Assembly: GCF_900112815.1 (NCBI RefSeq)
Contig: NZ_FOND01000002.1
Span: forward strand, 214,551-278,550
Reading direction: 5' to 3'
Origin: Blastococcus tunisiensis
GTDB lineage: Bacteria; Actinomycetota; Actinomycetes; Mycobacteriales; Geodermatophilaceae
DNA: 64,000 nucleotides
Shown: one piece after another, positions 1 to 64,000 of the stretch
How positions within the stretch are numbered: position 1 is the first letter of the stretch
Layout of the letters: each line of letters opens with the position of its first letter
Notes under the pieces: generated by a model
What the model was told of the DNA's origin: nothing
What the model saw: the letters and a program-made list of their open reading frames with translations, nothing else
Databases searched by the model: none
Program-made: the position numbers and the translations under genes

Positions 1-274
1 CGTCGACACCACGGTGGTGGTGGACGATGCGGGCGTGATCACCGACGCCCCCGCGCGGGCACACCTGCGTCGCGTCCAGACGCCCCAGGGGTTCGACCGC
101 GCCATCCTGGCCGCCGCCTACGCCGCGCTGGGTCCCGACGCGGACCTCACCGACGACGCAGCCGTCGTCCGGGCCGCGGGCATCCCGGTCACCACGGTCC
201 CCGGCGACGAGCGGGCCGCCAAGGTCACCGTCGCCCACGACCTCGAGACGGCGGAAGCGCGGGTGCGCCGGTGA
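1..274 (+). CDS. ispD: 2-C-methyl-D-erythritol 4-phosphate cytidylyltransferase, C-terminal part
   Basis: This is the last 90 or so codons of IspD, which couples CTP to methylerythritol phosphate in the MEP isoprenoid pathway; the start lies before the window. Visible family landmarks are RVQTPQGFD, the LTDDA turn, and the closing [19 protein letters not shown] segment, which in IspD carries substrate and dimer contacts. The TGA overlaps the GTG of ispF (GTGA at 271-274), so the two are translationally coupled. Identity rests on the C-terminal motifs plus the ispF neighbour. Confidence 0.93.
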
Positions 275-792
275 CCCCGCTGCCGCGCGTCGGCATCGGC
301 ACCGACGTCCACCCCGTCGTGGCCGGGCGGCCCTGCCGGCTGGCCGGGCTGGAGTGGCCGGACGTGTACGGCTGCGCCGGGCACTCCGACGGCGACGTGG
401 TCGCCCATGCCCTCACCGACGCCGTCCTGTCCGCCGCCGGCCTCGGCGACATCGGCGGCCTGCTGGGCACCGACGACCCCCGCTGGGCGGGGGCCGCGGG
501 CGTCGCCGTCCTGGAGTACGTGCGCGACGTGGTCACGGCGCTGGGCTGGGAGATCGGCAACGCGTCGGTCCAGCTGGTCGCGAACACCCCGAAGCTGGGG
601 CCCCGGCGGCAGGAGGCCGAGGCCGTGCTGTCGGCCGCGCTCGGGGCGCCGGTCAGCCTCGCGGCGACCACCACCGACGGACTCGGCCTGACCGGGCGGG
701 GTGAGGGCCGCGCCGCCGTCGCGACCGCGCTGGTGGTCCGGACGGGGGAGGGGACCGCTCCGGAGGCGGAAGCGCCCGTCGGGACTCCGTAG
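271..792 (+). CDS. ispF: 2-C-methyl-D-erythritol 2,4-cyclodiphosphate synthase
   Basis: IspF cyclises CDP-ME 2-phosphate to MEcPP with loss of CMP. The 173-residue product is a little longer than the usual ~160 because of a C-terminal tail. The zinc ligands stand in GTDVHP (Asp12, His14) and [10 protein letters not shown] (His46). The signature [14 protein letters not shown] lies at about residues 133-146. The GTG start overlaps the ispD stop. Next to cysS and rlmB it forms the ispD-ispF-cysS-rlmB block common in actinobacteria. Confidence 0.97.
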
Positions 793-821
793 ACTCCCGG
801 CAGTAATGATGCCTCGCTCCG

Positions 822-834
822 TAAACTCCGCTCA
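822..834 (+). promoter_or_regulatory. Probable leaderless promoter -10 for cysS
   Basis: TAAACT (822-827) is followed by exactly seven bases and then the GTG start of cysS, with no Shine-Dalgarno. This is the TANNNT-N7-GTG layout of leaderless actinobacterial genes. No convincing -35 is seen. Confidence 0.45.
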
Positions 835-2238
835 GTGAGCCTCCGCCTGTACGACACGGCCGCACGCGCGGTCCGCGACTTCACGCCCCTGCGTGCCGGT
901 CGGGCGTCGCTCTACGTCTGCGGTCTCACCGTCCAGGGCCCGCCGCACGTCGGCCACGTCCGCGCCGCGCTCGTCTTCGACGTGCTGCGCCGCTGGCTGG
1001 ACGCCCGCGGGTTCGACGTCACGTTCGTCCGGAACGTCACCGACATCGACGACAAGATCCTGGCCAAGGCCGCGGCCCACGACGTCCCGTGGTGGGCCTG
1101 GGCGTACGAGAACGAGCTCGCCTGCACCCGCGCCTACGACGTCCTCGGCGTCCTGCCGCCGACCTACGAGCCGCGCGCGACCGGCCACATCCCCGACATG
1201 GTGGCGCTGATCGAGCGCCTGGTCGAGCGCGGGCACGCCTACGCGGTGGACGGCGACGTCTACTTCGACGTCCGGTCCTTCGCCGGGTACGGCGAGCTGA
1301 CCGGCCAGAAGCTGGACGCCCTCGAGCCGGCCGCGGACACCGAGACCGACGAGCGCAAGCGCGACCCGCGCGACTTCGCGCTGTGGAAGGCGGCGAAGGC
1401 CGACGAGCCGGGGACCGCCTCGTGGCCGACCCCCTGGGGTCGCGGCCGCCCGGGCTGGCACCTGGAGTGCTCGGCCATGGCCGAGCGCTACCTGGGCCCC
1501 GAGTTCGACATCCACGGCGGCGGCCTGGACCTGCGCTTCCCGCACCACGAGAACGAGCAGGCCCAGTCGCGGGCCGCCGGCGACGGGTTCGCCCAGTACT
1601 GGCTGCACAACGGCTGGGTCACCCTGGGCGGCGAGAAGATGAGCAAGTCGCTGGGCAACACCGCGCTCGTCGACGAGGTCGTGCAGCGGGTGCGCCCCAT
1701 CGAGCTGCGCTACTACCTGGTCGCGCCGCACTACCGGTCGACCATCGAGTTCACCGACGAGGCGCTGGCCGAGGCGGGCGTGGCGTTCCGGCGGATCGAG
1801 TCCTTCGTGCGGCGGGCCGCCGAGCGGGTGGGCTCGGATGCCGGGTCGCCGGTGCTCTGCGCCGACTTCACCAACGCCCTGGACGACGACCTCGGGACGC
1901 CCGCGGCCGTCGCCGCGATCCACGAGACGGTCCGCGAGGGCAACACGGCGCTGGCCGACGGCGACGACAGCGCGACCGCCGGCACGCTCGGGTCGGTGCG
2001 CGCCATGCTCGGCGTGCTCGGCCTGGACCCGCTCGACCCGCGCTGGTCGGCCGGTGGTGACGACGGGCGGCTGGCGCAGGTCACCGGCGGCCTCGTCTCC
2101 CTGGCGCTGGAGCAGCGGCAGGCCGCGCGGGCCCGCAAGGACTTCGCCGCCGCTGACGCGATCCGCGACCAGCTCTCCACCCTCGGCGTCTCCGTCGAGG
2201 ACACCCCCGATGGACCCCGATGGGAGCTGAGCCGCTGA
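835..2238 (+). CDS. cysS: Cysteinyl-tRNA synthetase
   Basis: Class I synthetase charging tRNA-Cys, 467 residues, a normal length. The catalytic zinc ligand is Cys29 in [14 protein letters not shown]. The HIGH signature reads HVGH at 38-41 and KMSKS is at 268-272. The HHENEQAQS segment is typical of CysRS, and the helical anticodon-binding end is intact. VCGLTVQG departs slightly from the common CGPTVYD form. The GTG start lacks an SD but has a -10-like TAAACT seven bases upstream. The stop overlaps the rlmB ATG. Confidence 0.97.
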
Positions 2239-3209
2239 TGGCCGGCAACAGCCAGCGCCGAGGCCGCAGCGACGGCGCAGGCAAGAAGCGGGCGACCGCC
2301 GGTACCGGTGGCAAGAACCGCCGCTCGCTCGCCGGCCGGGGCGCGACCCCGCCGGCCGAGGCGCGGCCCGGTCACCCGGCCCAGCGGAAGGCGGCCGCCG
2401 AGCAGCGGCAGCGGGCCGACCGCGCCCGTGCCCGCGCCAAGGCCGAGGAGCAGCCGGAGCTCCTCCTCGGCCGCAACCCGGTCGTCGAGGCGCTGCGCGC
2501 CCGCATCCCCGCCACCGCGCTGTACGTCGTCACCGGTGACAACCAGCGCGGCACGGACGAGCGCATCGCCGAGGCGCTGGCCCTGGCCGCCGACCGGGGG
2601 CTGCCGCTGCTCGAGGTGGGCAAGGCCGAGTTCGACCGGATGTCGCAGGGCGCCCTGCACCAGGGCATCGGGCTGCAGGTGCCGCCCTACGACTACGCCC
2701 ATCCCGAGGACCTGGTGGACCTGGCCGCCGACTCCGGGCGGCCGCCGCTGATCGTCGCGCTGGACGGCGTCACCGACCCGCGCAACCTCGGTGCCGTCGT
2801 CCGGTCCGCGGCCGCCTTCGACGCCCACGGCGTCGTCGTCCCGCAGCGCCGCGCGGTGGGGATGACCGCGTCGGCGTGGCGCACCAGCGCCGGGGCGGCG
2901 GCCCGCATCCCGGTGGCCCGGGCGGTCAACCTCGCCCGCGCGCTCGGCTCCTACCAGGATGCCGGGCTGATGACCGTGGGCCTGGCGGGGGACGGGGACG
3001 TCGACCTGCACGAGTTCGACGGCTTCGCCGACCCCGTGGCGCTCGTCGTCGGCGCCGAGGGCACCGGGCTGTCGCGCCTGGTGCGCGAGCGGTGCGACGT
3101 CGTCGTCCGCATCCCGATCGACCGCGACACCGAGTCCCTCAACGTGAGCGTGGCGGCCGGCATCGCGCTCTACGCCGCCGCCGCGGCCCGCCGCTCGATG
3201 ATCAGCTGA
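2238..3209 (+). CDS. rlmB: 23S rRNA (guanosine-2'-O-) methyltransferase, SPOUT/TrmH family
   Basis: RlmB-type enzyme methylating the ribose of a guanosine in the 23S peptidyl-transferase region. A basic disordered N-terminus (about 75 residues rich in Arg, Lys, Gly) precedes the substrate-binding domain ([12 protein letters not shown]). The knotted SPOUT domain follows, with [25 protein letters not shown] and [17 protein letters not shown] chose the ATG overlapping the cysS stop (TGATG) rather than an ATG 18 bases upstream inside cysS. Last gene of the cluster; a strong palindrome follows. Confidence 0.92.
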
Positions 3210-3279
3210 CCTGATCATCGAGCGTCCTCCCTCACGGTGGGCGGTGAGGGAGGACGCTCCACGATCAGGTGGGCTGATC
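3210..3279. repeat. 70-bp palindromic element, copy A (also a likely terminator)
   Basis: A perfect 16-bp stem (3220-3235 with 3244-3259) closes an 8-base loop and is flanked by GATCA-containing ends. It begins directly after the rlmB stop and could end transcription. The whole 70 bases recur in inverted orientation at 63032-63101 with a different loop. Confidence 0.85.
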
Positions 3280-3335
3280 CCCGCGTGCCCCCCGGAGGCC
3301 GGGTCGGGCCCTCACGGACCCGCCGGGCCCGCTCG

Positions 3336-4613
3336 TCACGACAGCAGCTGCGCGACCGTGTAGATCACCAGGCCGGCGAGGCCGCCGACGACGGTGCCGT
3401 TGACCCGGATCCACTGCAGGTCGCGGCCGACCTGGAGCTCGATCCGCCGGCTGGTCTCCTCGGTGTCCCAGCGCGCGACGGTGCTGCTGACCAGCTCCGC
3501 CAGATCGCCGGAGAACCGCTCGACCAGGGCCCCGGCGATCCGGTGGGCGTGCCGCTGCACGAGCTCACGCACCGTCTGGTCGGTCCGCAACAGGCGGGCG
3601 CCGTCACCGATCAGGCCGGCGATCCGGGCGCGCAGCTCCGACTCCGGGTCGGCGGCGGCGGTCAGGACGGCGTTCTTCGCGTTCCGCCACAGCGAGCCCG
3701 ACCAGGTGCGCACCGCCGGGTGCTCGAGCAGCTCCTTCTTCAGCTCCTCGACGCGGGCGGCGGTGTCGTCGTCGGTCCGGAGGGCGTGGACGTAGGCGCG
3801 CAGCCGCGCGTCGTAGGAGCGGCGCAGCTCGTGCCGCGGGTCGTCGCCCACCTCCTCGAGGAAGCCCTGCAGCCCGGCGAACACCCGGTCGAACACGCGG
3901 TCGTCGACCCAGTCGGGCACCCAGGCGGGGGAGGCGTCGCCCAACTGCGCGCGGAAGACCAGCCGGTTGTCGTGCAGGAACCGGGCCAGCAGCCGCAGCG
4001 CGGCCGACAGGACCTCCTGGTGCCGGTCGCCCTCGACGACGAGCTCCAGGACGCGGGCCAGCACCGGGGCGGCGGGGGTCTCGTGCAGCTTCCGGTCGAC
4101 CAGGGCCGCCACCGCCGGCTCCAGGTCCTCGTCGCGCAGCAGCGAGGTGAGCGCCGTGAGCACGGCAGAGGCGTCACCGGCCAGGCGCTCGGGGCGGCCG
4201 GGGGCGCCGAGGAAGTCCCCCAGCCGCCCGGGGACGTCGACGGTGGTGAGCTTCTCCTCCACCACGGCCCGGGTCAGGAAGTTCTCCTGCACGAAGGCGC
4301 CCAGGCTCTCGCCGATCTGGTCCTTCTTGCGCGGGATGATCGCCGTGTGCGGGATCGGCAGCCGCAGCGGGTGGCGGAACAGCGCGGTCACGGCGAACCA
4401 GTCGGCCAGGGCGCCGACCATCGAGGCCTCGGCGGTGGCGCGCACGTATCCCACCCAGGCGCCGGCGTCCTCGCCCAGCAGGACGCAGGCGAGGAAGACG
4501 GCGGCCGCGGCCAGGAACAGGCCGGTCGCCAGCCGCTTCATGCGGGCCAGGTCCCGGGCCTTGGCGGGGTCGTCCAGGGAGCCCGCGAGGGGGGCGGTCA
4601 CGGAAGCCGGCAC
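3336..4613 (-). CDS. DUF445 family membrane protein
   Basis: A 425-residue protein of the DUF445 (YjiN-like) family, function unknown. The conserved opening DDPAKARDLARMKRLATG leads into a transmembrane segment (GLFLAAAAVFLACVLL). The family motif TAEASMVGALADWFAVTALFRHPL with IPHTAIIPRKKDQIGESLG follows, then a long helical region, and a final hydrophobic helix at the C-terminus. I take the GTG at 4613 (a GTG at 4601 is equally possible). A longer reading would run into the repeat at 4624-4692, so its first ~24 residues are spurious. Confidence 0.85.
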   Translation of the reverse strand: MPASVTAPLAGSLDDPAKARDLARMKRLATGLFLAAAAVFLACVLLGEDAGAWVGYVRATAEASMVGALADWFAVTALFRHPLRLPIPHTAIIPRKKDQIGESLGAFVQENFLTRAVVEEKLTTVDVPGRLGDFLGAPGRPERLAGDASAVLTALTSLLRDEDLEPAVAALVDRKLHETPAAPVLARVLELVVEGDRHQEVLSAALRLLARFLHDNRLVFRAQLGDASPAWVPDWVDDRVFDRVFAGLQGFLEEVGDDPRHELRRSYDARLRAYVHALRTDDDTAARVEELKKELLEHPAVRTWSGSLWRNAKNAVLTAAADPESELRARIAGLIGDGARLLRTDQTVRELVQRHAHRIAGALVERFSGDLAELVSSTVARWDTEETSRRIELQVGRDLQWIRVNGTVVGGLAGLVIYTVAQLLS

Positions 4614-4623
4614 CCGCAGCAGC

Positions 4624-4692
4624 CTAGTTAAAGGACCCCCTTGCCCCCCTCGCCGCTCGCAGGCTCGCGGCGCGGGCCCCTGCAAGGGGGCC
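4624..4692. repeat. Dispersed GC-rich palindromic element (CTCGC-type)
   Basis: GGACCCCC and CCTTGCCCCCC arms, a central GCTCGCAGGCTCGCGGCG-like core, and a closing CCCCTGCAAGGGGG hairpin. The same architecture recurs at about 14472, 15487, 27650, 47736, 53113, 55111 and 63950. Here it lies between the 5' end of the DUF445 gene and the 3' end of the protease gene. Confidence 0.6.
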
Positions 4693-4698
4693 GTCCGC

Positions 4699-6045
4699 TC
4701 AGCCGGTGGAGCCGAGCGCCACCTCGACGGTCCGCTCCTCGCCGCCGCTGCGGAGGGTCAGCTCCACCGTCTCGCCCGGGGCGTGGCTGCGGATCGCCGC
4801 GGTGAGCTCGGTCGAACTGGTCACCGGGCGGTCGCCGACGGCGGTGACCACGTCCCCGGGCCGCAGCCCGGCATCCGCGGCGGCGCTGTCCGGCTCGACG
4901 GAGTTGATCTCCGCACCGGTGCCGACCTCGGCGTTCCGGCCGTCCGAGGCGTTGCGCGCGGTGACGCCCAGGAAGGCACGGGTCGCCGAACCGGTCTCGA
5001 TGATCTCCCGGGCGATGCGCTCGGCGGTGTTGCTCGGGATGGCGAACCCGACCCCGATGTTGCCGGCCTGCGACTGCGACCCCGGCACGCCCGAGGCGAC
5101 GGTCGCGATCGCGGTGTTGATCCCGATCACCTCACCGGCGCCGTTCACCAGCGCACCCCCGGAGTTGCCGGGGTTGATGGCGGCGTCGGTCTGCAGCGCG
5201 TCGAGCACGGTGGCGTCGTCCTGGGTCGAGCCGGTGGCCACGGCCCGGTCGGTGGCGCTGATGATGCCGTCGGTGACGGTGTTCGTCAGCCCGAGCGGCG
5301 CGCCGATGGCGACCGCGATGTCGCCGACCTGGACGTCGTCGGAGTCGGCGAACGTGGCCGGGGTCAGGTCGTCGGCGCCGTCCAGCCGCAGGACGGCGAG
5401 GTCGGAGGCCGGGTCGGTGCCGACGATCTCGGCGTCGTAGAGGGTGCCGTCGGAGGTCCGCACCTGCACCGCGCTGCCGTTCCCCCCTCCGGCGACGACG
5501 TGGTTGTTCGTGAGGGCGTAGCCGTCTGCGGTGAGGACGACGCCGGAGCCGCTGCCGGACCCGGAACTGCCCGACACGTACACGGTCACGACGCTCGCCG
5601 CTGCCTTGGCGGCGACCGCCGTGGCGGTGGTGGCGCTCTCCGGGTTCTCGATGACGACGGTCTGGGCGGCGGAGCCCGTCCCGGAGGTCGCCGCCGGGTC
5701 GTCGGCCAGCACGGCGACGCCCGCGCCCGCGCCGCCACCGATGAGCGCACCGGCGACCAGGCCGGCGAGCCCGATCCGGAGGCGGCCGGTGCGCGCGGCC
5801 GCGGGGGCGGCTGCGGCGGGCGTCTCGGTCGCGGGCGGGGTCGGGTGCCCGCCGTAGCCGGGGTAGGAGGGCGGCTGCGGGGCCGGCTGCGGGGCCGTGG
5901 CGTTCGGCGGCGCCCACGGCGAGCCGGTCGAGCCGTACCCGTACGAGGGGAACTGCGCCGTCGCGGTGCGGTTCTCCTCGTCGCCGGTGGGCGGTCCGGC
6001 CACCGGATCGGTGCCCGGCACCGGGCGGTGTCCCTGCTCAGTCAC
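4699..6045 (-). CDS. HtrA/DegP-like membrane-anchored trypsin-like serine protease with PDZ domain
   Basis: The 448-residue product has a Pro/Gly/Tyr-rich cytoplasmic N-terminus (1-88), a transmembrane anchor (about 89-115), a chymotrypsin-fold protease domain and a C-terminal PDZ domain (about 350-445). The catalytic triad is His182 (TNNHVV), Asp215 (ASDLAVLRLD) and Ser295 (NPGNSGGAL). This is the layout of actinobacterial envelope proteases such as PepD, which degrade or sense misfolded extracytoplasmic proteins. The GTG start has GAGGAGGA just upstream. No two-component partner lies adjacent. Confidence 0.93.
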   Translation of the reverse strand: MTEQGHRPVPGTDPVAGPPTGDEENRTATAQFPSYGYGSTGSPWAPPNATAPQPAPQPPSYPGYGGHPTPPATETPAAAAPAAARTGRLRIGLAGLVAGALIGGGAGAGVAVLADDPAATSGTGSAAQTVVIENPESATTATAVAAKAAASVVTVYVSGSSGSGSGSGVVLTADGYALTNNHVVAGGGNGSAVQVRTSDGTLYDAEIVGTDPASDLAVLRLDGADDLTPATFADSDDVQVGDIAVAIGAPLGLTNTVTDGIISATDRAVATGSTQDDATVLDALQTDAAINPGNSGGALVNGAGEVIGINTAIATVASGVPGSQSQAGNIGVGFAIPSNTAERIAREIIETGSATRAFLGVTARNASDGRNAEVGTGAEINSVEPDSAAADAGLRPGDVVTAVGDRPVTSSTELTAAIRSHAPGETVELTLRSGGEERTVEVALGSTG

Positions 6046-6148
6046 GTCGCTGTCCTCCTCGCGAGCAGCCCGTTCGGCTGCGATGGCTCCACTGTGGGCG
6101 CACGCTCTTGTTCAGCGCTGTGGACCGGCTGTGAGATTCCTGAACGGG

Positions 6149-6922
6149 TCAATTCGGTACCGCGTCGAGCAGGGCTCCTCGGGCGACCAACTCGGTGACC
6201 GTCCAGACGGCGAGGACCTCGGCGGCCAGCAGGCCCACGAGCACGAGCAGCTGGGCGGCGCCGGCCTGCAGCGGGCTGCCGCCGCCGAGCAGGACGCCGA
6301 CGAACGCGCCCGGGAGGGTGACCAGCCCGACGGTGCGGGTCTGGTCCAGCGGTGGAATGAGCGCCGTCGCCCCGGCCGGCCGGGCGATCATCAGCACCGC
6401 GTCCCGCCGGAGGAGGCCGAGGGCGAGGGCTGCCTCGACCTCGCCGCGCCGGTCGGTCAGCTCGTCGCGCAGCCGTCGTCCGGCCAGGGACGTCGCCGTC
6501 ATCGCCCCACCGATGACGATGCCGGCGATAGGGATGACCGCCTCGCCGCGCAGGGGTACCGCCCCGCTGGCCAGGACCAGTCCGACGACCGGCGCCGTCC
6601 CGGCGAGGATCGGGGCGGCCGCCAGGAGCCGGTCGGCCGGACGCCCGTCCCGCAGCCCCTTCCCGGTGATCCGTCCCGCCGAGGTCGCCGAGGCGACGAC
6701 GAGCATCAGCAGGACGAAGGTGGCGGAGAGCCACAGCGAGCCGACGACGGCGACCAGGACGGCCGAGACGGCGGCCAGCTGCACCGCGGCCCGCACCGCC
6801 GCGACGACCACCGGGCGGTCCTGCCCGAGGCCCGAGAGCCGTCCGGCGACCGCCGCCAGCGCGGTCAGGGCGACCAGGACGACGGCGAGCCGGGGGCCGA
6901 GCTCGACCACGGAGGCACCCAC
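6149..6922 (-). CDS. FetB/YbbM-type (UPF0014) ABC transporter permease
   Basis: A polytopic protein of 257 residues with about seven hydrophobic segments. The UPF0014 signature PPLDQTRTVGLVTLPGAFVGVLLGG is clear and corresponds to the FetB permease linked to iron export in Escherichia coli. The usual FetA ATPase is not beside it, so the partner must be encoded elsewhere or the substrate differs. The GTG start at 6922 lacks a clear SD; an in-frame GTG at 6910 is an alternative. Confidence 0.85.
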   Translation of the reverse strand: MGASVVELGPRLAVVLVALTALAAVAGRLSGLGQDRPVVVAAVRAAVQLAAVSAVLVAVVGSLWLSATFVLLMLVVASATSAGRITGKGLRDGRPADRLLAAAPILAGTAPVVGLVLASGAVPLRGEAVIPIAGIVIGGAMTATSLAGRRLRDELTDRRGEVEAALALGLLRRDAVLMIARPAGATALIPPLDQTRTVGLVTLPGAFVGVLLGGGSPLQAGAAQLLVLVGLLAAEVLAVWTVTELVARGALLDAVPN

Positions 6923-6973
6923 GGCACGCGATCATGCCGGGCCGGCCCCGCGGACCGGCCGTGCCCGGGGGGC

Positions 6974-7885
6974 TCAGCCGAGCGCGACGATCTCCTCGCG
7001 CGGTTCCTGGCCCGGGCGGTGGACGGGCGGCACCAGCGCCATCGGGGAGGTGCCGTGCCGGAGCAGCCACCGGTGGCGGCCGTCCAGGGTGCGGTGCAGC
7101 AGGCTGCCGGTGCCGGCGCTCATCACCAGCAGCGGGGCCGGGCAGGTGGCGCCGAGGAGCTGCTCGGCGTGCGGCGCGGGGAGCTCGGCGCGGGTGACGG
7201 GCAGCTCCGGGTACCGCCGCCGCCACTCCGCCTCGTCGTCGGCCCAGCCGGCCGGCACGGTCCGCTTCGGGGAGCGGGTCTGCAGCACCGTCAGGCCGAG
7301 CCCCCGGCGCACGGCTGCACCGGCCGCGAACGCCGCCACCGCCTCGTCGTCCTCCCGGTCACCGATGCCGAGCACGGCGACGACGGGGCGGTCCCCGGCG
7401 TCGCCGGGCCGGTGCCGGGGCACCACGACGACCGGCCGCGGGGACCGGGCGGCGACACGGCCGGCGACCGACGCGAGGACCAGCTCGTCGGCCGAACCGG
7501 TCGCCGCGCTGCCGAGGACGAGGAGCCGGGCCGCCGGCGCCGCCTGGAGCAGCACGTCGGTCGGCTTCCCGGGCACGACCTCGGTGTCCGCCTGGACGGT
7601 CGTGTCGGTGTGCCGCGCCACGGTGTAGGCGGTGGCCGTGATGCGCCGCGCCCGGTGCAGCTCCGGCGGTGGGGCGCCGCCGGGGCCGGCCGGGCCGAGG
7701 TAGGGAGCGGCGTGCAGGATCCGCAGCGGTGCACCCTGCAGGGCGGCCTCGTGCACCGCCCAGCGGACGGCCTCCAGCCCGCACTCCGAGCCGTCCACAC
7801 CGACGAGCACCGCGCGGGTCGTGTCGTCCTCCGCGGCCGCCGGACGGGGCCGCTCCTGCGGGGCGAGGGGGGTCGAGGTCGTCAC
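6974..7885 (-). CDS. Universal stress protein, tandem UspA domains
   Basis: The 303-residue product has two Usp folds. The first starts AVLVGVDGSECGLEAVRWAV and contains the nucleotide-site-like LLVLGSAATGSADELVLASVAGRVAARSPRPVVVV; the second begins RPVVAVLGIGDRED. The second domain has lost the typical GxxGxxxxxxxGS loop, so ATP binding there is doubtful. Translation can be read much further upstream, but the GTG at 7885 has GGAGGT correctly spaced. Divergent from the membrane protein at 8036. Confidence 0.9.
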   Translation of the reverse strand: MTTSTPLAPQERPRPAAAEDDTTRAVLVGVDGSECGLEAVRWAVHEAALQGAPLRILHAAPYLGPAGPGGAPPPELHRARRITATAYTVARHTDTTVQADTEVVPGKPTDVLLQAAPAARLLVLGSAATGSADELVLASVAGRVAARSPRPVVVVPRHRPGDAGDRPVVAVLGIGDREDDEAVAAFAAGAAVRRGLGLTVLQTRSPKRTVPAGWADDEAEWRRRYPELPVTRAELPAPHAEQLLGATCPAPLLVMSAGTGSLLHRTLDGRHRWLLRHGTSPMALVPPVHRPGQEPREEIVALG

Positions 7886-8035
7886 GGTGTACCTCCGGGG
7901 GATCAGCCGGTTCCGTCCCGACCCCGAGGATCCTCCGCCCGGCGGACGGTGGGAAGACCCCGGGTCGCCGTGTGCATGCGGAGCGTTCGACGGGTACGGG
8001 GAGGGCCCTGTCCGGCGTCGCCCAGGAGGCCCACC

Positions 8036-8755
8036 GTGCCCCACCGCCGTCCCCTGATCCGGTTGCTCCGCTGGGGCGGCGCACTGTGCGTAGGACTGCT
8101 CGCCGTCGTCGGAGGACTGGGGATGCGGGCGCCGGGGCTGATCTCCGTCGCCGTGGCCGGGGTGCTCGCCGCGGCCGTCGTCGTGGGCATGGCCCGGGAC
8201 GGGACCGGGAGGGAGCGGCATCCGGTCGTGAGCCCGGCGGTGCAGGCCGGCGCCTGGACGGTCGCGCTGCTGCTGGCCCTGATCGGGCTGACGGTGCTGG
8301 CCGGGGGAGTGCTGGCCCTGCTGACCGGGGCGATCGGTGCGCTCGCCTGGCTCGCCGTCCGCGTCGCCCGGTCGGGGCCGCGGTGGCCCGGGCGGTCGGC
8401 GGACCCGGCGCCCTCACCCGCCGGCAGGGAGGTGCTCTTCCTGCCCGGGGCTGCGGCGGAGGGCAGCCGGCCGACGACGGCGGAGCGGACGTCGCCGGTG
8501 CCGGGCCTGCCGACCGCGGCGCTGGGCCGGGAGTGGCTGCGCACCTCCGCCGCCCTCGGCGGGCGGCTCAGTGCCGCCGAACGCCAGGCGCTGGTGCGCC
8601 GCCGTGCGGAGACGCTCGACGAGCTGGAGCGGCGGGACCCGGCCGGCTTCGCCACCTGGCTCGCCGCCGGGCCGGCGCCGGGGAGCGACCCCTCCGCCTA
8701 CATCCGCGGCGCCTCCGCCGAAGGGGACCAGGCGGCGGGGAGCGACGCGGCCTGA
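8036..8755 (+). CDS. Hypothetical membrane protein
   Basis: I do not recognise a family. The 239-residue product has two or three hydrophobic stretches near the N-terminus (WGGALCVGLLAVVGGLGM, LISVAVAGVLAAAVVVGMA) and a long one around TVALLLALIGLTVLAGGVLALLTGAIGALAWLAV. A soluble C-terminal half follows, with a helical segment (LSAAERQALVRRRAETLDELERRDPAGFATWLAAGP). The start is a GTG seven bases after AGGAGG (8024-8029). Confidence 0.75.
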   Translation: MPHRRPLIRLLRWGGALCVGLLAVVGGLGMRAPGLISVAVAGVLAAAVVVGMARDGTGRERHPVVSPAVQAGAWTVALLLALIGLTVLAGGVLALLTGAIGALAWLAVRVARSGPRWPGRSADPAPSPAGREVLFLPGAAAEGSRPTTAERTSPVPGLPTAALGREWLRTSAALGGRLSAAERQALVRRRAETLDELERRDPAGFATWLAAGPAPGSDPSAYIRGASAEGDQAAGSDAA

Positions 8756-9038
8756 TGCGCCGCCTGCGATCGACGCGGCCATGGCGGTGACCACCGCCGA
8801 CGTGTCGTATGGGAACGAGGCCAGTGACCTGCGCGTTCTCGAGGTCCGCCGCCTGATGCCCTGAGCAGGACCTGGGACACGCCGGCTTCGGCCTTGGACG
8901 CGGATCCGTGTGACGTGGAACGCCGGCCGGCCTCGGCTCGGGCCCGCGGTCGGTGTGTGGTTGCACGCAGGCCACACGTCCGGGCGACTGCGGGGCCTAC
9001 CGATTCCGACGACGAAGGGGCTCGGCCAGGATCTCGTC
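8756..9038. other. Non-coding stretch
   Basis: No convincing gene. A short hairpin (GGCGGT, loop GACC, ACCGCC) near 8785-8800 may end the preceding transcript. Codon-position composition is irregular compared with neighbouring genes. Confidence 0.4.
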
Positions 9039-9536
9039 GTGGTGATCGCGATCGCGGCAGGGGTGCTCGTACTCGTGGGCGTCCCGATGGTCGCGTGGTG
9101 GGCCGGTGGTCGTCAGTCGTGGCGACGCGCAAGGATGGCGGCGGACGCGTACGTCCCCCTGGAGATGAAGCGGCGTCACGGACTTCAGCGGAGTGACGTG
9201 CCCGTGGTCGAGCGTGCTGCCGCCTGGGGCCGGGAGCTGCAGGATGACCGCCTGCGGGCGGCTGTCGTGGAGCTGGCTGAGCGGCAGACAGGACCGGGAG
9301 GCGGACGCCGGCAGCTCCCGCTGTGGCTGGTGGTGCTCTACGCCGCCTTCGGCGCAGCCCTGGTCTGCTTTCTCGTGTTCTCGGCGGCCGAGGGGCGCTG
9401 GCCCTGGGGCAACTGGCTCAACCTCGTCGTCCTGGGTGGCTACGGGGTCATGGGGTGGCGCTGGCAGACGGGGCCGGGACGAGCCGTACGCCTCAACAGC
9501 GGTCCGCGCTCGCCTTCACGGCACGGAGGTCGCTGA
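9039..9536 (+). CDS. Hypothetical membrane protein
   Basis: Unrecognised. An N-terminal hydrophobic helix (VVVIAIAAGVLVLVGVPMVAWWAGG) precedes a basic amphipathic stretch (RRARMAADAYVPLEMKRRHG). Two further membrane segments follow (LPLWLVVLYAAFGAALVCFLVFS; WLNLVVLGGYGVMGW). I prefer a GTG at 9039, which places the first helix at the N-terminus; reading can extend to a GTG at 8910, but that extra part looks non-coding. Third-position GC is lower than in most of the window. Confidence 0.6.
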   Translation: MVIAIAAGVLVLVGVPMVAWWAGGRQSWRRARMAADAYVPLEMKRRHGLQRSDVPVVERAAAWGRELQDDRLRAAVVELAERQTGPGGGRRQLPLWLVVLYAAFGAALVCFLVFSAAEGRWPWGNWLNLVVLGGYGVMGWRWQTGPGRAVRLNSGPRSPSRHGGR

Positions 9537-9576
9537 TCACGCACGCGCGGTCCGCTGCGTGACCCGGCGGTGGTCG

Positions 9577-9603
9577 AAGGGTGCGTCAGCCTGGCGCACC
9601 CTT
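9577..9603 (+). terminator. Hairpin terminator
   Basis: AAGGGTGCG pairs perfectly with CGCACCCTT across a nine-base loop, 40 bases after the stop of the preceding ORF; a T/C-rich stretch follows. Confidence 0.6.
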
Positions 9604-9735
9604 GTCCGTCCGAGTCCAACCCCTCGTCTGGCACGGGCCGGGCATGGCCACCAAGATCTGTTGCTACACCGCTGGTGGGGGACGCGTGGTCGGAGCGGGC
9701 AGGCTGCGGCGGTGACGCGACCTGCGGAGGGAACG

Positions 9736-10164
9736 ATGGAGGAGCGGGTGTCCGGCGACGTGCCCGAGTCGGTGCGGCGGCCGGAGTACCTCCAGGGGCT
9801 CTACCTGTCGTACTTGCTGGCCGGCTTCACACTCGGGTTGCTGCCGTTGGTGCGTCGGCTCGCCGGCCGCGCCGGCGTCCAGACCGGGCCTTTCGTCGTG
9901 CTGCCGGTGAATGCGGGAGTGCACGCTCTGGTCAGGCGGTTCCAGCGCGCCGACGGCCGTACGCCCCGACAGCGCTCGGTCGCCGGGTGGTTCCTCGTGA
10001 CCTGGCAGTTGGGCGCTCCGGTGCTCGCGTCCGTGCCGCCCGGGCTGGTCGTGATGCGCGGCCGCTCTCCGCTGTGGGGCTACCTGCTCAACGTCATCGT
10101 CGGAGTCTCGCTGGACGTACTGGTGCGGCGGCGGGGTCGTCGCCGGCGGTCTGCTCGACCGTGA
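9736..10164 (+). CDS. Hypothetical small membrane protein
   Basis: A 142-residue product with no family I recognise. Hydrophobic segments lie at about 23-42 (YLSYLLAGFTLGLLPLV), 50-65, 85-105 and 115-130, and the C-terminus is very basic ([12 protein letters not shown]). The ATG is preceded by GGAGGGA at good spacing, which makes a real gene likely. It lies in the unfamiliar patch just upstream of tRNA-Thr. Confidence 0.6.
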   Translation: MEERVSGDVPESVRRPEYLQGLYLSYLLAGFTLGLLPLVRRLAGRAGVQTGPFVVLPVNAGVHALVRRFQRADGRTPRQRSVAGWFLVTWQLGAPVLASVPPGLVVMRGRSPLWGYLLNVIVGVSLDVLVRRRGRRRRSARP

Positions 10165-10291
10165 GTGCCGTTGGAACTGCGGACGCCGTCTCCGATCTTC
10201 CGTGCCCGCGTCTGGTATCGGGTCGTCACCTGAGACCCGGTGCGGGGCCGACAGCCACGAGGTGAAGCACGCCGTCACCCACTGCCGCGCA

Positions 10292-10339
10292 GTTGTCCCC
10301 TGCGTTGTCCCTAGACTTGTCCCGGGACTTGTTCCCATG
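10292..10339 (+). repeat. Four 12-bp tandem repeats upstream of tRNA-Thr
   Basis: Consecutive 12-base units GTTGTCCCCTGC, GTTGTCCCTAGA, CTTGTCCCGGGA and CTTGTTCCCATG, sharing TTGTCCC. The array ends four bases before the tRNA. TAGACT inside it (10312-10317) could serve as the tRNA promoter -10. Confidence 0.7.
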
Positions 10340-10343
10340 TCCC

Positions 10344-10416
10344 GCCGACGTGGCGCAACTGGTAGCGCACCCGACTTGTAATCGGGCGGTTAGGGGTTCA
10401 AGTCCCCTCGTCGGCT
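10344..10416 (+). tRNA. tRNA-Thr (anticodon TGT)
   Basis: The acceptor GCCGACG pairs with CGTCGGC and the discriminator base is T. The D arm is GCGC-AACTGGTA-GCGC. The anticodon stem CCCGA/TCGGG encloses CTTGTAA, placing TGT at 10377-10379. The T arm is AGGGG-TTCAAGT-CCCCT. No CCA is encoded. It decodes ACA, and ACG by wobble. Confidence 0.96.
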
Positions 10417-10494
10417 CCGCCGTCCGCGCGGCCCCCGGTCAGGGGAAGGCCGCAGAGCCTGGACGCCGCCGGTCGCCGGAGGCAGGATGTCCGG

Positions 10495-13287
10495 GTGATC
10501 GGGGTGGCGGTCCCCTACATCGGGCGGGCGCACCATCGGGCGACCGTCGCCGCGGCGTTCGCCGAGCCGGGGCACGTGGTCGTCGTCTGCGGCGAGGCCG
10601 GCGTCGGGAAGTCTTCGCTCGTCGCCGCGGAGCGCGCCGGCGCGGTCACCCAGGTCGTCGAGGGGGCGTGCCTCCAGCTGGCCGGCCAGCCGCTGCCGCT
10701 CGCCGCCCTGGAGCAGATCTTCGACGCACGCGGCGGCTGGCCCGGGTCCCCGGACGACGTCGAGCAGTCGGCCGAGCAGCGGCTGCGGGCGATCCGCAGG
10801 TGGGCCGACGCCCTGGCCCCCACCGGGTCGCCGACGTCGACCACGCTCGTGATCGACGACGTGCAGTGGGCCGACGAGACCACCTGCGACGTCCTGGTCT
10901 ACCTGGCGTCCACCGCCGTGCGCCGCGGGCTCAGCCTGATCCTGACCTTCCGCGACGACGAGAGCCCTCCGGTGGGCCGGGTGGTGGAGGCCGTCGCCGA
11001 GCTGCTCCGGCTCCCGGGCTCCTCCTGCGTCGAGCTGCAGCGGCTCGACCGGGAGGAGACGCGGCAACTCGTCGCCGCGATGACCGGCAGCGAGCGGGTC
11101 GACGCCGACCACTGGTTCGAGCAGACCCAGGGGCATCCGTACCTGCTGGGCGAGCTGGTGCGCGATCCCGGCTCCCGGCGCGTCACGGACATGCTGCTCT
11201 CCCGGGTCCGCAGGCTCGGACCCGAGGCGGCCGCGCTCGTCCGCGTCGCCGCCGTCTTCGGGCTGTGGGTGTCCGACCAGCACCTCGCCCGCGCGTCGGA
11301 CCTGCCGCCGGAGCGCTACGGAGCGGCCGTCCGGCAGGCGGTGGAGGCCGGCGTCCTCGTCGTCCAGGGGAGTGACTACGCCTTCCGGCACAGCCTGATG
11401 TGCGACGCGGTCCTGGACCAGCTGCTCCCGTTCGAGCGCCGGGACCTGCACGCCCGCGCGGCCGGGGCGCTCGCGGCGGGGGCCACGGACGACGTCGTCA
11501 CCGCCACGGCGGTCAGCGTCCACTGGGAGGCCGCCGGCGCCACCGACCAGGCCGCCGAGTGGGCCCTCCGGGCCGCCCGCGCCACCCGGAAGCTCAATGC
11601 CTACGCCGAGTCCTGGGCGCACTTCCGGCGGGCCCTGGAGCACGGCGGGGCCGCCGGTGCAGGTCTGGACCTGGCCCTCGAGGCGGCGGGTGTCGCCCGC
11701 CTCGCCGGTGACCACGACGCGGCCGTCGCCCTCCTGGAGGAGGCCCTGCACGACCGCACCGTCCCGGCCGCCGACCGGGCCACTGCGCTGGAACGGCTGG
11801 GCTGCTTCCTGTGGGAGGCCGGGCAGACCGGCCGGAGCCGGGAGGCGTACGCCGAGGCGGCCGAGGCCCTCGACCCCGAGGTGACCGCCTGCCACGCCCA
11901 GGTCTGGGGCGCGCAGGCGCGGGGGGCCTTCATCATGGCCGAGTTCGACGACGCGATCCGCAGCGCCGACCGGTCGGTGGCGGCGGCCCGGGACCACGGC
12001 ACCAGGGCGGTCCTCGCCGATGCGCTGACCACGCGCGGGGCGGCGGCGACCTTCCTCGGCGACGCCACCGGCCTGGAGGTGCTCCGGGAGGGGGTGCGGC
12101 TCGCCCGGGACGTCGAGGACCGCGCGGTGCTGTGCCGCAGCTACGCCAATCTGATGATCGCCTACGAGTACCTGGGGATGCCGGCGGAGGCGTGCGCCGC
12201 CGCGGTGGAGGGGCTCGGGCTGCTGCCGGAGTACGGCCTGGAGCTGGCGGTGGGCGCCGCCCTGGCCTGCAACGCCACGAACCTGCTGCGGCGGCGCGGC
12301 CGGTACGCGCGCTGCGAGGCCGTGCTGGCGGAGCTGCTCGACGGCCGGGTGACGCACGGGCAGGGCCTGCACCTGCACCTGGAGCGTGCCGAGTTGCGGC
12401 TGGCCACGGGCGACACGGCCGGTGCGCGGGCCAGCCTGGAGGCGGCTGCCGCCTTGCGGGACGTCGACGAACCGACCGTCGTCGCGGCCATCGCCACGGT
12501 CACCGCCGCACTCCTGGCCCGGGAGGGCGATCCGGCCGGCGCGCACCGGACCGTGGTCGAGGCGCTGCAGCGGCTGGCCCACACGCAGGACACGGCGTTC
12601 CGGACGGAGCTGCTGGTCATCGGCTGCCGCAACGAGGCCGACCGGCGCGGACCGGTGCCGGGCCGCGCCGACGCCGACGCCGACGCCCGGCTCGCGTGGC
12701 TGAGCGACCAGCTCGACGTCCTCGCGCCCGCGACCGACGACGACGTCGGCCACGCGGCCGACCACCGCACGGCCGGCAACGAGCTCGACCGGGCGCGCGG
12801 CGAGGCCACGGCCCAGGGCTGGGCGGCGGCGGTGGACCTGTGGCGGGCCGTGGACCGCCCCCTGGAGGAGGCGTACTGCCTGTTCCGCCAGGCCGAGTGC
12901 CAGGTGGCCGCGAAGCGGCGCGACCGGGCCTCCGCGGCGGCGTCGGCGGCCCGGGAGATCGCCGGGCGGCTCGGTGCCGCTCCGCTGCTCGCCGAGATCG
13001 ACGCGCTGCTCGCCCGGTCGCGGCTGGCGCCGGCACCCGCGCCCCGCGCGGCGGCCGAGGAGCGGCCCTACGGGCTCACCGACCGGGAGCACGAGGTCCT
13101 CGCGCTGCTGGGCACGGGCGCGACCAACCGGCAGATCGCCCGCACCCTGTTCATCAGCGAACGCACGGTCGGGGTCCACGTGTCCCGTGTCCTGCACAAA
13201 CTGCAGGTCAGCAACCGTGGACAAGCCGCGGTGCTTGCCGCCAAGGTTGCCCCGAAGGCACCGGTCGCTCTCCTGGAAGGCTCTTGA
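10495..13287 (+). CDS. LuxR-family transcriptional regulator with AAA ATPase domain (LAL type)
   Basis: A large 930-residue signalling ATPase. It has Walker A GEAGVGKS at 33-40, Walker B LVIDDVQWADE at about 117-127, a long helical TPR-like middle, and a C-terminal LuxR HTH (LTDREHEVLALL...NRQIARTLFISERTVGVHV) at about 860-920. LAL proteins couple ATP hydrolysis and ligand sensing to DNA binding; the inducer cannot be told here. The GTG start follows GGAGG. Its stop overlaps the ATG of a 63-residue protein. Confidence 0.92.
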   Translation: MIGVAVPYIGRAHHRATVAAAFAEPGHVVVVCGEAGVGKSSLVAAERAGAVTQVVEGACLQLAGQPLPLAALEQIFDARGGWPGSPDDVEQSAEQRLRAIRRWADALAPTGSPTSTTLVIDDVQWADETTCDVLVYLASTAVRRGLSLILTFRDDESPPVGRVVEAVAELLRLPGSSCVELQRLDREETRQLVAAMTGSERVDADHWFEQTQGHPYLLGELVRDPGSRRVTDMLLSRVRRLGPEAAALVRVAAVFGLWVSDQHLARASDLPPERYGAAVRQAVEAGVLVVQGSDYAFRHSLMCDAVLDQLLPFERRDLHARAAGALAAGATDDVVTATAVSVHWEAAGATDQAAEWALRAARATRKLNAYAESWAHFRRALEHGGAAGAGLDLALEAAGVARLAGDHDAAVALLEEALHDRTVPAADRATALERLGCFLWEAGQTGRSREAYAEAAEALDPEVTACHAQVWGAQARGAFIMAEFDDAIRSADRSVAAARDHGTRAVLADALTTRGAAATFLGDATGLEVLREGVRLARDVEDRAVLCRSYANLMIAYEYLGMPAEACAAAVEGLGLLPEYGLELAVGAALACNATNLLRRRGRYARCEAVLAELLDGRVTHGQGLHLHLERAELRLATGDTAGARASLEAAAALRDVDEPTVVAAIATVTAALLAREGDPAGAHRTVVEALQRLAHTQDTAFRTELLVIGCRNEADRRGPVPGRADADADARLAWLSDQLDVLAPATDDDVGHAADHRTAGNELDRARGEATAQGWAAAVDLWRAVDRPLEEAYCLFRQAECQVAAKRRDRASAAASAAREIAGRLGAAPLLAEIDALLARSRLAPAPAPRAAAEERPYGLTDREHEVLALLGTGATNRQIARTLFISERTVGVHVSRVLHKLQVSNRGQAAVLAAKVAPKAPVALLEGS

Positions 13288-13478
13288 TGTCGCCGTTCAA
13301 GTTCTCCCTCTTCAACCGTGACGACGACGAGGAGGAGACGGTCGAGATCGACGACCAGCTCGCAGACGACCTGCGCCAGGTGGTCGCGGACACGCCCGAC
13401 CTCACGCTCGAGCAGGCGCTGCGCGAGGGGCTGCAGCACGTGGTCGAGAAGCGGAAGCGGGGCGGCGGCCAGCAGTAG
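13287..13478 (+). CDS. Small acidic hypothetical protein coupled to the LuxR regulator
   Basis: A 63-residue product with no recognised domain. It opens MSPFKFSLFNRDDDEEETVEIDD and continues as a predicted amphipathic helix (LADDLRQVVADTPDLTLEQALREGLQHVVEKRKRGG). The ATG overlaps the regulator stop as TGATG, implying translational re-initiation in fixed ratio with it. Charge is strongly segregated: acidic N-terminus, basic tail. It might be a partner or anti-activator of the regulator, but that is inference from coupling only. It converges on the sigma-factor gene three bases away. Confidence 0.7.
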   Translation: MSPFKFSLFNRDDDEEETVEIDDQLADDLRQVVADTPDLTLEQALREGLQHVVEKRKRGGGQQ

Positions 13479-13481
13479 CCG

Positions 13482-14081
13482 TCAGCGCAGGCTCGGCTCG
13501 AGCTGCGCCCGCAGGGCCTTGACCGCCCGCCCCCGCAGCGGGCCGAGGCTGCCCCGCGGGATGCCCAGCTCCGCGCTGAGCGCGTCGTAGGACTCCGGCT
13601 CCCGCAGCAGCGCGCGCACGATCCGGCGCTGGGTCTCCGGCAGCGTCTCGACCGCCCGGTCGAGGGCCCGGCGCAGCTCCTCCTCCATGAGCGTGGTCGC
13701 CATGTCGCGGTCGTCCGGGGCGACGCGGTCGGCGACGTCCTCGCTGGGGACGGCCCGCTGCTGCGCCCGCAGGACGGCCAGCGCCTCGCGGCGCGCGGTG
13801 GTGGACAGCCAGCCCGGCAGGCACCGGGGGTCCTCGATCCGCGCGGCGTTGCGGAACAACAGGACCCAGGTGCGCTGCACGGCCTCGTCGACGTCGGCGT
13901 CGCTGCGGAGGACGACGCGGGCGGCCGACCGCAGCAGCCCCCCGTACCGCTGGACCGTGGTCTGCCACGCCGCGTCGTCACCGGCGGCCAGGGCCTGCAG
14001 GTGGCGGCGGTCCACGACCGGCGCGTCCGCGCGCCGCGGGGTCGGGACGGTGGGGGCTGCGGCGTAGGCGAGAACGGTCAT
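13482..14081 (-). CDS. RNA polymerase sigma factor, ECF (sigma-70 family)
   Basis: The 199-residue product has sigma region 2 (QRYGGLLRSAARVVLRSDADVDEAVQRTWVLLFRNAARIEDPRCLPGWLSTTARREALAVLR) and region 4 (LPETQRRIVRALLREPESYDALSAELGIPRGSLGPLRGRAVKALR). It would direct a stress or surface regulon. No anti-sigma gene follows, so control may be transcriptional. The ATG has AAGGAGC upstream. Two GGGAAC boxes, an ECF -35-like motif, stand in the divergent region before dodecin. Confidence 0.88.
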   Translation of the reverse strand: MTVLAYAAAPTVPTPRRADAPVVDRRHLQALAAGDDAAWQTTVQRYGGLLRSAARVVLRSDADVDEAVQRTWVLLFRNAARIEDPRCLPGWLSTTARREALAVLRAQQRAVPSEDVADRVAPDDRDMATTLMEEELRRALDRAVETLPETQRRIVRALLREPESYDALSAELGIPRGSLGPLRGRAVKALRAQLEPSLR

Positions 14082-14172
14082 CGGGGGCTCCTTCGAGGTC
14101 GTCCGGGAACGACTCGAAGGCTCCGCAGATCGCGCTGCCGTGAAATCTGCAGGACGACGTATTCGGGGCCGC

Positions 14173-14190
14173 GGGAACTACGTACGTAGT
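14173..14190. promoter_or_regulatory. Palindromic site with ECF-like -35 box
   Basis: GGGAAC (14173-14178) merges into a perfect 14-bp palindrome, ACTACGTACGTAGT (14177-14190), between the sigma-factor and dodecin genes. A second GGGAAC is at 14105-14110. This resembles an ECF -35 combined with a dimeric repressor site; no protein is assigned. Confidence 0.4.
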
Positions 14191-14250
14191 CGGGCCGGTC
14201 GGTGCCGTGCCAGGGTGCGGGGGACCGTCCGGCATACGTCAGGAGGCGCC

Positions 14251-14457
14251 GTGAGCGACCACGTGTACAGGTTGAGCGAGATCGTGGGCAGCAGCCCCGT
14301 CAGCATCGACGAGGCGATCCGCAACGCCGTCGCCAAGGCCGCGGAGACCGTCCGCAACATCGAGTGGTTCGAGGCCCAGGAGATCCGAGGTCAGGTCGTG
14401 GACGGCGCGGTCGCCCACTTCCAGGTCGCCGTGAAGATCGGCTTCCGGGTCGACTGA
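14251..14457 (+). CDS. Dodecin family flavin-binding protein
   Basis: A 68-residue dodecin, a dodecameric shell that stores riboflavin-type flavins or CoA. The sequence carries the family pattern VYRLSEIVGSSPVSIDEAIRNAVAKAAETVRNIEWFEAQEIRGQV, with the conserved Trp/Glu segment (IEWFEA) that stacks the isoalloxazine ring, and ends FQVAVKIGF as usual. The GTG start follows AGGAGG. It may be read by the adjacent sigma factor, given the GGGAAC boxes, but that is inference. Confidence 0.93.
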   Translation: MSDHVYRLSEIVGSSPVSIDEAIRNAVAKAAETVRNIEWFEAQEIRGQVVDGAVAHFQVAVKIGFRVD

Positions 14458-14471
14458 CCGGACGTGCTGGA

Positions 14472-14570
14472 ACGGCCCCTCTGCAGGTCGGAACACCCCC
14501 TGCCCCCCACCACTCGCGAGTTCGCGGCGGGACCCTGCAGGCGGCCGGCGGGGGGCGGCGGGGTCCTTCG
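14472..14570. repeat. Dispersed GC-rich palindromic element (CTCGC-type)
   Basis: Contains CACCCCCTGCCCCCCACC, a CACTCGCGAGTTCGCGGCGGG core and CCCTGCAGG, then GGCGGGGTCCTTCG. It occupies the gap between the dodecin and DUF5313 genes, both of which end here, and can act as a bidirectional terminator. Confidence 0.65.
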
Positions 14571-14969
14571 TCAGTCGAAGCTGCCGGCGCCGTCCCGGCG
14601 GTAGGGCGAGGAACGCTCCAGGCGGTCCCGCTCGGCCCGCTCGGCGCGCAGTCGCGCGGCCGTGCCCGGCGGGTACCCGGCCTTGGCGGCGCGGTGCTCG
14701 ATCGTCTCGGTCATGAACGCGAAGGCGAAGAGCATCGCCAGGAACAGGCCGCCCACGGCGGCGGACAGCCGGTAGGCCAGCGGTACGGGGACGGCGACCA
14801 CGCAGAGGACGAGCACGGGCAGCACCTGGACCGCCGTGCGGGTCAGGTGCCGCTGGATCCAGCCGCGGCCGGTGGTGTCGGCGAGCACCCAGGGCGAGAG
14901 CTCGCGCGGCAGCCCGCCGCCGAGTGCGTACCAGACCCACTGCACGGGGGTGGGGCGCTGCCGGGCCAT
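14571..14969 (-). CDS. DUF5313 family membrane protein
   Basis: The 132-residue product starts MARQRPTPVQWVWYALGGGLPRELSPWVLADTTGRGW, the typical N-terminus of DUF5313 actinobacterial proteins. Two membrane helices follow (AVQVLPVLVLCVVAVPVPLAYRL; AAVGGLFLAMLFAFAFM) and a charged cytoplasmic tail (RLRAERAERDRLERSSPYRRD). Function is unknown. It converges on dodecin and diverges from the CBS protein. Confidence 0.8.
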   Translation of the reverse strand: MARQRPTPVQWVWYALGGGLPRELSPWVLADTTGRGWIQRHLTRTAVQVLPVLVLCVVAVPVPLAYRLSAAVGGLFLAMLFAFAFMTETIEHRAAKAGYPPGTAARLRAERAERDRLERSSPYRRDGAGSFD

Positions 14970-15056
14970 GCCACGACGGTAGGCCGCGCCGGCGCACCGT
15001 TGCCCGTGAGCGGCACCGGGTGCACACTCCCCGCACCGCTCGCAGAGGAGGAACCC

Positions 15057-15488
15057 GTGCAGATCAGCCAGCTGCTCCGGCGCAAGGGGCCCGAGGTCGC
15101 CACCATCGACGGGACGGAGAGCGTCCGGACCGCGCTCGCCGTCCTGGCGGAGAAGGGCATCGGTGCGCTCGTCGTGTCCCCGGACGGCCGCCGCATCGAC
15201 GGCATCGTCTCCGAACGCGACGTCGCCCGCGGGCTGCACGAGCACGGGGCCGGGCTCCTGGGCGAACCGGTGTCCAGCGTGATGACGGCGCAGGTGCACA
15301 CCTGCCCGCCCACGGCGAGCGTGCACGACCTCGCCCTGACCATGACCGACAAGCGGGTCCGCCACGTGCCCGTGGTCGCCGACGGCGCCCTGGTCGGCAT
15401 CGTCTCGATCGGCGACGTCGTCAAGGCCCGGCTGGACGAGCTCGAGGAGGAACGCCGGCAGCTGGTCGACTACATCCAGACCCCCTAG
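15057..15488 (+). CDS. CBS-domain pair protein
   Basis: The 143-residue protein consists of two CBS motifs, a Bateman module. The first runs from about residue 8 (VATIDGTESVRTALAVLAEKGIGALVVSPDGRRIDGIVSERDVARGL), the second from about 75 (VSSVMTAQVHTCPPTASVHDLALTMTDKRVRHVPVVADGALVGIVSIGDVVK). Such stand-alone modules bind adenosyl ligands; the partner is unknown. It starts GTG after GAGGAGGA. Confidence 0.88.
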   Translation: MQISQLLRRKGPEVATIDGTESVRTALAVLAEKGIGALVVSPDGRRIDGIVSERDVARGLHEHGAGLLGEPVSSVMTAQVHTCPPTASVHDLALTMTDKRVRHVPVVADGALVGIVSIGDVVKARLDELEEERRQLVDYIQTP

Positions 15489-15598
15489 CTCTTCGGCCCC
15501 GTCCAGGTCGGCCCCGTCCAGAGGCTCGCCGCGAGCATGCGAGTGGCGAGGGGGACGGGGTCCTTCTCCGAGCGGCGGGGAGGACGGGGTCCTTCGAG
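15487..15598. repeat. Dispersed GC-rich palindromic element (CTCGC-type), compound copy
   Basis: GCCCCGTCCAGGTCG and GCCCCGTCCAGAGG in tandem, a core GCTCGCCGCGAGCATGCGAGTGGCGAG, then two ACGGGGTCCTTC units. The first arm pairs with the ACGGGG units. It fills the gap between the CBS and rarD-like genes. Confidence 0.6.
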
Positions 15599-15610
15599 TA
15601 CGGTGCGGCC
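15599..15610 (+). promoter_or_regulatory. Probable leaderless promoter -10 for the RarD-like gene
   Basis: TACGGT (15599-15604) followed by six bases and the GTG start; no Shine-Dalgarno is present. Confidence 0.35.
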
Positions 15611-16528
15611 GTGGACGAGCGTCGCCTGGGGGTGCTCTCCGGGCTGGCCGCCTACTCGCTGTGGGGGCTGTTCCCGCTCTACTTCCCCCTCCTGGAGCCC
15701 GCCGGCGGGCTGGAGATCGTCGCCCACCGGGTGCTGTGGTCACTGCTGTTCGTCGGCCTCCTCCTGACCGTGCTGCGCCGCTGGGCGCAGGTGCGGGCGC
15801 TGGTCACCGACCGGCGCCGGCTGCTCGTCCTCCTGGCCGCCGCCGTCCTCATCGCGGGCAACTGGCTGGTCTTCGTCTACGGCGTGAACTCCGGGCACGT
15901 GGTGGAGACCTCGCTCGGCTACTTCATCAACCCGCTGGTGAGCGTGCTCCTGGGCGTCGTCGTCTTCAGCGAGCGCCTCCGGCCCCTCCAGTGGACGGCG
16001 GTGGCGATCGCCGCCGTCGCCGTCGCCGTGCTGACCGTCGACTACGGCCGGCCGCCGTGGATCGCGCTGGCCCTGGCGTGCACGTTCGGCCTGTACGGCC
16101 TGATGAAGAAGCTGGTCCGGACCGAGGCCGCGCCCGGCTTGTTCGTGGAGACCGCGCTGGTCGCGCTCCCGGCGGCCGCGGTGCTGGCGGTGGCCCACAC
16201 GTCCGGGGAGGGGTCCTTCGCCAACGCCGGCACCGGGCACGCCCTGCTGCTGATGAGCTCCGGCGTGGCCACCGCGATCCCGTTGCTGCTGTTCGCCGCG
16301 GCGGCCCGCCGCATCCCGCTGTCGACCGTCGGCCTGCTGCAGTACCTCACGCCGTCGATGCAGCTGGCCATCGGCGTCTTCGTCTACGGGGAGCCGATGC
16401 CGGCCGCCCGACTGGTCGGGTTCGGCATCGTCTGGGTGGCCCTGGCGGTGTTCACCGTCGACCTGCTGCGACACGCCCGGGCCGGCGGCCGGCGGGCGGC
16501 CGCCGAGGTCGTCCCCGCCCGCCTCTGA
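15611..16528 (+). CDS. RarD-type EamA transporter
   Basis: A ten-helix drug/metabolite transporter of 305 residues. RarD-specific sequence is seen at the start (GVLSGLAAYSLWGLFPLYFPLLEPAGGLEIVAHRVLWSLLF) and in the NWLVFVYGVNSGHVVETSLGYFINPLVSVLLG repeat; the second EamA half ends LQYLTPSMQLAIGVFVYGEPMP. E. coli RarD was linked to chloramphenicol sensitivity, but the natural substrate is unclear. The start is a GTG without SD. Confidence 0.88.
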   Translation: MDERRLGVLSGLAAYSLWGLFPLYFPLLEPAGGLEIVAHRVLWSLLFVGLLLTVLRRWAQVRALVTDRRRLLVLLAAAVLIAGNWLVFVYGVNSGHVVETSLGYFINPLVSVLLGVVVFSERLRPLQWTAVAIAAVAVAVLTVDYGRPPWIALALACTFGLYGLMKKLVRTEAAPGLFVETALVALPAAAVLAVAHTSGEGSFANAGTGHALLLMSSGVATAIPLLLFAAAARRIPLSTVGLLQYLTPSMQLAIGVFVYGEPMPAARLVGFGIVWVALAVFTVDLLRHARAGGRRAAAEVVPARL

Positions 16529-16648
16529 CGTCCCCGTCCCCGCCGCGCAGGAGGGGCCCGGTCCGGGCTGTCCGGATCTGTCGGAGGTCGGCGCTACCGT
16601 CCCTCCCGTCGGTCCGGTGGGAGACCGGGAGGTCGAGGGAGCAGGAGA

Positions 16649-16993
16649 GTGACAGGCGTGACCGAGGACCCGACCACGGTGGTCAGCCCACCCCGGACCA
16701 TGGTCCACGAGATGGCCCCCGGGACGGTCCCCGTGCAGGTCCCCGGCCCGGGGCTGTCCCGCAGGGAGCACGAGATGCTCACCTTCGAGCGGCAGTGGTG
16801 GCGTCGCCCGGGTGCCAAGGAGACAGCGATCCGCGACCGGTTCGGGGTGACGCCGACGCGCTACTACCAGGTGCTCAACACCCTGGTGGACCGCCCCGAC
16901 GCGCTGGCGGCCGACCCGGTGCTGGTCCGGCGGCTGCGCCGCCTGCGACTCGCCCGACAGCGAACGAGATCGGTCCAGGGTCCTGGGCAATGA
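16649..16993 (+). CDS. DUF3263 protein
   Basis: The 114-residue product has the DUF3263 domain in its second half (LSRREHEMLTFERQWWRRPGAKETAIRDRFGVTPTRYYQVLNTLVDRPDALAADPVLVRRLRRLR), a predicted helix-turn-helix-like fold of unknown role. A DUF3263 gene followed by a LytR_C gene is the order I recall for M. tuberculosis Rv0430-Rv0431. The GTG at 16649 follows GCAGGAGA; another GTG lies nine bases on. Confidence 0.85.
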   Translation: MTGVTEDPTTVVSPPRTMVHEMAPGTVPVQVPGPGLSRREHEMLTFERQWWRRPGAKETAIRDRFGVTPTRYYQVLNTLVDRPDALAADPVLVRRLRRLRLARQRTRSVQGPGQ

Positions 16994-17006
16994 GAGTTAC
17001 AGCGGT

Positions 17007-17020
17007 TAGATTTGCTCACC
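17007..17020 (+). promoter_or_regulatory. Probable leaderless promoter -10 for the LytR_C gene
   Basis: TAGATT (17007-17012) with eight bases to the GTG at 17021 and no SD. Confidence 0.35.
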
Positions 17021-18463
17021 GTGGGCAGGCACGCCGAATCAGGCAGTGACGGACGGGACCAGGGGCGTGCCCCTGTGGCGCCCGGTCGTCGGCGTACGGA
17101 CGTACCCGGCGGGCTGTGGCGTGGCGGCACGGAACTGAGCGATCACCCGACCGCGCCCGGCCGCGAGCGCTCCGAACGCCGGCCCGCACCCCGCCCCGCT
17201 CCGGCCCCGGGCCCCGCCGCCCGCACCCCCGACGCCCCCCGCCAGATGTCGCGGTCCCGGCTGCCCCTGCCGCCGGTCCCGGCCGCCGCCTCCCGTGCCG
17301 GGACGCGCGCCACGGTGCCCCCGCGCCCGGTGGGTCCGCTCACCTCCGTCGCCCCCTTCGAGGCGGTGCCCGCGCCGGAACCGGTCCCCGGTGCCACCGC
17401 CGGCAACCCGTTCGAGCCCGCTGCACCCGCCGTCCCGGCGCGCGGAGACCTGCTGGAGCGCTCCCCCCGCGTGCAGTCCGCCGCTCCGGACCGCTCCGGT
17501 CCCGGCCGGCCGGACGCCGAGCGCTCCCTGACCTCCACCGGCCGCTCGGGGCTGCGGACGTCGGAGCCGGCTCCCCGTGTCCCCAGCCAGACCACCGCGT
17601 CCGGGTCCTCGTCACCGGCCTACGGCGACTGGACCAAGCCCTCCCGGCCCGGGGAGAGCGTGTTCGCCGCCGACCCGGAGTTCTTCGCCGACGCACCGTC
17701 GGCGGGGGCGCCGGGCACCACCATGATCCCCGAGCGGTCCGTCCGTCGCGGCCGTTCCGCCCCGGTGGAGGACGCCGATCTCGAGGCCGACCTCGACGGC
17801 GGCCCGGCCCCCGTCCGCGGACCCGGCACCGGTCCGGTCGGCGGTCGCGCCGCCATGCGCGCCGAGCGGCAGGCGGCCGACGCCGCCCGCCGCAAGAAGG
17901 AGGGGCGCAAGGGCTCCGCCGTCGCCGTGCTCGAGGAGGACCAGCCGCGCGCCTCGCACCGGGTCGTCAAGGCCCTGGTCGCGATGACCGTGGTGGCGCT
18001 GGGCGTGCTCGGCGTCTACACCTTCGTGTCCCCGCAGACCGAGGAGACCGCGACCCGGACGCCGGCGGACGTCGGCGCGTCGGCACCCGTCGTCCCCGAC
18101 GTCGAGGCGCTGCCCGAGCTGCCCGCCGACCCGATCGAGGTCGAGCCGATCGTGGCCGCACCCATCCGAGTCCCCGTCACGGTGCTGAACTCCACCGACA
18201 TCAACGGCCTGGCCGCCAAGGTGTCCGGGACCATCGCCGCCGGCGGATGGGAGACGCCCGCCGTCGGCGCCTACCTGGCCGATGACGTGGCCGCCAGCAC
18301 GGTGTTCTTCACCGAGGGCGACGAGAACCAGCGCCAGGCCGCGGTGCAGCTGATCGAGATGTTCCCGCAGCTGCAGGGCCCGACGCCGCGCTTCTTCGAG
18401 CTGCCCGCCGAGGTCGCTGCACCGGGGCTGGTCGTCGTCACGACCGGCGACTGGCAGCCCTGA
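17021..18463 (+). CDS. LytR C-terminal domain protein, membrane-anchored
   Basis: The 480-residue product has a very long Pro/Ala/Arg-rich disordered N-terminus (about 1-300), one transmembrane helix (VVKALVAMTVVALGVLGVYTFV, about 317-338) and an extracytoplasmic LytR_C domain (RVPVTVLNSTDINGLAAKVSGTIAAGGW to the end). It lacks the LytR-CpsA-Psr catalytic domain, so it is not itself a wall-polymer ligase. A role in the envelope is inferred. The exact N-terminus is uncertain. Confidence 0.82.
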   Translation: MGRHAESGSDGRDQGRAPVAPGRRRTDVPGGLWRGGTELSDHPTAPGRERSERRPAPRPAPAPGPAARTPDAPRQMSRSRLPLPPVPAAASRAGTRATVPPRPVGPLTSVAPFEAVPAPEPVPGATAGNPFEPAAPAVPARGDLLERSPRVQSAAPDRSGPGRPDAERSLTSTGRSGLRTSEPAPRVPSQTTASGSSSPAYGDWTKPSRPGESVFAADPEFFADAPSAGAPGTTMIPERSVRRGRSAPVEDADLEADLDGGPAPVRGPGTGPVGGRAAMRAERQAADAARRKKEGRKGSAVAVLEEDQPRASHRVVKALVAMTVVALGVLGVYTFVSPQTEETATRTPADVGASAPVVPDVEALPELPADPIEVEPIVAAPIRVPVTVLNSTDINGLAAKVSGTIAAGGWETPAVGAYLADDVAASTVFFTEGDENQRQAAVQLIEMFPQLQGPTPRFFELPAEVAAPGLVVVTTGDWQP

Positions 18464-18540
18464 CCCGCCCGACGCACCGCCGTCGGTAACTGATCGGCGA
18501 CGGGCGGAACACCGACCGGTCGCCGTCCGTTGGCCGCTGC

Positions 18541-21405
18541 GTGCGCCCCCTCCGCGGGCTGGTGCGTCCCCGCCTGCGCCCCGGCGCCCGTGGAACGTCC
18601 GCAGTCCTTGCCGCCCTGCTGCTCGTCACCGGACTGCTCGTCCTCGCCCCGCCCGCCTCGGCCGCCGCCGACGAGGTCCGGACCGAGGAGAGCCGGGTGG
18701 TCTCCGGCAGCGGCGCGGACGCCGTCGAGCTGGACACCACGCTGTACCTCCCGGCCGGCCAGGGCCCCGCACCCGCGGTCGTGCTCGCGCACGGGTTCGG
18801 CGGCAGCAAGCAGTCGGTCGCCGACGACGCACGCGCCCTCGCCGAGCGCGGCTACGTCGTGCTCGCCTACTCCGCGCGGGGCTTCGGCACCAGCACCGGC
18901 GAGATCGGGCTCAACGACCCGCGGTACGAGATCGCCGACCTGTCCACGCTGATCGACCTGCTGGCCGAGCGGGACCAGGTGGAGCTCGACGCCGACGGCG
19001 ATCCGCGGGTCGGCGTGGCCGGCGGGTCCTACGGCGGGGCGCTCGCCCTCCTCGGCGCCGCCTACGACGACCGCATCGACGCCATCGCCCCCCAGATCAC
19101 CTGGAGCTCGCTGAGCGCCGCGCTGTTCCCCTCCCACGTCGGGGAGCTGGACACCGGCACCCCCGCCGCCGTGCCGCAGGACGCCGACAGCGGCGTCTAC
19201 AAGCGGCTGTGGTCGGGGCTGTTCTTCGGGGTCGGGTCCGTTCCCACCGGCGGCATCCTCGACGCGCTCGGCGGCGGGACGGCGAACGGCAACTCCGTCC
19301 CGGAGCTGCCCGAGGCCGGTGACCTGAGCGACCTCGACCCGGCCGCGGTGGAGCGGGCCCTCACCTGCGGCCGCTTCGGGGCCGAGATCTGCGCGGCCTA
19401 CCAGGAGGCGGCGGCCACCGGCACGCTCACCCCGGAGGTCGCCGCGGTGCTCGACCGCAGCAGCCCGGCCGGTGTCCTGGACCGCATCGAGGCGCCCACG
19501 CTGCTGATCCAGGGCACCCAGGACTCGCTGTTCGGCCTTGACCACGCCGACGCCAACGCCCGCGGCATCGCGGCGAACGGCACCCCGGTGAAGGTGGTCT
19601 GGTACGCCGGGGGCCACGACTCCTCCGGGTCCGACCGGATCGTGGACGACCTGCGGGGGCAGGTGGCCGACTGGTTCGACTTCCACCTGCGCGGCACCGG
19701 CGAGGACCCGGGCACCGGCTTCGAGTTCCCGGCCCCGCAGGGCATCTCCGGCAGCAGCGGCTTCGTCCAGGGCGGCACCCGGACGGTCGTCGCCGACGAG
19801 TACCCGGGTCTGGGCGGCGCGGCCGCCGTGGAGCGCACGGAGATCGCCCTCGGCGGCGGCACGCAGCCGGTGGTCACCCCGGCCGGCGGCACCCCGGCCG
19901 CCCTCACCACCCTTCCCGGCCTGGGCGCGCTGAGCGGCGCGCTGAGCGGGACGACGCTGGAGATCCCCGGGCAGTTCGCCGCGTTCGAGAGCGAGCCCCT
20001 CGACGGCGCGGTGGAGGTCGTCGGCGCACCCACCGTGGACCTCGCCGTCTCCGCGCCCGGCGGCACCGCGACGCTGTTCGCCAAGCTGTACGACGTCGCG
20101 CCCGGCGGCGCGACGACGCTGCCCAACGGCCTGGTCGCGCCGCTGGCGCTCACCGGGCTGTCCACCGACCCGACCGACCCGACGGAGGTCACGGTCACCC
20201 TGCCGGGGATCGTGCACCGCTTCGAGGACGGCCACACCATGCGGGTGGTCGTCTCCTCGACCGACCAGGCCTACGCGCTGCCGGCCGAGGCCGCCGTCTA
20301 CTCCGTGGCGCTGGCATCGGAGGGCACGACGCTGGCCGCACCGCAGGTCGCGGGCGTGGCGGAGTCGGCCGGTGGCACCTCCCGCTGGTGGGTGCTGCTG
20401 GCCGTGCTGGCCGGGGTGGGCCTGCTCGGCTGGGTGGCGGCGATGCTGTGGGGCCGCCACCGGCGACGCCAGGTCTCGCACGTCGAACCCGACGGCGAGG
20501 ACGTGCCGCTGCGGTTCGAGGGCGTGACCAAGGCCTACAAGGACGGCTTCGTCGCCGTCCGGGACCTCTCCTTCGAGGTCCGCCGGGGCCAGGTGCTCGG
20601 CCTGCTCGGCCCCAACGGCGCGGGCAAGACGACGTCCCTGCGGATGCTCATGGGGCTGATCCGGCCCACGGAGGGGCGGATCAGCATCTTCGGGCACGCG
20701 GCCGGTCCCGGGGCGCCCGTGCTCTCCCGGCTGGGCTCGTTCGTCGAGGGCACCGGCCTGCAGCCGCACCTGTCGGGGCGGGACAACCTGCGGCTGTACT
20801 GGGCGGCGACCGGCCGCCCGCTCGAGGACGCGCACATGGAGGAGGCGATCGAGGTCGCCGGTCTCGGCGCCGCCCTCGACCGGCCGGTGCGCCGCTACAG
20901 CCAGGGCATGCGGCAGCGGGTCGCCATCGCGCAGGCGATGCTGGGCCTGCCGGACCTGCTGGTGCTCGACGAGCCGACCAACGGGCTGGACCCGCCGCAG
21001 ATCCACGCCATGCGGGAGGTGCTGCGCTCCTACGCCGCGACCGGCCGCACGGTGATCGTCTCCAGCCACCTGCTCAGCGAGATCGAGCAGACCTGCAGCC
21101 ACGTGGTGGTCATGGCCAAGGGGCAGAAGATCGCCCAGGGAACGGTCGAGGAGATCGTGGGTGCCGGCGGCGCGGTGCTCGTCGGCCTGGCCGACGACGC
21201 CGACACCGACCGGGCGATCGCCGTGCTCGAGGGGCTGCCGGGGGTCAGCGCCGGGCGCACCGACGACGGGCTGGTCGCGGACCTGGACGGCTACGGCCGG
21301 GCCGCGGCGCTGCAAGCCCTGGTGGGGGCCGGGATCGCGGTGGACGAGTTCACGCCGCGCCGCCGGCTCGAGGACGCCTTCCTGGCGCTGGTGGGGGAGA
21401 ACTGA
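18541..21405 (+). CDS. Fusion: secreted S15-like alpha/beta hydrolase, transmembrane segment, ABC transporter ATPase
   Basis: A 954-residue polypeptide. A signal peptide (about 16-42, ends PPASAAA) leads to an Xaa-Pro dipeptidyl-peptidase/CocE-like hydrolase with nucleophile Ser163 (GGSYGG), Asp328 (GTQDSLF) and His359 (GGHDSSG), and a beta-rich C-terminal part. A membrane helix (about 617-638) follows, then a full ABC ATPase: Walker A GPNGAGKT at 690-697, signature YSQGMRQR at 786, Walker B LLVLDEPTNG at about 804, and H-loop VSSHLL. Topology puts the hydrolase outside and the ATPase inside. Coupled to the permease gene (TGATG). Confidence 0.9.
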   Translation: MRPLRGLVRPRLRPGARGTSAVLAALLLVTGLLVLAPPASAAADEVRTEESRVVSGSGADAVELDTTLYLPAGQGPAPAVVLAHGFGGSKQSVADDARALAERGYVVLAYSARGFGTSTGEIGLNDPRYEIADLSTLIDLLAERDQVELDADGDPRVGVAGGSYGGALALLGAAYDDRIDAIAPQITWSSLSAALFPSHVGELDTGTPAAVPQDADSGVYKRLWSGLFFGVGSVPTGGILDALGGGTANGNSVPELPEAGDLSDLDPAAVERALTCGRFGAEICAAYQEAAATGTLTPEVAAVLDRSSPAGVLDRIEAPTLLIQGTQDSLFGLDHADANARGIAANGTPVKVVWYAGGHDSSGSDRIVDDLRGQVADWFDFHLRGTGEDPGTGFEFPAPQGISGSSGFVQGGTRTVVADEYPGLGGAAAVERTEIALGGGTQPVVTPAGGTPAALTTLPGLGALSGALSGTTLEIPGQFAAFESEPLDGAVEVVGAPTVDLAVSAPGGTATLFAKLYDVAPGGATTLPNGLVAPLALTGLSTDPTDPTEVTVTLPGIVHRFEDGHTMRVVVSSTDQAYALPAEAAVYSVALASEGTTLAAPQVAGVAESAGGTSRWWVLLAVLAGVGLLGWVAAMLWGRHRRRQVSHVEPDGEDVPLRFEGVTKAYKDGFVAVRDLSFEVRRGQVLGLLGPNGAGKTTSLRMLMGLIRPTEGRISIFGHAAGPGAPVLSRLGSFVEGTGLQPHLSGRDNLRLYWAATGRPLEDAHMEEAIEVAGLGAALDRPVRRYSQGMRQRVAIAQAMLGLPDLLVLDEPTNGLDPPQIHAMREVLRSYAATGRTVIVSSHLLSEIEQTCSHVVVMAKGQKIAQGTVEEIVGAGGAVLVGLADDADTDRAIAVLEGLPGVSAGRTDDGLVADLDGYGRAAALQALVGAGIAVDEFTPRRRLEDAFLALVGEN

Positions 21406-22280
21406 TGGCAACCACGACCGACCACGTCCAGCCGACGGGCGCCGTCGCCGGGTACCGGCCGGAGCGGACGCTGCGGCTGTCGGTGGAGCTGCGCCGGCAG
21501 TTCAAGCGCCGGCGCACCCTGGGCATCTTCGCGCTGATGGTCGCCCTCCCGCTGATCCTCATCGCCGCGCTCCAGCTGGGCGCCAGCGAGGAGGCGGCCG
21601 AGAACAACCGGATCAACCTGGTCGACGTCGCGACCTCCAGCGGGCTGAACTTCACCCTGTTCGTGCTGTTCGCGACCACCGGCTTCTTCCTGGTGGTCGT
21701 GTACGCGCTCTGCTTCGGCGACACCGTGGCCAGCGAGGCCCAGTGGGGATCGCTGCGCTACGCCCTGGCCACCCCGGTGCCCCGCATGCGCCTGCTCCGG
21801 CAGAAGTTCTACGCCGCGCTGGTGCAGTCGGTGGGGGCGCTGCTCGTCCTCGCGTCGGTCGCCGTCGTCGCCGGCGGGATCGCCTTCGGCTTCGACGACA
21901 TCCGGACGCCGGTCGGGGTCACCCTGGGCCAGGGCGAGGGGATGCTGCGGCTGGCCGGGATGCTCGGCTACCTCGCCGTCCACCTGCTCGTCGTCGGCTC
22001 GCTGGCCTTCTGGTTCTCCACCATCACCGACGCGCCGCTGGCGGCGGTCGGTGGCGCGGTGTTCACCATGTTCGTGTTCGCGATCCTCGACCAGGTGGAG
22101 CAGCTGGGCGCGATCCGCGACTGGTTCCCCACGGCGGAGGAGTTCGCCTGGACCGACCTGCTGCAGACGCCGGTCGACTCCGGCGACATGTTCCGCGGGG
22201 TCATCCAGTCGCTGGTCTACGCGGCCGTCTTCACCGCGCTGGCCTTCCGCCACTTCGCGCGGCGCGACGTCACCTCCTGA
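21405..22280 (+). CDS. ABC-2 type transporter permease, partner of the hydrolase-ABC fusion
   Basis: The 291-residue protein has six predicted helices: an N-terminal one (LGIFALMVALPLILIAAL), a large segment around FTLFVLFATTGFFLVVVYALCF with the downstream GDTVASEAQWGSLRYALATPVPR loop typical of ABC-2 exporters, and three near the C-terminus. Its ATG overlaps the stop of the fusion gene, so the two are made together and presumably form one exporter. The substrate is unknown. Confidence 0.88.
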   Translation: MATTTDHVQPTGAVAGYRPERTLRLSVELRRQFKRRRTLGIFALMVALPLILIAALQLGASEEAAENNRINLVDVATSSGLNFTLFVLFATTGFFLVVVYALCFGDTVASEAQWGSLRYALATPVPRMRLLRQKFYAALVQSVGALLVLASVAVVAGGIAFGFDDIRTPVGVTLGQGEGMLRLAGMLGYLAVHLLVVGSLAFWFSTITDAPLAAVGGAVFTMFVFAILDQVEQLGAIRDWFPTAEEFAWTDLLQTPVDSGDMFRGVIQSLVYAAVFTALAFRHFARRDVTS

Positions 22281-22404
22281 CCGCTGGCGGTGGCAATCCT
22301 TTTCGACCCTGTCAGCCGGATCCGAGTGAGCCCTGGGGCCCGTGGTGTCTCAGAAGGCGGCTATAGGGACACCTCGTTGACCAGCAGATATACGCCGGGC
22401 TACC

Positions 22405-22416
22405 TATGCTTCTGTC
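22405..22416 (+). promoter_or_regulatory. Probable near-leaderless promoter
   Basis: TATGCT (22405-22410) lies six bases before the GTG at 22417. TTGACC (22377-22382) upstream may be the -35, although its 22-base distance from TATGCT is long (18 bases to the alternative TACCTA at 22401). Confidence 0.4.
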
Positions 22417-22650
22417 GTGGGCTATCGCACGTGGTCGAAGACTCCGAGCGGTGACTTCGTCCTAGCGGGCTCGGCCACTGGGCTGACGGCCCTCGTCGCC
22501 ATGCTCACGTGGTGGTCAGGCTCTTGGCTGGGCGCTCTCTGGGCAGTGGCCGCAGGCATCTGGGCAGTGCGGACCGCGTACGCCTATCGGCGGTGGGTGC
22601 GAGCACGGCAGGCGGACACGCGGGCCGCCCCGTCTTCGCCCGTCGACTAG
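22417..22650 (+). CDS. Small hypothetical membrane protein
   Basis: A 77-residue product with no recognised family. Hydrophobic segments are at about 14-33 (FVLAGSATGLTALVAMLTWW) and 36-52 (WLGALWAVAAGIWAV), with a basic tail. Base composition is visibly less GC-biased at third positions than its neighbours. It has no SD but promoter-like elements directly upstream. Confidence 0.55.
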   Translation: MGYRTWSKTPSGDFVLAGSATGLTALVAMLTWWSGSWLGALWAVAAGIWAVRTAYAYRRWVRARQADTRAAPSSPVD

Positions 22651-22806
22651 CGGGCTGTTGGCGGCAGCCGGAGTTTCTCTGAGTGCGCCGCTCTGAGGCA
22701 CAAGGCGCCCACAGAGGTGCTCGCCGGGACGCTGTGCGCAAAGGGGCAGTTCTAGGGCGAGAAGCTGCCGCTCACCGCACACTGTTCGGCTGCCGAAACG
22801 TCTCAC

Positions 22807-22836
22807 GGCGGTGCGGTCCGGAGCACCGCGATGTCA
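22807..22836. repeat. TGACATCGCGGT-type 3'-end element, short copy
   Basis: GCGGTGC, loop GGTCCGGA, GCACCGC, followed by GATGTCA. The TCA is the reverse-strand stop codon of the HAD gene. Longer relatives are at 33419 and 37480. Confidence 0.65.
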
Positions 22837-23655
22837 TAGCGAAGCGAGGACGGCCTGGGCCCAGCCTTCGCCCATGGCAGCCCCGGTCACGGCCGCGTTG
22901 GGGACGTCGTCCAGGCGCCCCCGCATGCCGTCGACGGAGGCGCCGTTGGCGGTGATCCACAGTCGGCCGACCGCGGGTGCCATCTCCAGGTCGCTGACGC
23001 TGTCGCCGATGGCGACGGCGTCGGCGGGGTCGATGCCCCGGCGCGCGAGGTCCCAGGCGATGGCGGCGCCCTTGGAGATGCCGCGCGGCATCAGGTGGTA
23101 GACGTGCGGCGGCCCCGCGTCCTCGTCCAGGCCGAACCGCGTCGTCGCCGGGATGGCGCCGTTGTCGTTGAGCGTGAGCCAGCCGGCACCCTGCTCGGCC
23201 AGCCAGGCGTCGACCGCCACCGGATCCACCCGGCCGCGCAGCAGGGCGTCGGTGGCGTGGGTGGCGTGCCACGGTGCGTGCCACTCGAGCCGGCCGGGGT
23301 GCTGCGCGATCAGCTCCTCGACGATCCCGAGCTCGGCCATCACGTCCATCGGGGTCCGGCCGGCGTACCGCTCGGGCAGCTCGCCGGGCAGCCGGTGCCG
23401 GTTGCGCCCGGCGTCCCAGGCGATCGTGGCGCCCAGTTCGGCGATCGCACCGTCCGCGGCGAAGATCCGCGCCGCCTCGATCACCTGCTCGAACGTCCGC
23501 CCGCTGACCAGCACCAACGGCACTCCGGCGCGGTGCAGCGCCATCAGTGCGGCGGCCGGGTCGGCGGTGAGGTCGCGGCCGGCGGTGTGCCAGAACGAGC
23601 CCCGCGGGCCGACCATCGTGCCGTCGAGATCGGTGTAGACGATGCGGGCGGTCAC
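22834..23655 (-). CDS. HAD-superfamily (Cof/MPGP-like) phosphatase
   Basis: The 273-residue HAD hydrolase has motif I Asp9-Leu-Asp11-Gly-Thr, motif II VLVSGRT, the motif III lysine in PRGISKGAAI, and motif IV GDSVSDLEMA. The insert of about 85-190 fits a C2B cap as in Cof and mannosylglycerate phosphatase types. The substrate is not predictable. GTG start, divergent from the thrC riboswitch. Confidence 0.88.
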   Translation of the reverse strand: MTARIVYTDLDGTMVGPRGSFWHTAGRDLTADPAAALMALHRAGVPLVLVSGRTFEQVIEAARIFAADGAIAELGATIAWDAGRNRHRLPGELPERYAGRTPMDVMAELGIVEELIAQHPGRLEWHAPWHATHATDALLRGRVDPVAVDAWLAEQGAGWLTLNDNGAIPATTRFGLDEDAGPPHVYHLMPRGISKGAAIAWDLARRGIDPADAVAIGDSVSDLEMAPAVGRLWITANGASVDGMRGRLDDVPNAAVTGAAMGEGWAQAVLASL

Positions 23656-23698
23656 ATCTCACATCCTGACCGTCCGCCGGACCGGCCCGCGGACTGGG

Positions 23699-23704
23699 TA
23701 CAGT
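23699..23704 (+). promoter_or_regulatory. Candidate -10 for the thrC transcript
   Basis: TACAGT lies 14 bases before the riboswitch P1 helix, the spacing expected if transcription starts at about 23711. No clear -35. Confidence 0.35.
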
Positions 23705-23717
23705 TCTGCGCGTTCCA

Positions 23718-23845
23718 CTCATCCAGAGGGGCAGAGGGACACGGCCCGACGAAGCCCCGGCAACCGCCGCTCCACGCGCATGCGCGGACCGGAAGGTGCC
23801 AATTCCGTCCCGCACGGCTCGACGGCCCGGTGCGGGGAAGATGAG
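23718..23845 (+). ncRNA. SAM-I riboswitch (S-box leader) preceding thrC
   Basis: The conserved SAM-I core is present: P1 strands CTCATC (23718-23723) and GATGAG (23840-23845), the kink-turn and J segment CAGAGGGGCAGAGGGAC, GGCCCGACGAAGCC-CCGGCAACC, then GGTGCCAATTCC. A P4 stem follows (CCCGCAC with GTGCGGGG). The 3' P1 strand runs into the Shine-Dalgarno GAGGAGGT (23843-23850), with the thrC ATG at 23860, so ligand-stabilised P1 would compete with the ribosome. No separate terminator is seen. The identification is by motif; a covariance search was not run. Confidence 0.9.
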
Positions 23846-23859
23846 GAGGTAGTCGTCGC

Positions 23860-25161
23860 ATGACTCTGACCGCTCCCGGCTCGGTCCAGGCCGATTCCCA
23901 CGCCCACGGCCCGGTCCCGCCCTGTCCCGCCCGCGGCCTGGTGTGCCGCAACTGCGGGGCCACGTTCGGGCTGATCGCCGAGCACGCCTGCGCGGAGTGC
24001 TTCGGCCCGCTGGAGGTCGACTACGACCCAGAGCTCATGCGCGCGGTGACCCGCGAGCAGATCGAGGCCGGTCCGCAGAACATCTGGCGCTACGCAGGCC
24101 TGCTGCCGGTCGGGCAGGACCCCGCCGACCGCGTGTCGCTCGACCCGGGGCTGACCCCGCTGGTGCGCGCCGACCGGCTCGCCGCCGAGCTCGGCCTCAC
24201 CGGCGGCCTCTGGGTCAAGGACGACTCGGCCAACCCCACCCACTCCTTCAAGGACCGGGTGGTCAGCCTCGCCGCCACCGCGGCCAAGCGCCTCGGCTAC
24301 ACCAAGATCGCCTGCGCCTCGACCGGGAACCTGGCCAACTCGGTGGCCGCGCACGCCGCCCGCGTCGGCCTGCCCTCCGTCGTCTTCATCCCCAGCGACC
24401 TCGAACCGGGCAAGGTCGTCCAGTCGGCGGTCTACGGCCAGACGCTGGTCGCCGTGGACGGGTCCTACGACGACGTCAACCGGCTGACCAGCGAGCTCGC
24501 CGAGACCGACGAGTTCGAGGACACCGCGTTCGTCAACCAGAACGTCCGGCCCTACTACGCCGAGGGCTCCAAGACGGTGGGCTACGAGATCGCCGAGCAG
24601 CTCGGCTGGCGGATCCCGGCCCAGGTCGTCATCCCCATGGCGTCGGGCTCGCTGCTGACCAAGGTGGACAAGGCGTTCCGCGAGCTCGCCGCGGCCGGCA
24701 TCGTCGAGGCCACCGAGTGGACCGTCTTCGGCGCGCAGTCGGCCGGCTGCGACCCGATCGCCACCGCCTTCGACAACGGCTGGGACGTCGTGAAGCCGGT
24801 CAAGCCGAGCGGGATCGCCAAGTCGCTGAACATCGGCAACCCCGCCGACGGCCCGTACGCCCTCGACGCCATCCGCCGCACCGGCGGCTCGGTCGGCCGG
24901 GTGGGCGACGAGGCGATCGTCCAGGGCATCCGCGACCTCGCCCGCACCACCGGCGTCTTCGCCGAGACGGCCGGCGGCGTCACCGTGGCGGTGCTGCGGC
25001 AGCTGGTCGAGGACGGGCGGCTGGACCCGGCCAAGGAGACCGTCGTCCTCAACACGGGGGAGGGGCTGAAGACCCTCGACCCGCTGGAGCCGGTGGTCGG
25101 GCCCACCCACCGCGTGGAGCCCTCGCTGAAGTCCGTGCGCCAGGCCGGCCTCATCGGCTGA
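23860..25161 (+). CDS. thrC: Threonine synthase
   Basis: PLP fold-type II enzyme converting O-phosphohomoserine to threonine. The 433-residue protein is the long form with an N-terminal zinc ribbon (Cys29, Cys32, Cys44, Cys47). The PLP lysine is Lys131 in HSFKDRVVS, and ASTGNLANSVAAHAA follows. The 3' end carries NTGEGLKTLD. A SAM-I riboswitch lies directly upstream. The order thrC, cold-shock gene, groL resembles that I recall in Streptomyces. Confidence 0.94.
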   Translation: MTLTAPGSVQADSHAHGPVPPCPARGLVCRNCGATFGLIAEHACAECFGPLEVDYDPELMRAVTREQIEAGPQNIWRYAGLLPVGQDPADRVSLDPGLTPLVRADRLAAELGLTGGLWVKDDSANPTHSFKDRVVSLAATAAKRLGYTKIACASTGNLANSVAAHAARVGLPSVVFIPSDLEPGKVVQSAVYGQTLVAVDGSYDDVNRLTSELAETDEFEDTAFVNQNVRPYYAEGSKTVGYEIAEQLGWRIPAQVVIPMASGSLLTKVDKAFRELAAAGIVEATEWTVFGAQSAGCDPIATAFDNGWDVVKPVKPSGIAKSLNIGNPADGPYALDAIRRTGGSVGRVGDEAIVQGIRDLARTTGVFAETAGGVTVAVLRQLVEDGRLDPAKETVVLNTGEGLKTLDPLEPVVGPTHRVEPSLKSVRQAGLIG

Positions 25162-25199
25162 CGGCGGGACGCTCGTTGCACCTGGGGCGGCACGTCCCC

Positions 25200-25216
25200 C
25201 GATCCGGCAACGGATC
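25200..25216 (+). terminator. Possible thrC terminator hairpin
   Basis: GATCCG, loop GCAA, CGGATC, with outer GGCACG and ATGTGCC arms extending the structure (about 25189-25232). It lies about 40 bases after the thrC stop. Confidence 0.45.
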
Positions 25217-25306
25217 CGCCTCGATGTGCCGCGACCAGGCGTTTCCTGATGTAGCTTCTCGCGCGGTTCCAGTTCCATGTTCGTGATCAACGGGCGGAAG
25301 AGCTAG

Positions 25307-27649
<2,343 letters not shown>

Positions 27650-27710
27650 CGAAGGACCACGTCGCCCCCCACGACGCGCTCCGCGCGCCGCGGGTCCCTG
27701 CGACGTAGCC
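27650..27710. repeat. Dispersed GC-rich palindromic element after groL
   Basis: Begins GAAGGACCACGTCGCCCCCC immediately after the groL stop, with a CGCGCTCCGCGCGCCGCGGG core and a CCCTGCGACGTAG end. A diverged member of the family at 4624, 14472 and 55111. Confidence 0.5.
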
Positions 27711-27731
27711 GTTCCATCACGTCACCTCCGG

Positions 27732-27763
27732 CAGGGGCGGTCCGCTTCGGCGGGCCGCCCCTG
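27732..27763 (+). terminator. groL terminator
   Basis: CAGGGGCGG-TCCGC, loop TTCG, GCGGG-CCGCCCCTG: a 14-bp stem with a stable TTCG tetraloop. Confidence 0.85.
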
Positions 27764-27794
27764 TCGACGTTCGTGGGCGGCGGCTGTTCCGCGT

Positions 27795-27851
27795 CGAGTC
27801 ATACGAAATGGTGGCGATCAGCCGCTGATGGCCACGACTTCGTATGACTCG
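27795..27851. repeat. 57-base nested palindrome, AT-richer than its surroundings
   Basis: CGAGTCATACGAA (27795-27807) pairs with TTCGTATGACTCG (27839-27851). Inside, GTGGC pairs with GCCAC and ATCAGC with GCTGAT around a single C. It lies between the groL terminator and the 3' end of the VOC gene. It may be a bidirectional terminator or a protein-binding site. Confidence 0.8.
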
Positions 27852-27864
27852 CGCGGGCGATCGC

Positions 27865-28248
27865 TCATTCGGGGGCGAAGACGCAGAACTCGTTGCCCTC
27901 GGGGTCGGCCAGGACGCTCCACTCGATCTCGTCGTCCGCCTCCCGCACCAGCGTGGCCCCGGCCGACAGCAGCGGCCACGTCTCGCCGACGACGTCGAAG
28001 TGCATCCGGTTCTTGACGGTCTTCGGCTCGGGCACCGGGACGATCCACATCAGCGGCCCCTCGCCGGCCGGGTCGACGATCGGGACCGGCCAGTCGTGCG
28101 GGCGCGGCTCGTCCTCCTCGGGGGTCCCCGCGTCCTCCAGCTCGTCGCGGCGGACGTAGCCGATGGCGGCGCACCACCAGTCGGCCAGCGCGTGGTGGTC
28201 GGTGGCGTCGAGGCAGAGGTCCTTGAAGCGGGCGGGTGCGTCAGCCAT
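27865..28248 (-). CDS. VOC-superfamily (glyoxalase/bleomycin-resistance-like) protein
   Basis: The 127-residue product has the betaalphabetabetabeta VOC pattern: KDLCLDATDHHALADWWCAAIGY at the start, MHFDVVG in the middle, WSVLADPEGNEFCVFAPE at the end. The metal-site glutamate region (DPEGNEFCVF) is typical. The substrate is unknown. I start at the ATG at 28248; 13 upstream residues are possible but would overlap the divergent DUF72 start. Confidence 0.82.
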   Translation of the reverse strand: MADAPARFKDLCLDATDHHALADWWCAAIGYVRRDELEDAGTPEEDEPRPHDWPVPIVDPAGEGPLMWIVPVPEPKTVKNRMHFDVVGETWPLLSAGATLVREADDEIEWSVLADPEGNEFCVFAPE

Positions 28249-28273
28249 GACTGCGCAGGGTAGGCGGCACCCC

Positions 28274-29080
28274 GTGACCGTGATCATCGGGACCTCGGGC
28301 TGGCAGTACCGCGACTGGCGCGGGCTGTTCTACCCGGCCAAGCTGCCGCAGCGGCTGTGGCTGGAGCACTACGCCGAGTTCTTCGCCACGGTCGAGAGCA
28401 ACAACGCCTTCTACCGGCTGCCCGAGCGCGAGACGTTCACCCGATGGCGCGAGCGCACGCCGCCGGACTTCCGCTGGGCGGTCAAGGCCAGCCGCTTCCT
28501 CACCCACATCAAGCGGCTGCGGGAGCCGGAGGAGCCGGTGGCCCGGCTGATGGGGCGGGCCGAGGGGCTGCAGGAGCGGCTGGACACCGTCCTGCTCCAG
28601 CTGCCGCCGACCCTGAAGGCCGACGCCGACCTCCTCCGCGACTGCCTGGCGCAGTTCCCCGGCGGCACACGGGTGGCCGTCGAGCCGCGGCACGAGAGCT
28701 GGTGGACCGACGACATCCGGGCCCTCCTGGAGCGCTACGGCGCCGCGCTGTGCTGGGCAGACCGCGACGAGCAGCCCGTCGCGCCGCTGTGGCGCACCGC
28801 GGACTGGGGCTACCTGCGCTTCCACCACGGCTTCGAGACCTGGCGGTACCGGCCGGAGACGCTGCAGCTGTGGGCCGACCGGCTGGCGGCGACCTACGGC
28901 GACGACGACGTCCTCGTCTACTTCAACAACGACCCCGGCTGCGCGGCGGTCATCGACGCCGTCCACTTCGCCGACGCCGTCCGCCGGGCCGGAGGGACGC
29001 CGACCCGCGTGCCCACGGCCGACCAGGCCCTCGGCCTCGCCTGGGCAGAAGGCCAGCGGACGCCGGGCGTCGCCGCCTAA
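28274..29080 (+). CDS. DUF72 family protein (YecE-like)
   Basis: The 268-residue TIM-barrel protein of the DUF72 family begins VIIGTSGWQYRDWRGLFYPAKLPQRLWLEHYAEFFATVESNNAFYRLP, with the conserved KASRFLTHIKRL and VAVEPRHESWW segments and YFNNDPGCAAV at the end. Its biochemical function is not established. GTG start at 28274 (GTG at 28280 also possible). Its TAA overlaps the stop of the convergent oxidoreductase by four bases. Confidence 0.9.
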   Translation: MTVIIGTSGWQYRDWRGLFYPAKLPQRLWLEHYAEFFATVESNNAFYRLPERETFTRWRERTPPDFRWAVKASRFLTHIKRLREPEEPVARLMGRAEGLQERLDTVLLQLPPTLKADADLLRDCLAQFPGGTRVAVEPRHESWWTDDIRALLERYGAALCWADRDEQPVAPLWRTADWGYLRFHHGFETWRYRPETLQLWADRLAATYGDDDVLVYFNNDPGCAAVIDAVHFADAVRRAGGTPTRVPTADQALGLAWAEGQRTPGVAA

Positions 29081-30072
29081 CCGAGCGCCTCCGCCTCCGC
29101 GTGCGCGACGCCGAGCTGCTCGGCCGCCTGCCCGAGGATCGCCTGGACGGCGAGCGTGTCGGCCAGCGGCATGACGGCGCTCTCGGTGCGACCGGCCCGC
29201 ACGCCCTCGGTCACCTCGATCAGCTCGTGCGCGTACCCGGCGCCGAGCGGTGGCCGGGTGATCGTCTCCGGCTCGGCGTCGCCGCGGTGCAGCACGATCG
29301 TCTCGGGGTGGTGGAAGCGGGGGAGGACGTCGATCCAGCCGGCGGTGCCGACGACGCGGGCGGTGCCGGGCAGGGCGTAGCGCAGCGACGTGGTCAGGGC
29401 GGCGCTGCGACCGTCGTCCCAGCCGAGCAGGACGGCGGCCTCGGCGTCGGCACCCGACGGGAACAGCGAGCCGGTGGCGACCACCCGGTCGGGTGTCCCC
29501 ATGAGCATCTGGGCGAAGGAGACGACGTAGACGCCGATGTCGAGCAGCGCGCCACCGCCGAGCTCGAGGGCGAACAGCCGGTCCACCGGGTCGTACTCGC
29601 GGGCGACCCCGAGGTCGGCCTGCACCGAGCGGACGTCACCGATCGCGCCGTCGGCGATCAGCTCCTGCATCGCGACGACGGCCGGCTGGAACCGCGTCCA
29701 CATCGCCTCCATCACGAAGACGCCGGTCTCGCGTGCCAGGTCGACCACCTCGACGGCGCCGGCGGTGGTCGCGGTGAACGCCTTCTCCACCAGCAGCGCC
29801 TTGCCGGCGCGGAGTGCGGCGACGGCCAGGGCGTGGTGCTGCGGGTGCGGTGTCGCGACGTAGAGGACGTCGACGTCGGGGTCGGCGACGATGTCGGCGT
29901 AGGAGCCGTGCGCCCGGTCGATGCCGTGCCGGTCGGCGAACGCCTGCGCCCGGTCCAGCGACCGGGAAGCGACGGCGACGGGACGCGCGCCGTCGACGAC
30001 GGCGAAGTCCTGCACCACCTTGTCCGCGATGCGGCCCGGCCCGACGATTCCCCAGCGGATCTCTGCGCTCAC
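29077..30072 (-). CDS. Gfo/Idh/MocA family oxidoreductase
   Basis: NAD(P)-dependent sugar or cyclitol dehydrogenase-like protein, 331 residues. The Rossmann motif is GIVGPGRIAD near the start, the catalytic-lysine motif is EKAFTAT, and the substrate domain has MEAMWTRFQPAV and GGGALLDIGVY. The EAMWTRF motif is found in the trans-dihydrobenzenediol-dehydrogenase-like branch. Its GTG overlaps the upstream VOC stop (GTGA), so they are co-translated. Confidence 0.9.
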   Translation of the reverse strand: MSAEIRWGIVGPGRIADKVVQDFAVVDGARPVAVASRSLDRAQAFADRHGIDRAHGSYADIVADPDVDVLYVATPHPQHHALAVAALRAGKALLVEKAFTATTAGAVEVVDLARETGVFVMEAMWTRFQPAVVAMQELIADGAIGDVRSVQADLGVAREYDPVDRLFALELGGGALLDIGVYVVSFAQMLMGTPDRVVATGSLFPSGADAEAAVLLGWDDGRSAALTTSLRYALPGTARVVGTAGWIDVLPRFHHPETIVLHRGDAEPETITRPPLGAGYAHELIEVTEGVRAGRTESAVMPLADTLAVQAILGQAAEQLGVAHAEAEALG

Positions 30073-30431
30073 CCCCCAGACGCTAGCGGGGACCCGAATC
30101 GCAGCAGGTTGCCGTCCGGATCGATGTGCCAGCCCTCCCGCAGGCCGTAGTCCGTGTCCACCGGTGCGCCGGTGCGTTCCACCCCCGCCCATCGCGCTGC
30201 CAGGTCGTCCGCGTCTGGGACGTGCAGGTAGGCGGCCGCCGCGGTGCGCAGCGGATCGTGGTCGGCGACGACCGTCAGGTGCAGCTCGACGCCGGCCATC
30301 GCCGCGAAGCCGTAGCCCGAGTCGTGCTGCGAGACCTCGCACCCGAGGGCGGCGTAGTGCTCCAGCGCCCGCTGCAGGTCGGTGACCGGGAAGATGGGGG
30401 ACACCCGCACCTGCGGATGATCGTGGGCCAT
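30069..30431 (-). CDS. VOC-superfamily / bleomycin-resistance-like protein
   Basis: The 120-residue VOC fold has an N-terminal VSPIFPVTDLQRALEHYAALGCEV and a C-terminal GLREGWHIDPDGNLLRFGSP. The PxxDLxRALxHY opening is usual in the bleomycin-binding branch, but resistance activity cannot be assumed. ATG at 30431; first gene of a two-gene unit with the oxidoreductase; divergent from the DUF4031 gene 18 bases away. Confidence 0.85.
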   Translation of the reverse strand: MAHDHPQVRVSPIFPVTDLQRALEHYAALGCEVSQHDSGYGFAAMAGVELHLTVVADHDPLRTAAAAYLHVPDADDLAARWAGVERTGAPVDTDYGLREGWHIDPDGNLLRFGSPLASGG

Positions 30432-30449
30432 GCGGGGCAGACTGCCACC

Positions 30450-30743
30450 GTGACGGTCCTGATCGACACCCCCGTGTGGCCGTGGCGGGGGCGGCTCTGG
30501 TCGCACCTGGTCAGCGACGTCTCCTACGAGGAGCTGCACGCCTTCGTCGCGGCCGAGCTGGGCATCCCCCGGCGGGCGTTCCAGGGCGACCACTACGACG
30601 TCCCCGAGGACCTCTACGACATCGCGGTCGCCGCCGGCGCGGAACCGGTGGGTGCCCGCGAGCTGCTCGCCCGCCTGATGGCCGCCGGGCTGCGGCTCAG
30701 GAAGGTGCGCCGCGACCTCGGAGCAGGGTCAGCTCCGCGGTGA
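30450..30743 (+). CDS. DUF4031 protein
   Basis: The 97-residue product has the compact DUF4031 pattern TVLIDTPVWPWRGRLWSHLVSDVSYEELHAFVAAELGIPRRAFQGDHYDVPEDLYDIAVAAGAEPVGARELLARLMAAGLR. The function is unknown. GTG start. Its last 47 bases overlap, tail to tail, the coding end of the HD-domain gene. Confidence 0.88.
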   Translation: MTVLIDTPVWPWRGRLWSHLVSDVSYEELHAFVAAELGIPRRAFQGDHYDVPEDLYDIAVAAGAEPVGARELLARLMAAGLRLRKVRRDLGAGSAPR

Positions 30744-31326
30744 GGTTGGCCCTCGCGGTCGCCGTCCAGGCCCGGGCCCGCTCGGTCCGGTACAGCGTCT
30801 CCAGGCCGAGCAGGTGCTCCAGGACGGCGATCCGCCCGGCGGTGAACTCCTCGTCGGACAGGTGCGCGTACTCCTCGCGCACCGCCGAGGCGTAGCCGGC
30901 GTAGGCCTCCGGCGGCCCGGCCAGGACGGCGAGGTCGGCGTCGCAGAGCACCGCGCCGTTGCCGTCGTCCGGCGCGGGGTCGTGGCCGGCAGTGAGCCGT
31001 ACCAGCCGCTCGACCTCGGCCACCCGCTCCTCCGCGACCAGGCCCCGGAGCCCCGCCCGCGCCCGCTGCGCGCTGATCTCCTCGTTGTCGGACCGCTGCG
31101 GGTCGTAGACCACGTCGTGGTACCAGGCGGCCAGCCGGACGGCGTCGGGGTCGGCGCCCCCGCCCAGGGCGTCGACCAGCCCGAGGACCGCCGCCAGGTG
31201 CGCCAGGTCGTGGTAGCGCCGGTGCGGCTCGCCCCAGGCGGCGACCACCGCCGCCCACTCGGTCCGCGACGTGGGGGAGTCGCCGGCGAGGCCGGCCCAC
31301 GCCTCGAAGGTGACCAGCCCGGTCAT
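30697..31326 (-). CDS. HD-domain metal-dependent phosphohydrolase
   Basis: A 209-residue predicted HD-superfamily hydrolase. The metal ligands are seen as YHDLAHL, AWYHDVVYD (the HD dyad) and DADLAVLAG. NEEISAQRA fits the same subgroup. The substrate is unknown, likely a nucleotide or phosphoester. Its ATG overlaps the M20 peptidase stop, and its 3' end overlaps the convergent DUF4031 gene. Confidence 0.87.
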   Translation of the reverse strand: MTGLVTFEAWAGLAGDSPTSRTEWAAVVAAWGEPHRRYHDLAHLAAVLGLVDALGGGADPDAVRLAAWYHDVVYDPQRSDNEEISAQRARAGLRGLVAEERVAEVERLVRLTAGHDPAPDDGNGAVLCDADLAVLAGPPEAYAGYASAVREEYAHLSDEEFTAGRIAVLEHLLGLETLYRTERARAWTATARANLTAELTLLRGRGAPS

Positions 31327-32606
31327 CGGACGCCGCAGCTGCGCAGGGCCAGCAGCGCGAAGGCGCGGGCCGCGGTGGTCAGCTCGGCCACGGGTACCCG
31401 TTCGGCGGGCCCGTGCGCCAGGTTCAGGTTGCCCGGGCCGTAGTGCAGGGTGGGCACTCCCGCCCCGACGTAGAGGCGCAGGTCGCTGCCCGCCGAGATG
31501 GCCCGTTCCGGCGGTGTGCCGCCCCCGGCGTCGGCCACGGCCTGCTGGACGGCCGGCAGCAGCGGGTGCCCGGGGACCAGCTCGCCGCTGGCGAAGGCGC
31601 CGCCGGTCCAGCTCAGGCGGGCCGGGTGGTCCGACAGCCAGGGGTGCGCCGCGCAGAGCTGCCCCAGGCGGGTCTCCAGCGCGTCCCGGGCCGCGGCCAC
31701 AGACTCGCCGATCCGCACGCCGTAGCGCCCCTCGGCGACCAGCTTGTCCGGCACCGAGCTGGCCCAGTCACCGGCCTGCACCCGGCCGATCGAGATGCCG
31801 TAGGGGTACGGGGCGCCTCCGAAGCGGGGGTCGGCGTCGCGCTGCCGCTCGGCCTCGAAGGCGCGGAGCCCGGCGTGCAGGTCGGCGAAGACCTCCACGG
31901 CGCTGACCCCGTGGTCGCGCATCGCCGCGTGGGCGGCCCGGCCGGCGACCTCGAGCCGGAACGTGAGGGCGCCGGCGTTGGCGGTCACGACCGCCCCGGC
32001 CGTCGGCTCGGGGATGACGCACAGGTCACCGAGGTGCCCCCGGCGCAGCGTCGCCCACGCCCCCAGGCCGCCGTCCTCCTCACCGATCACGCCGTGCAGG
32101 GCCAGCGGCCGCACCAGCCGGACGCCCGCCGCCCGGATCGCCGCCAGAGCCGCCAGAGCGGACACCACCCCGCCCTTCATGTCGCAGGCGCCGCGGCCGT
32201 GCACGGCACCGTCGATCAGCCGGGGGGCGAACGGGTCACCGGCCCAGAGGTCGAGGTCCCCCGGGGGGACGACGTCGGTGTGCCCGGAGAGCACCAGCGC
32301 CGGCCGGCCGTCCTCGGCGCCGGCCACCGTGCCGACGACCCCGTAGGCCTCCGTCCGGGTGACCTCCTGCCCGGGTGCGTCGGGCGCCGAGGCCGCGTCC
32401 CCCAGGTCGATCGACCAGTGGTCCACCTCGCAGCCGAGCTCGTCGAGCCAGTCGGCGAGCAGGTACTGCACCTCGCACTCGGCGTCGCTCCCGCCGACCG
32501 ACGGGACGGCGACCAGCCGGGTCAGCCGGTCGACGGCCCACGACTCGTCGACGGCGTCCAGGACGCGGGCCTCCACGTCGGTCAGCTCGGCCCGGGTGAG
32601 CGTCAT
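31323..32606 (-). CDS. M20 family metallopeptidase (ArgE/DapE-like)
   Basis: The 427-residue zinc amidohydrolase has metal-site segments LVLSGHTDVVPPGD, GRGACDMKGGVV and IGEEDGG, and a dimerisation insert (GRAAHAAMRDHGVSAVE). It matches the ArgE/DapE/ACY1 group. The specific substrate (acetylornithine, succinyl-diaminopimelate or N-acyl amino acid) cannot be fixed because no pathway gene is adjacent. First gene of a unit with the HD hydrolase; divergent from the scramblase-like gene. Confidence 0.88.
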   Translation of the reverse strand: MTLTRAELTDVEARVLDAVDESWAVDRLTRLVAVPSVGGSDAECEVQYLLADWLDELGCEVDHWSIDLGDAASAPDAPGQEVTRTEAYGVVGTVAGAEDGRPALVLSGHTDVVPPGDLDLWAGDPFAPRLIDGAVHGRGACDMKGGVVSALAALAAIRAAGVRLVRPLALHGVIGEEDGGLGAWATLRRGHLGDLCVIPEPTAGAVVTANAGALTFRLEVAGRAAHAAMRDHGVSAVEVFADLHAGLRAFEAERQRDADPRFGGAPYPYGISIGRVQAGDWASSVPDKLVAEGRYGVRIGESVAAARDALETRLGQLCAAHPWLSDHPARLSWTGGAFASGELVPGHPLLPAVQQAVADAGGGTPPERAISAGSDLRLYVGAGVPTLHYGPGNLNLAHGPAERVPVAELTTAARAFALLALRSCGVR

Positions 32607-32666
32607 GGCCGGAGTCTGGCACGCGCGGGTGGGCCGTCCGTCCCGGCCTCGGCCGCCCGCGACGGC

Positions 32667-32679
32667 TAGCTTGACCGCC
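32667..32679 (+). promoter_or_regulatory. Probable leaderless promoter -10 for the scramblase-like gene
   Basis: TAGCTT (32667-32672), seven bases, then GTG at 32680; no SD. Confidence 0.45.
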
Positions 32680-33414
32680 GTGACGCAGCCCCCTCCGCCG
32701 CCCGGCTGGTACCCCGATCCCGCCGGTGGCGGTGGGACCCGCTGGTGGGACGGCCAGGGCTGGACCGAGCACGTCCAACAGACCGCACCGCCGCCGCCCC
32801 CGGCCGCCGGCGGGGGTGCCTCGCTGTACGAGCAGCCGGTGCTGCTGGTCAGCCAGAAGACCAAGCTCGTCGAGCTGACCAACGAGTACGCGGTCCTCGA
32901 CGGTCAGGGGCAGCAGATCGGCGCCGTCGTCCAGGTCGGCCAGAGCGGGCTGCGCAAGGCCGTCCGGTTCCTGTCCAGCATCGACCAGTTCCTTCCCCAC
33001 ACGCTCGAGGTCCGCGATGCCACGGGGCCGGTCCTGGTGCTCACCCGGCCGGCCAAGGTGATGAGGTCCCGCGTCGTCGTCCAGCGTCCGGACGGCGCCC
33101 CGATCGGGGAGATCGTCCAGGCCAACGTGTTCGGGAGGATCCGGTTCGACCTGGTGGCGAACGGGGCCGTGGTCGGGGCGATCCAGGCGGAGAACTGGCG
33201 GGCCTGGGACTTCGCGATCACCGACGCCGCCGGGGTGGAGATCGCCCGCATCACGAAGAAGTGGGAGGGCCTGGCCAGGACGCTGTTCACCACCGCCGAC
33301 CGCTACGTCGTCCTGGTGCACCACCGGCTGCCGGAACCACTCGCCAGCATGGTGATCGCCTCGGCGCTGACCGTGGACACCGCCCTCAAGCAGGACGACC
33401 GCGGCTTCAACTAG
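32680..33414 (+). CDS. DUF2510 plus LURP/phospholipid-scramblase-like protein
   Basis: The 244-residue product starts with a DUF2510 motif (GWYPDPAGGGGTRWWDGQGWTEHV) and a proline-rich linker. A twelve-stranded scramblase/LURP-one-like barrel follows: LLVSQKTKLVELTNEYAVLDGQGQQIGAVVQ..., HTLEVRDATGPVLVLTRPAK, IGEIVQANVFGRIRFDLV. A final hydrophobic helix (EPLASMVIASALTVDTAL) is present. The family binds membranes; the bacterial role is unknown. Leaderless-type start. Confidence 0.85.
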   Translation: MTQPPPPPGWYPDPAGGGGTRWWDGQGWTEHVQQTAPPPPPAAGGGASLYEQPVLLVSQKTKLVELTNEYAVLDGQGQQIGAVVQVGQSGLRKAVRFLSSIDQFLPHTLEVRDATGPVLVLTRPAKVMRSRVVVQRPDGAPIGEIVQANVFGRIRFDLVANGAVVGAIQAENWRAWDFAITDAAGVEIARITKKWEGLARTLFTTADRYVVLVHHRLPEPLASMVIASALTVDTALKQDDRGFN

Positions 33415-33418
33415 GCCA

Positions 33419-33528
33419 TGGCATCGCGGTCCTCCGGACCGCACCGCGGCCAGGTGCCGTCCCGGCTCGGGCTGAGCCGTTCCGTCGCGCCTGCGCGGAG
33501 CCCTCCGGGCCCCACTCGGCACGACACG
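33419..33528. repeat. Long TGACATCGCGGT-type 3'-end element
   Basis: Starts four bases after a stop codon with CATCGCGGTCC-TCC-GGACCGCACCGCGGCCAGG and continues to a GGAGCCCTCCGGGCCCCACTC segment. The same order of segments, inverted, lies at 37480-37624. Confidence 0.7.
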
Positions 33529-33692
33529 GCCCATGCTCTCGGCGTAGCCTCGAACGTGTCCGGGCCGGGTGCCACGTGCCCCCGGGTGCCATTTGGTTAC
33601 GCCTTCACGGACTACCGCCCCGACCTCGGTCGGGGGCCTGGAGCCGTGTTGTGCATCTCGCCGCGAGGCGGCCGTCACCCGGTCCGGACCTC
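33529..33692. other. Non-coding stretch
   Basis: Between the repeat and the DUF6458 terminator I see no start codon with SD and no structured element beyond a GACCTCGGTC-type short hairpin near 33628. Confidence 0.4.
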
Positions 33693-33739
33693 GAACGCGA
33701 ACGAGCCCCCCTCTCCGGGAGGGGGGCTCGTCCGCGTTC
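33693..33739 (-). terminator. Long hairpin terminator for the DUF6458 gene
   Basis: ACGAGCCCCCCTC pairs with GAGGGGGGCTCGT; after one mismatch, GAACGCG pairs with CGCGTTC: about 21 bp around a five-base loop, 15 bases past the stop. Confidence 0.9.
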
Positions 33740-33753
33740 CGCGACGGCAGTTC

Positions 33754-34002
33754 TCAGTAGGTCTCCTCCGTGGTGCTCCGGCGCGCCGGGGCGCCGGCAG
33801 CCGGGTCGCCGTGGGAGTCGGTGTGGGTGACCCGGCGCTGGCGGGGACCCCAGACGGCGAGCTCCAGCACCACGCCGAGCGCACCGGCGATCATGAGGAT
33901 CCAGCCGACGACCTGGAGGTCCACGCCGCTGACGTCCACCCGCAGGGCGAACGTCAGGATCGCGCCCAGGGCGAGCAGGACGATGGCGGTTCCGAGTCTC
34001 AT
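33754..34002 (-). CDS. DUF6458 family small membrane protein
   Basis: The 82-residue product has two helices joined by a short turn (LGTAIVLLALGAILTFALRVDVSGVDLQVVGWILMIAGALGVVLELAVW), the DUF6458 arrangement, and a short polar tail. The function is unknown. ATG with GGAAGGG upstream; a strong hairpin follows the stop. Confidence 0.85.
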   Translation of the reverse strand: MRLGTAIVLLALGAILTFALRVDVSGVDLQVVGWILMIAGALGVVLELAVWGPRQRRVTHTDSHGDPAAGAPARRSTTEETY

Positions 34003-34251
34003 GGCGACATCCCTTCCTCACGGCTGCGGGCCACGTGGGCACGCACGACCGGCGGCGAGCACCGCGGTGGTCCCGGGTGCCCGAACCGCTGCCGCCGAAC
34101 CGCCGTAGGGCCCGATGTCCCTCGAACGGGGGGCTCTGAGGCCCCCTCAGGGCCGATCCGGGCGCCAGGACTGCGTGGTCGCCCGATGCCGGGGCCCACC
34201 CCTCAGCACGAACGTTGCCGTCGTCCACCTGGGACGACGGAAGGAAAGACC
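34003..34251. promoter_or_regulatory. Intergenic region with a hairpin directly before the small-ORF SD
   Basis: CCGTCGTCC (34218-34226) pairs perfectly with GGACGACGG (34232-34240) around ACCTG; the SD AAGGAAAG starts at the next base. A GGGGGC/GCCCCC hairpin lies near 34129-34146. The first structure could modulate ribosome access to the 43-codon ORF. Confidence 0.5.
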
Positions 34252-34383
34252 GTGACACTGCACTACGGCAATCCGGCGCTGGACGCCGAGCTCGCCTACC
34301 GGCGCGAGGTCCTCATGGCCTCCGGGCGGGGCACGCGGACCCGGCGCAGCCCGTGGTTCCGCACCCGTCGGCGCCCGCGCTGA
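34252..34383 (+). CDS. Small hypothetical ORF (43 residues)
   Basis: GTG start after a good SD (AAGGAAAG) encodes VTLHYGNPALDAELAYRREV, then a basic tail (RTRRSPWFRTRRRPR). No family is recognised. It ends 77 bases before the likely start of the large LuxR regulator, so it may be a leader peptide or an independent small protein. The SD and the clear helix-then-basic character support translation. Confidence 0.5.
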   Translation: MTLHYGNPALDAELAYRREVLMASGRGTRTRRSPWFRTRRRPR

Positions 34384-34460
34384 CCGGCTCCGCGCTGACC
34401 AGCAACGCCCGGAGCGAAACCGGCTCGGACCTGTCGCAGGTCCGTGCCACGATCGGTCCC

Positions 34461-37457
34461 GTGCCACGCAGGGACGATGCGCCGATGGTGGGGCGGGCCG
34501 CCGAGCTCGCCCACCTGCTCGAGCACGTCGACCGTGCCGCCACGGGCCGGGCGGGTGCGGTGCTGCTCGCCGGGGACGCCGGCGTCGGCAAGACACGGCT
34601 GCTGGACGAGCTCACCGCCCAGGCGGCCCGGCGCGGCGTCCGCGTCCTGGTGGGGCACTGCGTCGACCTGGGCGAGGTCGGCCTCCCGTACCTGCCGTTC
34701 GTCGACCTGCTGCGCCCGGTGGTCGCCGATCCGGAGCTGGCCCCGGCCACCGCGTCGGATCCCGTCCTCGCCGCGCTCCTGGCCGGGCGGCCCGTGGGGT
34801 CCCCACCGGCTCCGGCGGCCGTGGAGGGGCGGGACCTCGGACGGCCGCTGCCGCACCGGGCGGCGCCCCCGCCGGTCGACGACGGCCGGCTGCAGCTGTT
34901 CGAGTCCGTGGCCGGGGTGATCTGCGAACTCGCCGCGACCACCCCGCTGCTGATCGTCCTGGAGGACGTGCACTGGGCCGACCGATCGAGCCGTGACCTG
35001 CTCCGCTACCTGCTGGCCCGCCTGGTCGACACCCCGGTGGTGCTCGTCGCGTCCTACCGTGCCGACGACCTGCACCGCCGCCACCCGCTGCGGCCGCTGC
35101 TCGCCGAGCTGGTGCGGCTGCCCGGCGTGGAGCGCCTCGAGCTCGCGCCACTGCCCGACACCGACGTGGGCACCCTCGTCCGCCGGCTGGCGGCCGGGGC
35201 CGGCCCGCTGCCGGAGTCCGCCGTCGAGGACGTGGTGGTCCGGGCCGAGGGCAACGCCTTCTACGCCGAGGAGCTGCTGGCCGCCGGGCTGCACGGCGAG
35301 GCGCTGCCGATGGGGCTGACCGACGTGCTGCTGGCCCGGGTGGAGCAACGTTCCCCGGCCGCCCAGCAGGTGCTGCGCGTCGCCGCCGTGGCCGGCCGCC
35401 GCGTCCGGCACGAGCTGGTGGCCGCCGTCGGCGGGCTCGGCGACGGCGACCTGGAGGCGGCACTCGCCGAGGCGGTGCACCACCACCTGCTGGTGGTGTC
35501 CGACGACGGGCGCTACCGGTTCCGGCACGCCCTGCTCCGCGAGGCGGTCCTGGCGGACCTGCTGCCGGGGGAGCGGGTGCGGCTGCACGCGGCGATCGCG
35601 GCCTACCTGGCCGGTACCCCGGGCGCCGGGACGGCGGCCGAACGGGCGCACCACGCCCGCGAGAGCAACGACCTGCCGGGGGCGCTGAGCGCGTCGCTCG
35701 ACGCGGCGTCGGCGGCCGGGGGCGTCGGGGCACCCGCCGAGCAGCTGCAGCACCTGGAGGCGGCCCTCGCCCTGTGGCCGGCCGTGCCGGACGCGGCCGG
35801 ACGAGCCGGGCGGGACCAGGTGGCCCTGCTCCTGGAGACGGCCGCCACCGCGCGCACCGTGGGTGAGCCGCACCGCGCCGTCGCGATGCTCCGCTCGGCG
35901 CTGGAGGTGCTGGGGCCCGGAGCCGATGCGGCGACCCGGGCACGGGTGCACTACACGCTGGCGCAGGCGATGGTCCGCGTCGAGGACGACGCGGGCGCCT
36001 ACCGGGAGAGCGCGGCGGCGATGGCGCTGGTGCCCGCCCGGCCACCGTCGAAGGTGCGCACCTGGGCGGCGGCCACGCACGCGCGGATGAGCTACTCGGT
36101 CGGCCGGATGGAGGAGGCAGACGCGGCGGCCGACGAGGCGCTCGCGGCGGCCGACGCCCTGGGGCTGGACGGCGCCTGGGCCGACATCGCCGTCACCCAG
36201 TTGCGGGCCCAGCCGGGAGCCGACCCGGCCTGGGTGCTGGCCCGCCTGGAGGAGGCGCTGGTCCGCGCGCGCCGGTCCGCGGACCTCGACGTCGAGATGC
36301 GGGTGCTCTACAACCTCGCCACCGTCGCCTACGAGGCGGGACGGATCGAGGAGACGCTGAGCTGGACGCGGCGGGCCACGCAGCGCGCACGTCAGCTCGG
36401 GGTCGACTGGTCGTACTACCCGGCGGAGCTGCGGCACCTGCAGGTGACGGCGCTCTACATGGAGGGCCGCTGGGACGAGAGCCTCGCCGAGGCCGACCTG
36501 CTGTCCCGGGTGCCGGAGATGGCCGCGCACGTGCGGGCCGACGCCCTGCTCGTGCTCGTGGGCCGGGGGGACCCGTCAGCGCGCGGTCGGGTCGACTGGG
36601 CCCGGGGGCTGATCCCGCGGCTGAGCGCGCACATCCTCCTGGATCTCGTCACGGCCGCCTCCGACATCGATCTGGCTGCCTGGGAGGGCGACCCGCAGCG
36701 GGCGGTGGACGTCGCGCTGACCAGCTACCGGCGGCTGCGCACGGAGTGGGACGACGACCACCTCGGCGTTCTGCGGCTGGCCGGCAGCGCGCTGGCCCCG
36801 GTGGCCGACGCCGCCGTGGCCGCCCGCCGGGACGGCGACGCCGAGGGGGCGGACCGGTGGTCGCGCGCGGGCGAGGAACTGGTCGAGGCGGCGCGTTCGG
36901 CGGTGGAGGTCTACCAGCGGAACTACGGCGACACCATGGGCGTCGAGGCGCGGGCCTGGCAGCACCGGGTGGAGGCGGAGGCCGCCCGGCTCCGTGGGGA
37001 GGCGGCGCCGGAGCTCTGGCGTGCGGCGGTGGAGGCGTTCGGCTTCGGGCACGTCTACGAGCAGGCCCGGTCCCGCTGGCGGCTGGCCGAGGCGCTGCTG
37101 GAGTCGGGTGACCGGGCCGGAGCGCGGGAGCAGGCGACGACGGCGCACGAGGTCGCCGTCCGGCTGGGTGCGGCACCGCTGCGGACGGCCGTGGAGGCGC
37201 TGGCCCGTCGCGGTCGGCTGGACCTGCCCGGCGCCGGACGCGCGCCCGATGCGGCGGCCGTCTTCACGCCGCGCGAGCAGGAGGTGCTGACGTTGCTGGC
37301 CCAGGGGCGCACCAACCGCCAGGTCGGCGCCGCGCTCTACATCAGCGAGAAGACGGCGAGCGTGCACGTCAGCAACATCATCGCCAAGCTCGGCGCGCAC
37401 GGCCGCACCGAGGCCGTCGCCCTCGCCGCGAGCAGAGGCCTCCTGCCGACGACCTGA
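34461..37457 (+). CDS. LuxR-family regulator with AAA ATPase domain (LAL type)
   Basis: The 998-residue protein has Walker A GDAGVGKT at 38-45, Walker B LLIVLEDVHWADRSS at about 163-177, a long TPR-like helical region, and a C-terminal LuxR HTH (FTPREQEVLTLLAQGRTNRQVGAALYISEKTASVHVSNIIAKLGAHGRTEAVALA) at about 935-992. It has the same architecture as the regulator at 10495, but the DNA-recognition helices differ. I start at the GTG at 34461; an ATG at 34485 is an alternative. The ligand is unknown. Confidence 0.9.
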   Translation: MPRRDDAPMVGRAAELAHLLEHVDRAATGRAGAVLLAGDAGVGKTRLLDELTAQAARRGVRVLVGHCVDLGEVGLPYLPFVDLLRPVVADPELAPATASDPVLAALLAGRPVGSPPAPAAVEGRDLGRPLPHRAAPPPVDDGRLQLFESVAGVICELAATTPLLIVLEDVHWADRSSRDLLRYLLARLVDTPVVLVASYRADDLHRRHPLRPLLAELVRLPGVERLELAPLPDTDVGTLVRRLAAGAGPLPESAVEDVVVRAEGNAFYAEELLAAGLHGEALPMGLTDVLLARVEQRSPAAQQVLRVAAVAGRRVRHELVAAVGGLGDGDLEAALAEAVHHHLLVVSDDGRYRFRHALLREAVLADLLPGERVRLHAAIAAYLAGTPGAGTAAERAHHARESNDLPGALSASLDAASAAGGVGAPAEQLQHLEAALALWPAVPDAAGRAGRDQVALLLETAATARTVGEPHRAVAMLRSALEVLGPGADAATRARVHYTLAQAMVRVEDDAGAYRESAAAMALVPARPPSKVRTWAAATHARMSYSVGRMEEADAAADEALAAADALGLDGAWADIAVTQLRAQPGADPAWVLARLEEALVRARRSADLDVEMRVLYNLATVAYEAGRIEETLSWTRRATQRARQLGVDWSYYPAELRHLQVTALYMEGRWDESLAEADLLSRVPEMAAHVRADALLVLVGRGDPSARGRVDWARGLIPRLSAHILLDLVTAASDIDLAAWEGDPQRAVDVALTSYRRLRTEWDDDHLGVLRLAGSALAPVADAAVAARRDGDAEGADRWSRAGEELVEAARSAVEVYQRNYGDTMGVEARAWQHRVEAEAARLRGEAAPELWRAAVEAFGFGHVYEQARSRWRLAEALLESGDRAGAREQATTAHEVAVRLGAAPLRTAVEALARRGRLDLPGAGRAPDAAAVFTPREQEVLTLLAQGRTNRQVGAALYISEKTASVHVSNIIAKLGAHGRTEAVALAASRGLLPTT

Positions 37458-37479
37458 TCGGTCGACTCGCCGGCGCGGA

Positions 37480-37624
37480 TGTCGGGTCGGGCGGAGTGGG
37501 GCCCGGAGGGTCCCGCGATCGAACGACGAAGCGGCTCCGCAGTCAGGGGAACGGCTCCTGGCCGCGGTGCGGTCCGGAGGACCGCCATGTCACCGCGGTG
37601 CGGTCCGGGAGGACCGCGATGTCA
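37480..37624. repeat. Long TGACATCGCGGT-type 3'-end element with a duplicated hairpin
   Basis: Read on the reverse strand it opens with the stop codon TGA of the helicase gene, then CATCGCGGTCCTCC hairpin, CGCGGTGACATGGCGGTCC, a second hairpin, GCGGCCAGGAGCCG, and a CCCTCCGGGCCCCACTC segment. It resembles 33419-33528 plus one extra unit. Confidence 0.75.
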
Positions 37625-39409
37625 GAGCATGGTGCGCAGGCGCTCCCGGCGGGCGCGCAGCACGTCGACCGACGCCGACGCCGACGGCGGGCCGGGCACC
37701 GACTGGCGCAGCTGGGTGTGCACCACGGCCTGCGGCTGCGCGGTCTTCGCCGCCACCCGGTTGACCAGCCGGTTGATCTCCCGGCGCAGCTCGGCGGCGT
37801 CGCGCCACGAGCGGCCGGCGTCGTCCTCGTCCGGATGGTCCTCGACGAGCAGGAAGTCGCCGTCGTCGGCCCGGTGGCTGGCCGCGATCCGCAGCCGCAG
37901 CTCGTCGTCCCGCTTGGAGAGGAGCTCCGCGGTCTGCGCCGGGGTCAGCAGGCCGGGGATGCCGAGGAACTCCTCGTCCTCGGCGGCCACCACGATCGGA
38001 CCGGAGCCCTCCCCGGTGTGCGCCGTCCCGCTGTGCAGCACGTGGGCGAAGCGGGCGTCGGCCTCCAGGGCCTCCCACTGCTTCAGCCCCTCCTCGTCCT
38101 TCTCCTTGGGCGGGAGCGGCTCGAGGTCCAGTTCGTCGCCCTGCACCGTCTTCGGCGGGGGCATGACGTGGTTGCGCTCCTCCTCCATCGAGGCGGCGAG
38201 CGACAGCAGCGGCCGGACGGCGGGCAGGAACACCGTCGCCGACTCGTGCTGCGCCCGGGAGCGGACGACGCGGCCGACGGCCTGGGCGAAGAACAGCGGC
38301 GTCCGGTAGGAGGTCATCCAGGCCAGGACGGCGGCCCGCGGGACGTCGACGCCCTCGGAGATCATCCGCACGCAGACGGCGATCCGCGCCGACCCGGTGG
38401 CGAAGCGCTCGATCTTCTTCGACGCCTTCGGGTCGTCGGAGAGGATCAGCTCGGCGGCCTTGCCGGTCACGCGCCGGACGATCTTCGCGTACGCGCGGGC
38501 GTCGTCCTGGTCGCTGGCGAGGATCAGCCCGGCGGCGTCGGGCATGCCGCCCTCCTCGCGCAGGTGGGTGATCCGGTCGTCCATGGCGGCGATGACGTGC
38601 GGCACCCACTGGCCCTTGGGGTCCAGCGCGGTGCGCCACGCCTGCATCTCCACCGACTTGGTGCCGGCGTCCGACAGCGACGCGGCCACCACCTCGCCGG
38701 CGGAGTTCCGCCAGCGCGACGTCCCGGTGTAGGCGGCGAAGACGACCGGCCGGACGACGCTGTCGGCCAGCGCCTCCTTGTAGCCGTAGGTGTAGTCGGC
38801 GCGGCTGACCAGGCCGACGCCGCGCTCGCCGTCGTCGCCCTCGAAGGTGTCCTCCTCGTAGCGGACGAAGGGGATGCGCTCGTCGGGCTTGGTGCGGAAC
38901 GGCGTCCCGGTGAGGCAGAGCCGGCGCGCGGCGAAGGAGTAGGCCTCCTCCACCGCTTCACCCCACGAGAGGCCGTCGCCGGCGTGGTGCACCTCGTCGA
39001 GGATGACCAGGCTCTTCACCGCGGTGGAGCGGGCCGCGTGCAGCATCGGCTTGCCGGCGACCTGGGCGTAGGTGGTCACGTAGCCCTGGGTGCCGGCGCG
39101 CACCGGGCCGACGGCGTTGGTGAGCCCCGGGTCCAGGACGATGCCCATGGCGTCGGCGGCGTCGGCCCACTGCATGCGCAGGTGGTCGGTCGGGCACACG
39201 ACCACGACGCGCGCGACCTCGCGGCGGGCGAGCAGCCGGGCGGCGAGCGTCAGGGCGAAGGTGGTCTTCCCGGCGCCCGGGGTGGCGGTGACCAGGAAGT
39301 CCTTGGGGGACTGCTCCTCGTACTGCGCGAGAGCGGCCTGCTGCCACGCCCGGAGCGGTCGGCTGTTCGTCTGCGGGCTCGAGGCCTCCGCTCGCACTGC
39401 GCTCCCCAT
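37622..39409 (-). CDS. DEAD/DEAH-type superfamily 2 helicase
   Basis: The 595-residue helicase has motif I ATPGAGKTTFA, motif II LDEVHHAGDG, motif III LTGTPFR, and a C-terminal helicase domain with VRMISEGVDVPRAAVLAWMTSYRTPLFFAQAVGRVVRS. The C-terminal third is charged. Placement next to an XPB helicase suggests DNA repair or nucleic-acid remodelling, but no partner shows a specific process. The ATG at 39409 is chosen; upstream in-frame sequence looks non-coding. The stop lies inside a repeat. Confidence 0.9.
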   Translation of the reverse strand: MGSAVRAEASSPQTNSRPLRAWQQAALAQYEEQSPKDFLVTATPGAGKTTFALTLAARLLARREVARVVVVCPTDHLRMQWADAADAMGIVLDPGLTNAVGPVRAGTQGYVTTYAQVAGKPMLHAARSTAVKSLVILDEVHHAGDGLSWGEAVEEAYSFAARRLCLTGTPFRTKPDERIPFVRYEEDTFEGDDGERGVGLVSRADYTYGYKEALADSVVRPVVFAAYTGTSRWRNSAGEVVAASLSDAGTKSVEMQAWRTALDPKGQWVPHVIAAMDDRITHLREEGGMPDAAGLILASDQDDARAYAKIVRRVTGKAAELILSDDPKASKKIERFATGSARIAVCVRMISEGVDVPRAAVLAWMTSYRTPLFFAQAVGRVVRSRAQHESATVFLPAVRPLLSLAASMEEERNHVMPPPKTVQGDELDLEPLPPKEKDEEGLKQWEALEADARFAHVLHSGTAHTGEGSGPIVVAAEDEEFLGIPGLLTPAQTAELLSKRDDELRLRIAASHRADDGDFLLVEDHPDEDDAGRSWRDAAELRREINRLVNRVAAKTAQPQAVVHTQLRQSVPGPPSASASVDVLRARRERLRTML

Positions 39410-39668
39410 GACCGGTCCATCTTCTCTGCCGCGGGCCCAACACGCCCAACCGGATGCCTCCCGCGCGCCCCGCCGCCGACGACGTATAGGGAGCATGAAC
39501 GAGCCGCTGACCTGCGGATACGCGGAGTCAAGAGGGGTGGCTGTGGCGATCCTCATGCCGTGAGGGACCGGATCGTCACTCCCGCCGGCCCCGGACTGCA
39601 CAGCAGCCCCTGAGGTTCTCGACGGCCCGTGACGGAGGGGTCTGCTCCACAGCCCGACGGGGGTGGCC
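39410..39668. other. Non-coding gap between helicase genes
   Basis: No supported gene. A TATAGG element with an ATG-initiated 22-codon frame at 39495-39563 on the plus strand is too short to call. Confidence 0.4.
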
Positions 39669-39712
39669 GACGCTCGGACCTTGCCCACAGGAGTGGGCAG
39701 GGTCCGAGCGTC
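39669..39712 (-). terminator. Strong hairpin terminator of the XPB gene
   Basis: GACGCTCGGACC-TTGCCCAC pairs with GTGGGCAG-GGTCCGAGCGTC across a four-base loop: 20 bp, one G-T pair, eight bases past the XPB stop. Confidence 0.9.
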
Positions 39713-39719
39713 CGGAGAG

Positions 39720-41405
39720 TCAGTCGGCGGGCTCGTCCACCCAGTCCGGGCCGTTGACCTCACCCGGGCCGGCCAGGTCGGAGGCGTCGACGATCGTGTA
39801 CGCGTAGCCCTGCTCGGCGAGGAAGCGCTGCCGGTGGGCGGCGTACTCGCTGTCGAGGGTGTCCCGGCTGACCACGCTGTAGAAGTGCGCCTGCCGGCCG
39901 TCGGCCTTGGGCCGCAGCAGCCGGCCGAGCCGCTGCGCCTCCTCCTGCCGCGACCCGAACGTGCCCGACACCTGCACGGCGACGGCCGCCTCGGGCAGGT
40001 CGATGGAGAAGTTCGCGACCTTGGAGACGACCAGCGTCCGGATCTCGCCGGTGCGGAAGGCCTGGAACAGCCGCTCGCGCTCCTTGTTGGTCGTCGACCC
40101 CTGGATCACCGGGGCGTCGAGCGCGGCGCCGAGCTCCTCCAGCTGGTCGAGGTAGGCGCCGATCACCAGCGACGGCTCGTCGGGGTGGCGCTCCAGCACC
40201 CGGCGGATCACCGGCAGCTTCGACTGCGCGGTCGCCGCGATCCGGTACCGCTCCTCGGGCTCGGCCACCGCGTAGGTCATCCGCTCCTCGTCGTCGAGCG
40301 ACACCCGCACCTCGATGCACTCGGCCGGGGCGATGTAGCCCTGCGACTCGATGTCGCGCCACGGGGCGTCGTACCGCTTGGGCCCGATGAGGGAGAAGAC
40401 GTCGTCCTCCCGGCCGTCCTCGCGCACCAGCGTCGCGGTGAGACCGAGCCGGCGGCGGGACTGCAGGTCGGCGGTCAGCCGGAAGATGGGCGCGGGGAGC
40501 AGGTGCACCTCGTCGTAGACGATCAGCCCCCAGTCCTGGGCGTCGAAGAGGTCCAGGTGCCGGTACTCGCCCTTCCGGCGGGTGGTGATCACCTGGTAGG
40601 TCGCGATGGTGACCGGGCGGATCTCCTTGCGCTCGCCCGAGTACTCGCCGATCTCCTCCTCGGTCAGCGAGGTGCGGGCGATCAGCTCGCGCTTCCACTG
40701 CCGCCCGGCGACGGTGTTGGTGACCAGGATCAGCGTGGTCGCCTTCGCCTCGGCCATGGCCGCAGCGCCGACCAGCGTCTTCCCGGCGCCGCAGGGCAGC
40801 ACGACGACGCCCGAGCCGCCGGCCCAGAAGCCCTCGACGGCCTCCTGCTGGTAGTCGCGCAGGTGCCAGTCGGCCTGGTCGAGCTCGATCGGGTGCGCCT
40901 GGCCGTCCACGTAGCCCGCGAGGTCCTCGGCCGGCCAGCCCACCTTGAGCAGCGCCTGCTTCAGCCGGCCGCGCTCGGACGGGTGGACGATGATCGAGTC
41001 CTCGTCGATGCGGGCGCCCAGCATCGGCGCCACCCGCTTGGAGCGGACGACCTCCTCCAGCACCGCGCGGTCGGACGACGTCAGCGTGAGGCCGTGCACC
41101 GGGTGGTTGGCCAGGGTCAGCCGGCCGAAGCGGTCCATGGTGTCGGCCACGTCGACGAGCAACGCGTGCGGCACCGGGTAGCGCGAGTACCGAACCAGCG
41201 CGTCGACGACCTGCTCGGCGTCGTGCCCGGCGGCACGGGCGTTCCACAGCGCGAGCGGCGTCACCCGGTAGGTGTGCACGTGCTCGGGGGAGCGCTCGAG
41301 CTCGGCGAACGGCGCGATCGCCGCCCGGCACTCCTTGGCCAGCGGGTGGTCGACCTCCAGGAGCAGGGTCTTGTCCGACTGGACGATCAGCGGGCCGTCA
41401 CTCAC
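39720..41405 (-). CDS. XPB/Ssl2-type DNA repair helicase
   Basis: The 561-residue bacterial XPB homologue unwinds DNA 3' to 5' and is linked to nucleotide excision repair by family. The N-terminal damage-recognition-like domain (LIVQSDKTLLLEVDH...) precedes motif I VLPCGAGKTLVGA, the DEVH box VYDEVHLLPAP, motif III GLTATLVREDGREDDVF, and the RED-type loop. The C-terminal domain ends SGTFGSRQEEAQRLGRLLRPK. GTG start with an upstream GGAAGAGGAA. In M. tuberculosis the same gene is Rv0861c. Confidence 0.95.
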   Translation of the reverse strand: MSDGPLIVQSDKTLLLEVDHPLAKECRAAIAPFAELERSPEHVHTYRVTPLALWNARAAGHDAEQVVDALVRYSRYPVPHALLVDVADTMDRFGRLTLANHPVHGLTLTSSDRAVLEEVVRSKRVAPMLGARIDEDSIIVHPSERGRLKQALLKVGWPAEDLAGYVDGQAHPIELDQADWHLRDYQQEAVEGFWAGGSGVVVLPCGAGKTLVGAAAMAEAKATTLILVTNTVAGRQWKRELIARTSLTEEEIGEYSGERKEIRPVTIATYQVITTRRKGEYRHLDLFDAQDWGLIVYDEVHLLPAPIFRLTADLQSRRRLGLTATLVREDGREDDVFSLIGPKRYDAPWRDIESQGYIAPAECIEVRVSLDDEERMTYAVAEPEERYRIAATAQSKLPVIRRVLERHPDEPSLVIGAYLDQLEELGAALDAPVIQGSTTNKERERLFQAFRTGEIRTLVVSKVANFSIDLPEAAVAVQVSGTFGSRQEEAQRLGRLLRPKADGRQAHFYSVVSRDTLDSEYAAHRQRFLAEQGYAYTIVDASDLAGPGEVNGPDWVDEPAD

Positions 41406-41506
41406 CAGGCGTCGATTCCTCTTCCGGGATGGGGGTCCGGTCCACAGCGCGCACGGGCGGCGTCGGGGGATCGGGGACTCTCCACCGTAACCGCCGGGCG
41501 CGGTGC

Positions 41507-42796
41507 TTACTTCCCCGCGCGGAGCCAGTCCGGGCGCAGCGGCGGCGGCGCCCCGCCCGGCCGGTGCAGCAGGACCTGGTTGACGCCCAGCTTGCCCACC
41601 TCGAACGCGAGCGCGCTGGCCACCATGTACAGCCGCCATACCCGGGCGCGGCCCGCGCCGGCCGCCGCCACGGCGTCGTCCCAGTGCTCCTCGAGGTTGC
41701 GCACCCACGCGCGGAGGGTCAGCGCGTAGTGCTGTCGCAGCGGCTCGACGTCGATCACCTCCAGCCCGCCGGAGGTGAGCGCGCCGATCATGTCGGCGAG
41801 GTCGACCAGCTCCCCGTCGGGGAACACGTACCGGGCGATGAAGGTCCGGTCGTTCGGCCCGGTGCTCTCCCCGACCCAGGAGATGGCGTGGTTCAGCAGC
41901 CGGCCGCCGGGGCGCAGCAGCGAGCCGAGGGTGGCGGCGTACGCCGGCAGCTGCGCGCGCCCGACGTGCTCGGCCATGCCGATCGAGCTGATCGCGTCGA
42001 ACGGGCCGTCGTCCACCGCCCGGTAGTCCTGGACGCGGATCTCGACGGCGTCCGGGAGCCCTTCCTCGGCCACCCGCTTGCGGGCGAGGGCGGCCTGCTC
42101 CTGGGAGACCGTGATGCCGACGACGGTCGCCCCGTACTCGCGCGCGGCGTGCAGGGCCAGGCTGCCCCAGCCACAGCCGACGTCCAGCAGCCGGGAGCCG
42201 GGGCGCAGCGCGAGCTTGCGGCAGACGAGGTCGAGCTTCGCCTCCTGGGCGGCCTCGAGGCCGACGGCCGGGTCGTCCCAGACGGCGCAGGAGTACACCA
42301 ACGACGGGCCCAGGACCAGGCGGTAGAAGTCGTTGCCCACGTCGTAGTGGGCGGACACGGCGGCGGCGTCCCGGCCGCGGCTGTGCCGCCGGCCGTACCG
42401 GCGGACGCGGATCTCCTCCGGTGGCGGCGGCGGTTCGCGGCCGAGCACCCCGAGCTCCAGACCGGTGCGCACCAGCTGCAGGCGGTCGCCGAGGGAGGGG
42501 GCGGGGGACTCGCCCGGCGCCAGCCGGCCGCGGGCGGTCAGCGCGGCGAACGGGGCGTACAGGTCGCACTCGACGTCGATCTCGCCGGCGACGTAGGCGC
42601 GGGCCAGGCCGAGCTCGTCCCGGGCCCACACGAGCCGGCGGAGGGCCTGGGGTGACCGGAGGACGACCAGCGGGGCTTCGCTTGGGCCGGCCACGGAGCC
42701 GTCCCAGGCCCGCAGGCGCACGGGCAACCGGTCCACCCCCAGGATCGGGGCCAGTGCCGCGGTCAGTCGTTCGGCGACGGTCCTCGTCTCGGCCAT
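41507..42796 (-). CDS. Cyclopropane-fatty-acyl-phospholipid synthase family methyltransferase
   Basis: The 429-residue SAM-dependent enzyme acts on acyl chains of phospholipids. The N-terminal lipid-binding part (LARAYVAGEIDVEC) is followed by the CFA motif SAHYDVGNDFYRLVLGPSLVYSCAVW. SAM motif I is LLDVGCGWGSLALHAA; GVGESTGPNDR-like and YVFPDGELVDL segments are present. It may cyclopropanate or methylate membrane lipids; the product is not predictable. It stands between helicase-type genes without overlap. Confidence 0.9.
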   Translation of the reverse strand: MAETRTVAERLTAALAPILGVDRLPVRLRAWDGSVAGPSEAPLVVLRSPQALRRLVWARDELGLARAYVAGEIDVECDLYAPFAALTARGRLAPGESPAPSLGDRLQLVRTGLELGVLGREPPPPPEEIRVRRYGRRHSRGRDAAAVSAHYDVGNDFYRLVLGPSLVYSCAVWDDPAVGLEAAQEAKLDLVCRKLALRPGSRLLDVGCGWGSLALHAAREYGATVVGITVSQEQAALARKRVAEEGLPDAVEIRVQDYRAVDDGPFDAISSIGMAEHVGRAQLPAYAATLGSLLRPGGRLLNHAISWVGESTGPNDRTFIARYVFPDGELVDLADMIGALTSGGLEVIDVEPLRQHYALTLRAWVRNLEEHWDDAVAAAGAGRARVWRLYMVASALAFEVGKLGVNQVLLHRPGGAPPPLRPDWLRAGK

Positions 42797-42830
42797 CTGC
42801 GCCCTCCCACGCGCGTCCTGGGCTGGAAAG

Positions 42831-45104
42831 CTACTGGGCCGCCCCGGGCGCCGTCGATGGCTTCTGGTCCTCCTCGACCAGCGCCACCGAGGTGATCCGG
42901 TGCACGGCGAAGGTGCTGTTCTCGCCGCGGCGCTCGTCGTAGCCCTGCAGGAATCCGCCCACGAGGGAGACCGGGCGGACCACGCGCTGGCTGCCGCTGC
43001 CCTGGGCGTCCACGTAGCCCAGCCAGACCGCGGACCCCTCGCGGACGGCGCGGGAGAGCAGTTCCAGCGTCGTCGCGGTGGTCACGCCGGGCACCTGGCG
43101 CACGGCCTCCCCCCGGCGGGCGGAGAGCGCGGCGTCCCCGGCGCGCATCTGGCGGACCGTGCCGGCGACCTCGTCGGCCGCCAGCGGGCGGGGCGCGGCG
43201 GAGGAGTCGGTGCCGGTGCGCCGGCCCATCGCCCGCGGCCGGGCCGGCGGCCGGGTCAGGACGGCGCCGCCGGCCTGCTCCCCGGCCGGCGCGTACCCGG
43301 CCTCCCGCAGCACGGTCAGCACCTCGTCGGCCCCCAGGCCGCTGACCAGGACGCCGGGGGCCAGCCGGCGCAGCTCGGCGGCCGCGGTCCGGCGGTCGTT
43401 GAGCACCTGGGAGAGCAGCCCGTGGTCGTCGGAGCGGACGTAGGACTCGATCGAGCCCACCCGCAACCGGCCGTGCTGGCGGGCGACGTCATCGACCAGG
43501 TAGTCCAGCGCCTGGGGCACCGGCGTCCGGGAAGCCCGGGTGAAGAAGTCGTGCAGGTCCGACGCCGACCAGCCCGAGTCCAGCGCGCGGCGGACGCTGG
43601 ACTCCGAGACCCGGAACACCGTCGCACCACCGGAGGACTCCACGTCGGCGACGACGGCCAGCGTGTCGGCGAGCTCGGCCACCAGCGGCCCGGGCGCGAC
43701 CAGCGACAGGTCGGGCTGGGCGAGCACGTGGTCCACCGGTTCGGGCAGCAGCCCGCGCATCCCGTCGGCGGCGCCGTCCTCGCCACGGACCAGCAGGCCG
43801 CGGCCCGCCGTCGAGAGCACGCCCCCGACCAGGACGCCGAGCCGGGCGGCCTCCTCGAGCATGCCCGGGACGGGCGCGAGCCGGTCGGCGCGGCGCGGGG
43901 TGCGCCAGCGGAGCAGGGCGACGAGATCGGTCGCGGCCAGGCCGGAGCCCGCCGGGAACTCGGCGAGCACGCCGAGCGCCGACCGGCGGATGGCCGGCGC
44001 GGTGTGCCGGGTCAGGTCGGGGGAGAGCGGGTTGACCGCCTTGCCGGCGACGTCCCGCTGCCCCACCAGGGAGGGCAGCCGGACCGCGCCCAGCCAGCCC
44101 GACGCCAGCACGGCCCACCGGTCGGCCAGGTCCTGCTCGCGCCAGATGTCGTAGGCGCGGGTGGGCAGCCACTCGTCCCGGTGCGGGCCGCCGACGTCGA
44201 GGAGCCCGGCGGCGTAGGCCAGCTCGAGCAGCCACGCCGCCTCGGGCTCGCCCACGTGCAGCACGCGGGCCAGCCGCTTCTGGTCCCGGACGCCGACCCC
44301 GCCGCTGCGCAGCAGGCCCGCCGGCTCCTCCTCGAGGAGGGACAGCAGCTCGCCGATCCGCCCGACGCTCTCCAGCGCCGCGCCCGCGGCCCGCCGGTCC
44401 GCCGACGCCTGGTCCCGCTCGGTCCGCTCCGGGTCGGGGCGCAGCCGCGGCGGGCCGTAGGGCCGGTCGCCGCGCAGGTGCAGACCGATCTCGCGGGGGA
44501 GCTCCACGTTGAGCGCGTCGATGCGGGCCAGCAGGCCGCGCTGGAGGAGGCGGCGGGCGGGGGTCGAGCCGCCGTTCGGGCTGTCGGGGAGGTGGCCGAC
44601 CGGCCGCTCGCCGGCGAGCCGGTCCAGCACCTCCCGCTCCTCCGGCGCCAGCTCGGCGATCGTGGCGGCCAGGTCGCCGGGCAGCTGGACCCGGAGCTCC
44701 GCCGCCCGGCGGCCCAGGCCCGCGGGGTGGCGGACGGCGCGGCGCACCGGGTCCGGCGCGTGCAGGACGTCGTCCCCCCAGAGCAGCGCGCGGGTGGTCA
44801 GCCGTTCCAGGCCGGCGGTCAGGACGTCGCCGGGGACGTCGGGCAGCCCAGCGACGAGCTCGCCGGCCGTGATGCCGTCGGTGGGGGCGAGCAGGACGAC
44901 GTCGAGCACCTGCAGGGTCGCGGCGTCCAGCTCGTCGAGCGCGCGGTCCACCGAGACGGGCACGGCCAGCCGGCTGGCGAGCGCGACCAGGTCCGACGGC
45001 GCGGGGCGCGCGACGTCGGGCCGCGCCGCCAGCAGCGCGCCCAACTGCTCGTCGCTGCGGGTGCGCAGCCAGCCGGCCAGCGTCGCAGGGTGTTCCGGAG
45101 GCAT
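42831..45104 (-). CDS. Helicase-associated (XPB N-terminal-like, Helicase_C_3) protein with WYL-like C-terminus
   Basis: The 757-residue protein opens with the winged-helix-rich MPPEHPATLAGWLRTRSDEQLGALLAARPDV... module. A Helicase_C_3 region holds LLPEPVDHVLAQPDLSLVAPGPL and VFRVSESSVRRALDSGWSASDLHDFFTR. The end (SAVWLGYVDAQGSGSQRVVRPVSLVGGFLQGYDERRGENSTFAVHRI) has a WYL-like fold. No Walker motifs, so it is not a helicase by itself. The same family follows XPB in mycobacteria (Rv0862c), suggesting cooperation. Confidence 0.88.
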   Translation of the reverse strand: MPPEHPATLAGWLRTRSDEQLGALLAARPDVARPAPSDLVALASRLAVPVSVDRALDELDAATLQVLDVVLLAPTDGITAGELVAGLPDVPGDVLTAGLERLTTRALLWGDDVLHAPDPVRRAVRHPAGLGRRAAELRVQLPGDLAATIAELAPEEREVLDRLAGERPVGHLPDSPNGGSTPARRLLQRGLLARIDALNVELPREIGLHLRGDRPYGPPRLRPDPERTERDQASADRRAAGAALESVGRIGELLSLLEEEPAGLLRSGGVGVRDQKRLARVLHVGEPEAAWLLELAYAAGLLDVGGPHRDEWLPTRAYDIWREQDLADRWAVLASGWLGAVRLPSLVGQRDVAGKAVNPLSPDLTRHTAPAIRRSALGVLAEFPAGSGLAATDLVALLRWRTPRRADRLAPVPGMLEEAARLGVLVGGVLSTAGRGLLVRGEDGAADGMRGLLPEPVDHVLAQPDLSLVAPGPLVAELADTLAVVADVESSGGATVFRVSESSVRRALDSGWSASDLHDFFTRASRTPVPQALDYLVDDVARQHGRLRVGSIESYVRSDDHGLLSQVLNDRRTAAAELRRLAPGVLVSGLGADEVLTVLREAGYAPAGEQAGGAVLTRPPARPRAMGRRTGTDSSAAPRPLAADEVAGTVRQMRAGDAALSARRGEAVRQVPGVTTATTLELLSRAVREGSAVWLGYVDAQGSGSQRVVRPVSLVGGFLQGYDERRGENSTFAVHRITSVALVEEDQKPSTAPGAAQ

Positions 45105-45155
45105 CCGGTCCACGCTACGTCGTCCACGCAAGCCGGCTCCTGACAGCATGAGGAG

Positions 45156-45677
45156 GTGCTCCCGGCCGCCGACGACCCCGCCACCCGCACTGCGCTCGCC
45201 GCCCACCAGGCGGGGGCGCTGCGCTGGCTGGGTGGCGGGGTGATCGCGGTGGTCCTGGGCGTGCTGCTGGGCGCGGCCGGCAGCACGCTCGTCGACGACG
45301 GCCGGACCGTCCCGGGCCTGGGGCTCGCGGTGATCGTCCTGGTGCTCGTCGGCCTGGTGGGCGTCGTCGCCGGGGCCGGTGCCCTCCTGCGCACCGTCCG
45401 CTGGCAGCGGGCCCTGGCCACCACGCCGTGGCGGACCGGCCGGCTGCGCATCGCCGGCCCGGCGGTGATCGCTTTCGAACCCGAGGGGTTCGACGAGCTG
45501 GACCCGACGGCCGAACCGGTGCGGTTGCAGCTGCTGAGCACCGCCGTCTGGCGGACCCGCGCGGTGCAGGGACTCGACGGCGGCGAGGTGCGTGCCGCGC
45601 CGGTGGGGAACGGCCAGTGGGTGCTCGGTGCCGACGGGCTGCCCACGCTGTACGGCGCGAAGGCGGCGCGCCGCTGA
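45156..45677 (+). CDS. Hypothetical membrane protein
   Basis: The 173-residue product has two adjacent membrane helices (about 24-45, GGGVIAVVLGVLLGAAGSTL; 53-78, LGLAVIVLVLVGLVGVVAGAGALL). A C-terminal soluble beta-rich domain follows (WRTGRLRIAGPAVIAFEPEGFDELDPTAEPVRLQLLSTAVWRTRAVQGLDGGEVRAAPVGNGQWVLGADGLPTLYGAK). No family name is known to me. Divergent from the XPB-N-like gene. Confidence 0.72.
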   Translation: MLPAADDPATRTALAAHQAGALRWLGGGVIAVVLGVLLGAAGSTLVDDGRTVPGLGLAVIVLVLVGLVGVVAGAGALLRTVRWQRALATTPWRTGRLRIAGPAVIAFEPEGFDELDPTAEPVRLQLLSTAVWRTRAVQGLDGGEVRAAPVGNGQWVLGADGLPTLYGAKAARR

Positions 45678-45768
45678 CCCGACCGGACCGGAGCGTGCAC
45701 GCGGCCACCGGTCTGCGCGAAGATGGACCCGACGTGCACCGCGCGGTGCACCTGGACACGGAGGCGAC

Positions 45769-45996
45769 ATGGCCAAGCGCAACGAAAAGCACGCGCACCT
45801 GGTGGAGCCCACCTGGGGGCAGTCCGAGGACGGCGGCCCGCCGCTGACCGAGCTCTCCGCCTCGGTCGCCGGACCGCTCTCGCCGTTCGGCCAGGACCAC
45901 AGCTTCCCGCTGCCGGTCGAGGCCCTGCGGTACGCGCACCCGACCGACAAGCCCAACCGGGCGGGTGTGCAGACGCCGGAAGGCCGCCGGCGGTGA
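45769..45996 (+). CDS. Small conserved-looking hypothetical protein
   Basis: The 75-residue polar product, [67 protein letters not shown]..., has no membrane segment or recognised domain. The ATG follows GGAGG at good spacing. It precedes the acyl-CoA synthetase by 76 bases and could share its transcript. Confidence 0.65.
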
Positions 45997-46072
45997 GCGC
46001 GCAGGCGACGCCCGAGCGAGCATCGCAGGGAGCGCCAGCGACCGAGGAGCGGAACGAGGGCGGAGCCGAGCA

Positions 46073-47731
46073 ATGAGCATGGCGCCCGCGCTGCCGTCCT
46101 ACAGCAGCGGGACCTCCACGGTCCCCCTGCTGGGCGACACGATCGGGGCGAACCTGGATCGGACGGCGGCGCGGGTGGGTGACCACGAAGCGCTGGTCGA
46201 GTGCGCCACCGGTCGCCGGTTCAGCTACCCGCAGTTCGTCGCCGAGGTCGACGCCGTGGCGCTCGGCCTGGACCGCCTCGGCGTGGGCAAGGGCGACCGG
46301 GTCGGCATCTGGGCGCCGAACTGCGCCGAGTGGGCCTTCGTCCAGTACGCGACGGCGAAGCTCGGCGCGATCCTGGTCAACATCAACCCGGCCTACCGCA
46401 CCCACGAGCTGTCCTACGTGCTGGAGCAGGCCGGCATCTCGGTGCTGGTCAGCGCGCCGGAGTTCAAGACCAGCGACTACCGGTCGATGGTGGCCGAGGT
46501 CCGCGACGGCTGCGCGGCGCTGCGCGAGGTGGTCTTCCTCGGCTCCCCGGAGTGGGACGCGCTGCTGGCCGCCGGCCGCGCCGGGGACCGGGAGCTGCTG
46601 GTCCGCCGGGAGACCGAGCTCTCCGCCGACGACCCGATCAACATCCAGTACACCTCCGGGACGACGGGCTTCCCGAAGGGCGCCACGCTCACCCACCACA
46701 ACCTGCTCAACAACGGGTTCTTCGTGGGCGAGGGCTGCGGCTACACCGAGGCCGACCGGATCTGCATCCCGGTGCCGTACTACCACTGCTTCGGCATGGG
46801 CATGGGCAACCTGGCGGCCACCTCGCACGGCGCGACGATGGTCATCCCGGCGCCCGGCTTCGACCCCGCGCTGACCTTGAGGGCGGTGCAGGAGGAGCGC
46901 TGCACCTCGCTGTACGGCGTCCCCACGATGTTCATCGCCGAGCTCGGGCTGCCCGACTTCGCCGACTACGACCTCTCGTCGCTGCGCACCGGGATCATGG
47001 CCGGCTCGCCGTGCCCGGTGGAGGTGATGAAGCGGGTGGTCAGCGAGATGGGCATGACGGAGGTGACCATCTGCTACGGCATGACCGAGACCTCGCCGGT
47101 GTCCACCCAGACCGGCGCCGACGACGACCTGGACCGGCGCACCGCCACGGTCGGGCGGGTGCACCCGCACCTGGAGGTCAAGGTGGTCGACCCGGCCACC
47201 GGCCTCACCGTGCCGCGCGGCGAGCCGGGGGAGTTCTGCACCCGCGGCTACTCGGTGATGCTGGGTTACTGGAACGAGCCGGAGAAGACCGCCGAGGTCA
47301 TCGACCGCGCCCGGTGGATGCACACCGGTGACCTCGCCGTCATGGACGAGGCTGGCTACCTCAACATCGTCGGCCGGATCAAGGACATGGTGATCCGCGG
47401 CGGGGAGAACGTGTACCCGCGGGAGATCGAGGAGTTCCTCTACAGCCACCCCGACGTGGTCGACGCCCAGGTGATCGGCGTCCCCGACGAGCGGTTCGGC
47501 GAGGAGTTGATGGCCTGGGTGCGGCTGCGCGCCGGCGCCGAGCCGCTGACCGCCGAGGGGCTGCGCGAGTTCTGCGCCGGCAAGCTGGCGCACTACAAGG
47601 TGCCGCGCTACGTCAAGGTCGTCGAGGAGTTCCCGATGACGGTGACCGGCAAGATCCGCAAGGTCGAGATGCGGCAGGTCTCGGTCGAGGAACTCGGCCT
47701 GCAGTCCGCCGCCGAGATCCGCAACGCATAA
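46073..47731 (+). CDS. AMP-binding fatty-acyl-CoA synthetase (FadD-type)
   Basis: The 552-residue ANL-superfamily ligase activates a carboxylic acid as acyl-AMP and transfers it to CoA. The P-loop is [18 protein letters not shown], the A5 motif [10 protein letters not shown], then the A7/A8 region [39 protein letters not shown], and the catalytic lysine in VTGKIRKVE near the C-terminus. The sequence resembles medium- to long-chain FadD35-like enzymes; substrate length is inference. Confidence 0.92.
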
Positions 47732-47735
47732 AGCC

Positions 47736-47835
47736 CCCACGCGTGAGGCGGCCCTGCGCAAGGCGGCCCGGCGTAAGGCGGCCCCCTGCAGGGGCCCGCC
47801 GCGAGCCTGCGAGCGGTGGGGGGCAGGGGGTGTTT
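47736..47835. repeat. Compound repeat: three 15-bp tandem units plus CTCGC-type palindromic element
   Basis: Units GCGTGAGGCGGCCCT, GCGCAAGGCGGCCCG and GCGTAAGGCGGCCCC (47741-47785) run into a GGGGCCCGCCGCGAGCCTGCGAGCGGTGGGGGGCAGG-type palindrome. It separates two converging genes. Confidence 0.65.
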
Positions 47836-47836
47836 C

Positions 47837-48157
47837 TCAGGCGCGGGCCTTCGAGGTCGGGGTCAGCCGGACGATCAGCTTGGACAGCAGGCTGCCCGCG
47901 ACCACCCAGATCAGTGCGGCCAGGCCGTCGTTGATCGCCTCGGCGATCTTCGGGTCCGACGGGGTGAACAGGTCCTCGGTGAACCAGCCGAACGTGTTCC
48001 GCCAGCCGGCGGTGAACTCCACCAGCACGTTGGTGGGGTTGGCCTCGAAGAGGACGAACACCGCGTGGGCCACGATGAGCGCGGCGACGACCGAGCACAC
48101 GACCCGCACGACCGTGGCGACGAGCGAGAACACGCGAGCTGTACCTGTGCTGGCCAT
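47837..48157 (-). CDS. Hypothetical membrane protein
   Basis: The 106-residue product has two hydrophobic segments (VFSLVATVVRVVCSVVAALIVAHAVFVLF at about 9-37; INDGLAALIWVVAGSLLSKLIV at about 75-96) flanking a loop with NPTNVLVEFTAGWRNTFGWFTEDLFTPSDPK. This resembles a group of small actinobacterial membrane proteins I cannot name. ATG at 48157. Confidence 0.75.
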   Translation of the reverse strand: MASTGTARVFSLVATVVRVVCSVVAALIVAHAVFVLFEANPTNVLVEFTAGWRNTFGWFTEDLFTPSDPKIAEAINDGLAALIWVVAGSLLSKLIVRLTPTSKARA

Positions 48158-48207
48158 GATCGCATCGTGGCGCAGCGCGGCCGGGTGCGCGAGTCGTCGG
48201 GTAACAG

Positions 48208-48975
48208 TCAGTTCGGCCCGCAGGGGACGACGAGTGCCCGGTGGTCCGACAGCGGCAGCCGCGGCGCCTCCACCGGACCGGTGGCCCGCAGTCCGCCGCC
48301 GGCCAGCACGTGGTCGAGCTGCCGCCTCGGGCGGTGCACCGGGAACGTGGGTGCCGCGGCGAGGGGCAGCAGGCCGCTGACCCGCGCCGCCGGGCGGGCC
48401 GTCATGTTCAGGTCACCCAGCAGCACCCGCGGCTCGGGGAGCCCGGAGAAGCCGGCCACCACCTGCCGCAGCTGCCGGCGGTTCCAGCCCGGCACGAAGG
48501 ACAGGTGGGTGGTGCACACGGTGAACGGCCCGGACGGTCCGTCGACCACCGCCGTCACGGCCACCCGTGGCTCGTCCCGGACCAGGATCGGCCGGCGGGT
48601 GCCGGGCAGCCACATCGGCAGGCCGGCCCGTGCCGCGCTCAGCCGGACGACGTCCCAGGACAGCACCGGGTAGCGGGAGAGGAGCGCGACGCCGTAGCCG
48701 GGGGAATCCGGGTGCTCCTCGCCCGTGGCCACCGTCCACGCGCCGCCGGGCGTGCCGGTCAGGGCGGGCACGAAGCGCGCGGCGACGGCGCCCATCGCCC
48801 GGGCCGCCAGGGCGGTCAGGTCCGCTCCGTGCGACCGGGGCTGGTTGCGGTCGACCTCCTGCAGGGCGAGGACGTCGGCGTCGAGGGCCTTCACGGCGTC
48901 GGAGAGCCGGCCGGCCTCGACCCGGCCGTCGTCCACGGAGCGCCCGTGGAGCACGTTGAACGTCGCGATGCGCAC
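48208..48975 (-). CDS. Endonuclease/exonuclease/phosphatase (EEP) family protein
   Basis: The 255-residue EEP-fold metal hydrolase shows RIATFNVLHG at the N-terminus, LALQEVDRNQ with the metal-binding Glu, a central LLSRYPVL, TTHLSFVPGWNRRQLRQV, LLGDLNM and the catalytic LPLSDHRALV at the end. All catalytic positions appear intact. It has no signal peptide, so it probably acts in the cytosol; the substrate could be nucleic acid or phosphoester. GTG start. Confidence 0.88.
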   Translation of the reverse strand: MRIATFNVLHGRSVDDGRVEAGRLSDAVKALDADVLALQEVDRNQPRSHGADLTALAARAMGAVAARFVPALTGTPGGAWTVATGEEHPDSPGYGVALLSRYPVLSWDVVRLSAARAGLPMWLPGTRRPILVRDEPRVAVTAVVDGPSGPFTVCTTHLSFVPGWNRRQLRQVVAGFSGLPEPRVLLGDLNMTARPAARVSGLLPLAAAPTFPVHRPRRQLDHVLAGGGLRATGPVEAPRLPLSDHRALVVPCGPN

Positions 48976-48994
48976 GGACGGTCCTGTGCCCGGG

Positions 48995-49324
48995 TCAGCC
49001 GGCAGGAACCGTGACGGCGACCGCGGCCGCCAGGCAGATCGCCACCACGGCCGCGGTGACGGCGGCGACGGAGCGCCGCGCCGCCACGTCCGCGTCCCGC
49101 GCGCGCTGCCGCCGGACGAACCGCGCGCGGGCCGGAGCCAGCCCGCCGAGGACCCCGAGCCCGACCAGCGCGGCGATCCCCGCGGTGACGAGCAGGGCCG
49201 GCTGCTCCGCGGAGACGGCCCGGTAGCCGATCAGCCCGGCGACCGCCAGGATCCCCAGCCCGGTCCGCTGCCACGCCAGGTCGGTGCGCTCCACGGGCAC
49301 CCCGGGTGGTGCCGGCGGGGTCAC
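48995..49324 (-). CDS. DUF202 membrane protein
   Basis: The 109-residue product has the DUF202 signature VERTDLAWQRTGLGILAVAGLIGYRAV and three hydrophobic helices. GTG start overlaps the stop of the second DUF202 gene (GTGA). The E. coli relative is YidG/YidH-like, function unknown. Confidence 0.85.
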   Translation of the reverse strand: MTPPAPPGVPVERTDLAWQRTGLGILAVAGLIGYRAVSAEQPALLVTAGIAALVGLGVLGGLAPARARFVRRQRARDADVAARRSVAAVTAAVVAICLAAAVAVTVPAG

Positions 49325-49674
49325 AGCACCTCCAGGCCGACCAGGACGGCGACGACCACCACCACGGCGGCGACCGCGGCGGTCAGCGCGGGCACCACCC
49401 ACCCCTCGGGCAGCGGCCCGCCCGCCCGGATGGCGGCCTCGTTCGCCCGCCAGCGCCAGTAACCGGCCAGCGCCGTCCCGAGGCCCACCAGCACCAGCGC
49501 GAGGGCGATCGCGGCGCTGCCCCAGGGAACGCCCAGTTCGGGGGCGTAGGTCGCCACGGCGACGCCGCCGGCGACCAGCGCGAGCCCGGTGCGCAGCCAG
49601 GCCAGCAGGGTGCGCTCGTTGGCCAGGGTGAACCGGTAGTCGGGGTGGCCGCTGGTCTCCGGGGGCGGGGGCAC
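49321..49674 (-). CDS. DUF202 membrane protein (YidH-like)
   Basis: The 117-residue protein carries the YidH-type motif [35 protein letters not shown], followed by two more helices. First of the tandem DUF202 pair, coupled by a four-base overlap, so the two probably form a hetero-oligomer; that is inference. GTG start. Confidence 0.87.
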
Positions 49675-49823
49675 CCGGTCAGGCTAGGGCTCCGGCTCCC
49701 CGGGCGCGGAAAGCCCGGTCCGGGGCCCCGGTGCGGGCGGCTAACCTGGGGGCGAGCGGCCCGTGCCGCCGTCGTCCCCCGGCCGCGTGCCGGATCCGCG
49801 AGCGAGTGACTGAGGAAGCCAAC

Positions 49824-50219
49824 GTGCCCACCGGCAAGGTCAAGTGGTTCAACCCGGAGAAGGGTTTCGGCTTCCTCGCGCGCGAGGACGGCCCGGACGT
49901 GTTCGTGCACAAGGACGCGCTGCCCGCCGGGACGACGGAGCTGAAGCCGGGCCAGCGGGTGGAGTTCGGCATCGTCGCCGGCAAGCGGGGCGACCAGGCG
50001 CTGCAGGTGCGCGTCCTCGACCCGCTGCCCTCGGTCGCCGGTGCCGTCGCGGCCAAGAGCCGGAAGAAGCCCGACGAGCTGGTCCCGATCATCGAGGACC
50101 TGATCAAGCTGCTCGACGACGTGGGCGAGGGCCTGCGCCACGGCCGGCACCCCGATCGGGCGGAGTCCCGCAAGATCGGCTCGGTGCTCCGCGCGGTCGC
50201 CGCCGACCTGGAGGCCTGA
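49824..50219 (+). CDS. Cold-shock-domain protein with C-terminal extension
   Basis: The 131-residue product has an N-terminal CSD ([35 protein letters not shown]1 KGFGFLAR and RNP2 VFVHKDAL). A tail of about 65 residues ([54 protein letters not shown]) is helical and seen in actinobacterial CspB-type proteins. The GTG follows TGAGGAAG. It resembles M. tuberculosis Rv0871. It converges on the DUF2771 gene four bases away. Confidence 0.92.
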
Positions 50220-50223
50220 GCGG

Positions 50224-50688
50224 CTATCCGCCCGACGGGGCGTCGCCGAGATCGCCACCGGCGCGGATGAACCCGACCGGCCAGGCGCCGGAGAACTCGC
50301 CGCAGTCGCCGCCCTTGTCCTCGACGACCACGAGGTAGAACGCCGGGGGTACGACGTCGTCGGTGGTGATCTCGTCGAGCACCCGTTCGCCGGCCGGGAC
50401 GTCCACCTCGCCGAGGATCTCCTCCAGCTGCTCGTCGAAGACCTGCACGCTCCAGCCGCGTTCGGCGACCGGCTCCGGCACGGTCAGCTCGATGGTCGCC
50501 CCGGGGGAGACCTCGAGGATCGGCGGCGCGGTCTCGTAGATCTGCCCGTCGCCGTCCAGGCAGTACTGGGTGGGGCGGACGGTGAGCTGCTGGGGGCCGA
50601 CCTCGACGTCGACGTCCGGTGGCCCGGCCGGTTCGGACCCGCAGCCGGCGAGGACGAGGAGCAGGACGGCGACGGCGGACCTGCTCAC
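50224..50688 (-). CDS. DUF2771-like lipoprotein
   Basis: The 154-residue product has a lipoprotein signal peptide ending LLLVLAGCGS (lipobox Ala-Gly-Cys) and a beta-rich mature part with VTVPEPVAERGWSVQVF-like and AFYLVVVEDKGGDCGEFSGAWPVGFI segments. This gene stands after the MFS gene and beside the CSD gene, as DUF2771 genes do. The GTG at 50688 overlaps the MFS stop; another GTG six bases upstream is possible. Confidence 0.8.
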   Translation of the reverse strand: MSRSAVAVLLLVLAGCGSEPAGPPDVDVEVGPQQLTVRPTQYCLDGDGQIYETAPPILEVSPGATIELTVPEPVAERGWSVQVFDEQLEEILGEVDVPAGERVLDEITTDDVVPPAFYLVVVEDKGGDCGEFSGAWPVGFIRAGGDLGDAPSGG

Positions 50689-52247
50689 GACCACGAGCGT
50701 CCCACGGGCGTCGTCGGAGCGTCCGGGGACACCTCGGCCCGCCGGAACGGGCGGCTGCCGCGGTAGAGGCTCCACACGATGAGCGCCACCGCCAGCCCCA
50801 GCAGCGCGGCGGCGACGGTGAACCCGAGCCAGCCGGTCGGGGGCAGCGCGATGCCCAGCGCACCGCCGACGACCCACGACATCTGCAGCCACGTCTCCGA
50901 ACGGGCGAAGGCCGACGCGCGCAGCGTCTCGGGCACCTCGCGCTGGATGATGGCGTCGAGCGACACCTTGCCCAGCGCGTTGGTCACCGCCGCGACGCCC
51001 GCGACGACCACGGCCATCGGGAAGCTGTAGAAGACCGCCGCGAGCACGGTGATGGCCGCGGCGGAGCCGGCCGCGATCAGCACCAGGCGGTCCGGCGCGG
51101 CGGTGTGCATGCGGGAGCCGATCGCCGTCCCGGTGAAGCTGCCCAGCCCCGCGGCGGCCGCGATCGCGCCGAGGGCCAGCGTCGCGCTCCAGCCGTCGTC
51201 GAAGGTGGCCTGCACCAGGAAGGCGCTGAAGATCGTCAGGAAGCCGCCGAGCCCGCGCAGGGCCGCGTTGGCCCGCAGTGCCAGCACCACGTGCGGGCCG
51301 ACCCGGCGCCGTCCGCTGCCGACCGGGATCTCGGCGGTGGTGAGCACGTCGGCGGTCAGCTCCCCGGTCGGGACGTCGACGTGCGGGGGGAGCCGGACGG
51401 CCAGGACGGCGGCGGCGCCGAAGACGGCCGCCGTCGCGCCCAGCTCCCAGTCGAAGCCGAGCACGGAGGCGACCCCGGCGGCGATCGCCCCGGCGACCCC
51501 CGCCGTCACCAGGCCGAAGACCGAGAGCCGGGCGTTGGCCGAGGTCAGCGACATGGCGCCGGGCAGCACCCGGGGGACGACGGCGGCCCGCAGGACGTTG
51601 TGCGCCTTGGACAGCACGAGGACGCCGAGGGCGGCCGGGTAGAGCCAGAGGTCGTCGAAGTGCCGCATCATCACCAGCGCGAGCACCGCGCGCCCGACGT
51701 GGCTGCCGGCCATCGCCCAGCGCCGGCCCCGCTGCAGCCGGTCCAGCAGCGGCCCGATCACCGGCGCGAGGACGGCGAAGGGCGCCATCGTCACCAGCAG
51801 GTACAGGGCAACGTTGCCGCGCTGCGCGTCGGTCGTCGCGGCGAAGAACAGCGTTCCCGCCAGCGAGACGGCGATCATCGCGTCGCCGGCCATGTGCAGT
51901 GCGTTCACCCACAGCAGCTGGGTGAGCCCGCTCTCGCCGGCGCCGTCCGCCCGGCTGGCGGCGCGCACCCGGCGCGCGGCCGCCGTGGTGAGCTCCTTCG
52001 ACCGGGCCGCCGCGACGCGGGTGACGGTCAGCTTCGCCGGTCCGGTCCCCCGCCCGGGGAGGGTCGGTGCAGGGCTCTCGCCCTCGGCCGGGGGGTGGTC
52101 CACCGGAGGCATCGGCCGGGTCGGGGGCGACGGCACCTCGAGCGGAGTCGTGTCGGCCCGTTCCAGGGGCGGGGGGACGCTGCGACCGCCCGTGCGCAGG
52201 CGCCGGCCGGCACCGGGGGGACGACGGGAGGCGCGCACGGCTCCCAT
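50685..52247 (-). CDS. MFS transporter
   Basis: The 520-residue major-facilitator protein has a long disordered Pro/Arg-rich N-terminus (about 1-110) before twelve helices. The first is LLWVNALHMAGDAMIAVSLAGTLFF, and LLDRLQRGRRWAM is the loop-2 motif. It closely resembles the actinobacterial transporter that sits next to DUF3027 (Rv0876c in M. tuberculosis). The substrate is unknown. Its stop overlaps the start of the lipoprotein gene. Confidence 0.88.
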   Translation of the reverse strand: MGAVRASRRPPGAGRRLRTGGRSVPPPLERADTTPLEVPSPPTRPMPPVDHPPAEGESPAPTLPGRGTGPAKLTVTRVAAARSKELTTAAARRVRAASRADGAGESGLTQLLWVNALHMAGDAMIAVSLAGTLFFAATTDAQRGNVALYLLVTMAPFAVLAPVIGPLLDRLQRGRRWAMAGSHVGRAVLALVMMRHFDDLWLYPAALGVLVLSKAHNVLRAAVVPRVLPGAMSLTSANARLSVFGLVTAGVAGAIAAGVASVLGFDWELGATAAVFGAAAVLAVRLPPHVDVPTGELTADVLTTAEIPVGSGRRRVGPHVVLALRANAALRGLGGFLTIFSAFLVQATFDDGWSATLALGAIAAAAGLGSFTGTAIGSRMHTAAPDRLVLIAAGSAAAITVLAAVFYSFPMAVVVAGVAAVTNALGKVSLDAIIQREVPETLRASAFARSETWLQMSWVVGGALGIALPPTGWLGFTVAAALLGLAVALIVWSLYRGSRPFRRAEVSPDAPTTPVGRSWS

Positions 52248-52311
52248 GGTGCCGCACCGGGCCGATCGGGTGGTCCGCAGCGGAGGTGGACGCGTCAGGG
52301 ACACTGGACCG

Positions 52312-53112
52312 GTGACCGAGTCTCCTGCCGATGTCCCCGTCGACGTGCTGGCTGCCGCGGTCGATCTCGCCCGCGCCGCCGCCGTCGAGACCGCCGGCGA
52401 CCCCGCCCTCGTCGGCGACCACCTCGGGGCGACGCCGGAACCGGTCGGTCCCGCGACCGACGAGGTCCGCCCCGAGGCTCTCGGCGAGGTGCTGACGCAC
52501 ACCTTCGCCAGCACGGTGCCCGGCTACGTCGGCTGGCACTGGGCGGTCACCGTCGCCCGGATCCCGGGCGAGGACCAGGTCACCGTCGACGAGGTGGTCC
52601 TCCTCCCCGGCGACTCGGCCCTGCTGGCCCCCGCGTGGGTGCCCTGGCAGGAGCGGCTGCGCCCCGGGGACCTCTCGGTCGGCGACGTGCTGCCCTCCAC
52701 GGAGGACGACTCCCGGCTGGTGCCGGCCTACCTGGCCGACGACGACTCGGCCGAGGACCCCGAGGGGCGGGTGGTCGCCGAGGAGCTCGGCCTGGGCCGC
52801 GAGCGGGTCATGTCCGCCGAGGGTCGCAGCGACGCGGTCGGACGCTGGGCGACCGGCGAGTTCGGCCCGTCGTCCCCGATGGCGCGCCAGGCGCCCGGTC
52901 CCTGCGCGACCTGCGGGTTCTACCTGCCCTTGGCGGGGTCGCTGCGCCGGCTGGTGGGTGCCTGCGGCAACGCCTACGCCCCGGCCGACGGCCGGGTGGT
53001 CGCCGCCGACTACGGCTGCGGGGCGCACAGCCAGGCGACCCTCGTCGCCGACGAGGCCACCGAGGTGGTCCGGACCGCGCGCTACGACACGGGCACCTAC
53101 GACGTCCTGTAG
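52312..53112 (+). CDS. DUF3027 protein
   Basis: The 266-residue product has a zinc-ribbon-like CATCGFYLPLAGSLRRLVGACGNAYAPADGRVVAADYGCGAHSQA and an N-terminal EVLTHTFASTVPGYVGWHWAVTVAR, which are DUF3027 hallmarks. Four cysteines and a histidine suggest metal binding. The function is unknown; RNA or stress related by its cold-shock neighbour (inference). GTG start; equivalent to Rv0877 by context. Confidence 0.9.
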   Translation: MTESPADVPVDVLAAAVDLARAAAVETAGDPALVGDHLGATPEPVGPATDEVRPEALGEVLTHTFASTVPGYVGWHWAVTVARIPGEDQVTVDEVVLLPGDSALLAPAWVPWQERLRPGDLSVGDVLPSTEDDSRLVPAYLADDDSAEDPEGRVVAEELGLGRERVMSAEGRSDAVGRWATGEFGPSSPMARQAPGPCATCGFYLPLAGSLRRLVGACGNAYAPADGRVVAADYGCGAHSQATLVADEATEVVRTARYDTGTYDVL

Positions 53113-53190
53113 GAGAAGACCCCGTCCTCCCCACCCCTCGCGGGCTCGGGGCGGCGCCCTGGACGGCCCCGGCCCTGGAGGACGGCCGCT
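53113..53190. repeat. Dispersed GC-rich palindromic element (CTCGC-type)
   Basis: Starts one base after the DUF3027 stop with AGACCCCGTCCTCCCC, then CACCCCTCGCGGGCTCGGGGCGG, and closes with CTGGAGGACGG, whose GAGGACGG pairs back with CCGTCCTC. Confidence 0.65.
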
Positions 53191-53198
53191 CCCTCACC

Positions 53199-53417
53199 TC
53201 ACCGGCGGGGGAGCTGGCCCTGCAGCTTCATGATCCACAGGCCCAGCGATCCCAGGGCGATCGCGGCGACGCAGGTCCAGGTCCACATCCGGTCCACGCG
53301 GTCGCCGAGCACGAGCAGGACGACGAGCGCGACCGCCCAGAGCCCGATGCCGACGAGCACGACGCGGGCGGTGTCCACCCGCAGGGGCGGCGGTGACTGC
53401 TTGGTCGGTCGGGGCAC
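53199..53417 (-). CDS. DUF2530 small membrane protein
   Basis: The 72-residue product, PPLRVDTARVVLVGIGLWAVALVVLLVLGDRVDRMWTWTCVAAIALGSLGLWIMKLQGQL, has two helices in the DUF2530 pattern. Located where Rv0879c stands in M. tuberculosis, two genes from a MarR gene as there. Function unknown. ATG at 53417. Confidence 0.88.
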   Translation of the reverse strand: MPRPTKQSPPPLRVDTARVVLVGIGLWAVALVVLLVLGDRVDRMWTWTCVAAIALGSLGLWIMKLQGQLPRR

Positions 53418-53556
53418 GGGGCGACCTTAGGCGCAGCGCCCGCCGGCGGCGCAGAAGACCGTGCGACGGGTGGGGCGGCGCGTGATCCCGGCGCAACGAG
53501 CGTGTGGCACGCTGTCGCCGCTCGTCGCCAGCAGTCGTCCGTTCCGGGGAGTCCGC

Positions 53557-55110
53557 ATGCCCGACCCGTCCCGTCCCACCGCGGGATCCACCAGCAGCCC
53601 CGACGAGGGCACCCCCGCGGACGTGGTGGCCGCCGAGCCGAGCGCGCCCCGTCGCAGTCCGGGTCCGCAGGTGCGCCCGAAGAACGGGATCGACCGGTAC
53701 TTCGAGATCAGCGCACGGCACTCCACCACGGCCCGCGAGCTGCGCGGCGGGCTGACCACCTTCTTCACGATGGCCTACATCGTGGTGCTCAACCCGATCA
53801 TCCTGACCAGCATCGCCGGGCCCGACGGCACGCCCGGGGCCGACGTCGAGGGCACCGTCCTCCCGTTCGGCTCCATCGCCGCGGTCACCGCCCTGATCGC
53901 CGGCGCCATGACGATCCTGATGGGTGTCGTGGGCCGGTACCCCTTCGCGCTGGCGACCGGCCTCGGCATCAACGCGATCGTCGCGGTCTTCGCGGCCACC
54001 CAGCTGTCCTGGCCGGAGATCATGGGCCTGGTCGTGCTGGAAGGCCTGCTCATCACGGTGCTCGTGCTCACCGGTTTCCGGAAGGCCGTGTTCGAGGCCA
54101 TCCCGCCGCAGCTGAAGACGGCGATCGCGGTGGGCATCGGCTTCTTCCTGACCATCATCGGCCTGGCCGACGCCGGGATCATCCGGCCGGGGAACCCGCT
54201 GATCAGCTTCGGGATCGGCGGCCAGCTGGCCGGCTGGCCGACGCTGGTGTTCGTCGTCGGCCTGCTGCTCATGAGCGTGCTCGTCGTCCGCAAGGTCAAG
54301 GGCGCCCTGCTGATCGGCATCGTGGTCACCACCGTGCTGGCGATCGTCGTGGAGGCGATCGCCGACATCGGTCCGCGGTTCGGCGACGACGGCGAGAACG
54401 CCCGCGGCTGGTGGCTGCAGGTCCCCGAGCTGCCCGACGACGTCGTGAGCAGCCCGGACCTCTCGCTGCTCGGGAACTTCTCGCTCTTCGGTGGCTTCGA
54501 GCGGATCGGCGTCCTCGCCGCCCTGCTCATCGTCTTCTCGATCATGATCGCCGACTTCTTCGACACCGTCGGGACCGTGACCGCCGTCGGTGCCGAGGGC
54601 GAGCTGCTCGACGAGAACCGCAACCTGCCGAAGTCGCAGCCGGTGCTGCTGGTCGACTCGCTCGCCGCCGCGGCCGGCGGGGCCGGCAGCGTCTCGTCGA
54701 ACACCACCTACATCGAGAGCACCGCCGGTGTTGCCGACGGTGCCCGCACCGGCCTGGCCAGCGTCGTCACCGGTGCGCTGTTCCTGATCGCCGTGTTCTT
54801 CACCCCGCTGGTGGCCGTCGTGCCGGCGGAGGCGGCCGCACCGGCGCTGGTCATCGTCGGCGCCCTGATGGTCACCCAGATCCGGTATCTGAGCTGGGAC
54901 GACATGTCCCTGGTCATCCCGGCCTTCCTCACCATCGCCCTGATGCCGTTCACGTACTCCATCACCAACGGCATCGGGGCGGGCGTGGTCAGCTTCGTGC
55001 TGCTGCGCCTGGTCACCGGGCGGCGCCGGGACATCCACCCGCTGATGTGGGTCATCGCGGCGATGTTCGTCGTCTACTTCGCCCTGGAGCCGCTGCAGCA
55101 GCTGCTCTGA
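53557..55110 (+). CDS. NCS2 family purine permease (AzgA/GhxP-like)
   Basis: The 517-residue transporter has a variable 50-residue N-terminus. A sequence starting GIDRYFEISARHSTTARELRGGLTTFFTMAYIVVLNPIIL marks the AzgA subgroup. Other conserved stretches are YPFALATGLGINAIVAVF, IADFFDTVGT and YIESTAGVADGARTGLASVVTG. The family imports adenine, guanine or hypoxanthine by proton symport. ATG at 53557 with GGGGA upstream; 32 upstream codons read in frame but lack an SD. Confidence 0.93.
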   Translation: MPDPSRPTAGSTSSPDEGTPADVVAAEPSAPRRSPGPQVRPKNGIDRYFEISARHSTTARELRGGLTTFFTMAYIVVLNPIILTSIAGPDGTPGADVEGTVLPFGSIAAVTALIAGAMTILMGVVGRYPFALATGLGINAIVAVFAATQLSWPEIMGLVVLEGLLITVLVLTGFRKAVFEAIPPQLKTAIAVGIGFFLTIIGLADAGIIRPGNPLISFGIGGQLAGWPTLVFVVGLLLMSVLVVRKVKGALLIGIVVTTVLAIVVEAIADIGPRFGDDGENARGWWLQVPELPDDVVSSPDLSLLGNFSLFGGFERIGVLAALLIVFSIMIADFFDTVGTVTAVGAEGELLDENRNLPKSQPVLLVDSLAAAAGGAGSVSSNTTYIESTAGVADGARTGLASVVTGALFLIAVFFTPLVAVVPAEAAAPALVIVGALMVTQIRYLSWDDMSLVIPAFLTIALMPFTYSITNGIGAGVVSFVLLRLVTGRRRDIHPLMWVIAAMFVVYFALEPLQQLL

Positions 55111-55185
55111 CGAAGGGCCCCGTCCCCCCACCCTCCGCGCGCTCGGTGCGGGACCCGGGACAGGCCCTGCACGGGGGCCGGGCGG
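55111..55185. repeat. Dispersed GC-rich palindromic element (CTCGC-type)
   Basis: Begins immediately after the NCS2 stop with CGAAGGGCCCCGTCCCCCC, has a CGCGCGCTCGGTGCGGG core and ends CCCTGCACGGGGGCC, which pairs with GGCCCCGT. Confidence 0.65.
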
Positions 55186-55197
55186 CTGGTCCTGAGC

Positions 55198-55210
55198 TAG
55201 GCTAAGCACC
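55198..55210 (+). promoter_or_regulatory. Probable leaderless promoter -10 for the marR-like gene
   Basis: TAGGCT (55198-55203), seven bases, then GTG at 55211; no SD. Confidence 0.5.
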
Positions 55211-55645
55211 GTGAGTCGGACGACGCTGGACACCGCGGCGCTGGCCCACGACCTCCGGCTGGCCGTCATGCGCTTCTCCCGGCGGCTGCGCAACCAGCGG
55301 GTCGACACGTCGGTCACGCTCACCCACCTGGCGGCGCTGTCCACGCTGCGGCAGCACGGGCCGATGAGCCCCGGCGAGCTGGCGGCGCAGGAGCGGGTGC
55401 AGCCACCGTCGATGACCCGGGTCGTGGTCGCGCTCGAGGGCATGGGCCTGGTGACCCGGACGCCGCACCCGACCGACGGCCGCCAGGTGGTCATCGACCT
55501 CACTCCGGCCGCCCAGGGGCTGCTCGACGAGGAGGCCCGCGCCCGTGAAGCGTGGCTGTCGGGGCGGCTGCAGGACCTGGCGCCGGAGGAACGGGCGGTG
55601 CTCCGCGAGGCGGCGGAGATCATGGAGAAGCTCGCGGGTGGGTGA
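55211..55645 (+). CDS. MarR family transcriptional regulator
   Basis: The 144-residue protein shows the MarR winged helix: TLTHLAALSTLRQHGPMSPGELAAQERVQPPSMTRVVVALEGMGLVTRTPHPTDGRQVVIDLTPAAQGLL. It presumably represses the MFS gene with which it overlaps (GTGA at 55642-55645), a common arrangement for self-regulated efflux. Resembles Rv0880 by context. Leaderless-type start. Confidence 0.92.
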   Translation: MSRTTLDTAALAHDLRLAVMRFSRRLRNQRVDTSVTLTHLAALSTLRQHGPMSPGELAAQERVQPPSMTRVVVALEGMGLVTRTPHPTDGRQVVIDLTPAAQGLLDEEARAREAWLSGRLQDLAPEERAVLREAAEIMEKLAGG

Positions 55646-57033
55646 ACCGCACGAGCACTGACCAGTCGCCGCCGCCGGACGCGGGCACGGGCTCCTTCCG
55701 TGCGCTGCGCGTCCGGAACTTCCGCATCTACGCCTCGGCCAACCTGGTCAGCCTCACCGGCACCTGGATGCAGCGGATCGGCCAGGACTGGCTGGTCCTG
55801 CAGCTCTCCGACGACAGCGGCATCGCCCTCGGGCTGATCACCGCGCTGCAGTTCGGCCCCAGCCTGCTGCTGAGCATGTACGGCGGTGTCCTCGCCGACC
55901 GCTACGCCAAGCGCAAGGTGCTGCTGGTCACCCAGGCGCTGATGGGCGTGCTCGCGCTGCTGCTGGCCGTCCTGGTGGTCACCGACGCGGTGGCGCTGTG
56001 GCACGTGTTCGTGCTGGCCGGCGGGCTGGGGTCGGTCTCGGCGATCGACGCCCCGGTCCGGCAGGCGTTCGTGTCGGAGATGGTCGGCCCCGCGCTGCTG
56101 ACCAACGCGGTGAGCCTGAACTCGACGATCTTCAACGGCGCCCGCCTCATCGGGCCCGCCGTCGCCGGCCTACTCATCGGCTGGTCGGGCGGGGACACCG
56201 CCCCGGCGTTCTTCGTCAACGCGGCCAGCTTCGCGTTCACCATCGCCGCGCTGGCCGGCATGCGCGCCGCCGAGCTGCAGCCCAGTCCGCCGGTGGCCCG
56301 CGGGAAGGGCCAGCTGCGCGAGGGGCTGCGCTACACCTGGGCGCACCCCGACCTCGTGCTGGCCATGACCCTGGCCTTCGTGATCGGCACGTTCGGCTTC
56401 AACTACCAGGTGACCATCGCGCTCATGGCCCGGGAGCAGTTCGACCTGGGCGCGGAGGCGTTCGGGCTGCTGTCCACCACCTTCGCCGTCGGCTCGCTGA
56501 CCGGCGCGCTGCTGTCCACCCGGCGCAGCGTCCGCCCGCGGCAGCGGTTCCTGGTGATCTCCGCCGTCGTCTTCGGGCTGCTCACCGTGGTCGCCGGACT
56601 GATGCCGGGGTACGCGTCCTTCGCCGTGCTGCTCGTGCCGACGGGGGCGGCGGCCCTGGTCTTCAGCGTCGCCAACAACAGCTTCGTGCAGCTGGGCGTC
56701 GATCCGCAGATGCGCGGCCGCGTGATGGCCCTGTACTTCATGTGCTTCATGGGTGGCACGCCCGTCGGTGCGCCGCTGATCGGCTGGATCTCCGAGCACC
56801 TGGGTGCGCCGTGGGGGCTCATCCTCGGCGGGGCGGTGTGCGCCGTCGCCGGGCTCGGCGCTGCCGCCTGGTTGGCGCGGGGACGGCGGGTCCGGCTCGA
56901 GGGCGGGTTCCGGCCGCCCCGGCTGCGGATGCGGATCGGCGCCCCGGGGACGAGGGTGCCGTCCGCGCGGCTGCGCGCCGCCGGGGAGGCCGCCGCCGAG
57001 CAGGGGTCGGGCCACTCCAGCGTCGGTGGCTGA
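55642..57033 (+). CDS. MFS transporter (EntS/DHA3-like exporter)
   Basis: The 463-residue transporter starts with the DHA3/EntS-like FRALRVRNFRIYASANLVSLTGTWMQRIGQDWLVLQLSDDSGIALGLITALQFGPSLLLSMYGGVLADRYAKRK, with the MFS loop motif GVLADRYAKRKVLL. MRGRVMALYFMCFMGGTPVGAPLIGW is the helix 10-11 region. It is probably a drug or metabolite exporter controlled by the coupled MarR. Confidence 0.9.
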   Translation: MNRTSTDQSPPPDAGTGSFRALRVRNFRIYASANLVSLTGTWMQRIGQDWLVLQLSDDSGIALGLITALQFGPSLLLSMYGGVLADRYAKRKVLLVTQALMGVLALLLAVLVVTDAVALWHVFVLAGGLGSVSAIDAPVRQAFVSEMVGPALLTNAVSLNSTIFNGARLIGPAVAGLLIGWSGGDTAPAFFVNAASFAFTIAALAGMRAAELQPSPPVARGKGQLREGLRYTWAHPDLVLAMTLAFVIGTFGFNYQVTIALMAREQFDLGAEAFGLLSTTFAVGSLTGALLSTRRSVRPRQRFLVISAVVFGLLTVVAGLMPGYASFAVLLVPTGAAALVFSVANNSFVQLGVDPQMRGRVMALYFMCFMGGTPVGAPLIGWISEHLGAPWGLILGGAVCAVAGLGAAAWLARGRRVRLEGGFRPPRLRMRIGAPGTRVPSARLRAAGEAAAEQGSGHSSVGG

Positions 57034-57096
57034 CCCTCCCGTCCGCCCCGCCGGCGGGGTACCGTCGCCGGCACCCTGAGGGGACCGGGAGGCGAC

Positions 57097-57483
57097 ATGC
57101 ACGTCCCACTGCTGCAGATCGGCGGCACCGTGGCCGTCATCGCTGCACTCATCGCGTGGACGGGGCCGTCCGTCCGCTGGGCGCACCGGACGGTCCAGCG
57201 CCGCCGGCAGGCCCGCAACCCGGCGCCCGGGCACCGGCCGCTGCAGGTGGTGGCCGCCGACGTCCGCCGGCTGGCCCGCTCGATCGCCCTCGTCCCGGCC
57301 GGGGCGCCGATGGCCCGCCGCCGCGCCCTCGCCGCCGCCTACGACGACGTGCTCGTCGAGGCCGCCGAGCTGCTGGAGATCCCGCACGAGCTGCGGACCG
57401 CGCCCGCCGGGCCGCCGCGGGACGCGGAACGGCTCCGGCTCCTCGCCGCCCTCGAGTGCGCCGGGCTGACGGTGCAGGGCTGA
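57097..57483 (+). CDS. Hypothetical protein with N-terminal membrane helix
   Basis: The 128-residue product has one helix (VAVIAALIAWTGPSVRWA) followed by a basic, helical region (RRRQARNPAPGHRPLQVVAADVRRLARSIALVPAGAPMARRRALAAAYDDVLVEAAELLEI). ATG preceded by GGGAGG. The mid-part resembles small actinobacterial proteins of unknown function. It overlaps the start of the next gene. Confidence 0.8.
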   Translation: MHVPLLQIGGTVAVIAALIAWTGPSVRWAHRTVQRRRQARNPAPGHRPLQVVAADVRRLARSIALVPAGAPMARRRALAAAYDDVLVEAAELLEIPHELRTAPAGPPRDAERLRLLAALECAGLTVQG

Positions 57484-58046
57484 CCGCCGGCGGCCGGCGG
57501 CTGTTCGTCGCCGTCGACCCGCCGGAGCCGGTCCGCTCGCACCTCGCCACCGCGGTGGCGGCCCTGCGCGACCTGCCCGGCGCACCGCGGTGGGGAGCGC
57601 CCGACCGCTGGCACCTCACCCTGCTGTTCCTCGGTGCCGTCCCGCCGGAGCGCCTGCCCGCCCTCGTCGCGGCCGCGGGCCGGGCGGTCGACGGCACGCC
57701 ACCGATGACGCTGCGGCTGGCCGGGGGCGGCCGGTTCGGGTCGCTGCGCCGCCCGCAGGTGGCCTGGGTGGGCGTCGAGGGCGACGTCGCGGCGCTGACC
57801 TCCCTCGCCGGGCGTCTCGCGGCGGCCGCCCGCGGGCTGGGGCTGCCGGTCGAGGACCGGCCGTTCCGCCCGCACCTGACGCTGGGGCGCTGGCGGCCAC
57901 GGCAGCCCGCGGACGGGTCGGTGACCGACCGCCTGGCCGGGTACCGCGGGCCCGCCTGGCCGATGACCGAGGTGCGGCTGCAGGAGAGCCACCTGGGCCC
58001 GGCACCCACGTACGAGACGGTCACCTCCTGGCCCCTGGTGAGGTGA
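57456..58046 (+). CDS. thpR: RNA 2',3'-cyclic phosphodiesterase (2'-5' RNA ligase family, ThpR-like)
   Basis: The two-His phosphodiesterase fold has both HxTx motifs as HLTL (DRWHLTLLFLG; FRPHLTLGRWR) and the usual LFVAVDPPEPVR opening. It opens 2',3'-cyclic phosphates of RNA. The start is uncertain: the GTG at 57456 overlaps the upstream gene by 28 bases, while CTG at 57480 forms a CTGA overlap with the upstream TGA and gives a normal-length N-terminus. Confidence 0.9.
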   Translation: MRRADGAGLTAGGRRLFVAVDPPEPVRSHLATAVAALRDLPGAPRWGAPDRWHLTLLFLGAVPPERLPALVAAAGRAVDGTPPMTLRLAGGGRFGSLRRPQVAWVGVEGDVAALTSLAGRLAAAARGLGLPVEDRPFRPHLTLGRWRPRQPADGSVTDRLAGYRGPAWPMTEVRLQESHLGPAPTYETVTSWPLVR

Positions 58047-58059
58047 GGGGGTCCTTCGA

Positions 58060-59028
58060 TCACCAGGCGTACTCCATGGGGGCCGGCTGGTAGCCGGGGA
58101 AGATCTCGTCCAGCCGGGCCAGCGCGGCGTCGTCCAGCTCGACCTCGAGCGCGGCGAGCGACCCCTCGAACTGCTCCATGGTGCGCGGGCCGACGATGGG
58201 CGCGGTCACGGCCGGCTGGTGCAGCAGCCACGCCAGCCCGACGTCGGCGGGACCCCGGCCGAGGTCGCGGCAGAACGCCTCGTACTGCTCGAGCGCCGGG
58301 CGGTGCTGCTCGATCCGCTTCTGCTGGCGGTCCTCGTTGCGCCGTCCGCCTTCGGTCTTCTCCAGGACGCCGCCGAGCAGCCCGCCGGCCAGCGGGCTCC
58401 ACGGGATGATGCCGACGCCGTAGTGCTGCGCCGCCGGCAGCACCTCGAGCTCCACGTGCCGGGTGAGCAGGTTGTAGTGCGACTGCTCGCTGACCAGGCC
58501 CTGGAAGGAGCGGCGGGCGGCGGCCTCGTTGGCGGCCGCGATCTGCCAGGCCGCGTGGTTGGAGGAGCCGACGTAGAGCACCTTGCCCTGGGCGACGAGC
58601 GTCTCGCAGGCCTGCCAGATCTCCTCCCACGGCGTGCGCAGGTCGACGTGGTGGAACTGGTAGAGGTCGATCCAGTCGGTGCCCATCCGGCGCAGCGAGG
58701 CCTCGCAGGCGCGCACGATGTTGCGGGCGGACAGGAAGGTGTCGTTCGGCCAGTCGCTCATGCCGCCGTAGACCTTGGTGGCCAGCACCGTCTTCTCCCG
58801 GCGCTCCCCACCCTGCGCGAACCAGCTGCCGAGCACCTCCTCGGTGCGGCCCTTGCCGGCGTCGAAGCCGTAGACGTTGGCGGTGTCGAAGAAGTTGATC
58901 CCCTCGGCGTGCGCCCGGTCCATGAGGGCGTGCGAGTCGGCCTCCTCGGTCTTCCAGCCGAAGTTCATGGTGCCCAGGCAGAGGCGGGAGACCGTCAGGC
59001 CGCTGCGGCCGAGGTGCGTGTACTCCAT
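58060..59028 (-). CDS. Aldo/keto reductase
   Basis: The 322-residue NADPH-dependent (beta/alpha)8-barrel has the catalytic tetrad region FFDTANVYG (Asp, Tyr), KVYGGM (Lys) and YQFHHVD (His). The C-terminal NADPH-binding segment is APIVGPRTMEQFEGSLAAL. It resembles the YajO/IolS-like AKR branch. The substrate is unknown. ATG at 59028; divergent from the thioesterase gene. Confidence 0.92.
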   Translation of the reverse strand: MEYTHLGRSGLTVSRLCLGTMNFGWKTEEADSHALMDRAHAEGINFFDTANVYGFDAGKGRTEEVLGSWFAQGGERREKTVLATKVYGGMSDWPNDTFLSARNIVRACEASLRRMGTDWIDLYQFHHVDLRTPWEEIWQACETLVAQGKVLYVGSSNHAAWQIAAANEAAARRSFQGLVSEQSHYNLLTRHVELEVLPAAQHYGVGIIPWSPLAGGLLGGVLEKTEGGRRNEDRQQKRIEQHRPALEQYEAFCRDLGRGPADVGLAWLLHQPAVTAPIVGPRTMEQFEGSLAALEVELDDAALARLDEIFPGYQPAPMEYAW

Positions 59029-59056
59029 GGAATCCCACCCTGGCACCCTGATCGTC

Positions 59057-59878
59057 GTGCCGCAGAACGAGCAGACGACCGCCTTCGACACCGCCACCGC
59101 CGTCCGGCGCACCGAGGGCGGGGGGCTGGGCGCTGACCTCGACCCGGGGTGGGACGTCGGCGGCGGCATCCTCAACGGCGGCTACCTGCTGTCCGTCGTG
59201 GGCCGGGCCGCGGTGCTGGAGAGCCCGCACGCGCACCCGGTCGCGATGTCGGCCAGCTACCTGCGCGCCCCGGCCGCGGGACCCGTGACGCTCACGGTGG
59301 AGCCCGGGCCGTCGGGCCGGACGCTGGCGCACTCGCTGATCACGCTCGCCGACGCCGGCGGGCCGGCGCTGACCGTCCAGGCGACGACGGCGACCCTGAC
59401 CTCGGCGCCCTCGGACTACGGCCACCCGATGCCCGACGTCCCGCCGGCGGAGGAGTGCTTCTCCATCGCCGAGCACCGGGACCTGGCGCCCCCCGGGGTG
59501 CAGGTGCCGGGACTGTCGCTGAAGGTGGACAGCCGCATCGACATCGCGACGGCGGGGTGGGCGTTCGGGCAGCCGTCGGGGGAGCCGGTGCTGCGGGCCT
59601 GGATGCGGTTCGCCGACGGCCGCGAGCCCGACCCGCTGGCCCTGCTCACCTTCGCCGACGCGCTGCCGCCCACCAGCTTCGCGATGGGCGCCATGGGCTG
59701 GGCGCCGACGGTGCAGCTGCAGGTGCTGGTCCGCGCGCTGCCCGCACCGGGGTGGTGCCTGGTGGAGGCGCGGTCGAGCGAGATCTCCGGCGGGTGGATC
59801 GACGAGGACTACCGGATCTGGGACTCCACCGGCCGCCTGGTCGCCCAGAGCCGCCAGCTCGCCCGCGCCCCGCGCTGA
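59057..59878 (+). CDS. Acyl-CoA thioesterase family protein (double hot-dog)
   Basis: The 273-residue protein of the TesB-like type has hot-dog 1 at WDVGGGILNGGYLLSVVGRAAVLESPHAHPVAMSASYLRAP and hot-dog 2 ending PGWCLVEARSSEISGGWIDEDYRIWDSTGRLVAQSRQLA. GGILNGGYLL and the final R-W-IDED segment fit family members. It hydrolyses acyl-CoA, chain length unknown. GTG start (59057). Confidence 0.85.
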   Translation: MPQNEQTTAFDTATAVRRTEGGGLGADLDPGWDVGGGILNGGYLLSVVGRAAVLESPHAHPVAMSASYLRAPAAGPVTLTVEPGPSGRTLAHSLITLADAGGPALTVQATTATLTSAPSDYGHPMPDVPPAEECFSIAEHRDLAPPGVQVPGLSLKVDSRIDIATAGWAFGQPSGEPVLRAWMRFADGREPDPLALLTFADALPPTSFAMGAMGWAPTVQLQVLVRALPAPGWCLVEARSSEISGGWIDEDYRIWDSTGRLVAQSRQLARAPR

Positions 59879-59920
59879 CCGCTGCGATGAGTTCCGGCCG
59901 CGGCCGCGGTCTGCACGTCC

Positions 59921-60796
59921 ATGACCACCGCGATCGACACCCGCACGCTCGACACCCCTGAGGCATCGCTGGCCTACGACGTCCGCGGTCCGCTGCCGGC
60001 CGCGGACGGCCGGCCGCCGCTGTTCCTCATCGGGCAGCCGATGGACGCCAGCGGCTTCGGCACGCTCGCCGGGCACGTCGCCGACCGGACGGTGATCACC
60101 TACGACCCGCGCGGCCTGGGCCGGAGCACGCGCACGGACGGGCGGACCACGCAGACACCCCAGCAGCAGGCCGACGACGTCCACCGCATCATCGAGGCGG
60201 TCGGCGGGCCGGTGGAGATGTTCGCCAGCAGCGGGGGAGCGGTGACGGCGCTGGCCCTGGTCGCCGCGCACCCGGCGGACGTGACGACGCTCGTCGCCCA
60301 CGAACCGCCGCTGCTCGCCGTCCTCCCGGACGCCGACCGGGCCGTCGCGGCCACCCGCGCGGTGCAGGAGCTCTACGCGGCCAAGGGCTGGGGCCACGGC
60401 ATGGCGGCGTTCATCGGGCTCACCTCCTGGCAGGGGGAGTTCACTGACGACTTCTCGGCCACCCCCGCCCCGGAACCGGCGGCGTTCGGCTTCCCGGCCG
60501 AGGACGACGGCTCGCGCGACGACCCGCTGCTGTCGTACGACTCCGACGCGATCACCGCCTTCCGGCCCGACGTCGCGGCGCTGACGGCCGCCCCCACCCG
60601 GATCGTCATCGCCGCCGGGATCGGCTCCCGGAACACCCTCACCTGGCGCACCTCCGTCGCCACCGCCCGGGCGCTGAACCGGGACGTCACCGTCTTCCCG
60701 GGCGACCACGGCGGCTTCCTCGGCGGCGAGTTCGGCCAGCAGGGCGAGCCCGAGGCGTTCGCCGCCCGGCTGCGCGAGGTCCTCGACGGGGACTGA
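59921..60796 (+). CDS. Alpha/beta hydrolase
   Basis: The 291-residue protein has an oxyanion-side PPLFLIGQPMDASGFGTLA segment, a nucleophile elbow MFASSGGAVTALAL (Ser in the S-S-G-G turn), and the catalytic His near the end in FPGDHGGFLG. An Asp or Glu lies in between. It resembles small epoxide-hydrolase/haloperoxidase-like enzymes. The substrate is unknown. Confidence 0.87.
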   Translation: MTTAIDTRTLDTPEASLAYDVRGPLPAADGRPPLFLIGQPMDASGFGTLAGHVADRTVITYDPRGLGRSTRTDGRTTQTPQQQADDVHRIIEAVGGPVEMFASSGGAVTALALVAAHPADVTTLVAHEPPLLAVLPDADRAVAATRAVQELYAAKGWGHGMAAFIGLTSWQGEFTDDFSATPAPEPAAFGFPAEDDGSRDDPLLSYDSDAITAFRPDVAALTAAPTRIVIAAGIGSRNTLTWRTSVATARALNRDVTVFPGDHGGFLGGEFGQQGEPEAFAARLREVLDGD

Positions 60797-60805
60797 CCCG
60801 GCCGA

Positions 60806-61426
60806 TCAGGGCTCGGGCAGCTCGATCGGCCCGGTCAGGTAGCGCTGGACGTTCGGGCCGACGGTCGCGGCGAGCCAGTCCGGGGAGGCCGACACCAGCG
60901 GCTCGAGCTTCAGGACGTAGCGCCCGACGACCAGGCCGATCAGCTGGGAGGCGGCGAGCGAGCCGCGGATCTCCCGTTCCCGGGCCGGCATGTCCAGCGT
61001 GCCCACGACCCGGCGGAGCACCTGGCTGACGAGGAACTCCCGCAGCAGCCGCGCCGACCACTCGTTGGTGACGGCCGACCGCACCAGGGCCAGCGCCGCG
61101 GGCCGCATGGGTCCGTCCCAGACCCGCAGCAGCATGCGGACCACGTTGCGCCCGAGGTCGTCCCGCCCGCCGGCGAGCACCTCGGGCAGGAAGTCCCCGG
61201 GGTCCGCCGGCGCCTGGATCGCGGCCAGGAAGAGCTTGTCCTTGCTGCCGAAGTAGTGGTGCACCAGCGCCGGGTCGACCTTCGCGGCGGTGGCGATCTG
61301 GCGGATCGTGGCGCCGTCGAAGCCACGCTCGGCGAAGGCCTCCCGGGCAGCCGCGAGGACGGCGTCCCGGGTGTCGGGGTTCCCGGGGCGCCGTCCCGAC
61401 CGGCGTGCCGGTCCCGGTGCGCTCAG
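60806..61426 (-). CDS. TetR family transcriptional regulator, probable CTG start
   Basis: The 206-residue TetR has HTH DAVLAAAREAFAERGFDGATIRQIATAAKVDPALVHHYFGSKDKLFLAAI and a TetR_C_7-type ligand domain. No ATG, GTG or TTG lies within a plausible distance before the HTH. A CTG at 61426 has GGAGGAGG five bases upstream and overlaps the permease stop as CTGA. It presumably represses the ABC operon it terminates. Confidence 0.88.
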   Translation of the reverse strand: MSAPGPARRSGRRPGNPDTRDAVLAAAREAFAERGFDGATIRQIATAAKVDPALVHHYFGSKDKLFLAAIQAPADPGDFLPEVLAGGRDDLGRNVVRMLLRVWDGPMRPAALALVRSAVTNEWSARLLREFLVSQVLRRVVGTLDMPAREREIRGSLAASQLIGLVVGRYVLKLEPLVSASPDWLAATVGPNVQRYLTGPIELPEP

Positions 61427-62223
61427 CTGGTCCTCCTCCGCAGGGTCGCCGCCGCGAGGGCGAGCGCGATCAGGGCGGCGCCGGCGACGATCGCGACGTC
61501 CACCCACATCGTGCCGGTCGCCTCGGTCGACCGCCCGACCTCCTGCAGCGCCTCGACCGCGTAGGTCAGGGGGAGCACGTCGCTGATCGCCTGCAGCCAG
61601 CCGGCCATCTGCTCGCGCGGGACGAGCAGCCCGCACAGGAAGAACTGCGGCAGCACGACCACCGGCATGAACTGCACCGCCTGGAACTCGCTGCGGGCGA
61701 AGGCGCTGGCCAGCAGGCCCAGGGCCACACCGAGGACCGCGTCGACGACGGCGATGAGCACGACGAGCCACACCGAGCCGGTGACCTCGAGGTCGTAGAC
61801 GGTGGTCGCGATCGTCACCGTGACCACGGCCTGCAGGGCCGCCGCCAGCCCGAACGCGATCCCGTACCCGAGCAGCAGGTCCAGCCGGGCCATCGGCGTG
61901 GTGAGCAGCCGCTCGAGGGTGCCCGATGTGCGCTCGCGCAGCATGGCGATGCTGGTGACCAGGAACATGACCATGAACGGGAAGATGCCGAGCATGGTCA
62001 GGCCCACGCGGTCGAACAAGCTCAGCTGCCCCGGGGGCGTCGGCAGGTCCTGCCACAGCAGGTAGAGCAGGCCGAGCAGGACGCTCGGCAGGACCAGCAT
62101 CATCGCGATGGTGCGGTGATCGTGCCGCAGCTGGCGGAGCACCCGGCCGGTGGTCGCCATGATCAGCCGAGGACTGACGTGCCCGGTCGTGACGCGGGGC
62201 GGGGTGGACGTCGTGGCGCTCAT
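61423..62223 (-). CDS. ABC-2 type transporter permease
   Basis: The 266-residue permease has six helices, the ABC-2 motif LRERTSGTLERLLTTPMARLDLLLGYG and PQFFLCGLLVPREQMAGWLQAISDVLPLTYAVEAL. It pairs with the adjacent ATPase (ATGA overlap) and is a drug-resistance or lipid exporter by family. Second gene of a three-gene operon ending with TetR. Confidence 0.92.
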   Translation of the reverse strand: MSATTSTPPRVTTGHVSPRLIMATTGRVLRQLRHDHRTIAMMLVLPSVLLGLLYLLWQDLPTPPGQLSLFDRVGLTMLGIFPFMVMFLVTSIAMLRERTSGTLERLLTTPMARLDLLLGYGIAFGLAAALQAVVTVTIATTVYDLEVTGSVWLVVLIAVVDAVLGVALGLLASAFARSEFQAVQFMPVVVLPQFFLCGLLVPREQMAGWLQAISDVLPLTYAVEALQEVGRSTEATGTMWVDVAIVAGAALIALALAAATLRRRTS

Positions 62224-62939
62224 GCCGCCACCTCCTCACGGGCGCGGACCACGTTGAGGAACGCCTCTTCGAGATCCTCGGAGCGGCCGTCGGCGCGCAG
62301 CTGGGCCGGCGTGGAGTCGGCGATCAGCTCGCCGTCGCGGAGCAGGAGCAGCCGGTCGCAGCGGCCGGCCTCGTCCATCACGTGGCTGGAGACGACGAGC
62401 GTCGTCCCCGCGTCGGCCAGGGCGTGGAACCTCGCCCACAACTCGACCCGCAGCACGGGGTCGAGCCCGACCGTCGGCTCGTCGAGCACGAGCACCTCCG
62501 GTCCGCCCACGAGTGCGCAGGCCAGGGATGCCCGGCCGCGCTGCCCACCGGAGAGGTTCCCGACCAGCTGCCCGGCGGCGTCGGCGAGGCCCACGTCCGC
62601 GACCGCGTCGTCGGCCTCCCGGCTGCCCTTCCCGTACAGGGCGGCGAAGTAGCGGGCGTTCTCCCGGACGGTGAGGTCCTCGTAGACGCTCGGCGCCTGG
62701 GTGACGTAGCCGACCCGGCTGCGCAGGGCGGGGGAGCCGGCCGGCTCGCCGAGCACCGTGACGGTGCCGGACCGGACCTGCTGCACGCCGACCAGGGCCC
62801 GCATGAGGGTGGTCTTGCCGCTGCCGCTGGGCCCCAGCAGGCCGGTGACCTGCCCGGCCGGGACGGCGAACGACAGCCCGGGCAGCACGCGCCGGCGGCC
62901 CCGGTCGACGACGAGATCGGTGACGGTGACGGCGTCCAT
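62220..62939 (-). CDS. ABC transporter ATP-binding protein
   Basis: The 239-residue ATPase has Walker A GPSGSGKT, signature LSGGQRGRASLA, Walker B VLVLDEPTVGLD, and H-loop VVSSHVMDEAG. The permease, ATPase and TetR together resemble daunorubicin-resistance-type exporters. ATG at 62939 with GGAGG upstream. First gene of the operon, behind a palindromic site. Confidence 0.95.
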   Translation of the reverse strand: MDAVTVTDLVVDRGRRRVLPGLSFAVPAGQVTGLLGPSGSGKTTLMRALVGVQQVRSGTVTVLGEPAGSPALRSRVGYVTQAPSVYEDLTVRENARYFAALYGKGSREADDAVADVGLADAAGQLVGNLSGGQRGRASLACALVGGPEVLVLDEPTVGLDPVLRVELWARFHALADAGTTLVVSSHVMDEAGRCDRLLLLRDGELIADSTPAQLRADGRSEDLEEAFLNVVRAREEVAA

Positions 62940-62953
62940 GCCGGCCTCCAGAA

Positions 62954-62989
62954 AACTCAACGGCTGATGAACTCAACGCTAGATGAGTT
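62954..62989 (-). promoter_or_regulatory. Candidate TetR operator and promoter
   Basis: AACTCAACG occurs as a direct repeat (62954-62962, 62970-62978). The second copy forms an inverted repeat, AACTCA-N8-TGAGTT (62970-62989), whose centre holds TAGCGT on the transcribed strand as a -10. A bound repressor would cover the promoter. Confidence 0.6.
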
Positions 62990-63031
62990 GCCCGCCCGCG
63001 GTCAACGGAGCCCTTGGTCCCGCCCGGCGAT

Positions 63032-63101
63032 GATCAGCCCACCTGATCGTGGAGCGTCCTCCCTCACGTGCTGCGGTGAGGGAGGACGCCGCATGATCAG
63101 G
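63032..63101. repeat. 70-bp palindromic element, copy B
   Basis: GATCAGCCCACCTGATC followed by a perfect 14-bp stem (63054-63067 with 63076-63089) and an 8-base loop. In reverse complement it matches 3210-3279 nearly base for base except the loop and a few flanking positions. Confidence 0.85.
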
Positions 63102-63142
63102 GACCCTGATCGTGGCTGGGGCGGGCAGGCACAATCGCGGGC

Positions 63143-63949
63143 GTGCCCGCACCCGTCGTCATCACCGATCCGCAGGACCCGCGGGTCGCCGACTTCCGCG
63201 ACCTCAAGGCCGGCGACCGGCCGGAGGGCACCCCTCGCTGGGGCGGGCCGGTGATCGTGGAGGGCGTGCCCGCCGTCCAGCGGCTGCTGGCCTCGCCCTA
63301 CCGGGTCCGCGCCGTGCTCGGCGTGCCGGGACGGGTCGCGGCCCTCGACCTGCCGGAGGGTGTCGCCGCCTACGAGGCGGACAAGTGGCTGCTGTCGGAG
63401 GTGATCGGCTTCCGGCTCACCCGGGGCGTCATCGCGTCGGCCGACCGGCACCCGCCGGCCCCGCTCGACGAGCTCCTGGCCGGCCCGGACCCGTCGGCGC
63501 CGCGCCGGCTCGCGGTCCTGGAGGGCCTCAACGACGCCGAGAACCTCGGCTCGATCGCCCGGTCGGCGCTCGCGCTCGGGATCGACGGGCTGCTGCTCGA
63601 CCCGCGCTGCGCGGACCCGTTCTACCGGCGCTCCGTGCGGGTCTCGATGGGGCACGTCCTCGCGCTGCCGTTCGCCGTCCTGACCGACTGGCCGGCCGGT
63701 CTCGACCGGCTGCACGACGCGGGGTACACGACCGTCGCGCTGACGCCGGCACCCGACGCGATCGACCTGGCCGATCTCGACCCGGTCGCCCACCCGCGCA
63801 CGGCGGTGCTGCTGGGCGCCGAGGGTCCGGGGCTCACCCCGGAGGCGCAGCAGGCCGCCACGGTGCGGGCGCGGATCCCGATGCGGGCGGGCGTGGACTC
63901 CCTCGGCGTCGCCGCGGCCGCGGCCATCGCCTTCGCCACGCTGCGCTAG
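63143..63949 (+). CDS. SPOUT/TrmH family RNA methyltransferase
   Basis: The 268-residue 2'-O-methyltransferase has an N-terminal substrate domain (VIVEGVPAVQRLL) and the knot motifs VLEGLNDAENLGSIARSALALGIDGLLL, VLLGAEGPGLTPEA and RIPMRAGVDSLGVAAAAAIAF. It is distinct from RlmB by its shorter N-terminus; target tRNA or rRNA is unknown. GTG start. It stands beside the 70-bp element, as rlmB does. Confidence 0.9.
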   Translation: MPAPVVITDPQDPRVADFRDLKAGDRPEGTPRWGGPVIVEGVPAVQRLLASPYRVRAVLGVPGRVAALDLPEGVAAYEADKWLLSEVIGFRLTRGVIASADRHPPAPLDELLAGPDPSAPRRLAVLEGLNDAENLGSIARSALALGIDGLLLDPRCADPFYRRSVRVSMGHVLALPFAVLTDWPAGLDRLHDAGYTTVALTPAPDAIDLADLDPVAHPRTAVLLGAEGPGLTPEAQQAATVRARIPMRAGVDSLGVAAAAAIAFATLR

Positions 63950-64000
63950 CGAAAGGGCCCGGTCCCCCTCACCACTCGCGAGCTCGTGGCGAGCCTCTGG
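63950..64000. repeat. Dispersed GC-rich palindromic element (CTCGC-type), cut by the window end
   Basis: Starts at the first base after a stop codon with CGAAAGGGCCCGGTCCCCC, then CACTCGCGAGCTCGTGGCGAG. Confidence 0.6.

Follow-up and report, generated by a model that had tools for sequence, protein, structure and literature searches.

A SAM-I riboswitch with its P1 helix on the Shine-Dalgarno sequence precedes a gene that is most likely metM in Blastococcus tunisiensis and other Actinomycetes

The closest described counterpart of the locus studied here is metM of Streptomyces albulus, which has a SAM riboswitch upstream and whose product, in the summary given by PMC12172450 (citing Hasebe et al. 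2024, AEM 90:e01247-24), is a homocysteine synthase that converts O-phosphohomoserine to homocysteine. The same summary reports that a sulfur-carrier-family gene adjoining a cyanobacterial MetM homologue resembles S. albulus metO, and that a protein from a cyanobacterium, sharing 51.6% identity with S. albulus MetM, formed threonine from O-phosphohomoserine in vitro and also deaminated threonine, its methionine-forming activity not being cleanly shown; from the threonine synthesis of this relative it follows that the MetM clade may keep threonine synthase activity. In S. lividans TK24, RF00162 was placed before SLIV_16930-SLIV_16925 under the label 'threonine biosynthesis', and transcription was reported for 21 of the 22 elements listed with it (PMC8079986). 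CysM/CysO of Mycobacterium tuberculosis are listed in PMC12910592 as a thiocarboxylate-dependent cysteine synthase.

The locus described here lies in a stretch of 64,000 nucleotides of Blastococcus tunisiensis (the window). It resembles S. albulus metM in its upstream SAM-I element and through Streptomyces relatives that, among the matches listed, have SAM-I before and a sulfur carrier behind the gene; compared with S. albulus metM/metO, the window lineage differs in lacking a linked metO, in keeping metY-metX and in having a family-specific GGAGGTAGTCGTCG spacer. The S. lividans TK24 unit, as presented in PMC8079986, likewise has RF00162 in front of genes given a threonine label, but it comprises two genes, the first of which would be the MetM orthologue, whereas the window has a single gene. 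With CysM/CysO of M. tuberculosis the likeness lies in PLP enzymes that share a Pfam family and in a ThiS-like carrier, and the window genome has a Mec-CysO-CysM operon of its own; the difference lies in the reaction, which leads from O-phosphoserine to cysteine for CysM and from O-phosphohomoserine to homocysteine for MetM. A metM with an upstream SAM riboswitch is already described in Streptomyces, and the window locus would be a further member of that kind. Its main features, in window coordinates, are these:

23699..23704, + strand: -10-like element TACAGT, 13 nt before P1 (sequence reading and family alignment)
23716..23847, + strand: SAM-I (S-box) riboswitch aptamer, RF00162 (Rfam cmscan)
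23718..23723, + strand: 5' strand of P1, CTCATC (sequence, cmscan and fold; the same in 106 of 106 class leaders)
23840..23845, + strand: 3' strand of P1, GATGAG (sequence, cmscan and fold; the same in 103 of 106 class leaders)
23843..23850, + strand: Shine-Dalgarno sequence GAGGAGGT, sharing 3 nt with P1 (sequence)
23860..25161, + strand: probable metM, 433 aa, a PLP enzyme of fold type II bearing an N-terminal Cys4 motif; family models call it threonine synthase

In a cmscan search of the whole window RF00162 matched 23716-23847 (+) over the full model (1-108) with 70.8 bits (E 1.6e-14) against a gathering score of 44.4 bits, which confirms the SAM-I aptamer that a preliminary description of this DNA had read from the letters; this was the one SAM-I match reported in the 5.04-Mb window genome. 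P1 to P4 are all present in the minimum-energy fold of the window leader, but its folding energy is no better than that of shuffled sequences (z -0.27), so the case for SAM-I rests on the covariance model together with conservation. As a full-length, above-cut-off match with a presumed methionine-pathway gene downstream the element resembles other members of RF00162; it departs from the typical ones in that the window leader has no terminator and a near-invariant P1 is fused to the Shine-Dalgarno sequence (SD), with no separate expression platform. In the family alignment a -10-like hexamer, TAGAGT or TACAGT, occurs in most Geodermatophilaceae relatives, and a promoter scan of the window leader returned zero promoter matches. 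A -10 element fixed across the class was considered and rejected, since the TAnnnT peak took in a minority, 13 of 106 leaders at a single position, against a shuffle maximum of 5.

The association of this aptamer with this gene extends through the class. In a sample of 148 class genomes of 90% completeness or more, 111 had SAM-I, and the window protein was matched in all 148 with two sets of scores, 106 orthologues of at least 371 bits and a next score of 232. SAM-I lay upstream on the same strand in 106 of these 106 orthologues, at -19 to 311 nt from the aptamer end to the start of the protein match, and only 9 of 115 SAM-I matches in the class were away from an orthologue. Within Geodermatophilaceae, by reading of the tables by eye, SAM-I was found in 56 of the 57 genomes, next to a full-length MetM in 55; the remaining two are a genome with a cut MetM fragment and one, 79% complete, with neither aptamer nor gene. 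Among the matches listed, all 18 Streptomyces loci carry the P1 text pattern, and the Streptomyces orthologues are 59-62% identical to the window protein.

The protein itself scores above the cut-off of the TIGR00260 'threonine synthase' model (243 against 167.1 bits) and misses that of NF006050 (280 against 303 bits). It is the long form with a zinc-ribbon-type cysteine pattern, as had been claimed, C29, C32, C44 and C47 being invariant in 20 orthologues, and its K131 aligns with what we take to be the PLP lysine. A canonical thrC lies at another place in the window genome, within hom-thrC-thrB (thrB, homoserine kinase, was recognised by eye), and the 358-aa ThrC is 40% identical to the window protein. 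Besides the window protein two clear members of the threonine synthase family were found, ThrC and a divergent paralogue. A tree of 67 proteins placed 36 of 36 sampled orthologues of the window gene on one side of a branch with support 100/98, and 21 canonical ThrC in a separate clade with support 100/100. Canonical ThrC (TIGR00260; PDB 1uim, 2d1f) shares the fold family and the PLP lysine with MetM, which differs from it in its separate clade, its N-terminal Cys4 extension and its changed phosphate-site residues. Residues S155, R160 and N188 of the T. thermophilus enzyme, with numbering checked on the alignment, are presumably phosphate ligands; at these positions S, R and N stand in 21 of 21 ThrC, and in the MetM clade there are N (35/36), Y (36/36) and S (36/36), with R230, K268 and K321 as new invariant residues. 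The window protein thus neither clusters with the ThrC of hom-thrC-thrB nor keeps the residues of the presumed phosphate site. The divergent paralogue, third of the threonine-synthase-like proteins (377 aa; L004 1492-2625, genome C33), has a very long branch; no claim is drawn from one TS3 row of the tree, which stands on a long branch.

Because the gene belongs to its own clade, is constantly preceded by SAM-I, frequently has a sulfur carrier beside it and coexists with a separate canonical thrC, it fits metM and is most likely metM, the match to S. albulus MetM being one of description, and its product is a putative homocysteine synthase. The threonine branch, to which the controlled gene had been assigned in the preliminary description, has its canonical thrC in hom-thrC-thrB, and the Streptomyces match of the window gene is described as MetM. 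The regulatory logic built on that assignment was rejected along with it: in place of high SAM lowering threonine synthesis, control of metM by SAM would be ordinary methionine feedback, the comparison with the SAM-activated threonine synthase of plants is not apt for a gene whose place on the threonine branch is not supported, and the paradox of threonine synthesis under SAM control most likely vanishes. That the gene encodes a true second threonine synthase, with SAM-I lowering threonine synthesis at high SAM, is an unlikely reading. The TIGR00260 score, the in vitro activity of the cyanobacterial relative as summarised in PMC12172450 and the label given to SLIV_16930-SLIV_16925 in PMC8079986 are in its favour; it is opposed by the existence of thrC in its own operon, by clade and residues, by the constancy of SAM-I with a sulfur carrier often adjoining, and by the more frequent absence of MetX where the gene is present. 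Actinomycetes genes annotated as 'threonine synthase' behind SAM-I are therefore likely misannotated and most likely metM.

The MetX comparison was made at more than 300 bits, because no genome of the 148 passed the TIGR01392 cut-off of 500 bits and the scores show a gap from 313.6 to 168.6. Genomes lacking the orthologue had MetX in 38 of 42 cases and those carrying it in 48 of 106 (Fisher p 2.6e-7, with genomes treated as independent and kinship ignored), and metA was found in 3 of 148 class genomes; this distribution agrees with the metM reading. That the gene is metM could explain why 58 of 106 sampled gene-carrying genomes manage with no MetX match above 300 bits. The window genome has metY-metX, so metM is not the sole route there, which counts against the metM reading.

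Relatives keep the placement of P1 on the ribosome site. In the window the SD GAGGAGGT begins with the three bases that end P1, as the preliminary description had stated, and the ATG of the controlled gene follows at 23860. The P1 pattern is kept in Geodermatophilaceae loci (30 of 30 fetched through Rfam and 29 of 29 fetched through the protein), and conservation extends class-wide, where 79 of 106 leaders have an SD-like tetramer starting within the final 3 nt of P1, a count taken without a chance control, and the distance from the end of P1 to the chosen start codon is 8-20 nt (median 15) in 106 of 106, with start codons picked by our own scoring of SD strength. From 60 Geodermatophilaceae loci, 43 distinct leaders were obtained by dropping duplicates and requiring a pattern that contains P1; P1 is identical in all 43, as the selection demanded, and since it does not vary there, covariation is uninformative for P1 in this family. 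In 35 of the 43 a common GATGAGGAGGTAGTCGTCG is followed by one base and ATGAC, P3 and P4 being variable. The P1 text pattern was present in 72 of 80 named loci among the matches listed. Of the other eight, all but L320 were inspected. In four (L319, L326, L333 and L345, among the matches listed) GATGGG faces CTCATC, a one-sided change from U-A to U-G that keeps the pairing, and in two (L305 and L342, likewise among the matches listed) GATGAG is present and CTCATC is absent at the expected distance; L306 contains no leader. The GATGGG leaders belong to three Actinomadura records and one actinobacterial MAG. P1 on the SD is a tight design, conserved class-wide and now quantified, which makes metM leaders well suited to testing whether a SAM-I aptamer can control translation directly.

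Our preferred reading, which we hold to be quite probable, is that of a SAM-I riboswitch before metM, encoding a homocysteine synthase that uses O-phosphohomoserine and a thiocarboxylated carrier, and that SAM switches translation off through P1 on the SD. MetM would draw O-phosphohomoserine from the threonine branch and take its sulfur from a thiocarboxylated sulfur carrier, and the homocysteine would go into methionine and SAM. At high SAM the aptamer would close P1 (CUCAUC/GAUGAG) against and over the SD; in the window leader P1 may also lengthen through CC/GG and the start codon may enter a small hairpin, so that translation falls. When SAM is short, P1 would open and the ribosome could bind. 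Control at transcription instead of at the ribosome site, for example through a Rho-dependent or a missed terminator, appears improbable: no terminator-like site was detected in 23600-23950, in agreement with the earlier statement that no intrinsic terminator is seen, and the gap of 8-20 nt between P1 and the start leaves little room for one.

Folding of the window leader bears on the sign of this translational control through three further candidate features:

23715..23716, + strand: CC, a pairing candidate for the GG of the SD (23848-23849) that would lengthen P1 across a small internal loop (constrained folding)
23851..23865, + strand: possible hairpin AGUCGU/AUGACU (23851-23856/23860-23865), in which the start codon would be paired once P1 has formed (folding only)
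23853..23857, + strand: UCGUC, a candidate competitor that could pair GAUGA (23840-23844) when P1 is open (chance-level)

With P1 forced, the two G of the SD at 23848-23849 had unpaired probabilities of 0.08 and 0.21 and the AUG was mostly paired. The consensus fold of Geodermatophilaceae has only one pair of the CC/GG kind, in another register (23715-23848; C-G or U-G in 41 of 43 leaders), and the hairpin at 23851-23865 found no covariation in its support. When the 5' strand of P1 was blocked, the AUG became freer (unpaired 0.81, 0.51 and 0.45) and release of the SD was not seen (GG unpaired 0.08 and 0.14); the SD was open (0.77-1.0) when P1 was unavailable and the upstream CC was omitted as well, and the 3' part of the leader folded alone left the AUG mostly free (0.83-0.92). 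Modelling of the window leader thus frees the AUG without showing release of the SD, and would fit an OFF switch in part only. The GAUGA/UCGUC competitor was demoted to a mere possibility, since pairing of the GATGA type shows no enrichment in the class (4.7 families observed, 5.2 expected). Another element is enriched, in family-weighted counts over 26 families: a 5-bp pairing of UGAGG at the P1/SD junction with a downstream CCUCG reached 13.0 families against 1.2 expected (shuffle maximum 4.9), and a plain complement of GAGG 16.9 against 1.9. Its sign is ambiguous, since competition with P1 and masking of the SD are both conceivable, and the window leader has no CCUCG motif. The earlier view that the switch is almost without an expression platform therefore stands insofar as P1 is itself the direct coupler, and falls short for the many families with a downstream CCUCG/UGAGG pairing.

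Opening energies across the 106 leaders leave the sign of control undecided and folding does not settle it either, so that SAM as an OFF signal for metM, which we regard as most likely, is drawn mainly from the pathway. The opposite sign, with a UGAGG/CCUCG-type hairpin hiding the SD in the absence of SAM and P1 formation freeing it, is the least probable of the alternatives: the enriched pairing, the paired GG of the window leader with P1 blocked and the opening averages (8.5 kcal/mol from SD to AUG without P1, 5.0 for the stretch beyond a formed P1, over regions that differ) would suit it, but it has no metabolic rationale for an enzyme of the methionine pathway, 79 of 106 leaders have an SD that overlaps P1 itself, the start codon of the window leader is freer without P1, and that leader has no CCUCG.

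In Streptomyces we take the gene behind metM to be metO, whose product would donate sulfur as a thiocarboxylate. A sulfur carrier of the ThiS/CysO type lies directly downstream of 78 of the 106 class orthologues, a count that includes G004 and G060 with less than 10 nt of downstream sequence and some others with less than 1 kb, and of the 78 linked carriers 62 end in AGG and 14 in GGC. Among the matches listed the carrier is present in 17 of 18 Streptomyces loci, the 18th ending 76 nt past the match, and was found neither in 11 loci of Geodermatophilaceae type (two of them cut short) nor in those of Micromonosporaceae and Frankia (some of them short). In the window genome no linked metO was found within 2.5 kb of the gene, which also counts against the metM reading. 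There, metM is followed by genes recognised by eye as cold-shock protein (25350-25562) and groEL (about 26000-27649), and a cold-shock gene 353-364 nt behind metM is also seen in the relatives L051 and L052.

Four ThiS-family matches were obtained in the window genome, among them the CysO of the Mec-CysO-CysM operon and a MoaD2-like carrier. Against a profile of linked MetO the two unlinked proteins scored 125 bits (CysO) and 85 bits (MoaD2-like), and the carriers of the named loci, among the matches listed, 151-167 bits. By this difference between the two, CysO is the likely sulfur donor in the window genome as judged from sequence, so that MetM there would be served by the unlinked CysO (or by the MoaD2-like protein). 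CysO (L179 1489-1764, genome C18) ends in AVAGGC, one Cys past GG, and adjoins a JAB-type (Mec-like) gene and CysM; the 14 metM-linked carriers ending in GGC look likewise as if trimming were needed. We put forward tentatively, as somewhat doubtful, that where metM has no metO linked to it (Geodermatophilaceae, Micromonosporaceae, Frankia), CysO supplies CysM as well as MetM, and that the SAM riboswitch of metM, coupled through P1 to the ribosome site, is a valve that splits O-phosphohomoserine with threonine and carrier sulfur with cysteine. If so, one thiocarboxylated protein would serve both sulfur amino acids.

Some SAM-I sites stand apart from metM. In Geodermatophilaceae there are six second sites (L277 to L282), shorter at about 95 nt, of which four (L277, L279, L281 and L282) were examined. 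At L277, L279 and L281 the protein behind the site has MetN as its best model (294-300 bits, cut-off 499.7), and the gene behind the site of L282 matches no known family; three MetN-like transporter ATPases behind SAM-I are in line with metM belonging to a methionine regulon. At L173, L174, L175 and L177, SAM-I stands before peroxiredoxin-like proteins, sulfonate-type ABC ATPases and an acetate-CoA ligase-like protein, the match in this last case being below the Rfam cut-off. In three loci of one family (L068, L071 and L076 in G085, G095 and G115) a large additional stretch is inserted between the two strands of P1 in SAM-I. Lastly, SPQJ01000032.1 (L283), titled 'UNVERIFIED_ORG: Bacillus sp. 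AZ43', encodes a protein 95% identical to that of the window and is for this reason probably from a Blastococcus-type organism.
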